From Actinomycetes bacterium (GTDB lineage: Bacteria > Actinomycetota > Thermoleophilia > BMS3ABIN01), in contig JAJYXB010000015.1 in the NCBI GenBank assembly GCA_021791195.1, forward strand, positions 25,001 through 62,000: a DNA stretch of 37,000 nt, in the 5' to 3' direction. This document shows, in pieces, positions 1 through 37,000 of the stretch (positions within the stretch are counted from its first letter, which is position 1; every line of letters starts with the position of its first letter). The position numbers and the translations under genes were made by a program. The notes beneath the pieces are model-generated. The model ran no database searches. It worked only from the letters and a program-made list of their open reading frames with translations, and was not told the origin of the DNA.

Positions 1-457
<457 letters not shown>

Positions 458-1219
458 CTATTTGCGCAGTACGAGCAGGGCGCCGCCGTCGTTGGCGGGT
501 GGCACCGTGTGTAACCGCATCAGCAGAGGCGCCAGCAGCGGCGAGAGGTGCCAGATCACCCGATTGCGGATGCCACCAGCGAGAGGCAGCGGCCGGTACG
601 CTACTTTCTTCCCAAAAGAAAACTGGTCATCAAAATATATCAGCTCGGCCACGCCCAGGCCGCTGGCGGCGACCAGCCGTGAATGGATGGCGTCGCTGTC
701 GTAGCGGCGCTGATAGCCGAACTGGCTCTCGCCTTCGTAGAACACCGGCGAATAGGGTACGGTGATGATCATGGAGCCGCCCGGTTTCAGCACCCGGGCA
801 AATTCGGCGACCGCCTTCATGTCGGCGTCGCCGGCGAGATATTCCAGGCTGGAAACCGCAGAGACGCGGTCGAAGCTGCCATCCTCGAACGGCAGATCGC
901 CGGCGCTGGCGATCCGGACCTCGATATTGCTCAGATCGAGCTTGGGAATGAAATCCTCGGTGTAGCCCAGCGATGCTTCATTCGCGTCGACTACCGTGAA
1001 GCTGGCGTTGGTATGACGCGCGGCCAGGTAGAGAGCGAAGATGCTGTAGTCGCCGCCGCCGACGTCGAGCACGCGGTCGCCGGCCTGGATCTGCAGCCGC
1101 GTTGACGCCAGCGAATACTCGATCGACCGCGAGTAGTCTACCCCGCGAAAAAACGGCCCGGGTCCCAGCCGGGCCTGAAAGATGTAGTAATCGAGTGACA
1201 GTTCCAGCTGTCGAATCAT
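458..1219 (-). CDS. Class I SAM-dependent methyltransferase, substrate unknown
   Basis: A 253-residue Rossmann-fold methyltransferase. Motif I is VLDVGGGDYSIFAL at about residues 50-63, followed by the acidic end of beta 2 (VVDANEAS) and a motif IV-like VSAVSSLEYL near residue 122. A post-motif KPGGSMIITVPY at about residues 145-156 is typical of small-molecule or UbiE/Methyltransf_11-type enzymes. The substrate cannot be read from the sequence. It sits between tyrS (75 bp downstream) and the NIF3-family gene (31 bp upstream) in the same orientation and is probably cotranscribed with them. The ATG at 1219 has only a G-rich stretch upstream, so the start is moderately sure. Confidence 0.8.
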   Translation of the reverse strand: MIRQLELSLDYYIFQARLGPGPFFRGVDYSRSIEYSLASTRLQIQAGDRVLDVGGGDYSIFALYLAARHTNASFTVVDANEASLGYTEDFIPKLDLSNIEVRIASAGDLPFEDGSFDRVSAVSSLEYLAGDADMKAVAEFARVLKPGGSMIITVPYSPVFYEGESQFGYQRRYDSDAIHSRLVAASGLGVAELIYFDDQFSFGKKVAYRPLPLAGGIRNRVIWHLSPLLAPLLMRLHTVPPANDGGALLVLRK

Positions 1220-1250
1220 GTTTGCCCCATTGCGGCGCTGGGCCCTCTTC

Positions 1251-2216
1251 CTATTTTTTCTTTACCCGGCTGACGCGGATGAAACCGGAGCAGGGGATGA
1301 CCTCCACGCCTTTCTTCTCCAGCTCGTCCACGAACAGGTTGATGCCGATGGAGTCGCTGGCGTCGTGGCCGGCGATGACCACGTTGAGCTTGCTCTTTTC
1401 CGCTTCTTCCCGGTTCTTCTCGCTGATGTGCATGCCTACCAGCGTGCCCACGCCCGCGTCGGCCAGCTTGGAGATCGCCTCAGCGGGGCCGCCGGTGCCG
1501 CCGGTCATGTCCACCAGGACCTTGCCGGCACGCCGGTGCTTGCTGCCGACGACGATCGTCGGGCCGGCGTTCCCGCGCGCGGCGCAGCGATACTCAGGGA
1601 TGCCCTTCAGTTCCTTGACGATGTCATCGAGAGTCAGGCCGTCGCCCTTGCGGTCGAAATGCTTTTGCAGAAAACCGTTGACGAGATTGTCGCACGGCGT
1701 GTGCACGCACATGAATGGCAGCTCCAGCAGGCGGGCGGTATCAACCGGTCGCTGGTGGTTGAGCGGCAGCAGGCTGCGCATGACCTCGCCCTGGCGCCCC
1801 TCCAGCACCGCCTCGCCGATGTTGATGGGAACGCCCTCGGCATGCCAGATGTCGGCCTGCACGCCCATGACGTCCGCCAGCGCCGCCAGGCTCTTGCCCT
1901 CAGGGTGATGCGACATCACCAGGTCGATCTTCATCCCGCGCTCGCGCAGGCGGTCGGCCAGGAGCATCTCCTGCGCCTCCATGTCGACGCCGGCCAGGAT
2001 CGAACCCACCTCGGTTTTGGGATCGCCGTTGAGGATGCGCGTGTCGGCAAAAGGATTGGTCAGCCGGTCGGTGTCGAAATCCTCGCGGTCGTCGCCCTCC
2101 AGTTTGTCATACGCCTCTTTCTGCTTCTTCAGCAGCCGCTCTACCTCGCGCTTGCCCCGCGGGTCGGCCTTGATGCCCAACCCGACCGCCAGCTCGTAAA
2201 CTTCCTGCAATTTCAT
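1251..2216 (-). CDS. NIF3-family dinuclear-metal-centre protein
   Basis: A 321-residue protein of the NIF3 (NGG1p-interacting factor 3-like) family, a conserved hexameric fold with a dinuclear metal site and no settled biochemical role. The metal-binding motif MSHHPEG is at about residues 100-106. The C-terminal signature VVIAGHDASDSIGINLFVDELE at about residues 280-301 carries the second His and the acidic ligands. A charged N-terminal segment of about 60 residues (KREVERLLKKQKEAYDKLEG) precedes the core. The start ATG at 2216 has a good AAAGGAG site 7 bases upstream. The gene begins 110 bases inside the 3' end of the mpg reading frame, so the two are probably translationally coupled. Confidence 0.82.
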   Translation of the reverse strand: MKLQEVYELAVGLGIKADPRGKREVERLLKKQKEAYDKLEGDDREDFDTDRLTNPFADTRILNGDPKTEVGSILAGVDMEAQEMLLADRLRERGMKIDLVMSHHPEGKSLAALADVMGVQADIWHAEGVPINIGEAVLEGRQGEVMRSLLPLNHQRPVDTARLLELPFMCVHTPCDNLVNGFLQKHFDRKGDGLTLDDIVKELKGIPEYRCAARGNAGPTIVVGSKHRRAGKVLVDMTGGTGGPAEAISKLADAGVGTLVGMHISEKNREEAEKSKLNVVIAGHDASDSIGINLFVDELEKKGVEVIPCSGFIRVSRVKKK

Positions 2217-2817
2217 GCGCCCGCTCCTTTCGCGTCAGTTTCCGCGACAGAAATCCACTGTCCGCGGCACAGTACCGCCACTCTCGCCTGGTCCCGACGC
2301 TGATCCCGATCCTCGGCGTCGATACTATTGCCGGTTCCTGCCAATCGGCTTGCGGCCGGCATACCTTGAGGCTGCCGCGAAAAACTGGTATCCCGTAATG
2401 TGACAGGTCCACACCCAGCGCCGCCGCCAGCTTGCCGGGGCCGTTGCACAGCTGCGGGATCTGCCGCACCGGCGCGCGGCGGGCCAGCATCGCCTCAATG
2501 CCGTCCGTCGGCTCCAGCGCCCTGATGAGGACCCCCGCGGGGCTGCCCTCCTCCTCGGAAACGATGTTGAGCAGGTGGTGCATCCCGTAGGTGAAGTATA
2601 CATATGCCCTGCCGGGCGGACCAAACATCACCCGGTTGCGCGCCGTCATGCCCCGGCTGGCATGACAAGCCGGATCATCGCGGCTGTAAGCCTCGGTTTC
2701 GACAATAATGCCGCCAACCCCTGCATGCAGGAGTTTGCAGCCTATCAGTTCCCGCGCCACCTGACGGACATCACGGGCATAAAAGGACTCGGGCAGGACC
2801 TGGGACTTGCTTGCCAA
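2107..2817 (-). CDS. mpg: 3-methyladenine DNA glycosylase (AAG/MPG family)
   Basis: Base-excision repair glycosylase that removes alkylated purines. Family features in order: the N-terminal LARELIGCKLL-like segment, IIVETEAYSRDDPACHASRGMT at about residues 37-58 (contains the catalytic Glu of the VETEAY motif), MFGPPGRAYVYFTYGMHHLLNIV at about residues 64-86, and CNGPGKLAAALG near residue 124. The start is a TTG at 2817 with a strong GGGAGG site 8 bases upstream that overlaps the argH stop. The family normally ends shortly after the W-R-Y/F motif, here near residue 182. The frame runs on for about 50 residues, the last 36 reading an alternative frame of the NIF3 gene. That tail is probably not functional sequence; a lost stop codon is the simplest explanation. 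Confidence 0.9.
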   Translation of the reverse strand: MASKSQVLPESFYARDVRQVARELIGCKLLHAGVGGIIVETEAYSRDDPACHASRGMTARNRVMFGPPGRAYVYFTYGMHHLLNIVSEEEGSPAGVLIRALEPTDGIEAMLARRAPVRQIPQLCNGPGKLAAALGVDLSHYGIPVFRGSLKVCRPQADWQEPAIVSTPRIGISVGTRREWRYCAADSGFLSRKLTRKERAHEIAGSLRAGGRVGHQGRPAGQARGRAAAEEAERGV

Positions 2818-2820
2818 CGT

Positions 2821-4251
2821 CTATGCCTCCCGCAGCTCCTCCGCTGCCTGCCGCAGACCGGCCAGCCTCGCGGCAGCCGCTTCAAGCTGAGCCCTAACGC
2901 GCTCCGGAGCCGTGCCGCCATAACTCTGTTTGCGCGCCAGCGCCGCCTCGAGGTCGACGGCATCGTAGTAGCCCTGGTCGAAACGGGGCGACTCTGCCTG
3001 CAGCTCCCCTATACTCAGGTCCTTGAGCAGCCGGTTCTCGCCGATGCATTTTTTCACCAGCCGGCCGACGATGCGGTGCGCGTCGCGGAAAGCCACCCCC
3101 CGGGTGACCAGGTAATCGGCCACGTCCGTGGCCAGCGCGAAGCTCGCTTCGGCGGCTGCGCGCATACGCGCGGCGTCGAACTTCAGCGAACGGGTCATCT
3201 CGGCCGCCACCGGGATGACAAGCAGCAGGATGTCGGTGGTGTCGAAAACGTAGATTTTGTCTTCCTGCATGTCCTTGTTATATGCCAGCGGCAGTCCCGC
3301 CATCAGCGAGATCAGCCCCTGATGATTGGCGGCCACCCTGGCGGCCTTGGCCCGCATCAGTTCACACGCGTCCGGATTTTTCTTCTGCGGCATGATGCTG
3401 GAGCCGGAGGTGAACTCATCCGCGATCTCCACGAAGCCGAACTCCTGGCTTGACCACAGAATCAGCTCCGCGGCCAGCCGCGACAGGTGTATGCTCATGC
3501 TGGCGGCAGCGGCCAGATAGTCCAGAGCGAAGTCGCGGTTGGAGACGTCGTCGATGGAGTTGGCGCCCGGGTGGGTGAAACCGAGTTCGGACGCCACCTG
3601 TTCCCGCTTGACAGGATAGTTGACGCCTGCCAGCGCTCCGGCGCCCAGCGGCATCGCCGCCGTAGCCTCGATCACGCGCAGAAAGCGGCCGCAGTCGCGG
3701 CCGAACATCTCGAAATATGCCAGCAGATGGTGGGCCAGCAGCACCGGCTGCGCCCGCTGCAGGTGCGTGTATCCGGGTAAAACCGCCTCACCGGCGGCCT
3801 CGGCCTGCTCCAGCAGCGCCTCCTGCAGCACCACCAGGTCGCTGAAGTGCTGCCGTGCCTGGTCGCGAACAAACAGCGCCAGACCGGTGGCCACCTGATC
3901 GTTGCGGCTGCGGGCGGTGTGCAGCTTCTTGCCCACGTCGCCGGCGATCTCGATCAGCCGTTTCTCAACGGCGGTGTGGATGTCTTCGTCGGCCAGCTGG
4001 AAATCAAACTGTCCCTGGGCGATCTCGGCCATGATCTGGCCCAGGCCCATCTCGATCTCGCCGAATTCCTCAATTGTTAATACGCCGATGTCCGACAGCA
4101 TGCGCGCATGGGCGATCGAGCCCTGGATATCGTAGGGCGCCAGCCGCCAGTCGAACGTGATCGACGCGTTCAGCTGCTGGAACAGCTGGTGCGGCGGCTT
4201 CTCGAAGCGGCCGGACCAGAAATTGGCGTTCTCTCCGTCCTCTGTCATCAT
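2821..4251 (-). CDS. argH: Argininosuccinate lyase
   Basis: Splits argininosuccinate into arginine and fumarate, the last step of arginine synthesis. The product is 476 residues, normal for the family. Visible motifs are the N-terminal LWSGRF-type segment (FWSGRFEKPP), HTARSRNDQ at residues 111-119, YTHLQRAQP at 161-169 with the family His, and the fumarase-superfamily signature GSSIMPQKKNPD at 283-294 with the mobile-loop Ser. The start at 4251 is the first of two tandem ATGs behind GGAAAG; the argG stop TGA overlaps the second ATG, so translation is coupled. The same frame stays open upstream to 5001, but that part is antisense-type shadow over argG. It is the last arg gene of the operon. 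Confidence 0.97.
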   Translation of the reverse strand: MMTEDGENANFWSGRFEKPPHQLFQQLNASITFDWRLAPYDIQGSIAHARMLSDIGVLTIEEFGEIEMGLGQIMAEIAQGQFDFQLADEDIHTAVEKRLIEIAGDVGKKLHTARSRNDQVATGLALFVRDQARQHFSDLVVLQEALLEQAEAAGEAVLPGYTHLQRAQPVLLAHHLLAYFEMFGRDCGRFLRVIEATAAMPLGAGALAGVNYPVKREQVASELGFTHPGANSIDDVSNRDFALDYLAAAASMSIHLSRLAAELILWSSQEFGFVEIADEFTSGSSIMPQKKNPDACELMRAKAARVAANHQGLISLMAGLPLAYNKDMQEDKIYVFDTTDILLLVIPVAAEMTRSLKFDAARMRAAAEASFALATDVADYLVTRGVAFRDAHRIVGRLVKKCIGENRLLKDLSIGELQAESPRFDQGYYDAVDLEAALARKQSYGGTAPERVRAQLEAAAARLAGLRQAAEELREA

Positions 4252-5444
4252 CTTTCTTTCCGGGCCCAGACCTCGAGCGGCAGGCCAAAGAGCTCGCAAA
4301 ATCCTTTGGCGGCCTCGTGGCTGAAGATATCGCCGCCGCCATACGTGGCCAGGCCGAGGTCGTAGAGCGAATTGGCCGATTTGCGGCCCACGACCTTGCA
4401 GGAGCCCTTGTAATATTTGAGCCGGACAGTGCCAGATACGCGCCGCTGCGTCTCTTCCATGAACGCCCTGAGCGCCACCATCAGCGGATCGAACCAGCCG
4501 CCGTTGTACAGCATGTCGGCGAATTTCCGCTCCAGCGAGCGCTTGAAGTGCGACAGATCGCGCGGCAACACCAGATCCTCCAGATCGCGGTGAGCCATGA
4601 TCAGCGCCAGCGCGCCGGGCGTTTCGTAGACTTCCCGCGACTTGATGCCCACCAGCCGGTTCTCGATCATGTCGATGCGGCCGAAGCCATGCGCGGCGCC
4701 GATCCCGTCCACGCGGTCGATCAGGTCGACCATGGGCATCTCGCTGCCATTCAGCGACACCGGCTCGCCGGCTTCGAAACCGATCTCGAGGTAGGCGGGC
4801 TCGTCGGGAGCGGCCTCCGGAGCGCAGGTAACGGCGTAAGCGTCCCCGGGCGGCTCCTGCCACGGATCCTCCAGCGGACCGCATTCGACCGCGCGCCCCC
4901 ACAGGTTCTCGTCGATGCTGTACGGCGAATCTTTCTTCAGCGGCACAGGGATATCGTGGGCGACGGCGTACTCCAACGCCTGCTCGCGGGTCATCCCCCA
5001 TTCCCGGGCGGGAGCCAGAATCTCCAGCGAGGGATCAAGCGCGCGGATACCCAGGTCGAAGCGCACCTGGTCGTTTCCCTTGGCGGTGCAGCCGTGAGCC
5101 ACCGCGACCGCGCCCGCCTTGTGCGCCACCCCGACCAGCAGCTTGCAGATCAGCGGCCGCGACAGGGCGCTCACCAGCGGGTACCTCTCCTCGTAAAGGG
5201 CGTTGGCCGCCAGCGACGGCAGCACGAAATCATGGGCGAATTCCTCGCGGGCATCGATCACGATCGACTCGGCGGCGCCGATGGAGAGCGCTTTCTGGCG
5301 CAGCTCTTCCAGCCGGCTGGCGCGGCCGGCGTCCACCAGCACCGCGATCGCCTCCAGGCCATATTTCTCCTTCAGCCAGGCGATCATCACCGAAGTGTCC
5401 AGCCCGCCGGAATATGCCAGTACGACTTTCTTGTCTTCGTTCAT
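4248..5444 (-). CDS. argG: Argininosuccinate synthase
   Basis: ATP-dependent condensation of citrulline with aspartate. The product is 398 residues. The PP-loop LAYSGGLDTSV is at about residues 9-19. Further family stretches are AHGCTAKGNDQVRFD (about 116-130), GFGRIDMIENRLVGIKSREVYE and YYKGSCKVVGRKSANSLYD near the C-terminus. The ATG at 5444 is preferred over the in-frame GTG at 5453 because GAGGTG lies 6 bases before it. Its stop overlaps the argH start (ATGATGA), and argR ends 44 bp upstream. One segment, PWQEPPGDAYAVTCAPEAAPDEP, is the usual variable loop. Confidence 0.97.
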   Translation of the reverse strand: MNEDKKVVLAYSGGLDTSVMIAWLKEKYGLEAIAVLVDAGRASRLEELRQKALSIGAAESIVIDAREEFAHDFVLPSLAANALYEERYPLVSALSRPLICKLLVGVAHKAGAVAVAHGCTAKGNDQVRFDLGIRALDPSLEILAPAREWGMTREQALEYAVAHDIPVPLKKDSPYSIDENLWGRAVECGPLEDPWQEPPGDAYAVTCAPEAAPDEPAYLEIGFEAGEPVSLNGSEMPMVDLIDRVDGIGAAHGFGRIDMIENRLVGIKSREVYETPGALALIMAHRDLEDLVLPRDLSHFKRSLERKFADMLYNGGWFDPLMVALRAFMEETQRRVSGTVRLKYYKGSCKVVGRKSANSLYDLGLATYGGGDIFSHEAAKGFCELFGLPLEVWARKER

Positions 5445-5488
5445 TTCAGGCACCTCAATGCTCTGGTTTTGCCTTTGTGCCGCGTGCG

Positions 5489-5953
5489 TCAGCCGCGCTC
5501 GCGCGCGATGCGGGAGAGCCGGCTTGCCATCTTTCTTGCCTCGGCGCTGTCGGCCATGACCAGCAGCACCGTGTCGTCCCCGGCCACCGTGCCGATTATG
5601 TCGGGATGCTCGAACTCGTCCAGCGCCCGCCCCACGGTCGGCGCCGTTCCCGGCTCCGATCTGATAACCACCATGTTCTGGGCGCTCTGCCAGCGGGCAT
5701 CCGATTCCCGCAATACCCGGCCCAGGATCTCGCGCGGGTTGCGCAGCTCGCGTGGCGGCGGAATCTCGAACCGCGTCCGGCCCTGCCCATCGGCTCCCTT
5801 GCGCGCGCCCAGCTCGCGCAGGTCGCGCGAGACGGTCGCCTGGGTGACCTCACAGCCCAGCTTTGCCAGCGCCGCCACCAGTTCGGACTGGGTTGATAGA
5901 CTTCGCTGCCGGACAAGCGTCTCGATCAGCTGCTTTCGTTCACGCTTTCGCAT
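5489..5953 (-). CDS. argR: Arginine repressor
   Basis: Arginine-responsive transcriptional regulator, hexameric in known homologues, expected to bind ARG boxes such as those at 10325-10382. The product is 154 residues. The N-terminal winged helix-turn-helix carries TQATVSRDLRELGA at residues 37-50, with the recognition helix typical of ArgR/AhrC. The C-terminal oligomerisation and arginine-binding domain contains IIGTVAGDDTVLLVMAD near residues 119-135, with the conserved Asp pair. The start ATG at 5953 lies 14 bases inside the argF 3' end. Position between argF and argG is the standard actinobacterial order. Confidence 0.95.
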   Translation of the reverse strand: MRKRERKQLIETLVRQRSLSTQSELVAALAKLGCEVTQATVSRDLRELGARKGADGQGRTRFEIPPPRELRNPREILGRVLRESDARWQSAQNMVVIRSEPGTAPTVGRALDEFEHPDIIGTVAGDDTVLLVMADSAEARKMASRLSRIARERG

Positions 5954-6854
5954 CGCCCATCAGCAGTTTCAGCAGCTCCTTCTGCGCATGCAGCCGGTTT
6001 TCCGCCTGCTGGAAAACGATCGACTGGGGCCCGTCCATCACGTCCGCGGCAATCTCTTCGCCACGGTGCGCCGGCAGGCAGTGCATGACTTTGCAATCCG
6101 GTTTCGCCAGCGAAAGCAGCCGGGTGTCGATATGGTACGGCTCCAGCCGCGTCTTCTTCTCGGGAACCTTTTGCTGCCCCATGCTGAACCAGACATCAGT
6201 GTAAAGGAAGTCGGCGCCTTGCGCGGCTTCCAGGGGATCGGTGATAACCTCGACCGTGGCGCCGCTGGCCTCGGCCAGCTTGCGCGCTTCCGCCACCGCC
6301 CAGTCCGGCGGAGCCAGCTCCGGCGGCGTGCAGGCGACGACATGAGCGCCGACCATGGCGCAGATATTTATCAGTGAGACCGCGACGTTGTTGCCGTCGC
6401 CAAAATATGCGACTTTCACCGCCGCCAGATCTTCGTGGTGCTCGGATATCGTCATCAGGTCCGACAGCGCCTGGCAGGGATGCCGCTCGTCAGTAAGGCC
6501 GTTGATGACCGGCACGGTGGCGACGGCGGCAAACTGTTCCAGGTCCCGCTGGCTGAACGTGCGGATGACCACACCGCTCAGATAACCGGAAAGGATGCGC
6601 GCCGTGTCCTCGATCGTCTCGCCGCGCCCCAGCTGCATCTCGCTCTCGCTGAGGAACATGGCGTGCCCGCCCAACTCGTAGGCGGCCACGGTGAAAGAGG
6701 CGCGTGTGCGCGTCGAGGGCTTGGAGAAGATCATCCCCATCACCTTGCCCGCGAGCGCGGCCGACCGCTCGCCCTTGTGACTTATGGCGGCGTCGATCAG
6801 GGCGAGCGTCTCCTCCCTGGTAAGGTCGCTGACTTTCAGGTAGTGCCGTGGCAT
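5940..6854 (-). CDS. argF: Ornithine carbamoyltransferase
   Basis: Makes citrulline from ornithine and carbamoyl phosphate. The product is 304 residues. The carbamoyl-phosphate-binding motif SKPSTRTR is at residues 44-51, HPCQ at 125-128, and the ornithine-side HCLPAHRG near 262. These assign an anabolic OTCase rather than aspartate carbamoyltransferase. Start chosen at the ATG at 6854, which overlaps the argD stop by one base (TGATG) behind AAGGTG; the in-frame GTG at 6857 is the alternative. The gene overlaps argR by 14 bases, consistent with coupled translation in the arg operon. Confidence 0.97.
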   Translation of the reverse strand: MPRHYLKVSDLTREETLALIDAAISHKGERSAALAGKVMGMIFSKPSTRTRASFTVAAYELGGHAMFLSESEMQLGRGETIEDTARILSGYLSGVVIRTFSQRDLEQFAAVATVPVINGLTDERHPCQALSDLMTISEHHEDLAAVKVAYFGDGNNVAVSLINICAMVGAHVVACTPPELAPPDWAVAEARKLAEASGATVEVITDPLEAAQGADFLYTDVWFSMGQQKVPEKKTRLEPYHIDTRLLSLAKPDCKVMHCLPAHRGEEIAADVMDGPQSIVFQQAENRLHAQKELLKLLMGDAKA

Positions 6855-8044
6855 CACATCATCACCTTGAGCGTAGTTGTAAGGAATTCGACCACCTGGT
6901 CGATCATCCTCTCCTCCACGATCAGCGGCGGCAGGAACCGGATGGTGCCGGCGGCGATACTGTTAAGGATTATCCTGTGCTCAAGCGCCCGGGACACGAC
7001 CTCGGCCGCCAGCGGCCGCGGCAGATCGATGGCCAGCATCAGCCCCATCCCCCGGACCTCGGTGACCAGTCCAGCCTGCTCAAGCTCACGCAGACGGGCC
7101 AGCATGTACTGGCCTTTTGCCGCCACCCCCTCGATAAAGCCCGGCGCGGTCAGCTCGCCGAAAACAGCGACACCCGCGGCGCACGGCACCGGACCGCCGC
7201 CGAAAGTGGTCGCGTGCGTGCCCGGTTCCAGCACATCAGCGTAAGCCGGGGCGGCCACGGCGGCGCCGATGGGCAGCGCCCCGCCCAGGCTCTTGGCCAG
7301 GGTCATGACATCAGGTTCAACACCGAAGTGCTGGTATGCGAACAGTTTGCCCGTCCGCCCCAGTCCTGTTTGCACCTCGTCGAAAATCAGCAGCGCATCG
7401 TGCTTCCGGGTCAGCTCCCGCGCAACCTCCACAAACTCTTTTGCCAGCGGATGCACCCCGCCTTCACCCTGCACCGGCTCCAGCATGATGGCGCAGACGC
7501 TCTCGTCCATGGCGCCTGCCAGCGCCACCACGTCGTTGGCCGGCACGTAGGTGAAGCCGGGCAGCAATGGCTTGAAGGGCGCCTGCTTCGCCGGCTGCGC
7601 GGTCGCAGTCAGCGTGGCCATGGTGCGCCCGTGAAAACCGCCTTCCAGGGTGATGATGCGGTGCTTGCCCGCGCCGCCGGTTTCGTGGCCCAGCTTGCGG
7701 GCCAGCTTGATGGCGCACTCATTGGCTTCGGCGCCGCTGTTGGCGAAGAAGACTTTCCCCCCGATGCTGGTTTCCGAGATTAGCCGCGCCAGCTCGGCCC
7801 CCGGCTCGGTGTAATAAAGGTTACAGGTATGGATCAGCTGCGCCACCTGGCGCTGCACCGCGGTCACCACCGCGGGATGGCAATGGCCCAGGTTGTTGAT
7901 CGACAGGCCGGAGACGAAATCAAGATACCGCTCGCCCTGCCGGTCGTAGAGATAGCACCCCTCGCCACGCACGAAAGCCACCGGCTGGCGGCCATAAGTC
8001 GGCATCACATACTTGTCATATTCGGCGAAAATATCCATCGTCAT
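6854..8044 (-). CDS. argD: Acetylornithine aminotransferase
   Basis: PLP-dependent class III aminotransferase converting N-acetylglutamate semialdehyde to N-acetylornithine. The product is 396 residues. Motifs are FANSGAEANECAIKLARK (about 99-116, phosphate-binding turn), LIFDEVQTGLGRTG (about 219-232, the Asp that contacts the PLP ring nitrogen) and MTLAKSLGGALPIGA (about 247-261, with the Schiff-base Lys). The start ATG at 8044 lies directly downstream of a 27-bp inverted repeat, and the nearest SD-like sequence (AGGAAAG) is inside the right-hand arm of that repeat, too far away to act normally. Initiation may therefore depend on coupling or on folding of the hairpin. Confidence 0.96.
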   Translation of the reverse strand: MTMDIFAEYDKYVMPTYGRQPVAFVRGEGCYLYDRQGERYLDFVSGLSINNLGHCHPAVVTAVQRQVAQLIHTCNLYYTEPGAELARLISETSIGGKVFFANSGAEANECAIKLARKLGHETGGAGKHRIITLEGGFHGRTMATLTATAQPAKQAPFKPLLPGFTYVPANDVVALAGAMDESVCAIMLEPVQGEGGVHPLAKEFVEVARELTRKHDALLIFDEVQTGLGRTGKLFAYQHFGVEPDVMTLAKSLGGALPIGAAVAAPAYADVLEPGTHATTFGGGPVPCAAGVAVFGELTAPGFIEGVAAKGQYMLARLRELEQAGLVTEVRGMGLMLAIDLPRPLAAEVVSRALEHRIILNSIAAGTIRFLPPLIVEERMIDQVVEFLTTTLKVMM

Positions 8045-8048
8045 TTTG

Positions 8049-8125
8049 GGGACGTTGCTTTCCTAACGTTCCTAATTATGAATTGATCCTTTTCTATTTT
8101 AGGAACGTTAGGAAAGCAACGTCCC
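8049..8125. repeat. Perfect 27-bp inverted repeat between argB and argD
   Basis: The arms at 8049-8075 and 8099-8125 are exact reverse complements over 27 bp, separated by a 23-base AT-rich loop. The outward end of each arm begins GGGACGTTGCTTTCC. The argB stop codon (8110-8108) and its last five or six codons lie in one arm, and the argD ATG lies 5 bases beyond the other. Length, perfection and position inside an operon suggest a REP/MITE-like mobile hairpin rather than a terminator; there is no T-run after it. On RNA it would form a very stable stem-loop that could alter argB/argD expression ratio or mRNA processing. Confidence 0.9.
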
Positions 8126-8995
8126 TGTGATCTTGGTGCCAATGCCCTCTCGCGTGAATATCTCCAGCAGGACCGCGTGCGGCACCCGGCCGTCGATGAT
8201 ATGGGCGCTGCGCACCCCGCCGGCGAGCGTCCGCGACACCGCCCGCAGTTTGGGAATCATTCCCTTCGAAGCCACACCTGAAGCCATCATCTGCTCCACT
8301 TCGGCGGCCGAGCACTGCGAGATCAGCGAATCGGGCTGCTCGATATCCGCGTAGAGGCCCTCGACATCAGTGAGAAAGATGGCCTTCTCCGCGCCCAGAG
8401 CGACGGCCAGATCGGCGGCGACCTCGTCGGCGTTGATATTGTAGCTGGTGCCGGCCTCGTCCGCGCCGACCGACGCGACCACGGGGATGAAATCCGCTCC
8501 CAGATTTTCCAGCACCGCGGTGTTGATGTTGAGGATGCGTCCCACCTGACCGATGTCCTGCTCCCGGCCCGATGCGTCGGTGACGACCCGCTTTTCCGCC
8601 ACGATCAGGCGGCCGTCGTCGCCGCCCAGCCCCACGGCGGGCACCCCGTGCTGGTTGATCAGCGCCACCACTTCCTTGTTGACCTTGCCCACCAGCACCA
8701 TCTTGGCCAGCTCCATCGTCGCCTCGTCGGTGACCCGCAGCCCCTGGACGAACCTGACTTCCATGGAAAGTTTCTTCATGTAGGTGTTGATATCCGGACC
8801 GCCGCCGTGGACAATCACCGGATTCATGCCAACATATTTCAGCAGGGCGATGTCGGTGGCGAAACCTTCCTTGAGATCGTCGCTTTTCATGGCGCTGCCG
8901 CCGTACTTGATCACCACCGTCTTGCCGGAGAACTGCTTGATGTAAGGCAGCGCTTCCAGCAGGATGCTGACCCGTTTTTGATGCTGATCCGTCAT
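8108..8995 (-). CDS. argB: Acetylglutamate kinase
   Basis: Phosphorylates N-acetylglutamate. The product is 295 residues. The amino-acid-kinase fold is shown by TVVIKYGGSAM (about 26-36), MNPVIVHGGGPDIN (about 57-70), VGLGGDDGRL near 127, and the C-terminal HIIDGRVPHAVLLEIFTREGIGT. The long N-terminal helix (RVSILLEALPYIKQF) is the type seen in arginine-sensitive hexameric NAGKs, so feedback inhibition by arginine is likely, as expected in a cyclic pathway with ArgJ. The start ATG at 8995 has GGTGG upstream. The stop codon and final residues GTLLS are encoded by the inverted repeat at 8099-8125, which may have replaced the original tail. Confidence 0.96.
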   Translation of the reverse strand: MTDQHQKRVSILLEALPYIKQFSGKTVVIKYGGSAMKSDDLKEGFATDIALLKYVGMNPVIVHGGGPDINTYMKKLSMEVRFVQGLRVTDEATMELAKMVLVGKVNKEVVALINQHGVPAVGLGGDDGRLIVAEKRVVTDASGREQDIGQVGRILNINTAVLENLGADFIPVVASVGADEAGTSYNINADEVAADLAVALGAEKAIFLTDVEGLYADIEQPDSLISQCSAAEVEQMMASGVASKGMIPKLRAVSRTLAGGVRSAHIIDGRVPHAVLLEIFTREGIGTKITGTLLS

Positions 8996-9007
8996 AGTGC
9001 CACCCGG

Positions 9008-10255
9008 CTAGGTCGTGTACTCAGAGTTGATGGTCACGTACTCGTGCGTCAGGTCGGAGAAATACATCGTGTGACCGGCCGCACCCCGGTGCAGGTCCAG
9101 CTTCACGCAGATCTCCTCCTGCGCCATGATCGCCGCGAGCCTGCCTGCATCGATCGGACCGGCGGCCTCCGCGCCCGCCGCGGCCAGGCAAACCTCCTCA
9201 TAATATACATCAGCCGGCAGCGCCGGTTCGCCGGCGAGCGCCGCGCCCGCCGAGGCCATCAGCCGGCCCCAGTTGGGATCGCCGCCGTAAAAAGCGGTGC
9301 GTACCAGCGGCGAGTTGCTGATGGCGCGGGCAACCCGGGCCGCCTCCGCCGCGGTGGCGGCGCCGGCGATGTTCAGCTCGACGACCCTGGTCGCGCCCTC
9401 GCCATCCGCGACCATCTTCAGCGCCAGATCCTTGCAGACCGCCGCCAGCGCTGCCGCGAACACGCCGGCGTCGTCGCTGCCAGGCTCCAGGCTGATGCCG
9501 CTCGCGCCGTTGGCCAGCAGGAAGAGGCAGTCGTTGGTGCTCATGTCGCCGTCCACGCTGATGCTATTGAAAGAAGCCGCTGCCACGGCCGCCAGCATTT
9601 CCTTAAGCAGACCCCCCGGCGCCCCGGCGTCGGTGGTCACAAACGCGAGCATCGTGGCCATGCTGGGAGCGATCATCCCGGCGCCCTTGGCGCAGAAGCC
9701 GATGCGCACCTTTCCCAATGACAGTTCGAGCTCGATCGCTCCTTGCTTGTCGATGCTGTCGGTGGTCCGGATGGCCGCGGCGAAACTGTCGCCGCCGTCT
9801 GCCGCCAGCGAATCCGCCGCGGCAGCGATCCCCCGGGCCGCCAGCTGCATATCGAGCGGCACACCGATGACGCCGGTTGACGCCACCGCCATCTTCGCGG
9901 GTTCCAGCCCGCAGGCCCCGGCCGCCTGCCGCACCATGGCGCGGGCGTCCTCCAGGCCCGCCTCGCCGGTGCAGGCATTAGCCGAGCCACTGTTGGCTAC
10001 CACACCCTGGATCCGGCCCGGCTGGCTCTCCTGCCGGCAGACCAGGATCGGCGCCGCCGCAGCGGCGTTCGGTGTGTAGAGCGCCGCCGAAGTACAGGGA
10101 AGGTCCGAGACCAGCAGCCCCAGGTCGAGCTTGCCCGATTTTTTCAGGCCGGCGGCAAGTCCCGCGGCCCTGAATCCGGCGGGCGCGGTCACCGAACCGG
10201 CGACCTCGCGCGCGCCGCCCGGCCGCTCACCGAATCTTGATGAAAATAGTGTCAT
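9008..10255 (-). CDS. argJ: Bifunctional glutamate/ornithine N-acetyltransferase
   Basis: Transfers acetyl from N-acetylornithine to glutamate, and may also use acetyl-CoA, making the pathway cyclic. The product is 415 residues. The self-cleavage site AKGAGMIAPSMATMLAF is at residues 189-205; Thr201 is the expected nucleophile of the beta chain. Upstream motifs VTAPAGFRAAG (22-32) and VVANSGSANACTG (85-97) and the C-terminal YGGDPNWGRLMASAG are all family-specific. The C-terminal segment THEYVTINSEYTT matches the usual end. It is the first gene of the arg operon here: argC, which normally precedes it, is absent, and a promoter with ARG-box-like sites lies directly upstream. Confidence 0.96.
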   Translation of the reverse strand: MTLFSSRFGERPGGAREVAGSVTAPAGFRAAGLAAGLKKSGKLDLGLLVSDLPCTSAALYTPNAAAAAPILVCRQESQPGRIQGVVANSGSANACTGEAGLEDARAMVRQAAGACGLEPAKMAVASTGVIGVPLDMQLAARGIAAAADSLAADGGDSFAAAIRTTDSIDKQGAIELELSLGKVRIGFCAKGAGMIAPSMATMLAFVTTDAGAPGGLLKEMLAAVAAASFNSISVDGDMSTNDCLFLLANGASGISLEPGSDDAGVFAAALAAVCKDLALKMVADGEGATRVVELNIAGAATAAEAARVARAISNSPLVRTAFYGGDPNWGRLMASAGAALAGEPALPADVYYEEVCLAAAGAEAAGPIDAGRLAAIMAQEEICVKLDLHRGAAGHTMYFSDLTHEYVTINSEYTT

Positions 10256-10324
10256 GTCAGTTCTTCTTGTGAATGAAAGTCATTATGCGAATAAATCAAT
10301 AATTTCTTGTATTTTTTCTATATA

Positions 10325-10382
10325 TATTGAATATTTAACCGGATTTTAGAATATTTATACGGACGCTGTCAAATATTCTTTA
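10325..10382 (-). promoter_or_regulatory. arg operon promoter with overlapping ARG-box-like sites
   Basis: On the minus strand a -35 TTGACA (10372-10367) and a -10 TAAAAT (1048-type position 10348-10343) are separated by 18 bases, a good housekeeping promoter about 90 bases before the argJ start. Three AT-rich sites sharing AATATTT or its complement AAATATT lie on it, around 10328-10340, 10347-10360 and 10368-10382. The first (TTGAATATTTAA) is a near palindrome, 10 of 12 positions. Placement over the promoter fits repression by the ArgR encoded in the same operon; the operator assignment is inference. Confidence 0.6.
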
Positions 10383-10460
10383 GGATGGAGAGGAATACCA
10401 ATGGCTGAAAGCCTGGCATGATAATTCGCGAATGACCCGGGCAAGCCGAAACCAGCGCGT

Positions 10461-12887
10461 TTATGCGCGCAGGCTGGCGCCGAGCTTTTCCGCCAGCGCG
10501 GTCACGATCGAGGCGCGCGCGGCGGCGACATCCTCGTCGGTCAGCGTCCGCTCGGGCGAGCGGAACTCCAGGCTGAGAGCGACGCTCTTCTTGCCGGCGC
10601 CGATCTGCTCGCCGGTGAAGATGTCAAACACCCGGACACTCTTAAGCAGCGGCGCGCCCGCGTCACTGATCACGCCGATGATCTCGTCCGCGGGCCGGTC
10701 GACCTCGACGACGACGGCGAGGTCCTGGAAGGAGGCCGGATAAGTGATCAGGTCCTCGAAGACGATGATGCCGGCGCCGCTGGCCAGCAGTTCCTGCTCG
10801 AGGATCTCGAACGCGACCACCGGCGTATCGATGTCGAACGCCTCCAGTACCAGCGGATGCACTTCGCCGACATATCCCGCCTGGCGACCACCGGCGACGA
10901 TCGCGGCTGACTTTCCCGGATGGAGGAAGGGCTCGCTGGCCCGCTCGACGGTGAAATCGCCGGCGATGGAGGCAAAAATCGCCTCCACCATCCCCTTGCC
11001 GGTGAAGAATCCGGCGGTGCCGCCGCCGGTCATCCACGAGTGTCCCTGGAGCGAACCGCTCAGGCAGCCGGCGATCAACCGCCGCTCGTCACAGAGATCC
11101 TCCCCGGCGGCCGGACGGTAGATCCGGCCCAGCTCGAAGATGTTGACATCCTGGTTTTGCAGCGACAGGTTGGCCGCCAGCGTTGTCAGCAAGCTGGGCA
11201 GCATCATGGTCCGCATCACCGACTGCTCCACCGAAAGCGGATTGGCCAACGCCACCACCTCGCGGCGGCCGTCATCCGCATCCAGCCGCAGCCGGTCGCC
11301 AAAATCCGGCGCGATGAAACTATAACTGATCACTTCGGTCAGCCCCCGCTCGACCAGGGCCCGCGCCACGCTGCGCCGGGCCTGCTGTTCCGGCGAGAGC
11401 CCACCGAGCACGCGCATGTCACTGGGCAGCGTCGGCGGGATCAGCCCCAGCCCGAACACGCGGGCAATCTCCTCGATCACGTCGACTTCGCGCTCGACGT
11501 CGGCGCGATAACTGGGGATGGTGACCAGCAGCTCGCCTTCCTTCTCCCGGACACCGAAACCAAGGCGGGTGAGGATGGACTTGATCTCCTCGTCCGGCAC
11601 CCTGATCCCCAGCAGCGCTTCGACCCGTCCGGGCCTTAGCCGCACCGCGGCCGGCATGAACGGCCGCGCCTGGATATCGATCTCCCCCGGGACAAGCCGT
11701 CCGCCGGTTATCTCCACCATCAGCCGCGCGGCCATCGCCAGCGCTTTCGGCGCCAGTTCCTGATCCAGACCCTTCTCGAACCTGGTGCTCGATTCGCTGC
11801 GCAGCCCCAGTGCCATGGATGTCTCCATCACACTGCGACCGTTGAAGTTGGCGGCCTCCAGCAGGATGTCGGTCGTGGCGGCGGAGACCTCGCTGGCCTC
11901 ACCGCCCATGATGCCGGCGATGGCGACCGGCCCCTCCGCGTCGGCGATGACGAGCATATCCGGCGTCAGCCGGCGCTCGCTGCCGTCGATCGTGATGATC
12001 TTCTCCCCCCTGGCGGCGCGCCTGACGGCCAGCTGCCGGCCGGCGATCCTGGCCAGGTCAAAGGCATGCATCGGCTGGCCCAGAGTCCACATCACATAAT
12101 TGGTGATGTCAACCACATTGTTCACCGGCCGCATGCCGGCGGCGGTGATGCGCGCCTTCAGCCAGGCGGGCGATTCAGCGACGCTGACCCCCGCGATCAG
12201 CCGGGCGCCGTAACGCGGACACAGCCGCTCGTCAGCGACGCTCACACTCACCAGTTCCCCGATGGTATCGTCACCGCGGGGCGCGGCGTCCGCCACCGGC
12301 TCGGGCGCAAGCGGCGCACCGGTCACGGCCGCGACTTCGCGCGCGACACCGTACATCGACAGGCAATCCGGGCGGTTAGGCGTGATCTCGAGCTCCAGCA
12401 CATCATCGCTCAGCGGCAAGTGATCGACCAGCCGCGCGCCCACGGGCGCATCCTCCGGCAGGATCATGATCCCGGCAGATTCGCCGGACAGCCCGAGCTC
12501 CGCTTCGGAGCACATCATCCCGTGCGATTCCACGCCGCGGATCTTCGCGGCTCTGAGCGGTTCCGGACGGCCGGGCAGCATGCCGCCCGGCAGGCAGACG
12601 GCCGCCTTGTCGCCGGCCTGGAAATTCTTCGCGCCGCAGACGATCTGCTCGCTGCGGCCGCCGCCCAGGTCCACTTCGCACAGGCTCAGCCTGTCGGCGT
12701 CCGGATGTGGAGCGCGCGATTTCACCTGACCGATGACGAAACGGTCGAGGTTGCCGCCGTCAGCAGGCAGGCCGGCGTGGCTGATCCGCTCGACCTCGGT
12801 GCCGGTCAGCGCCAGCCGCTCGGCCAGCTTCTCAGCGCTCAGGCCGGTGTCGACAAATTCTTTCAGCCAGGATACGGGAACTTTCAT
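10461..12887 (-). CDS. pheT: Phenylalanyl-tRNA synthetase beta chain
   Basis: Large subunit of the alpha2-beta2 PheRS. The product is 808 residues, the usual length. Domains in order: N-terminal MKVPVSWLKEFVDTGLSAE, the EMAP/OB-type tRNA-binding domain (about 40-155, with GVESHGMMCSEAELGLS), the B3/4 editing domain (RPVNNVVDITNYVMWTLGQPMHAFD near 250), B5 (about 405-475), the catalytic-like core, and the C-terminal ferredoxin-fold anticodon-binding domain starting near DLITYPASFQDLAVVVEVD. The ATG at 12887 follows pheS by 27 bases. The last gene of the infC-to-pheT transcription unit; 205 bp separate it from argJ. Confidence 0.97.
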   Translation of the reverse strand: MKVPVSWLKEFVDTGLSAEKLAERLALTGTEVERISHAGLPADGGNLDRFVIGQVKSRAPHPDADRLSLCEVDLGGGRSEQIVCGAKNFQAGDKAAVCLPGGMLPGRPEPLRAAKIRGVESHGMMCSEAELGLSGESAGIMILPEDAPVGARLVDHLPLSDDVLELEITPNRPDCLSMYGVAREVAAVTGAPLAPEPVADAAPRGDDTIGELVSVSVADERLCPRYGARLIAGVSVAESPAWLKARITAAGMRPVNNVVDITNYVMWTLGQPMHAFDLARIAGRQLAVRRAARGEKIITIDGSERRLTPDMLVIADAEGPVAIAGIMGGEASEVSAATTDILLEAANFNGRSVMETSMALGLRSESSTRFEKGLDQELAPKALAMAARLMVEITGGRLVPGEIDIQARPFMPAAVRLRPGRVEALLGIRVPDEEIKSILTRLGFGVREKEGELLVTIPSYRADVEREVDVIEEIARVFGLGLIPPTLPSDMRVLGGLSPEQQARRSVARALVERGLTEVISYSFIAPDFGDRLRLDADDGRREVVALANPLSVEQSVMRTMMLPSLLTTLAANLSLQNQDVNIFELGRIYRPAAGEDLCDERRLIAGCLSGSLQGHSWMTGGGTAGFFTGKGMVEAIFASIAGDFTVERASEPFLHPGKSAAIVAGGRQAGYVGEVHPLVLEAFDIDTPVVAFEILEQELLASGAGIIVFEDLITYPASFQDLAVVVEVDRPADEIIGVISDAGAPLLKSVRVFDIFTGEQIGAGKKSVALSLEFRSPERTLTDEDVAAARASIVTALAEKLGASLRA

Positions 12888-12914
12888 CTCTCGGTTTCCT
12901 CAGTGACCGCCCGG

Positions 12915-13967
12915 TCAAAACTGGTTGATAAATCTCATGTCGTTGTCATAGAACATCCGCAGATCTGTGATACCGTGCTTGAGCATGGCGATGCGCTCCA
13001 CGCCCATGCCGAAGGCAAACCCGGTGACCTCGTCGGGTTCGTAGTCGACAAAGCCGAAGACATTGGGATCGACCATGCCGGCCCCCAGGATCTCCAGCCA
13101 GCCGCTGTGCTTGCACGAGCGGCAGCCGGCGCCGCCGCAGATCATGCAGGAGACGTCCACCTCGACGCTGGGCTCGGTGAAGGGGAAATAGTGCGGCCGC
13201 AGGCGGATCTCCCGCCCAGCGCCGAACATGTGCTTGGCGAAAGCCTCAAGTGTCCCCTTCAGATCGGCCATGGTGATGTGCTCGTCCACCGCCAGCCCCT
13301 CCACCTGGTGGAACATCGGCGTGTGCGTGGCGTCGGAGTCGCGGCGGTAGACACGGCCGGGGATGATGACATAGACCGGCGGATCTTCTTTCTCCATCAC
13401 CCGGATCTGCACCGGGGAAGTATGCGTGCGCAGCAGGACATCCGGTTTGTCCTGGATGAAGAAGGTGTCGTGCAGGGAACGCGCCGGATGCCCCTCGGGC
13501 GTGTTCAGCGCGGTGAAGTTATAATAGCTGGTCTCGACCTCGGGACCTTCGGCGATGCGGTAGCCAAGGCCGGCGAAAAAATCCTCGATCTCCCACTGCG
13601 TCTGCGTGATCAGGTGCAGGTGACCGCGGGGGAAGGGTTCGCCGGGAAGCGTGATGTCGGCCTGCTCGGCGGCCAGGCGCCGGGTCAGCTCCCCCGCTTC
13701 CAGCTCGTGCTTGCGGGCCGCCAGCGCCTGCTCCAGCGCCGTCCGCGCCCGGTTGCCGTATTTGCCGACGACTGGCCGTTCCTCCGCCGGCAGTTCGGGG
13801 ATGCTTCTCAGCAGCTGTGAGAGGCCGCTCTTGCGCCCCAGGTGCCGGACGCGCGCCTCTTCCAGCTCCGCGCTGGTCGCGGCCTGCCCGATCTCCGCCA
13901 CAGCCTGCTCGTAGAGCGCGGCCAGGCCCGCGTGCGCCTTAAGCTGTTCTTTCAGGTCGTCGTTCAT
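12915..13967 (-). CDS. pheS: Phenylalanyl-tRNA synthetase alpha chain
   Basis: Catalytic subunit of PheRS, class II. The product is 350 residues from the ATG at 13967 (MNDDLKEQLKAHAG). An in-frame GTG at 13988 would add 7 residues and overlap the previous gene; neither start has a strong SD. The N-terminal coiled coil (about 1-85) is followed by the catalytic domain: GHLHLITQTQWEIEDFFAGLGY (near 110), FNFTALNTPEGHPARS-type motif 1 (YYNFTALNTPEGHPARSLHD), the motif 2 region RTHTSPVQIR and VYRRDSDATHTPMFHQVEGL, and motif 3 GFAFGMGVERIAMLKHGI. A CxxCxxxxCxxC-like cluster (CMICGGAGCRSCKHSG) lies near 275; it is found in some PheRS alpha chains and may bind zinc. Confidence 0.96.
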   Translation of the reverse strand: MNDDLKEQLKAHAGLAALYEQAVAEIGQAATSAELEEARVRHLGRKSGLSQLLRSIPELPAEERPVVGKYGNRARTALEQALAARKHELEAGELTRRLAAEQADITLPGEPFPRGHLHLITQTQWEIEDFFAGLGYRIAEGPEVETSYYNFTALNTPEGHPARSLHDTFFIQDKPDVLLRTHTSPVQIRVMEKEDPPVYVIIPGRVYRRDSDATHTPMFHQVEGLAVDEHITMADLKGTLEAFAKHMFGAGREIRLRPHYFPFTEPSVEVDVSCMICGGAGCRSCKHSGWLEILGAGMVDPNVFGFVDYEPDEVTGFAFGMGVERIAMLKHGITDLRMFYDNDMRFINQF

Positions 13968-13981
13968 AAATCGATGAAACT

Positions 13982-14857
13982 CTAACACTTTCGCTGCCTG
14001 AGCGCCTCATAAAGCAGGATCGAACCTGACTGCGCCACGTTGACCGATTCGGCCGCCGAGACTTGCGGGATGTGCACGATCTCCTGTGCCGCGGCTTTCA
14101 GCCGTCCGGATAAACCGCCGCGTTCGGCGCCCAGCGCCAGCACGAAGCCGCCGCTCAAGTCGGCCTCCCAGGGCGCCATGCCCCGGTGCGCGTCGGCGGC
14201 CACGATTTTCAGGCCCAGGCCCACGGCCCAGGCGACAAGCTCGCCGGCGGCCACGTTCAGATATACCGGTATGTTGAACACCGACCCCATCGTGGCGCGC
14301 AGGGCTTTGGGACTATAGGGATCGGCGGTCTCCGGATCCAGGATCACGCCGCCGGCGCCGAGCGCGGCTGCCGAGCGGATCGCAGTCCCGACGTTGCCGG
14401 GGTCGCCCGCGCCGGCCAGAAAGACCAGCGGGCCGGCCGCGGTTTCCTCTCCCGCCGCACCGCCCGTACCCGCGGCAGCCGGCGGCGCGTCCGGCAGGCG
14501 CGGCTCCTGGAGCGCGAACACGGATATCACGCGCGAGCCGCTGCCCAGCTCCGAGAGCTTCGCCATCACCGGCTGGCTGACGGCGTAAAATTCAGGTGCC
14601 TCGGCCCGCGGCTGCCTGCCCCGCCGGGACTCGCCGCCAGTCGCCAGCGCCTCAGCCAGCGCCTTGCCGGCAGGCTCCTCATGCCCCTCCAGCACAAAGA
14701 CCTGCCGGGGCATGATCAAGCGCCTGAGCGCCGCATCCAGCAGGTCTTCACCTTCCGCCAGGAAAAGCCGGACGGCATAGCGGTTGCGTTTCCGCTTCAG
14801 CCGGGCCGCTTCCTTGACGGCGGTATTACTGTGACTGGTGATCCGTTTTGGTTTCAC
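13982..14857 (-). CDS. SpoU/TrmH-family RNA 2'-O-methyltransferase (TsnR/RlmB-like)
   Basis: SAM-dependent ribose methyltransferase of the SPOUT class, probably acting on 23S rRNA. The product is 291 residues. The N-terminal substrate-binding domain shows RNRYAVRLFLAEGEDLLDAAL (about 20-40). The SPOUT knot has LAGAGDPGNVGTAIRSAAALGAGGVIL (about 160-186, motif 1), LALGAERGGLS (motif 2) and IPQVSAAESVNVAQSGSILLYEAL (motif 3). A GTG at 14857 is taken as start because the frame upstream only overlaps rplT as shadow. Position after rplT and before pheS is that of tsnR in Mycobacterium, though the exact target nucleotide cannot be assigned. Confidence 0.9.
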   Translation of the reverse strand: MKPKRITSHSNTAVKEAARLKRKRNRYAVRLFLAEGEDLLDAALRRLIMPRQVFVLEGHEEPAGKALAEALATGGESRRGRQPRAEAPEFYAVSQPVMAKLSELGSGSRVISVFALQEPRLPDAPPAAAGTGGAAGEETAAGPLVFLAGAGDPGNVGTAIRSAAALGAGGVILDPETADPYSPKALRATMGSVFNIPVYLNVAAGELVAWAVGLGLKIVAADAHRGMAPWEADLSGGFVLALGAERGGLSGRLKAAAQEIVHIPQVSAAESVNVAQSGSILLYEALRQRKC

Positions 14858-14892
14858 CCCGTTAGCTTGGAGCTGGCCGGTAACTGCCGGCC

Positions 14893-15252
14893 TCAGGCCG
14901 ACAGGGCCGACCTGGCCTGCTCGGCCAGGCTGGAGAACATCTCCGGGTCGCTGACCGCCAGATCCGCCAGCGTGCGGCGGTTCAGGTCGATCTGCGCCTG
15001 TTTGAGCCCGTGCATGAACTGGTTGTAGGACATGCCGTTCTGGCGGGCGCCGGCATTGATCCTGGTGATCCACAGGCGGCGGAAATCGCGCTTGCGCACG
15101 CGCCGGTCGCGAAAGGCATACATCAGCGAGCGGCTGACCTGCTCCTTGGCGCGCTTATAGCTGGAATTCTTGGTACCCCGGTACCCGCTGGCCTGATCCA
15201 GTACCTTGCGCCGTTTCTTACGGGCGTGAACGCTTCTCTTTACTCTTGGCAT
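14893..15252 (-). CDS. rplT: 50S ribosomal protein L20
   Basis: The product is 119 residues, full length and canonical from MPRVKRSVHARKKRRKVL through the signature RDRRVRKRDFRRLWITRINAG (about 49-69) to the Ala-rich end. L20 is an early 23S rRNA assembly protein and in several bacteria also represses its own operon by binding the infC or rpmI leader RNA. The start ATG at 15252 has GAGGAG upstream. It is 15 bases after rpmI. Confidence 0.98.
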   Translation of the reverse strand: MPRVKRSVHARKKRRKVLDQASGYRGTKNSSYKRAKEQVSRSLMYAFRDRRVRKRDFRRLWITRINAGARQNGMSYNQFMHGLKQAQIDLNRRTLADLAVSDPEMFSSLAEQARSALSA

Positions 15253-15267
15253 GGCTGATCGACTCCT

Positions 15268-15465
15268 CTACCTCTTGCCCAGCATCCGCTTTGCCCCTCT
15301 GACATCGCCGGGACTCATCTCCACACTTTTACGAAAGCTGCGCTTCCGCTTCGGGCTTTTCTTTTCCAGAATATGGCTCTTGTAACCACGGCGGCGCACC
15401 AGTTTACCTCCGGAAGTGAACCGGAAACGCTTGGCGGCGCCGCGATGAGTCTTCATCTTGGGCAT
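15268..15465 (-). CDS. rpmI: 50S ribosomal protein L35
   Basis: The product is 65 residues, basic throughout. [17 protein letters not shown] at the start and [27 protein letters not shown] in the middle are the family signature. The start ATG at 15465 has AAGGAAGG close upstream. It lies 50 bases after infC and 15 before rplT in the conserved infC-rpmI-rplT operon. Confidence 0.98.
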
Positions 15466-15515
15466 AGGCCTTCCTTTCGACTAAGACTTTACTTATCGCA
15501 GACTTATGGTATTAA

Positions 15516-16052
15516 TTATTTTACAGGTGCCAACACCATGACCATGTTCCTGCCGTCGAGATTGGGCTGCGATTCAATCACGCCCAGCTCGGCCACATCC
15601 TCGGCGAGGCGCCTAAGGAGCTCCTCCCCCTTGCTGGGATGGACCACCTCGCGCCCCCGGAACATGATCGTTACCTTGACCTTGTCCTTGTTGTTCAGAA
15701 ACCGCACCACGTGCCCCTTCTTGGTTTCGTAATCGTGCACACCGATTTTGGGACGCAGCTTGATTTCCTTCACGACTATGGTGGACTGGTGCTTCCGCGC
15801 CTGCTTGGCCTTCTGCTCCAGCTCGTACTTGTACTTGCCATAGTCGAGCACCCGGCAGACAGGAGGGTCGGCTTCAGGTGCGACCTCAACCAGGTCAAGG
15901 TTCCTTGATGCGGCAAAATCGAGTGCATCCTGACGGCTCTTGATCCCGATCTGCTCTCCGTCCGGCCCGATCAGCCGCACCTTGTCAACCCTGATGGCTT
16001 CATTTATCCGGGTCAGATCCCTGACCCGGGCTTTATAATGTGCGACCGGCAA
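15516..16052 (-). CDS. infC: Translation initiation factor IF-3
   Basis: Binds the 30S subunit and proofreads the start codon. The product is 178 residues. The N domain has [20 protein letters not shown] (about 15-34) and [13 protein letters not shown] (near 65-77). The C domain has [23 protein letters not shown] and [20 protein letters not shown]. The start is a TTG at 16052, directly after a very strong SD (GGGAGAGGAGG); no ATG or GTG is in frame nearby. A rare start codon is a known feature of infC and lets IF-3 limit its own translation. It is the first gene of the operon, behind a 285-base leader. Confidence 0.96.
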
Positions 16053-16342
16053 ACACCTCCTCTCCCATAAGTATTTGGCGGCGCAATGCCGCCCTTTTGA
16101 TCCACGGCGTAATGCCGACCGTTGATGCCATTCTCGGACGCTTGCGCGGCTTCACTGAATCCGCGCACAAAAAAAGGGTACCCAAAAGCACCCTCGCGTA
16201 ATCTGCCCCCAGCGCACGGGCTTTCGCGCCCAGCCTGACGAGCGTATGGCGTAACCTGCAGGCTCTCATTCAGGGCGCGGCCCCGGGCCGCGCCGTTGCC
16301 GGCAGGTGAGAAGCGGGTGCTTCTGCTTTATTCACGGGTGAA
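16053..16342 (-). ncRNA. Structured infC-rpmI-rplT leader RNA
   Basis: About 285 untranslated bases lie between the promoter at 16343-16371 and infC. Read on the minus strand the leader holds a hairpin AGAAGC/GCTTCT with a 4-base loop (16324-16309), a perfect 9-bp GC stem with a 3-base loop (16294-16274), and a terminator-like hairpin (16194-16169). It ends with the strong infC SD. Layout resembles the attenuated leaders of infC operons in other bacteria, some of which are controlled by L20. No sequence-level identity to a known L20 leader can be claimed from reading alone. Confidence 0.5.
16169..16194 (-). terminator. Terminator-like hairpin inside the infC leader (possible attenuator)
   Basis: On the minus strand AGGGT pairs with ACCCT, with G-U and C-G pairs extending inward, followed directly by seven T residues. 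It lies about 145 bases after the predicted transcription start and 117 bases before infC, with no gene ahead of it to terminate. That makes an attenuator more likely than an ordinary terminator. The stem is short and partly G-U, so strength is uncertain. Confidence 0.5.
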
Positions 16343-16371
16343 AGTATAGCGGAGTTAAGTACTGGCCGCAA
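16343..16371 (-). promoter_or_regulatory. Promoter of the infC-rpmI-rplT-pheST unit
   Basis: The minus strand reads TTGCGG (16371-16366), 17 bases, then TATACT (16348-16343), a good match to the housekeeping consensus with ideal spacing. No other convincing promoter separates the genes down to pheT. Confidence 0.65.
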
Positions 16372-16463
16372 ATGTCGCCTTTCCCGCCCCCCTGTCCGCC
16401 CTGGCATCCGGCCCCGGTCTTCGTCAACGACCAGCCCGGCCGGACGCGCTGCTCCGGGAAGCT

Positions 16464-18230
16464 TCACCCCACCTCCGGCGCAGCCGGCGTCCAGAACCTG
16501 TTGGTGATCGGAAAGCGGCGGTCCTTGCCGAAGGCGCGCGAGGTGATCTTGATCCCCGGCGGGGCCTGACGGCGCTTGTACTCGTTGCGGTCGATCATGT
16601 GGATCACCCTGCGGACGGTGGCCTCGTCGAGCCCGGCCACGACCATGTCCTCGATACTGCGGTCGTACTCGACGTACTCCGCGATGATGCGGTCAAGCAC
16701 CTCGTAGGGCGGCAATGTATCCTGATCCTTCTGGTTCTCGGCCAGCTCGGCGCTGGGCTCGCGGTCGATGACGCTCCGGGGGATGATCTCCGCCCCCAGG
16801 GAGTTGCGGTACTGGCAGAGCTCATACACCATCGTCTTGGGCACGTCCTTGATGACCGCGAAGCCGCCGGCCATGTCGCCGTAGAGAGTCGAGTAGCCGA
16901 CGCTTGTCTCGCTTTTATTACCCGTGGTCAACACCAGCCAGCCGAATTTATTGGAGAGCGCCATCAGGATGTTGCCCCGGATGCGCGCCTGCAGGTTCTC
17001 CTCGGTGGCGTCGGGACCGCGGCCGCCAAACAGCGGCGCCAGGTCATCGAGAAAAGCGGTGAAAACCGGCTCGATCGGCGCCGTGCGGAATTCGATCTCA
17101 AGCCGCTCCGCCAGTGCTTCGGCGTCGGTGCGGGTCCCTTCGGAGGTGTAGCGTGACGGCATCGAGACGCCGACGACGTTCTCCTTGCCCAGCGCATCCA
17201 CGGCCACCGCCGCCGTCAGCGAAGAGTCCACCCCGCCGGATAACCCGATGAGCACACGTTCGAAACGGTTTTTCCCCACATAATCGCGCACACCGAGGAC
17301 GAGCGCCTCATAAACCTCCGCCATGCCGGTCAGCGCCGGCGGCATGTGCGGGCCGGCGTGCCGGGGCGTGCGGGCCGAGGCCCCGGCCGCCAGCACCCCG
17401 GGCGGTCCGATGAGGAGCTTCTCCACCGGGCCGGGATGCCGCTGCTCGATGCCCTGCCGGCGGCCGCTGGCGTCGCGCTGGCGGGAAACGCGCACCTCGT
17501 CCAGATCCAGGTCGACCATGATCATGTCTTCTTCCATGCTCTTCCCGCGGGCCAGCAGGCGCCCATGCTCGTCATAGACCAGGCTATTGCCGTCGAAGAT
17601 GAGCTCGTCCTGGCCGCCAACCATGTTGACATACGCCACAGGCGTGAGATAATCGCGGGCGCGCGTCTCCAGCATCTCCTCACGGGTGCGGGTGCGGCCG
17701 ACCCGGTACGGCGACGAGGAGATGTTGAGGATGAGGTCGGCCCCCGCCGCCACCTGGGCGCCGATCGGCTCGTCCGGATACCAGATATCCTCGCAGATGT
17801 TAAGGCCGATGAGGCTGCCGGCCATCTCGAACATCAGCGGCCGGTCGCCGGCGCTAAAATAGCGGAACTCGTCGAAGACGCCGTAATTCGGCAGACGGAT
17901 CTTGTGGCAGACGCCCGCCACCTGACCGCCGCTCAGCACCGCGGCGGCGTTATAGACCTCGCCGGGCGCGTCCAGGAAGCCGACCACGGCGACGATGTCC
18001 TCGGCGGCATCGGCCACCTCGGCGAGAGCACGGGTGTTGGCCCGCAGAAAGTCGGGATTGAAAGTGAGATCCTCGGGGGGATAACCGGTGAGCGCCAGCT
18101 CCGGGAATGCCACCAGGTCGGCGCCCATCTCCCGCGCCAGCTCGATGCCGGCCACGATACGGACGGTATTGCCGTCGAAGTCGCCGACGGTAGAGTTGAT
18201 CTGCGCCAGTGCGATGCGGATGCGGTGCAT
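16464..18230 (-). CDS. nadE: Glutamine-dependent NAD+ synthetase
   Basis: Last step of NAD synthesis: amidates deamido-NAD with ammonia from glutamine. The product is 588 residues with two domains. The N-terminal nitrilase-fold glutaminase has the triad Glu44 (FPELALTGY), Lys110 (CHKIRLPNYGVFDE) and Cys146 (NICEDIW). The C-terminal synthetase has the PP-loop LSGGVDSSLTAAVAV from residue 330 and TTGNKSETSVGYSTLYGDMAGGF further on. A 40-residue Gly/Arg/Pro-rich linker near 255-300 joins them. The ATG at 18230 has GAGG 8 bases upstream. thrS ends 42 bases upstream, so the two are probably cotranscribed. The infC promoter lies 93 bases past its stop. Confidence 0.95.
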   Translation of the reverse strand: MHRIRIALAQINSTVGDFDGNTVRIVAGIELAREMGADLVAFPELALTGYPPEDLTFNPDFLRANTRALAEVADAAEDIVAVVGFLDAPGEVYNAAAVLSGGQVAGVCHKIRLPNYGVFDEFRYFSAGDRPLMFEMAGSLIGLNICEDIWYPDEPIGAQVAAGADLILNISSSPYRVGRTRTREEMLETRARDYLTPVAYVNMVGGQDELIFDGNSLVYDEHGRLLARGKSMEEDMIMVDLDLDEVRVSRQRDASGRRQGIEQRHPGPVEKLLIGPPGVLAAGASARTPRHAGPHMPPALTGMAEVYEALVLGVRDYVGKNRFERVLIGLSGGVDSSLTAAVAVDALGKENVVGVSMPSRYTSEGTRTDAEALAERLEIEFRTAPIEPVFTAFLDDLAPLFGGRGPDATEENLQARIRGNILMALSNKFGWLVLTTGNKSETSVGYSTLYGDMAGGFAVIKDVPKTMVYELCQYRNSLGAEIIPRSVIDREPSAELAENQKDQDTLPPYEVLDRIIAEYVEYDRSIEDMVVAGLDEATVRRVIHMIDRNEYKRRQAPPGIKITSRAFGKDRRFPITNRFWTPAAPEVG

Positions 18231-18272
18231 AACCAGACCTCGTGTATGATCAGGGATGAACTGCCCGCCCCT

Positions 18273-20177
18273 CTAGCTCTTGTCCTCCACCTGCCGTACC
18301 AGATCCGCCGCCAGTTCATCAACGGGCCGCGGTCCCAGATCGCCCTCTGCGTACGAGCGCACCGACACGGTGCCGGCATCCTCCTCCTTGTCCCCCACGA
18401 CAAGCATGTAAGGCACCTTGTCAAGCTCGGCGTTCCTGATCTTCTTGCCCACCGATTCCTTGCTGTAATCCAGCTCAACACGGATGCCTTCCTGCGTCAG
18501 CCGCGCCGCCACCTGCTCGGCATAATCCATGTGCCGGTCGGCGATCGGCAGGATCACCGCCTGCACCGGCGCCAGCCACAGGGGGAAAGCGCCGGCGTAG
18601 TGCTCGATCAGGCAGCCTATGAACCGCTCCAGCGAACCCAGCAGGGCCCGGTGAATCATGATCGGCCGGTGCTCCTGGTTGTCTTCTCCCACATACGTAA
18701 CATCAAAACGCTCCGGCAGGTTGAAATCCACCTGGATCGTCGTGCACTGCCAGGCGCGCCCGAGTGCGTCACGGATCTTCATGTCGATCTTCGGCCCGTA
18801 GAATACACCCTCGCCGGGATCGATCTCATAGCCCAGCCCCGCCCTTTCCAGCGCGACCTTGAGCGCTTCGGTAGCGCGTTCCCAGTGCTCGTCGCTGCCC
18901 ACTGACTTTTCCGGCCGCGTAGACAGATAGACCTCGTATTCATCAAAGCCGAAAGTCCGCAGCATGAAGAGGACGAATTTGATGACACCGATGATCTCGT
19001 CCTCCAGCTGGTCCTCGCGGCAAAACAGGTGGGCGTCGTCCTGGGTAAAGCCGCGCACGCGCAGCAGACCGTGCAGCACGCCACTGCGCTCGTAACGGTA
19101 AACCGTGCCCAGCTCCGCCCAGCGGATCGGCAGCTCGCGGTAGGAACGGGTGCGGTTCTTGTAAATCCTGATGTGGCCGGGGCAGTTCATCGGCTTGACG
19201 ATGTATTCCTGCCCCTCGATGTCCATGGGCGAGTACATGTTCTCGCGGTAAAAGTCCCAGTGCCCGGAGGTCTTCCACAGCTCTACGCTGGCGATATGCG
19301 GGATCATCACCATCTCGTAACCGTTGGCCAGATGGGCGTCGCGCCAGAAATCCTCGATCACCTTCCGCACCAGCGCCCCTTTTGGATGCCACAGCGGCAA
19401 CCCGGCGCCCACCTCCTCGTCGATGTGGAACAGGTCCAGCTGCTTGCCCAGCAGCCGGTGGTCGCGCCGCTCGGCTTCCTTCAGCTTCTCGAGATGCTCG
19501 TCCAGCTGCTTTTGCGTCGCGAACGCGGTGCCGTATATCCTGGTCAGCATCGGGTTCTTCTCGTCGCCGCGCCAGTAGGCGCCGGCCACTGACAGCAGCC
19601 TGAAAGCCTTGAGCCGGCCGGTGTCGGGGATGTGCGGCCCGCGGCACAGGTCGGTGAATTCGCCGTTGGTGTAAGTGCTGGCGGCCTCTTCGGCCGGCAG
19701 CTCGGCGAGCAGTTCCAGCTTGAACGGCTGGCCGGCAAACTGCGCCGCCGCCTCCCCGCGGCTAAGCTCACGGCGCGTAAACGGCGCCGCCGCCCCGGCC
19801 AGCTTGCGCATCTCTTCCTCGATCCGGGGCAGCTCCGCGTCGCTGATCGGCGCCGGCAGCTGAAAATCGTAGTAAAAACCATCCGCGATCGCCGGGCCGA
19901 TGCCCAGCTTCGTCCCAGGATAAAGCCGCATCACCGCGTCGGCCAGCACGTGCGCCGCGCTGTGCCGCAGCACTTCCAGCCCCTGCGGCGAATCGCCGGT
20001 GATAATGCTGATGCTGTCGCCGGCCTGAAGCGGCCGGGAAAGATCGGCCGGCTCGCCGTTTACCGCCGCGGCCACGGCCGCCCTGGCCAGACGCTGCCCG
20101 ATGGCGGCCGCCGCGTCGAGGGCGGTGGAGCCTTCCGGCACGTCGATCGTTGAATTGTCAGGCAGCTTTATTTCCAT
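18273..20177 (-). CDS. thrS: Threonyl-tRNA synthetase
   Basis: Class II synthetase, product 634 residues. Domains in order: TGS (1-60, IKLPDNSTIDVPEGSTALDAA), editing/SAD domain with HSAAHVLADAVMRLYP (zinc-type His motif, about 72-87), class II core with VKPMNCPGHIRIY (the zinc-ligand Cys), RYERSGVLHGLLRVRGFTQDDAH (motif 2), QVDFNLPERFDVTYVGEDN and RPIMIHRALLGSLERFIG (motif 3), then the anticodon-binding domain from PVQAVILPIADRHMDYA. The ATG at 20177 begins MEIKLPDN; the frame runs 15 codons further upstream but without family similarity. A strong terminator lies 40 bases before the start, so a promoter must be squeezed between them or read-through is used. Confidence 0.96.
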   Translation of the reverse strand: MEIKLPDNSTIDVPEGSTALDAAAAIGQRLARAAVAAAVNGEPADLSRPLQAGDSISIITGDSPQGLEVLRHSAAHVLADAVMRLYPGTKLGIGPAIADGFYYDFQLPAPISDAELPRIEEEMRKLAGAAAPFTRRELSRGEAAAQFAGQPFKLELLAELPAEEAASTYTNGEFTDLCRGPHIPDTGRLKAFRLLSVAGAYWRGDEKNPMLTRIYGTAFATQKQLDEHLEKLKEAERRDHRLLGKQLDLFHIDEEVGAGLPLWHPKGALVRKVIEDFWRDAHLANGYEMVMIPHIASVELWKTSGHWDFYRENMYSPMDIEGQEYIVKPMNCPGHIRIYKNRTRSYRELPIRWAELGTVYRYERSGVLHGLLRVRGFTQDDAHLFCREDQLEDEIIGVIKFVLFMLRTFGFDEYEVYLSTRPEKSVGSDEHWERATEALKVALERAGLGYEIDPGEGVFYGPKIDMKIRDALGRAWQCTTIQVDFNLPERFDVTYVGEDNQEHRPIMIHRALLGSLERFIGCLIEHYAGAFPLWLAPVQAVILPIADRHMDYAEQVAARLTQEGIRVELDYSKESVGKKIRNAELDKVPYMLVVGDKEEDAGTVSVRSYAEGDLGPRPVDELAADLVRQVEDKS

Positions 20178-20218
20178 GAAATGCTCATCTTTTCTCTGGC
20201 GAAGTTTAACACAGCGCA

Positions 20219-20248
20219 ACAAAAAAGGCGGCCAGGCCGGCCGCCTTT
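20219..20248 (-). terminator. Intrinsic terminator after the His-rich SHOCT gene, just before thrS
   Basis: On the minus strand a perfect 10-bp stem (20248-20239 with 20233-20224, 5-base loop) is followed by a run of T ending TTTTTTGTTG. It ends transcription from the SHOCT gene at 20273-20512. Because thrS starts only 42 bases on, it could also act as an attenuator for read-through into thrS. Confidence 0.8.
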
Positions 20249-20272
20249 CATGGATATGGCCAGGTGCAAAAC

Positions 20273-20512
20273 TCAGGCTTCGATGTCCTTCTTCCTGTCC
20301 AGATACTCCTGCCTGTCGATCTTGCCCCGCGCGTAGCGCTCATCAAGGATCTGCCGCGGTGTCAATGTGGCAGGGCCGCCTCCGTGTTCGCTCCACGAGT
20401 GATCACGATGACGGCAGCAATGCTTATGCCCGCCGTGATGATGATGGTGATGCCCACCGTCCACCAGCAGCCAGATCAGTACGATGACACCTATAATGAA
20501 TATCAATCCCAT
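20273..20512 (-). CDS. Small His-rich membrane protein with SHOCT domain
   Basis: A 79-residue protein in three parts. One N-terminal membrane segment (about 2-17, GLIFIIGVIVLIWLLV) is followed by a histidine-rich stretch at about 18-45 with HHHHHH and a CC pair, then a C-terminal SHOCT domain (ILDERYARGKIDRQEYLDRKKDIEA). SHOCT is a short helical oligomerisation module. The His/Cys cluster could bind a metal such as nickel, zinc or copper; that is inference. The ATG at 20512 has AGGAGA upstream. It is followed by a strong terminator and preceded by a second SHOCT gene in the same direction. Confidence 0.85.
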   Translation of the reverse strand: MGLIFIIGVIVLIWLLVDGGHHHHHHGGHKHCCRHRDHSWSEHGGGPATLTPRQILDERYARGKIDRQEYLDRKKDIEA

Positions 20513-20581
20513 TCTTCTCTCCTAACGCTGACGCGATCCGATGGTTCCCATCCTTTGTCCCCGAAGTTCCCGAAAGTATAA

Positions 20582-20606
20582 GAGGGCGGCCGGGGGGACC
20601 GCCCTC
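20582..20606. terminator. Hairpin between the two SHOCT genes
   Basis: GAGGGCGG (20582-20589) pairs with CCGCCCTC (20599-20606) over 8 bp with a 9-base loop. On the minus strand it is followed by TTATACTTTC, a poor T-run, so it may be a weak terminator after the upstream SHOCT gene. The same bases contain TATACT, a possible -10 for the His-rich gene downstream. Confidence 0.45.
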
Positions 20607-20646
20607 CGCGGGTGATATGCGTGCCGGAGGCTCGCAAATTCAAGGC

Positions 20647-20952
20647 TCAGCTGGAAAGATCCTGAAGCTTTTCCTCGTACTCGGGCTTGTCGATCTCGCC
20701 CCGCGCATAGCGGACTTTCAGGATATCGACCGGATTCCCGGCCGCGGCGATGCCCGGCGTTGCCTCAGCCGGCGCCGTGGCGGCCGGAGCAACCGCGCCG
20801 TGGCGGCCATAATGCCTGACCAGCAGCACCACCAGCACCACGATAGCGGCTATGGCCAATGCGCAAAGGATAAACGGCAGAACACCACCAGCGTAGTGGT
20901 GCGCACCGGGGCCGTAATAGCCGCCTCCCCAGCCTCTTCCATATCTCATCAT
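20647..20952 (-). CDS. Small Gly/Tyr-rich membrane protein with SHOCT domain
   Basis: A 101-residue protein. The N-terminus is Gly/Tyr-rich (MMRYGRGWGGGYYGPGAHHY), followed by one long membrane helix (about 24-46, LPFILCALAIAAIVVLVVLLV), an Ala/Pro linker, and a C-terminal SHOCT domain (ILKVRYARGEIDKPEYEEKL). The function is unknown. Such proteins are often part of envelope or stress regulons. The first ATG (20952) has GAGGAGGT 8 bases upstream. The gene is preceded by a promoter with four 11-bp-spaced TTAAC-like repeats, so it is probably controlled by a PhoB/OmpR-class regulator. Confidence 0.85.
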   Translation of the reverse strand: MMRYGRGWGGGYYGPGAHHYAGGVLPFILCALAIAAIVVLVVLLVRHYGRHGAVAPAATAPAEATPGIAAAGNPVDILKVRYARGEIDKPEYEEKLQDLSS

Positions 20953-21065
20953 CAGGAATTACCTCCTCGTAGACTTCCGGTTTTGGGCCGGCGCGCCCTG
21001 CCGTCCGGTTCCGCCGCCACCTGGCGGCTCCCCGGCTTGCCGGATACTCACCGACCCTCAAGCCA

Positions 21066-21120
21066 ATTATCAATGACGAGCGTGAATAAAGTGTAAGCCG
21101 GAGGTTAAATAAGTGTTAAA
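21066..21120 (-). promoter_or_regulatory. Promoter with four 11-bp-spaced direct repeats (Pho-box-like)
   Basis: On the minus strand the pentamers TTAAC, TTAAC, CTTAC and TTCAC begin exactly 11 bases apart between 21119 and 21082, and a -10-like GATAAT (21071-21066) begins 10 bases after the last one. No good -35 is present. This is the geometry of promoters activated by PhoB/PhoP-family regulators, where the repeats replace the -35. The target is the SHOCT gene starting at 20952, with about 105 bases of leader. Confidence 0.6.
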
Positions 21121-21225
21121 TTTGCGGGGACTTCCGCCAGTGAGTGATTTGCGGTCCGTGGAGGAATTCCGAACGATGTGGAATTACGATCGATGGAGAA
21201 TTTTACAGTCCGTACGTGTTTTGCC

Positions 21226-21801
21226 TCAGCGAACGCTTTTGAGCCTGCCCGCCCAGAGCGCGAGCTGATCCAGCAGGATGCCGGCGGGTTCGCGCAGCGG
21301 TTCCAACAGGGAAAGCGCCTCGGCCTCATCCACGGCCAGCGCGGCGTTGAAGATCGCCGGCGGGATATGCAGCGCATCGCGGATGGGCATCATGCGCAGC
21401 TCCACGGACACCAGCCGCAGCTGCTCCACCGAGCGGGCGCCCATGGCGCTGCCATAACTGACAAAGCCGACCGGTTTGCCATGCCAGGCCTCGAAGACAT
21501 AATCGATGGCATTCTTCAGCACGGCGGGATAGCCGTGATTGTATTCGGGAGCGACGATGATGTAGCCATCCCCCTGCTTCACCTTTTCAGTCCAGCGCAC
21601 CACCTCCGGATCGGTGTAGCTTTCCCGGGCGGCGGAGGGCGTCACCGGCTCGTCGAAGAATGGCAACGGATATTCCCTGAGGTCAATCAGCTCCGCATCC
21701 AGGCCGTTGCGCTCCGCGGCCCTGGCATGGATCCAGCGCGCCGGCCGTTCACTGAACCGGCCCCGCCGCGTGCTGCCCATGATGATCTGGATCTTTAGCA
21801 G
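21226..21801 (-). CDS. NADPH-dependent FMN reductase family flavoprotein
   Basis: Flavodoxin-fold reductase of the SsuE/ArsH/ChrR superfamily. About 191 residues. The phosphate-binding loop IIMGSTRRGRFS is at the N-terminus, IIVAPEYNHGYPAVLKNAIDYV in the middle (the PEYN motif that contacts flavin), and KPVGFVSYGSAMGARSVEQLR after it. The first ATG (21780) would cut off the first beta strand, LKIQII. A CTG at 21801 restores it and has GGAGGG 5 bases upstream, so I take the CTG as start. It lies 15 bases after the bacterioferritin-like gene, so a shared role in iron or redox metabolism is plausible. Confidence 0.85.
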   Translation of the reverse strand: MLKIQIIMGSTRRGRFSERPARWIHARAAERNGLDAELIDLREYPLPFFDEPVTPSAARESYTDPEVVRWTEKVKQGDGYIIVAPEYNHGYPAVLKNAIDYVFEAWHGKPVGFVSYGSAMGARSVEQLRLVSVELRMMPIRDALHIPPAIFNAALAVDEAEALSLLEPLREPAGILLDQLALWAGRLKSVR

Positions 21802-21816
21802 GGGAGCCCTCCGCGC

Positions 21817-22368
21817 TCAGGCGCCGGCTGCTCCGCCGGCCTGGCGGGCGGCGAAACCCTGGTAGACGATTCCGGTTGCCGATGGCGTGCCGGCGATTCG
21901 GGCAAGATAGACGTCACCCAGCGTCCCGATGTGCTCGCGCACATTGTCAAAATAGTTGAAATGTAACTGTTCGTCATCGATGATCGACTCCAGCAGCTTG
22001 ACGCTGGTGCTGTCACCGTTCTCGCGGCAGACTATCAGGAATCCGTTGTAGGCATCGATGGCGCCGTCTTCCAGCTGCGTATCGGCGTTGAAGATGAACG
22101 CTGCGTCCTTGTCGCGCTCGGGCGTGCCCAGCGGCGCGGTGACCGGCTCTCCCCCGAGCTCCTTGATCCGCTCGGCAAACATCTCCGCATGGCGCATCTC
22201 GTCGATGGCGATCAGCTTCATGCTGGCGGCCAGCTCGCCGTAGTCCATGTTGGCCAGATTGTAATGGTGATTCATGTATTGCATGATCGCGTTCAGCTCC
22301 AGCCCGCGCGCCTGGTTGAGCACATCGATGACTTTTCCTGTCTTTTCCTGCCTGGACGACTGCTCCAT
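21817..22368 (-). CDS. Bacterioferritin-like ferritin-superfamily protein
   Basis: Four-helix-bundle iron protein, 183 residues. Ferroxidase-type ligands are visible: Glu24 (RGLELNAIMQYMNHHY), Glu57 and His60 (AIDEMRHAEMFAERI), Glu100 (TQLEDGAIDAYN), and Glu133 and His136 (DDEQLHFNYFD), in the order and spacing of bacterioferritin. The tail after residue 150 (ARIAGTPSATGIVYQGFAARQAGG) is longer than usual. The ATG at 22368 has AAGGAG upstream; the frame is open a further 53 codons but without family similarity. A promoter with TATAAT lies about 90 bases before the start. The FMN reductase follows, possibly supplying electrons for iron release (inference). Confidence 0.88.
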   Translation of the reverse strand: MEQSSRQEKTGKVIDVLNQARGLELNAIMQYMNHHYNLANMDYGELAASMKLIAIDEMRHAEMFAERIKELGGEPVTAPLGTPERDKDAAFIFNADTQLEDGAIDAYNGFLIVCRENGDSTSVKLLESIIDDEQLHFNYFDNVREHIGTLGDVYLARIAGTPSATGIVYQGFAARQAGGAAGA

Positions 22369-22455
22369 TTTCACTCCTTGGTCTTTACCGGGACATGAAA
22401 TCGCTTTCCGCTCCGGCGGCGATTCCGCCAGCGGCATTGCGGGAAGGATGGTTTC

Positions 22456-22461
22456 ATTATA
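22456..22461 (-). promoter_or_regulatory. -10 element upstream of the bacterioferritin-like gene
   Basis: A perfect TATAAT on the minus strand, 88 bases before the ATG. The -35 is poor (TTGTAA is only 14 bases upstream, GTTTTG at 17), so an activator may be needed. There is no gene between here and the end of the PP2C gene at 22553. Confidence 0.4.
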
Positions 22462-22552
22462 TCCAGCGGAACGGGTTACAAAACGGCTGACGCAGCCGTC
22501 GCCGGTCGAACAGGAACAGGACCGCACCCCCTAGGGCGCGGCCGAGGCGCCG

Positions 22553-23521
22553 CTAATCGCGCTTCAGCGAAATTGCCAGCAGCGCCATGTCATCGTTGAG
22601 GGTGCCGCCGGTGAACGCGTTGATGGTTTCGAAGATATGGCGAGGCAGGTCGCGGGCAGGGTGCGTGTGCCTGAGCGCCTCGGCCAGCCGCCGCCGGCCG
22701 AAGAACTCGCCATCCGCTCTGCGGGACTCGATAGCGCCGTCAGTGTAGAGCACGAGCACGTCGCCGGGTTCCAGCCGCGTCTCATCGCCAGTGAACTCCA
22801 GCCAGGGGAAAGCGCCGATCAGCGGCGAAGGGTGTTCCAGATAATCGATCGTGCCGTCACTGCGCCTGATCAGCGCCGGTGGATGGCCGCCGCTGCAATA
22901 ACTCAGCCTGCCGGTGTCGACCTCCAGGATGCCGAAGAAAACCGTGACGAAACGGTCGCCGGCGGCGCGCATGATGACCGTGTTCGTCCTTTCCAGCACG
23001 TCAGCCGGGGGATAGCCCTGGTGCGCGAACGCCTTGATCGTGTTCTCGACTATCACCGTCAGTGAAGCCGCTGAGACACCCTTGCCGGAGACGTCGCCGA
23101 TGACTATGCCGATGCGTTCGTCGTCGATCTCGAAGATATCGTAAAAATCACCCCCGATCCTCGCTGCCTCCGTCGCGGAGTGGTAGAGGTGGCCGAAGCT
23201 GATGCCGGGCAGTTCCTGGGGCGTGATCAGCAGCGTCTCCTGCAGCGTCTCGGCGATATGGTGCTCCATGCCATACAGGCGGGCATTCTCCAGCGCCAGC
23301 GACAGCGACGCCGCCAGTTTGGCCGCGAAATCAACCTGCAGGTCGGTAAACCCTTTCGAGACCTGACTGTTGACAAATCTGAGCGCGGCGATGATTTTCC
23401 TCCGGCGCATGATCGGCATCAGCATCATCGACCTGATGCGGAACGCTTCGATGATCGCCGGTTCCAGGGTGCTGGCGACTTCCTGGCCCTTGATCAGAAA
23501 TGTTTCTTTTGTTTGTGCCAT
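22553..23521 (-). CDS. PP2C/SpoIIE-type phosphatase, 3' part of a split sensor gene
   Basis: A 322-residue frame. Residues 1-85 are the second half of a GAF domain (SMMLMPIMRRRKIIAALRFVN, then AAKLAASLSLALENARLYG). Residues 100-320 are a complete SpoIIE/RsbU Ser/Thr phosphatase: ARIGGDFYDIFEIDDERIGIVIGDVSGKG carries the metal-binding Asp residues, then LVLYTDGAIESR and NDDMALLAI. Such enzymes dephosphorylate anti-anti-sigma factors. The ATG at 23521 is inside the preceding frame (28-base overlap) and splits the GAF domain in mid-fold. Adding one base at the A4 run (23523-23526) would fuse the two into one protein of about 720 residues, so this is probably one gene with a frameshift, real or an assembly error. 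Confidence 0.85.
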   Translation of the reverse strand: MAQTKETFLIKGQEVASTLEPAIIEAFRIRSMMLMPIMRRRKIIAALRFVNSQVSKGFTDLQVDFAAKLAASLSLALENARLYGMEHHIAETLQETLLITPQELPGISFGHLYHSATEAARIGGDFYDIFEIDDERIGIVIGDVSGKGVSAASLTVIVENTIKAFAHQGYPPADVLERTNTVIMRAAGDRFVTVFFGILEVDTGRLSYCSGGHPPALIRRSDGTIDYLEHPSPLIGAFPWLEFTGDETRLEPGDVLVLYTDGAIESRRADGEFFGRRRLAEALRHTHPARDLPRHIFETINAFTGGTLNDDMALLAISLKRD

Positions 23522-24702
23522 CTTTTCCAGGCCATGGCGATCTCGCTGCGGATGCGCATGCCGATCATCTCCGGCGGCAGTCCGTACAGATAACGAAGCT
23601 CCCAGAAGCCGTCCCGGCGCATCTCGATCGAAGCCGACTGGCAGCCGATCGCCTCTGCCGCCTTCACGACCACCGACTGCATGATCCGGTTGTAATCAAG
23701 CGTCGAATTGATCGAGGCGTTGATCTCGTTGAGTGAATCGCGCAGCCGCGCCGCCCGTTTCTCTTCCGAAACGTCACGAAACACCAGCACGGCGCCGATC
23801 ACTGTGCCGTCCACGGTCCGGATCGGTGCGCAGCTGTCAGCAATCGAATGACGCCTGCCGTCCCGGGAGATCAGCACCGTATGGTTGGCAAGGCCAACGA
23901 TCGTCCCAGCGTCAAGCGCCCGCCGGACGGGATCGACCGCCCGCGCGCCGGTCACTTCATTGACGATGTCAAACACTTCCAGCAGAGGCCGGCCACGTGC
24001 CCCTTCTTCCGTCCAGCCGGTCAGTTCCTGGGCCACCTTGTTGATCATGACGACATTTTCATCGACATCAGTGGCGATGACGCCGTCGCCGATGCTCCCC
24101 AGGGTTACCGCCAGCCGTTCCCGCTCCTCGTGCAGCATGCGCTGCGCCTGCTTGCGTTCGGCGATCTCGCGCTCCAGCGCCGCGGTTCTGGTATGCACCA
24201 ACTCTTCCAGATGCTGGCGGTGACGGTTGAGTTCCTGCTCGTAATAGATACGTTCGAAAGCGGCGCCCACCATCCCGGAGATGGCGAGATAGACGTTCAG
24301 GATCTGGTTCGGCACCGGCTCTGTGCCGGCGTGGCCGATCAGCATCACCCTGCTGACTTCCGTTTCCACAACCACCGGCAGCAACACCGTCATCGAGGGC
24401 TCCGGCGCCGCCAGCACCGCGGTCGCCATAAAGCCGCTGGCCAGCACGTCGCCGGCCAGCTCCCGGAACTCATCCTTCAAAGTCAGCGCGACCGCAACCG
24501 AATCGTCCAGCGTGTAGTATGGCAGCGAGAAGGCGCCGTCCGGCTCCTTTCTGACAAACACGATCCACGAAGCGGGAAAATGTGCGGTGAGGAAAAGGGA
24601 CAGATGCTCCTCCACCTCCTGCAGCTGGTTCAGACTGACGACGTACTGGACGGTCTTGATGAATGCCTCGAACAGTTCTGATTCGTAGCGAAAATTCTTC
24701 AT
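23494..24702 (-). CDS. GAF/PAS sensor module, 5' part of the split phosphatase gene
   Basis: 402 residues from the ATG at 24702 (MKNFRYESELFEAF). In order: a GAF-like N-terminal region (about 1-180), a coiled coil (about 182-228, rich in E, R and Q), a PAS domain (about 230-350, GDGVIATDVDENVVMINKVAQELTGW and ISRDGRRHSIADSCAPI), and the first half of a GAF domain (INSTLDYNRIMQSVVVKAAEAIGCQS, ELRYLYGLPPEMIGMRIR). It then runs into WKRWHKQKKHF and stops in the middle of the GAF fold, which continues in the next frame at 23521. Its ATG overlaps the stop of the corrinoid-activator gene (ATGA), so it belongs to the corrinoid operon. Confidence 0.85.
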   Translation of the reverse strand: MKNFRYESELFEAFIKTVQYVVSLNQLQEVEEHLSLFLTAHFPASWIVFVRKEPDGAFSLPYYTLDDSVAVALTLKDEFRELAGDVLASGFMATAVLAAPEPSMTVLLPVVVETEVSRVMLIGHAGTEPVPNQILNVYLAISGMVGAAFERIYYEQELNRHRQHLEELVHTRTAALEREIAERKQAQRMLHEERERLAVTLGSIGDGVIATDVDENVVMINKVAQELTGWTEEGARGRPLLEVFDIVNEVTGARAVDPVRRALDAGTIVGLANHTVLISRDGRRHSIADSCAPIRTVDGTVIGAVLVFRDVSEEKRAARLRDSLNEINASINSTLDYNRIMQSVVVKAAEAIGCQSASIEMRRDGFWELRYLYGLPPEMIGMRIRSEIAMAWKRWHKQKKHF

Positions 24703-26315
24703 CCCAGCTCCAGCTCCAGAGGTTGCAAAAACAGGTTCTCGAAAAACAGCTGCTCGAAATCTTCCGTGTGCGCCATGTTGAGGATGCGGGCGCGGCCGCG
24801 GAGCGCGGCCAGTTCCCGCCGTCGGGACGGCGACAGCAGCAGCTCTTCGCAGCCGGCCAGGGCCGTGTTGCCGCATATCTCGATCCGCCCGGGGTCCAGC
24901 TGGGGCAGCAGTCCGATCAGCTGGGCGTTGCTTTTGTCCAGATGGCGGCCGAACGCGCCGCAGACGTAGATCATTTCCAGCGTCTCGGGACGTATCCCTG
25001 CCCGGGCCAGCAGCGTCCTGACACCGACCGCGATCGCCGCCTTCGCCCGCTGGAACATGTCGACGTCGCCCTTGGTCAACCGGATCGCGGGCCTGCGGTC
25101 CTGCACCAGATACCCGCTGCCGTTGACCGCGCCGGTGAAACTGCCGGTCAGCGACAGCTCACCGCTTTCGCGCAGGCAGGCTATCAGGTCAACCAGGCCC
25201 GAGCCGCAGATGCCGGCAGCCTGCCCGCCCCCCAGAACATCATAACCGATATCGGTCGCGCCGGAGCCTTCCCCCTGCCGCCGGAACCGGTATATGGCTC
25301 CGGGCTCGGCGGGAACGCCGCACTGGATGCCGGAGCTCTCGAACGCCGGCCCGCAGGCCGCCGAAGTCACCCAGAGCGTCATACCGTCCCAGAGCGCGAT
25401 CTCGGCGTTGGTGCCGAAATCTATCAGTAGCCGGTTCGGACGGCGGGTAAGGCCGGTGTTGAGTACGCCCGCCATCAGGTCGGATCCCACAAAGCCGGCA
25501 AAGGGCTCAACCACATCAATCGCCGCGTCCGAGGCGATTCCCAGATCGGTCACCCATGCTTCAAGCTCATCGGATACGCACTCGACCGGCTCGGTCCAGA
25601 AACGGGGATCGAGCATAATGCCGGGATCTGTCCGCGTCAGCAGGGAAAGCATGGGAGTATTGCCGACGATTGCGACATGGTTCACGTGCGCCGGGCTGAT
25701 CCCCTCCACGGCGCACATGTCGAACAGCGCCCTTGAGATCGCGGCCAGCGGCATCCGCGCCATGCTTTCGGCGGCGTCGACAGATCCGCCCGCCGCGGTC
25801 AGGCGCGTCATCACATCGGCGCCGAAGCGGTGCTGCGGATTGAGGCCGAAACGCCCCTGCAGCCGCCGGCGGCCGGCTAGGTCCCACAGTGTGGCGCTGA
25901 TGTGGGTCGTGCCCAGATCCACGGCCAGACCCATCCCGGACTGCGGCGGCTCGTCCGCCACCGCGTCAGCGTCACCGGCGGCGAACGGCTGCCGGTCCGC
26001 CGGCAGGCTGTGCCAGTGAGAACGTGCGTCCGCGTTGACAATGCGTACGGCAATGTCGTTTCCCGGAACCGTCTGACAGGCCAGGCGCATATTGCCGGCC
26101 GCCTGCTGTTGTGACAGCATCAACTGCTCGCTCTGTGTCAGCCCTTCCGCCCTGCCGGCGACGATCTCGATCAGGCACAGGCCGCAGGCGCCGTTTCCCA
26201 GACAGCCGGAGCGGATGCTGATGCCGGCGGCGCCGATGATGTCGCGCACGGAATTGCCGCGCGTGAACGGTATCTCATGCATGGAATCATCTTTGAAGAC
26301 TTTCAGTTTAGGCAT
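24699..26315 (-). CDS. RACo-like reductive activator of corrinoid protein ([2Fe-2S] + ASKHA)
   Basis: Uses ATP to re-reduce inactive Co(II) corrinoid to Co(I). The product is 538 residues. An N-terminal [2Fe-2S] ferredoxin domain has Cys38, Cys44, Cys47 and Cys80 (SGCLGNGACGLCLIEI, RLACQT). A linker leads to the ASKHA ATPase: MGLAVDLGTTHISATLWD (128-145, phosphate 1), HVAIVGNTPMLSLL, LLIDFGTNAEIALWDG, GICGSGLVDLIACLRESG, and YVCGAFGRHLDKSNAQLIGLLP. This is the RACo/RamA-like family (DUF4445). The start ATG at 26315 is 3 bases after the UroD-fold gene, which fixes it in the operon with the corrinoid protein it presumably serves. Confidence 0.9.
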   Translation of the reverse strand: MPKLKVFKDDSMHEIPFTRGNSVRDIIGAAGISIRSGCLGNGACGLCLIEIVAGRAEGLTQSEQLMLSQQQAAGNMRLACQTVPGNDIAVRIVNADARSHWHSLPADRQPFAAGDADAVADEPPQSGMGLAVDLGTTHISATLWDLAGRRRLQGRFGLNPQHRFGADVMTRLTAAGGSVDAAESMARMPLAAISRALFDMCAVEGISPAHVNHVAIVGNTPMLSLLTRTDPGIMLDPRFWTEPVECVSDELEAWVTDLGIASDAAIDVVEPFAGFVGSDLMAGVLNTGLTRRPNRLLIDFGTNAEIALWDGMTLWVTSAACGPAFESSGIQCGVPAEPGAIYRFRRQGEGSGATDIGYDVLGGGQAAGICGSGLVDLIACLRESGELSLTGSFTGAVNGSGYLVQDRRPAIRLTKGDVDMFQRAKAAIAVGVRTLLARAGIRPETLEMIYVCGAFGRHLDKSNAQLIGLLPQLDPGRIEICGNTALAGCEELLLSPSRRRELAALRGRARILNMAHTEDFEQLFFENLFLQPLELELG

Positions 26316-26318
26316 GTT

Positions 26319-27332
26319 TCAGCTGCCGGCGCGCGCAGCCCGCACCAGCGCGGCGACGTTTTCCGGCCTTGATTCAGGCGGTATTTCACAGCCGGAGGAG
26401 AGCATGAAGCCGCCGCGGCTGTCGAACGCCTCCAGCAGCGCCCCCGCCTTCTGCCCGATCTCGCCGGCGCCGGCCTCCACAAAGGCGACCGACTTGATGT
26501 TTCCGTTCAGACACACCCGCGGCAGCAGCCGGGCCGCTTCATCCGCGTTGATGTAGTAGTCAAAATTTGCTATATCGACCCCCGCGTCGGTGAAGTCCGG
26601 CAGCACCGGCGCGGCGGGTCCGGCCACGTGCAGCCAGTTGGCGGCGGCGCCGGCGGCCTTGAAATCCCCGAAAACCCGGCTCAGGAAAGGCAGCACCTGC
26701 GCGCGGAAAAAATCGGGCGGTATCACCGCCGGTGAGGAGGCGGGGTCGAAGACGATCGGCAGATGCGCGCCGGCAGCGATCTGCTCCCGGCCGAAACGGG
26801 TAACGACGGCGGTGGCGTAACCGAGCAACTGCTCCAGACCGGCAGGATCGTCAACCGAAAGGAAAAGCAGCGCCTCCATGCCCAGCAGCTGCGCCGCCAG
26901 CGTGAAGGGTCCCATCACGCAGCCGACAACCAGCACCTCGCCGTCCAGTTCGCGCCGCATCAACTGGAGCGCCTTGAGCATCTCCGGCATCCGTCCGGCG
27001 CTGCCGGGATCGGGCACTTCCAGCGCATCCCAGTCGCCGCCGGCCGCCAGCGCATGGCGGCTTACCGCCGGATATTGCCCCTCCCGGTAGGTGAGTTCGC
27101 AGCCGGCCGCCTCAGCCTCCACAGAGGCATCCATCATGGAAAAGACGGCGTCGTAGCCATAACGGGACAGCGCCTCAAGCTGGCAGCGGGCCAGCAGCTG
27201 TCCGTCGCGCACGTATTCATTCAGGGGGACGCCGGCGACAGATGCGGCATGGCCGAAGACCTGGGCGATCACCGGCACGCGGTCCGGCCGGCTGAAATTC
27301 AGCGTTTCAACGATGCGCTCGAGGCTGTTCAC
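26319..27332 (-). CDS. UroD-fold methyltransferase (MtaA/CmuA-like) with altered zinc site
   Basis: 337 residues of the uroporphyrinogen-decarboxylase superfamily. It is not HemE: it has MNSLERIVETLNFSRPDRVPV and GCVMGPFTLAAQLLGMEALL of the methylcobamide:thiol methyltransferase branch and sits beside a corrinoid protein. In MtaA/MtbA the thiol substrate is activated by zinc held by H-x-C and a distal Cys. Here the first motif is H235-V-A237, so one Cys ligand is replaced by Ala, while the distal Cys (SSGCEIPPES, C315) remains. The enzyme may therefore bind metal differently or transfer the methyl group to another acceptor. ATG or equivalent start at 27332; a 79-base gap separates it from the corrinoid gene. 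Confidence 0.85.
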   Translation of the reverse strand: MNSLERIVETLNFSRPDRVPVIAQVFGHAASVAGVPLNEYVRDGQLLARCQLEALSRYGYDAVFSMMDASVEAEAAGCELTYREGQYPAVSRHALAAGGDWDALEVPDPGSAGRMPEMLKALQLMRRELDGEVLVVGCVMGPFTLAAQLLGMEALLFLSVDDPAGLEQLLGYATAVVTRFGREQIAAGAHLPIVFDPASSPAVIPPDFFRAQVLPFLSRVFGDFKAAGAAANWLHVAGPAAPVLPDFTDAGVDIANFDYYINADEAARLLPRVCLNGNIKSVAFVEAGAGEIGQKAGALLEAFDSRGGFMLSSGCEIPPESRPENVAALVRAARAGS

Positions 27333-27411
27333 CGGCCCGACTCCGCGAACGCTTTCGGATGATGCTGGCAGACGTGCCCCACGCTTGCATCAGGATGACA
27401 ACCGGAAAAGT

Positions 27412-28053
27412 TCACCGCTGCGCCTCCATGCTTCCATCAAGATAATGCAGAATGTCAAAAGCAGACTCGGCAACGTAGTCAACATTAAGCTGCGCGGCAG
27501 ATGACTGTTTGAGAGCGGCGCCGCCGGCGAGCACTTTCACCCGGGCAAGTCCCCGCTGCCCCAGCTGCGGCCTTACCTGCCTGACCAGCGGGATAACCGG
27601 AGTGATCAGGCCGCTGACAGCCACAGCCGCCGGCTGCTCCATCCCGGCGGTGTCGATCAGCTTCTCCAGCGGGCAATCCTTGCCGCAGTCCACCACGGCA
27701 TAGCCCTTGCCGGTGAGCACCATCTTGAGGATGTTCTTGCCGAGATCGTGGATGTCGCCTTCGAGGGATGCGACAAGGATCTTGCCTTTGACCGAAGGGA
27801 GTTTTTCGCCGTCGGGAAACAGATCCTTCATGACCTCGGTGACGGCGCGGCCGGCCAGCATGATCTCGAGCAGGTTGAACTGCTCCAGGGTGCATTTGCT
27901 GTCCAGCGCAGTCATCGCCGCCTCCACACCGCCGACGACGATCTCCTCGGGCGCCGCGCCGCCTTCAATGAGCTTCCGTGACTGCGCGACAGATTCGGGG
28001 CAGTCGCCCTTGAGCAGCGCCGCGATAAGGTTCTTTATCCTGGGATTAGTCAT
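27412..28053 (-). CDS. Corrinoid-binding methyl-carrier protein (MtaC/MttC-like)
   Basis: 213 residues. The N-terminal helical cap (B12-binding 2, about 5-85, IKNLIAALLKGDCPESVAQSRKLIEGG and LLEIMLAGRAVTEVMKDLFP) is followed by a Rossmann B12 domain with EGDIHDLGKNI. Asp100, His102 and Gly105 form the DxHxxG motif whose His is the lower cobalt ligand. VSGLITPVIPLVRQVRP and VLAGGAAL complete the base-binding loops. The start is the ATG at 28053 (MTNPRIKN); the SD is weak, and the frame is open further upstream without similarity. It is the first gene of the operon. No substrate-specific MtxB methyltransferase is present in the window. Confidence 0.92.
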   Translation of the reverse strand: MTNPRIKNLIAALLKGDCPESVAQSRKLIEGGAAPEEIVVGGVEAAMTALDSKCTLEQFNLLEIMLAGRAVTEVMKDLFPDGEKLPSVKGKILVASLEGDIHDLGKNILKMVLTGKGYAVVDCGKDCPLEKLIDTAGMEQPAAVAVSGLITPVIPLVRQVRPQLGQRGLARVKVLAGGAALKQSSAAQLNVDYVAESAFDILHYLDGSMEAQR

Positions 28054-28106
28054 TTCAGCAAGTGGATGCCGGGCCGAGACACGCTCGCCACGATAACGGG
28101 ACACCT

Positions 28107-28129
28107 TAAGTACACTTATGACAATTATA
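28107..28129 (-). promoter_or_regulatory. Promoter and palindrome upstream of the corrinoid operon
   Basis: A perfect -10 TATAAT (28129-28124, minus strand) lies 71 bases before the corrinoid gene, with only a weak -35 (CCCACA at 17 bases). Just after it, near the expected transcription start, TAAGT and ACTTA (28118-28107) form a short inverted repeat with a 2-base centre. A repressor site is possible but not shown. Confidence 0.45.
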
Positions 28130-28300
28130 ATGCATGGTTCGCTGATTGTGGGAACCGGCACTGCCGGCGACTGCGACGCACGTCCTTCACCGAGCCCACT
28201 GTCCGCTTCCACCGGACAGACCGGACACCGGCAACTCATCTCTGGAAAAATGGATCCCAAACGGGGGGCAGGAAGGTGACAGGGCCGGCAAGCCCTGGCT

Positions 28301-28663
28301 TTAAGCGGCTTTCCCGCCGCGATGGGTTTCAAGATACTGCTGCAGCGCCACGGCATTGTTGTGCTCGGCGTCGCGAGCGCCGAAGAGGAGGATGACCTTG
28401 CCCTGGCGTTCATGTTCCAGCAGCCTGGCGACCTCCCCCTGCCGCTGTTTCAGCTCGCGGAAGTAGCGCTTGCGGAACTCGTCCCATTTTCCGGGATCGT
28501 GTGCGAACCACTTGCGCAGCTCGCTGCTGGGCGCGATGTCTCGCAGCCAGAGATCGGGCTTGACCTCTTCCTTTTTCAGGCCGCGCGGCCACATGCGGTC
28601 CACCAGGACCCGGTAGCCGCCTGCCCGCCGCTTCTCGTCGTAGACTCTGCGGGTCTCGAACAT
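28301..28663 (-). CDS. DUF488 family protein
   Basis: 120 residues, full length for the family, of unknown function. The motif VLVDRMWPRGLKKEEVKPDLWLRDIAPS (about 18-45) and the following ELRKWFAHDPGKWDEFRKRYFREL are diagnostic, as is ILLFGARDAEHNNAVAL near the C-terminus. The ATG at 28663 has GGAGG 8 bases upstream; the frame is open to 28807 but that part shows no similarity. It is monocistronic in appearance, between the corrinoid operon and the MFS gene. Confidence 0.88.
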   Translation of the reverse strand: MFETRRVYDEKRRAGGYRVLVDRMWPRGLKKEEVKPDLWLRDIAPSSELRKWFAHDPGKWDEFRKRYFRELKQRQGEVARLLEHERQGKVILLFGARDAEHNNAVALQQYLETHRGGKAA

Positions 28664-28849
28664 GTCGATCTCCCTCCTCGGATATCTGCGCCCGGTCCAC
28701 CCCGGATCATAAACCCGGCAAGCATTTATCATCCGAATATACCGCGCGCCCCGGGCGTTCAAACGGTTTCGCGGCATGGGAAACGGGATAGGTTCGCGGC
28801 AAATCACCGGTTCGTCCCGAAATTAACGCGGACCGGTGCTTCCCCGGCA

Positions 28850-30145
28850 TCATGGCTGCTGGCGACAGCGCGGATTCGCGGTGGCATCCCCGGCCCCGTC
28901 AGCGTTCCGGGCAGCCCGGGGCATGTCCTCGTCCCCGGCCACGGAGCTGTCCGGATACGGGCGGCGCCGCAGCGCGAAAAAGCCGTAAGCCGCAGCCGCC
29001 AGCGCGGCCAGGCCGCCTACCGCCATTGCCCACCGGGGGCCGGCATATTCTCCGACCCAGCCGATGATGGGGCTGCCCACCGGCGTCGAGCCCAGAAAAG
29101 CGACTGTCCAAAGCGACATGACACGGCTGCGCATCTGCGGCGCGCTCTCCAGCTGCAAGGTGGCGTTGCACAGCGAAGTGAAGCCGATGGAACTGGCGCC
29201 AACAAGCACCATTGCCGCCAGCGCCACCGGCAGACTGGGCGACAGCGACACCAGCACGATGGTTATGCCAAATGCCAGCGATGCGCCAACCAACCCCCAC
29301 GGGGACGTCCGGCTGCGGCCGGCGATGACTAGGCCGCCCAGCACGGCGCCGATGCCCATCGCCGAGGTCAGCAGCGCGTAGCCGTTGGCGCTGCCGTGAA
29401 AGGTGAATTTGGCGATCAGCGGCAGCGACACCTGAAACTCGTAGGTGAGCGTACCGATGATCGCCATCATGATCAGCACGTCCCTCAACAGCGGCGTCTG
29501 GCGAATATAGCTGAAGCCCTGGCGCAGCTGGCCCTTCATGCGCCTGACCGGCTCGGTACGATGCAGCTCTTCCCCCCGCATGAGGAACAGGCAGATGAGG
29601 ACGGCGACAAAGGAAGCGGAGTTGATGAAAAAGCAGGGAGCGAAACCGATACCGGCGATGAGGACGCCCGCGATTGCCGGACCGATAACGCGCGTCAGGT
29701 TGATCTCCATGGAGTTGAGTGTTACCGCGTTCCGGAGCGAATCGCGGCCGGCCAGCTCCATCACGAACGACTGGCGCGTGGGGTTGTCAACGGTGTTGGT
29801 GAGTCCGTAAAACGTGGCAAGGATGTAGATCATCCACAGCCGGATCTCACCCGTCGCCACCAGCACCGCCAGCACCAGCGCCAGGGTGGCGGCCGCAGAC
29901 TGGGTGATGAAAAGGATGCGCCGTTTGGAGAAGCGGTCGGCGATGACGCCGCCGAGGGGCGCCAGCAGCAGCACCGGCAGGAATTGCAGCGCGACCACCA
30001 GTCCAAGAGACGTCCCGGAGCCCGTCAACGTCAGTACCAGCCATGCCTGGCCGATCGACTGCATCCAGGTCCCCGACAGCGAGATCCCCTGACCGATGAA
30101 GTACAGGCGGTAATTGCGGATTTTAAGCGAGGAGAAAGTGCTCAG
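28850..30145 (-). CDS. MFS transporter (MFS_3/EntS-like exporter)
   Basis: About 431 residues with 11-12 predicted membrane helices. The inter-helix motif GGVIADRFSKRRILFITQ and the acidic/aromatic segment TNTVDNPTRQSFVMELAGRDSLRNAVTLNS are typical of the MFS_3 efflux group. The charged loop at about residues 190-215 (RTEPVRRMKGQLRQGFSYIRQTPLL) divides the two halves. The first ATG (30064) would remove the front of helix 1. The frame reads through NYRLYFIGQGISLSGTW upstream, which is conserved in this group, so translation probably begins at a CTG at 30145 or another rare codon. The C-terminal 35 residues are polar and variable. The substrate is unknown. Confidence 0.85.
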   Translation of the reverse strand: MSTFSSLKIRNYRLYFIGQGISLSGTWMQSIGQAWLVLTLTGSGTSLGLVVALQFLPVLLLAPLGGVIADRFSKRRILFITQSAAATLALVLAVLVATGEIRLWMIYILATFYGLTNTVDNPTRQSFVMELAGRDSLRNAVTLNSMEINLTRVIGPAIAGVLIAGIGFAPCFFINSASFVAVLICLFLMRGEELHRTEPVRRMKGQLRQGFSYIRQTPLLRDVLIMMAIIGTLTYEFQVSLPLIAKFTFHGSANGYALLTSAMGIGAVLGGLVIAGRSRTSPWGLVGASLAFGITIVLVSLSPSLPVALAAMVLVGASSIGFTSLCNATLQLESAPQMRSRVMSLWTVAFLGSTPVGSPIIGWVGEYAGPRWAMAVGGLAALAAAAYGFFALRRRPYPDSSVAGDEDMPRAARNADGAGDATANPRCRQQP

Positions 30146-30188
30146 GCCATATCTTTTTATTGCTGCTACTATCGCGATTCACTTCCAT

Positions 30189-30210
30189 AAAAAATGCCCC
30201 TTGAGGGCAT
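30189..30210 (-). terminator. Intrinsic terminator upstream of the MFS gene
   Basis: On the minus strand ATGCCC (30210-30205) and GGGCAT (30199-30194) form a 6-bp stem with a 5-base loop, followed by TTTTTT. It ends transcription from the ABC/SRPBCC remnants upstream. It lies 44 bases before the MFS start, so it could also gate that gene. Confidence 0.7.
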
Positions 30211-30346
30211 CGGGTCTGACTTGATGGGCGCTCGAACGCACCCTTGTGGCCTATCGTTACCGGTTGCTATTTTAGACCATGCGCGCGCCGCCGGTAAAGG
30301 CGGGCTTCACCACCCTGTCTGCGGCCTCGGGAATTTTTCCGGCAGT

Positions 30347-30565
30347 TCAGTGTTGAGCCAGCAGCTCGGCGAACCGCTCCACCGGGTCGCGCGCGCCCTC
30401 GAGCATGCCCGAGTTCAACATACCATCCCGGTCTTCAACGGTCTGGAAGACCGAATCATCCCTGACGTAGGTGCGGCCGTTACACTCATCGAACGTCACC
30501 GTTTCCAGCAGCACATGGCCGGGCGTGCCTTCGAACTCAAATGTATCCACTATCCGTTCCGGCCT
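30347..30565 (-). pseudogene. C-terminal fragment of an SRPBCC (AHSA1-like) protein
   Basis: About 72 residues beginning RPERIVDTFEFEGTPGHVLLETVTFDE and ending DGMLNSGMLEGARDPVERFAELL, the second half of an SRPBCC/AHSA1 ligand-binding domain. The normal first half (about 80 residues) is missing. The similarity begins exactly at the stop codon of the ABC permease remnant (30566-30568), which suggests a deletion junction. A GTG at 30550 could start translation but would not give a folded domain. Confidence 0.7.
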
Positions 30566-31375
30566 TCAGGGATTCGCGTCCCAGCGGAACCATTTGATGC
30601 CGATCCCGGCGAACACGATGATGTAGCCGACGCTGACCAGCGCCGCCAGCGAAGTGGCGCCGCTCCACGAAGTGGACATCACGCCCGAGAGCAGGTTGTT
30701 GATGACCCCGTAGGGCGACCACGTGGCGGCCGTCTGCATGCTGGCTCCCAGTTTCCCGGACTCGCCCACCAGCCCGAAGATGATCAGCCCGATGAAGACG
30801 AAGCGGCCCAGAGCATTGACGGTCTCGGCGGATTTTATCAGCCCCACCAGCGCCTGGCCGATGCTGAGGAACATCGCCGCGCCGATGATGGTCACGGCCA
30901 TGGTCAGCGCATAACCGGCGGGCGACAGGATTATCCTGTTCACCTGGCTGGCAGTAACCAGGATGACCGCGGCCATCGTCAGGCAGGCGCCCACCTGAAC
31001 GGTGATGCGGCTGGCCATGATCGTCCAGGACGGAGCCGGCGACACCCGCAGACGCTGAAACACCCCTTTTCGCGATCCCTCGTAGTTGATATCGAGTATC
31101 CCAGAATCGAAAAAGATGCCAGCGCAAATGTAATAATTGAGGCCAAGAGCATCGCGTCACTCGAAACCTCAGCCCGCTTCGCGGTCAGCAGGATGAACAG
31201 CGGCAGCACCATGCCAATGATGAGCGAGCGCTTTCTGCAGCAGGACGATAAAATCTGCCTGCAGCAGCGAGGACAGCGTCCGGCGCAGGGATGGCTGAAT
31301 ACTTCCCCGCCCGCTCACGCCGGCAGTATTAACAACCGCATTTACCACATCAACAGTGTCAACCTGTTCATTCAC
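30566..31375 (-). pseudogene. ABC-2 type permease, broken by frameshifts
   Basis: Membrane half of an ABC exporter. The original start is probably the GTG at 31375, overlapping the ATPase stop. Similarity runs in three frames: LRRTLSSLLQADFIVLLQ, then (shift near 31222) RSLIIGMVLPLFILLTAKRAEVSSDAMLLASIITFALASFSILGYSISTTRDREKG, then (shift near 31068) FQRLRVSPAPSWTIMASRITVQVGA through six hydrophobic helices to WFRWDANP. The charged RDREKG-FQRLRVSP loop is typical of the family before helix 3. Two frameshifts in one gene next to truncated neighbours point to decay rather than sequencing error. Confidence 0.75.
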
Positions 31376-31586
31376 GCAGATCACTCCCGGTCAGACCGAT
31401 GAAAACGTCTTCCAGCGTCACTTCGCCGTGCGCCGCGCCGCGAACGGCGGGATCGTCCCTGTGCTTGGCTATCAGCCCCGCTGGCGTATCCGTGGCCAGG
31501 ATCTTCCCGTGATCGATGATCGCCACCCGGTCGCAGACCGCCTGGGCCTCCTCCATCGAATGCGTGGTCAGCAGGATGCTGTGCCC
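31368..31586 (-). pseudogene. C-terminal fragment of an ABC exporter ATPase
   Basis: 72 residues from GHSILLTTHSMEEAQAVCDRVAIIDHGKILA (H-loop onward) to FIGLTGSDLRE. Walker A, the signature motif and Walker B are missing, so it cannot hydrolyse ATP. The frame continues upstream to 31874, but that part is not ABC-like: 31587-31705 is of unknown origin and then overlaps the PhzF-like gene in another frame. It belonged with the permease remnant that follows. Confidence 0.8.
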
Positions 31587-31705
31587 GCCGGCCTGGCTTC
31601 CATACATGCGTTTCAGGTCTAGCTCAGTGATGTTCTCCCCGGGGATTGCCATCAACCGACAAGCATGGTTCGTCGAGCCTCGAACTTCAAAGAACAGGAG
31701 GGAGC

Positions 31706-32494
31706 CTAGCAGCACACGAAGATGCGTCCCACAAGATAAGTGACGGCTCGGCCGCCAATTGAAACGCGATCGCCGTCGAGAGCACAGTAGAGCTCTCCTC
31801 CCCGCCGGGAAGCCTGGAATGCGCGTAGCCGGTCTTTGCCCAGACGCGCTGACCAGTAAGGGACCAGGGCGCAATGCGCGGAACCGGTGACGGGATCTTC
31901 ATCGACACCCAGCCTGGGCGCAAAAGCACGGGAGATAAAATCATGGTTGTGGCTGTCGCCCATTGCGGTGACGATCACAAGATCTGCCTCGATCCGCCCA
32001 AGCGCCGCGAAATCTGGCCGCAAGCAGGTGACCTGCCGGGCGCTATCGTACATGCACAAGAGGAATCCCTTGACTCTTGCGGTAACTGCCGGCGCCAGAC
32101 CTAGAGCATCGGTCAGGCCGAGGGGCGGCTGGCATTCCGATGGCGGCATCGCCGGAAAATCCATCATCAGCATGTCGTCGCGGCGCTCGACCCACAACTC
32201 GCCACTGCGAGTCTGAAAGCACACCGAACTTAAATCCCGCCCGGGCGATAACGCTTCGAAAATGATATGCGCGCTCGCCAGCGTGGCATGCCCGCAAAGG
32301 TCGACTTCGACTTTCGGCGTGAACCAGCGCAATTCGTAACCGGAGTCATTTCCCACCAGGAACGCCGTTTCGGACAGGTTGTTCTCCGCCGCAATATTCT
32401 GCAACAGCCTGTCTGGCAACCACTCTTCCAACAGGCAGACAGCTGCGGGGTTCCCTGTGAAAGGAGCACCGGCAAAAGCGGCCACCTGGTACAT
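31706..32494 (-). CDS. PhzF-family isomerase/epimerase-like protein
   Basis: 262 residues of the PhzF/diaminopimelate-epimerase-like fold. The N-terminal MYQVAAFAGAPFTGNPAAVCLL, the catalytic Glu42 in NNLSETAFLV, WFTPKVEVDLCGHATLASAHIIFE (about 57-80), and the C-terminal DEDPVTGSAHCALVPYWSARLGK are diagnostic. The physiological substrate is unknown for most members. The ATG at 32494 has AAGGA 8 bases upstream and is preferred to the TTG at 32518. It is intact although its neighbours on one side are fragments. It lies 159 bases after the FrnE-like gene. Confidence 0.9.
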   Translation of the reverse strand: MYQVAAFAGAPFTGNPAAVCLLEEWLPDRLLQNIAAENNLSETAFLVGNDSGYELRWFTPKVEVDLCGHATLASAHIIFEALSPGRDLSSVCFQTRSGELWVERRDDMLMMDFPAMPPSECQPPLGLTDALGLAPAVTARVKGFLLCMYDSARQVTCLRPDFAALGRIEADLVIVTAMGDSHNHDFISRAFAPRLGVDEDPVTGSAHCALVPYWSARLGKDRLRAFQASRRGGELYCALDGDRVSIGGRAVTYLVGRIFVCC

Positions 32495-32653
32495 TTTCAG
32501 TTCCTTACGCTGGATCAAAAAACTCCTCTGACAGCTGCAAGATCATGCTTGCCTTGACCCGCAGCGCGAGCCGGGATCGGGGATGATCTCGTCTGTCGCA
32601 CCCCAGCCGCCATGCACGAGCGTCAGCTACGTTCCCGCGGCTGTTTCTCATCG

Positions 32654-33283
32654 TCAAAAAGTGGCCCGGGCATTCTCACCCTTGGCCAGGCGCGCGATCG
32701 CTTCCTCAAACACATCATCCCGCTGGGCGCCCACGATCTTCACCTCGTCGTTGATAAAGTAGGTGGGCGCAGCGTGCACCCCGGCTTCGCGGGCGGCGGC
32801 GTCCTGCTCGGTGACAGTGGCTGCGAACTCACCACTCTCGGTGCGGCGCTGCATCTCGCCGGCGTCGATGCCCGCGTCAACCGCTGCCTGGCGCAAAACC
32901 TCCCAGTCACTGATGTCCCGGCCCTCGGCGAAAAACTGGTGAAGGACAGCGCGGTGAAACTCGCCGCCCTTTCCCACAGAATTCGCATACTCGCTGGCCT
33001 CCAGCGCCCGGCGTGAGTTGGGAATGTGCGCGGAGAACTTGATGGGCAGACCTAGCTCCTGAGCCCTGGCCCGCAAGCGCTGGCGGGCTTCCTCTCTTTC
33101 GGGGGTGGCCCGGTACCACAACGACAGCTCCACCCCTTCCGGCGGCATGTCCGGCCGCAGCATAAAAGGCTTCCACTCAATAACCGCCCCGGGATGTTTC
33201 TCCTTAACGTGGTCGGCCGCGACCTGGCCGATGTAGCACCACGGTCAGATGTAGTCAGAATAAATGGTCAACTTGACGGTCAT
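32654..33283 (-). CDS. FrnE/DsbA-like oxidoreductase, candidate selenoprotein (UPWC active site)
   Basis: Read from the ATG at 33283, which has a very strong SD (AGGAGGAAGGA), the frame is MTVKLTIYSDYI, then TGA, then PWCYIGQVAADHV and onward to 32654. In FrnE-like DsbA proteins this place is CPWC, so the TGA sits at the first active-site Cys (position 13, with Cys16 kept). The rest is an intact family member: EWKPFMLRPDMPPEG, a helical insert, and APTYFINDEVKIVGAQRDDVFEEAI with the cis-Pro. The total is 209 residues with Sec, a normal length. A SECIS-like hairpin follows the TGA directly. The internal ATG at 33163 has no SD and would lose the active site. The alternative is a nonsense mutation in a decaying region. 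Confidence 0.78.
33208..33243 (-). promoter_or_regulatory. Candidate bacterial SECIS element
   Basis: On the minus strand, one base after the in-frame TGA (33247-33245), CGTGG (33243-33239) pairs with CCACG (33212-33208) and TCGGCC (33231-33226) pairs with GGCCGA (33218-33213). A 7-base bulge lies on the 5' side. The apical loop is AGGTCGC, and its GGT begins 20 bases after the TGA. A short stem with a GGU-type loop at this distance is the form recognised by SelB in bacterial selenoprotein mRNAs. Confidence 0.65.
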
Positions 33284-33417
33284 TCCTTCCTCCTGTTCCT
33301 GTTCTGCCGGCTACGTCCCCATATTGTTATATTACCCGTTTCGACGGAACAGCGAGAGCAGCATCAAGAATTTCGCGAGCCGAAAACCATTATTGCTGAA
33401 AGAATGATCTATGCGTC

Positions 33418-33972
33418 GTGAGCGGCATCGCCTATGCGGCGCCGCGTGTCAACAACGACATGACCAGAGGCATCATCAACCGCTTCAGGTCCATGCCGAT
33501 CGCGCCCTCATCCATCCTGGGAGGCCACGCGGTTTCATCGGTGCTATCCAACCTTTTTTCGGTGCTGCTGGTAATTCTGGTTTCTTTTCTGATCGGCTTC
33601 CGCCCCGCCGCCGGCATCGCAGAGTGGTTGATTTTCGGCGGGATCCTGCTCTTGTTCACACTTGCCACGACCTGGCTCGCGATAGTCTTCGGCTTGCTCG
33701 CCAGGAGTGCGGAGGGCGCCGGCGCGTTCAGCTACATTCTGCTGATGCTGATTTTCGTAAGCTCGGCTTTCACGCCGGCGAGTTCGATGACCCCGTCACT
33801 GCGGGCCTTCGCGGACAACCAGCCAATGACGCCGATCGTCGAGACAATGCGCTCCCTTCTGGTTAACGGCAGCGCAGGTCCAAAAGTCTGGGTCGCAGTA
33901 CTTTGGTGCGCCACATTACTGATCGTCTCGTATCTGCTTGCGTTGAGGATTTACCGGAACAAGACGGTTTAG
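33418..33972 (+). pseudogene. C-terminal fragment of an ABC-2 permease (DrrB-like)
   Basis: 184 residues on the plus strand. It starts with MSGIAYAAPRVNNDMTRGIINRFRSMPIAPSSILGG, the cytoplasmic loop that in full DrrB-like permeases follows the second membrane helix, and then has four hydrophobic helices and LRIYRNKTV at the end. The first 70-80 residues of the family are missing and no ATPase gene is near on this strand. The GTG at 33418 has no SD. It is a different permease from the one at 30566-31375, so two exporters have left remnants here. Confidence 0.7.
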
Positions 33973-33999
33973 ACGCTCCAGACGGTTCTGACGCTCCAG
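33964..33999 (+). repeat. 18-bp tandem repeat, two copies
   Basis: Units at 33964-33981 and 33982-33999 share ACGGTT..GACGCTCCAG with two differences. The first copy contains the stop codon of the permease fragment. A short hairpin (AAACGC/GCGTTT, about 34003-34020) follows and may end transcription. Confidence 0.7.
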
Positions 34000-34516
34000 C
34001 AATAAACGCCGGGAGCGTTTAAAAATCCAATTTGTCACAATTGGGAAGCCATCCAACTGTAATGGGATAAGCAAAAAACAGGCTTATGATCCAATAGGGA
34101 TGCTGGCGCAACCAGTCCAAAAAGTCAGAGTAAATTTGCCCGGTTTTTTTTCACGTCTCATTGCTCTCTATTTTAAATTGCGTAAATAAGATTCTGACGC
34201 CAGGTGGTTCGAACCCGAACCGTGTTTACGTTAGAGCAAACAAAAAAAGCCTTTATGTTGGAGCAGCCCATGACAGGGCTGGCGCCAAGCGATGATCTTC
34301 TTAGCATCGTCGCACAGCTCGGGTGCTCTATGCGCTGCATGACGACGATGTGCGTATGAGTGCGACCGAGCGCACCGGACAAAAAAATCGTTCTCCAAGG
34401 CCGCCATATAAATGTCTGGTCAGATACGACCGAAAACGCCCGTTGCAAGCGAAACCATGCCTTAAGCGCCGAAACAGCTGGTTTGTTGTGGTTACAGAAG
34501 AATGTTTTGCAGATGT
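33973..34516. other. Gene-poor stretch marking the shift to AT-rich DNA
   Basis: No convincing gene. GC content falls visibly after about 34020. A hairpin AAACGC/GCGTTT with a 5-base loop lies near 34003-34020. A plus-strand frame at 34222-34359 (45 codons from a GTG, VFTLEQTKKAFMLEQPMTG) has a coding-like look but no SD and no recognised relative. A perfect palindrome GGTTCGAACC is at 34206-34215. An 8-T run on the plus strand lies near 34144-34151. Confidence 0.5.
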
Positions 34517-35224
34517 CTATTCTTTCGTTAACACCAGCTGCATCGTGCCTGAACCATTACAGGTGATGCCTGATGTGGAGAGGCACGGATATGAGGAGAG
34601 CGTGGCCGTCGCCATATAAGTCTGGCCTTTACGTGTCTTGCACTTCGTCGTCGTGGTACTGTCAGACGTGGTTGTTTTGGTCGAGCAACCGGCAATAGTC
34701 TGGGGTATAAAACCGTCTGACGTGAACCCGAAGAGGCCCTGCAGCGGCGGCGTTGGCTGGCTCTCCGTGAAGGTAGTCGGCGGGCCAATGACCAGCGTCA
34801 TTTGAAGTGGGCCGCCGTTTGACCCGGACGCGGATATAGCATGCCCCCCGCATTCCATCGAGACGACGCCGAAGTTCATCCCCTGCAGCGTCACGATGAT
34901 GGGTTGGTGTGATATATCGATCTCAGTCGGTTGAACTGTCAATGGCAACGAATGCGGCATGCTGCCAGTGCATCCTGGGACATGTGGAACAAGCGTCCAT
35001 AATATGGAGCCCGAACCACTCAGTATGTAGTTCCCTTTGGGAAGGCCCTTGATCTTCAGCTTGGTGGTTTTTGTCGTACTGGTAGCTGCGGTGGAGGTGG
35101 TATTTGTTGTAGTTGGCTGCTGGCCGCCGCCGCACGCCGTTAAGGCAACCGATAAGAACAGGAATAGCGCCCCCCAAATAAGGAGAAGCCGTGCCGAACC
35201 GCCGCTGTTCAGAGTAGTTTGCAT
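34517..35224 (-). CDS. Putative secreted lipoprotein with Thr-rich linker
   Basis: 235 residues. The N-terminal signal (RLLLIWGALFLFLSVALTAC) ends in a lipobox LTAC with the lipidated Cys at about residue 31, followed by GGG and a Thr/Ser-rich linker (about 36-55). The mature part looks like one or two beta-rich units with several Cys (PGCTG, MECGG, AGCST, TKCKT, YPCLS, ITCNG) that could form disulfides. A second Thr-rich run (KTTTSDSTTTTK) lies near 190. No family is recognised. The ATG at 35224 has AGGAGG 6 bases upstream, so expression is likely. It is probably a surface-anchored protein of the cell envelope. Confidence 0.8.
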   Translation of the reverse strand: MQTTLNSGGSARLLLIWGALFLFLSVALTACGGGQQPTTTNTTSTAATSTTKTTKLKIKGLPKGNYILSGSGSILWTLVPHVPGCTGSMPHSLPLTVQPTEIDISHQPIIVTLQGMNFGVVSMECGGHAISASGSNGGPLQMTLVIGPPTTFTESQPTPPLQGLFGFTSDGFIPQTIAGCSTKTTTSDSTTTTKCKTRKGQTYMATATLSSYPCLSTSGITCNGSGTMQLVLTKE

Positions 35225-35235
35225 AGAACCTCCTT

Positions 35236-35267
35236 TTTGACATTTAGACTTTGGGTATCATGTCAAA
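35236..35267 (-). promoter_or_regulatory. 8-bp inverted repeat between promoter region and lipoprotein start
   Basis: TTTGACAT (35236-35243) and ATGTCAAA (35260-35267) are perfect inverted repeats with a 16-base spacer, just upstream of the lipoprotein SD. One arm contains TTGACA in the minus-strand direction, a possible -35; the -10 is unclear. The site may be an operator. Confidence 0.45.
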
Positions 35268-35440
35268 CGCCGTCTTCAGCGATGGTCCCGCGGCGATGCT
35301 CCCCATAACTTATCGATGTTCGAGATAGAGAGTTTTTCACCTTCTTTTTTATGATTCAGCCAACCGATGCTTGCAATGCTGACCCGTTACGAATTGTCGC
35401 CGTGTATTGATCAGCATCATGTGACTTCAACTCAAGTTCG

Positions 35441-35659
35441 TTGCTGCTATTTGCACTCTTGATGATAAAAACATCCATAAAAGTAAATTCATCCTCAAAA
35501 GTTCGAACCCTGTTTGGTGTCATCGATATGTCACAAAAAAATGGCTTTACGAAGCCATTTGTGAGGGATAAGAATGTGGTGGACCTTATCGGTAGCTATT
35601 CGAACTTGGCAGTTCTGAATAAGCTAGCAGCAGTAATTAATAAAACCGCGACTGCCTAA
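35441..35659 (+). CDS. Small open frame, doubtful gene
   Basis: 72 codons in AT-rich DNA. The first ATG gives a hydrophobic start (MLLFALLMIKTS); an inner ATG at 35528 would give 43 residues beginning MSQKNGFTKPF. No family is recognised and no SD is clear. It overlaps a strong minus-strand terminator hairpin at 35533-35560, which argues against it being a plus-strand gene. The region from 35225 to 36040 otherwise holds no gene I can support; see also the possible decayed minus-strand frame reported among the findings. Confidence 0.2.
   Translation: MLLFALLMIKTSIKVNSSSKVRTLFGVIDMSQKNGFTKPFVRDKNVVDLIGSYSNLAVLNKLAAVINKTATA
35533..35560 (-). terminator. Intrinsic terminator, minus-strand orientation
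   Basis: AAATGGCTT (35539-35547) and AAGCCATTT (35552-35560) form a perfect 9-bp stem with a 4-base loop. On the minus strand it is followed by TTTTTTT (35541-35535). No intact minus-strand gene lies upstream of it, so it may have served a gene now decayed in 35600-35870. Confidence 0.7.
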
Positions 35660-35971
35660 GTGAGATTTCTACGAGAAAATCTAAGCGCTCTTGCGCTTTG
35701 CGATGAAATCACTAATCTTAGGAACTAATTCTATCGGTACTTCAATAACCGTCGATCTACAGCGTCAAATGCAGCCTCGTTCTCAGCAAGGGCCTCCTCT
35801 TCTATCTGTTCCTCGTAATAGGCGAGACTCGCTCAACGCGATCATCTACCCATCTTTTGGGGAATTTGCTTTTTTAACTTCATGGCTTTTTATCTTTTTC
35901 ATAGTGGAATTGATAGGCTTCATTTATCTCTGCATAGTTTGGCGCTTTTATTTTTTCATATCTTCAGAATA

Positions 35972-35998
35972 TTGACAGTAGTTTTTAAGCGTTATAGT
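35972..35998 (+). promoter_or_regulatory. Candidate promoter of the cyclase-like gene
   Basis: TTGACA at 35972-35977 and TATAGT at 35993-35998, 15 bases apart, which is a little short but both hexamers are good. It lies about 43 bases before the ATG at 36041 and supports that start over the longer open frame from 35882. Confidence 0.5.
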
Positions 35999-36040
35999 TT
36001 TCGGAATCGATATGGTTACGAACCAGGAGCGTGGAATCCT

Positions 36041-36877
36041 ATGATACGAACCATCGTAAAAATTGATTTATGCGGTAGCAAGAAATTTGCTACCGCAAGA
36101 GAAACTGAGAATCCCGAAATTAGAGCAGAAACTCTCAAGTCTCTTTTATCTGTGTCGCAGCAAACATTTCCGCAAGCTTCCGAACCCTACCCTGCAGGTA
36201 GCTACTATAAAGCTGAAGGCGACGCCGTTTATTATGTTCTTGAAAAACCAACCGTTGCATTACGCGCGTCGATAGAATTTATGCAGAAGTGGTTCAATCA
36301 ATTGCCAAACTTCCCAGAGTGTCGAGTAATCCTGGAACGAGGCGACATCCAAGAAGTGAAGGTGCCGTCTAAAATGGAATTGACTGGCAAGCCGTTCGAG
36401 AACATTGCAGTAATTGAAAAAAATTTAGGAGATGGAAAAATTTTCCTAACAGACAGTGTTTTCAAGAACGTTGATCAAACAGTTTCGAAGTTTTCATTTC
36501 TTTTCCCAAAAAAAATACATGCAGAAACAATAAGAATCTATTGGGTTGATTTCCTTGACCCGCGGACGGTTGCCGATTCCAGTCTTATTCATGCTTTATT
36601 TATTGCCCATCCTAAGGCAGCTGAGGCAAGAAGCCGGGTATTTGAATTATTTATGTTGGAATGTCTCTTAGAGAAAATGAAGGCGGTTACCACGGCTGAA
36701 ATCTTGGAATGGGGTAAAAGTAAGAATTATCCAATGCCCACATCGGAAATACTATTACATGTGGTTAAGGGATCGGATTTTCTAGATTTCGATAATTCAA
36801 CACAAACTATTTCTATAAAGCCCATTGCAAAGAAATATGTTGAAAGTGCTCAAGCTGACTTTTTAAATGCTAAATGA
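36041..36877 (+). CDS. Class III nucleotidyl-cyclase-like protein with C-terminal helical/winged domain, 3' end cut by IS
   Basis: 278 residues. The N-terminal 150 resemble a class III cyclase homology domain: IVKIDLCGSKKF carries the first metal Asp (D9), YYKAEGDAVYYVL (56-67) the second (D61) with the K-x-x-G-D spacing, and ELTGKPFENIAVIEKNLGDGKIFLTDSVF (113-141) aligns with the usual VNxAAR region. The Asn is kept (N121) but the transition-state Arg position is Ile125, so activity is uncertain. Residues 195-275 (VFELFMLECLLEKMKAVTTAEILEWG and following) look like a winged helix. The stop TGA is the first three bases of an IS3-type terminal repeat, so the true C-terminus may be longer. AT-rich codon use unlike the core genes suggests transfer. 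A Pycsar-type cyclase is one possibility. Confidence 0.6.
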   Translation: MIRTIVKIDLCGSKKFATARETENPEIRAETLKSLLSVSQQTFPQASEPYPAGSYYKAEGDAVYYVLEKPTVALRASIEFMQKWFNQLPNFPECRVILERGDIQEVKVPSKMELTGKPFENIAVIEKNLGDGKIFLTDSVFKNVDQTVSKFSFLFPKKIHAETIRIYWVDFLDPRTVADSSLIHALFIAHPKAAEARSRVFELFMLECLLEKMKAVTTAEILEWGKSKNYPMPTSEILLHVVKGSDFLDFDNSTQTISIKPIAKKYVESAQADFLNAK

Positions 36878-37000
36878 ATCGCCCCGGGTTTACCGGAGAC
36901 TCGTTTGTTTGGGTAACTCTATGATTTCTCTGCCTTCTTGTCCACGATATTGAGCTTCCAGTTCTGCCGGCGGGATGTCGCCGATCGGTTTCAGCAGCCG
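36875..37000 (-). mobile_element. IS3-family insertion sequence, one end (runs off the window)
   Basis: The terminal inverted repeat begins TGAATCGCCCCGGGTTTACC at 36875, the form seen at the ends of many IS3-family elements (TGA/T..CGCCCCGGGTTT..CGGA). The transposase C-terminus reads inward from 37000 to 36890. The element's outer end abuts the cyclase-like gene. The other end lies beyond the window. Confidence 0.8.
36890..37000 (-). CDS. IS3-family transposase OrfB, C-terminal 36 residues
   Basis: The visible tail RLLKPIGDIPPAELEAQY is the highly conserved end of the IS3 orfB DDE integrase (normally R-L-L-x-P-I-G-x-I-P-P-A-E-x-E). It continues to ELPKQTSLR and a TAA at 36892-36890, 13 bases inside the terminal repeat. 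The catalytic DDE residues lie outside the window. High GC here contrasts with the AT-rich target DNA. Confidence 0.85.
   Translation of the reverse strand, partial: RLLKPIGDIPPAELEAQYRGQEGREIIELPKQTSLR

Follow-up and report, generated by a model that had tools for sequence, protein, structure and literature searches.

The locus at 32654..33283 on the minus strand of the 37,000-nucleotide stretch of DNA analyzed here (the window) raises the question of whether an in-frame TGA close to the start of a DsbA/FrnE-like gene is a nonsense mutation or a codon for selenocysteine (Sec). Direct reading of the minus strand identified aacaggAGGAGGaaggaATG at 33283, with the Shine-Dalgarno sequence AGGAGG at 33288..33293, approximately 5 nt upstream of the ATG. 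The 12 codons that follow, MTVKLTIYSDYI, lead to the inner TGA at 33245..33247, which would be residue 13, and directly after this codon come CCG TGG TGC (PWC), the last being the codon for Cys16 (33236..33238). Between the inner TGA and the terminal TGA at 32656-32654 there are 196 sense codons, and the whole coding region comprises 209 residues plus the stop. The mechanical list of open reading frames begins only at 33163 and contains a 169-amino-acid ORF (32654..33163, minus strand) in which the active site is lost, as would be expected from ordinary gene calling. In both respects, the preliminary description of this locus was confirmed. The length of the open frame is in itself no proof of translation through the TGA and does not reach improbability, since 36 of the 1,132 TGA triplets (3.2%) in this window of 62% GC are followed by a frame at least as long. 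What takes the case beyond chance is the homology that extends across the TGA, the presence of TGA at the same codon in 54 homologues, and the behavior of a downstream hairpin under synonymous recoding.

Residues 5-197 of the read-through product match the Pfam DSBA family (E 2.7e-37). Among solved structures, the closest in sequence are the entries for D. radiodurans FrnE (DR_0659; PDB 5cnw, 5co3, and 5cp1; phmmer E 4e-19), with which the product shares whole-length homology, the fold, an aligned CPWC motif, and a predicted cytoplasmic location. The TGA is aligned with Cys22, the first cysteine of CPWC in D. radiodurans FrnE, and the alignment with the Cys forms likewise agrees with the earlier proposal that the TGA replaces exactly this residue. 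When the window protein was modeled with AlphaFold together with 25 Cys homologues, the pLDDT was 94.5 and the pTM 0.90, and the top Foldseek matches of the model were FrnE structures 5co3, 5cp1, and 5xwh (TMq 0.85-0.87), together with a Streptomyces DsbA-family protein. By Pfam and Foldseek, the DsbA-like domain spans the whole protein, and the active site reads UPWC (Sec for the first Cys of CP(W/F)C) with a conserved cis-Pro, P173, as is characteristic of the FrnE subfamily (PF01323, cd03024). Both redox residues of UxxC, including Cys16, the predicted resolving cysteine, are invariant in the homologue alignment, and the cis-Pro is nearly so. No signal peptide was apparent on reading the window protein, consistent with the cytoplasmic FrnE subfamily. 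However, D. radiodurans FrnE has a cysteine where the window protein is predicted to have Sec, and its C-terminal CX4C regeneration motif is missing here, the translation containing no cysteine beyond residue 16. This motif occurs in many FrnE members but is not obligatory, and it is also absent from D. maricopensis FrnE. None of the NCBIfam selenoprotein models scored above its cutoff (the best was NF041057, with 43.9 bits against a cutoff of 190), so public annotation probably carries a shortened version of the gene.

The homologue set (n = 104) was assembled from a class-wide survey of 399 genomes and from loci of survey and named genomes; the contig scan for named relatives used a pattern demanding Cys, so that only Cys forms were returned by it. 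TGA occupies the position of the first Cys of CP(W/F/Y)C in 54 of the 104 homologues and TGC or TGT in 49 or 50, one homologue being a fragment that does not cover the codon. Neither TAA nor TAG was found at the active-site codon in any of the 104 sequences, and no inner stop was found elsewhere. TGA is present at the same codon in five further copies within the genus (two of them in genome G001) and in five copies elsewhere in the family, and all 10 copies compared from the protein's own family have kept it. Nearly every other conserved residue in this family is spelled with two to four synonymous codons, and synonymous sites are saturated. Downstream of the TGA, dN/dS within the genus is 0.08 to 0.13.

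These observations bear on two readings in which the TGA would not be translated. The first is that a nonsense mutation broke a former CPWC gene, leaving remnants or a product initiated from the ATG at 33163. An ordinary ORF does begin there, and the truncation of the flanking ABC transporter genes indicates that decay occurs nearby. However, the same TGA has been kept in 54 homologues of several families, and a nonsense mutation would not persist in all 10 copies of the family across saturated synonymous divergence and under a dN/dS of about 0.1, with the downstream hairpin maintained as well. The close relatives carry TGA, not a cysteine codon followed by decayed codons, and we regard the pseudogene reading, refuted by this conservation, as extremely improbable. 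The second reading, a sequencing or assembly error that turned TGC or TGT into TGA, draws on the origin of the window in a single MAG. It is refuted by the independent assemblies of sister species, all of which have TGA, including both paralogues of G001, and its probability is negligible. The window protein shares 89% identity with one of these G001 paralogues (C42:1786-2403; L003) and 79% with the other (C18:14675-15295; L159).

If the TGA is translated, the source genome should be able to decode it, and the preliminary description had made its proposal depend on the presence of selA, selB, selC, and selD. All four were found. The source genome (2.15 Mb, 97% complete) contains selA (E 3.6e-149), an adjoining ORF for a SelB-like GTPase that was identified by reading and not by profile, and a tRNA-Sec with the anticodon UCA (70.6 bits). 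Its SelD has an in-frame TGA at the active-site motif GSGUACK (L064:1531-1533, in contig C10 of G000) and, judged from its sequence, is itself a selenoprotein. tRNA-Sec and SelD were also identified in most relatives tested, among which a clear SelD was not found in G014 and the tRNA-Sec matches were only weak in G003, G015, and G017. Across the homologue set, selA was present in 44 of the 54 genomes with Sec forms versus 6 of the 37 examined genomes with Cys forms (Fisher p 5e-10, a figure that overstates independence because the genomes are related). The 10 Sec-form genomes in which selA was not found are mostly incomplete MAGs (69 to 93%).

Since the comparative evidence clearly says that the TGA is translated, a genome-wide reassignment of TGA (e.g., to Trp or Gly) or a read-through of UGA without Sec also has to be considered. 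However, TGA terminates ordinary genes in the window, namely those for the URO-D family, B12-binding, and MFS proteins as well as the Sec-FrnE gene itself, and the in-frame TGA always falls at a catalytic cysteine. With a complete Sec gene set and a hairpin in place, decoding as anything other than Sec appears very unlikely.

Sec insertion in bacteria would further call for a SECIS element (bSECIS), and a hairpin with a GGU-containing loop had been noted at a suitable distance from the TGA. Such a hairpin is present and is predicted to form the apical part of a bSECIS at 33213..33231 (minus strand), with a 6-bp upper stem, UCGGCC (33231-33226) paired with GGCCGA (33218-33213), and a 7-nt loop, AGGUCGC (33225-33219), beginning 19 nt past the UGA. 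A weaker and less conserved lower stem, CGUGG/CCACG (33243-33239 with 33212-33208; overall 33208..33243, minus strand), closes a 5' bulge. The published rules describe an apical loop of 3 to 9 nt, an upper stem of 4 to 16 bp, a G within the first two loop positions, a UGA-to-loop distance of 16 to 37 nt, and a minimum free energy of at most -7.5 kcal/mol (PMC13188914). The window hairpin, with its loop G and an energy of -16.2 kcal/mol, lies within all of these sequence and structure limits.

Folding energy was dropped as a test for SECIS elements, as it does not discriminate in GC-rich coding sequence: the single-sequence energy of the hairpin was not significant (z of -0.9 to -1.7), and the rank of the constrained-hairpin energy against synonymous shuffles separated Sec from Cys forms only weakly (p 0.01). 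The length of the stem at a fixed site was much more informative. An admissible hairpin with its best loop start 18 to 20 nt after the codon was identified in 42 of the 54 Sec forms versus 7 of 50 Cys forms (p 3e-11). In a shuffle test in which codons were exchanged with other synonymous codons of the gene (2,000 shuffles, stem length at the fixed site), the mean stem of the Sec forms was 4.20 bp versus 1.17 bp after shuffling, none of the 2,000 shuffles reaching the observed value, although the relatedness of the genomes means that these figures, too, overstate independence. In the protein's own family, the corresponding means were 6.0 and 1.34 bp, and here, too, the observed value was reached in none of the 2,000 shuffles. 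The Cys forms, in which the stem is much weaker, showed a small excess as well (3.16 versus 2.34 bp), perhaps because some of them descended from Sec forms. Within the family, 98% of the cells of the apical stem and 74% of those of the lower stem are paired. Most changes in the apical stem turn G-C into G-U, none of them is double, and covariation is slight, a single pair having changed on both sides. RNAalifold applied to the family alignment recovered the apical stem along with a spurious long-range helix, and no compensatory pair was found. The proposal of a SECIS element is thus upheld by position, by the published rules, and by the synonymous-shuffle test.

Taken with the machinery and the conservation of the TGA, the hairpin supports the earlier interpretation of the TGA as a site of Sec insertion and not a nonsense mutation. 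We are highly confident that this is a genuine selenoprotein gene, encoding a stand-alone cytoplasmic thiol/selenol-disulfide oxidoreductase of the FrnE subfamily with a UPWC site and a predicted Sec13.

Selenoproteins of this kind are already known, and the novelty implied by the preliminary description did not survive comparison with the literature. COG2761 is the COG to which FrnE belongs. A "DsbA-like protein" selenoprotein family with UxxC, assigned to COG2761 and comprising nine sequences, has been listed since the 2005 analysis of the Sargasso Sea selenoproteome (PMC1088965). A census in 2016 counted 45 genes in 41 organisms (PMC5029168), and "DsbA-like protein form 1", with PF01323 and UxxC, is among the families in a review of 2026 (PMC13188914). 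By Pfam family and motif, the window protein resembles these published proteins, which share PF01323, Sec in the first position of UxxC, and a bacterial SECIS element directly 3' of the UGA. However, the published sets are small, and the lineage studied here is not named in the texts on DsbA-like selenoproteins that were searched.

In the proposed mechanism, UGA codon 13 would be decoded as Sec by the tRNA-Sec (UCA) delivered by SelB, which would bind the predicted in-frame hairpin with its loop AGGUCGC 19 nt after the UGA, while SelA and the Sec-containing SelD would make the Sec-tRNA. The selenolate of Sec13 is predicted to lie at the N terminus of helix 1, facing the loop of cis-Pro P173, and could attack substrate disulfides or thiols, after which Cys16 would resolve the selenenylsulfide. 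Because the C-terminal CX4C regenerating pair of D. radiodurans FrnE is absent, the electrons would most likely be supplied by a separate thiol, either thioredoxin or a low-molecular-weight compound.

Sec could also be real while the main role differs from general protein disulfide reduction, the protein acting as a selenol oxidase, an isomerase, or a reductase that detoxifies small molecules in the manner of HCCA isomerases or GST-kappa. The Foldseek matches show that the fold is common to HCCA isomerases and GST-kappa proteins. To our knowledge, those proteins do not have a CxxC pair, whereas the UxxC redox residues are invariant in the homologues of the window protein and the cis-Pro nearly so. 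Listeria Lmo1059, a member of the DsbA family with two catalytic cysteines, is a GSSG reductase whose first cysteine is crucial in vivo (PMC10715225), which lends some weight to a small-molecule role; however, it is a Cys enzyme. We consider such a role unlikely as the main one. By analogy with D. radiodurans FrnE and the Listeria GSSG reductase, the Sec-containing oxidoreductase most likely acts reductively in the cytoplasm, as a protection against stress.

The genomic neighborhood gives no operon-based indication of function, since the sister loci share none of the genes that flank frnE in the window. Truncated pieces of ABC-2 exporters (30566-31063 and approximately 31368-31605 on the minus strand and 33418-33972 on the plus strand) lie on either side of frnE and of a PhzF-family gene (31706-32518); the permease halves were identified by Pfam and the ATPase tail by reading, and the pieces suggest decayed or rearranged transporter operons. 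Elsewhere in the window, a URO-D family protein adjoins a B12-binding protein (26319-28413, minus strand), the two being arranged like a corrinoid methyltransferase pair. Also present are a Ser/Thr-rich lipoprotein-like ORF (34517-35224, minus strand) and a 331-amino-acid ORF (35882-36877, plus strand) with no Pfam match.

A maximum-likelihood tree of the homologues requires seven or more exchanges of Sec and Cys. Among named organisms, those nearest to the protein's own family clade are Anaerolineales (Chloroflexota), whose Cys forms (L079-L081) are 43 to 46% identical to the window protein. These genomes also carry selA, and TGC stands where the window gene has TGA. On this basis, exchange of the gene between phyla is plausible. 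Among the public records, a MAG labeled Bifidobacterium breve (L094) has the same FrnE protein as class member G102, and its label is probably wrong. In genus g66, a Cys clade is nested inside the Sec forms. selA was found in the Sec-form genomes G119, G155, G182, and G264 of this genus, with a partial match in G232, and no selA match was found in the Sec-form genomes G173 and G186 or in any of the five Cys-form genomes.

What is new here is the dense, unmodeled set of Sec-FrnE proteins in a single deep class that is probably actinobacterial and in which Sec and Cys have been switched at least seven times. The placement of the class is a rough one: no 16S gene was found in the source genome, and a 16S fragment from a genome of the same family had its best matches, at about 82%, among plasmid records of Actinomycetota. 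The data lean, by a little, toward a history in which Sec-FrnE was recurrently gained and lost at the same codon in this class, the SECIS hairpin was re-formed at 19 to 20 nt in distant subfamilies, and loss of the Sec machinery accompanied reversion from Sec to Cys within one genus. Gene callers would omit the first 40 residues and with them the entire active site, so the enzyme is probably misannotated across the class. The 54 Sec forms and their close Cys relatives, including one genus that has both forms and differs in selA between them, constitute a good natural test of the retention, gain, and loss of Sec at a catalytic site.
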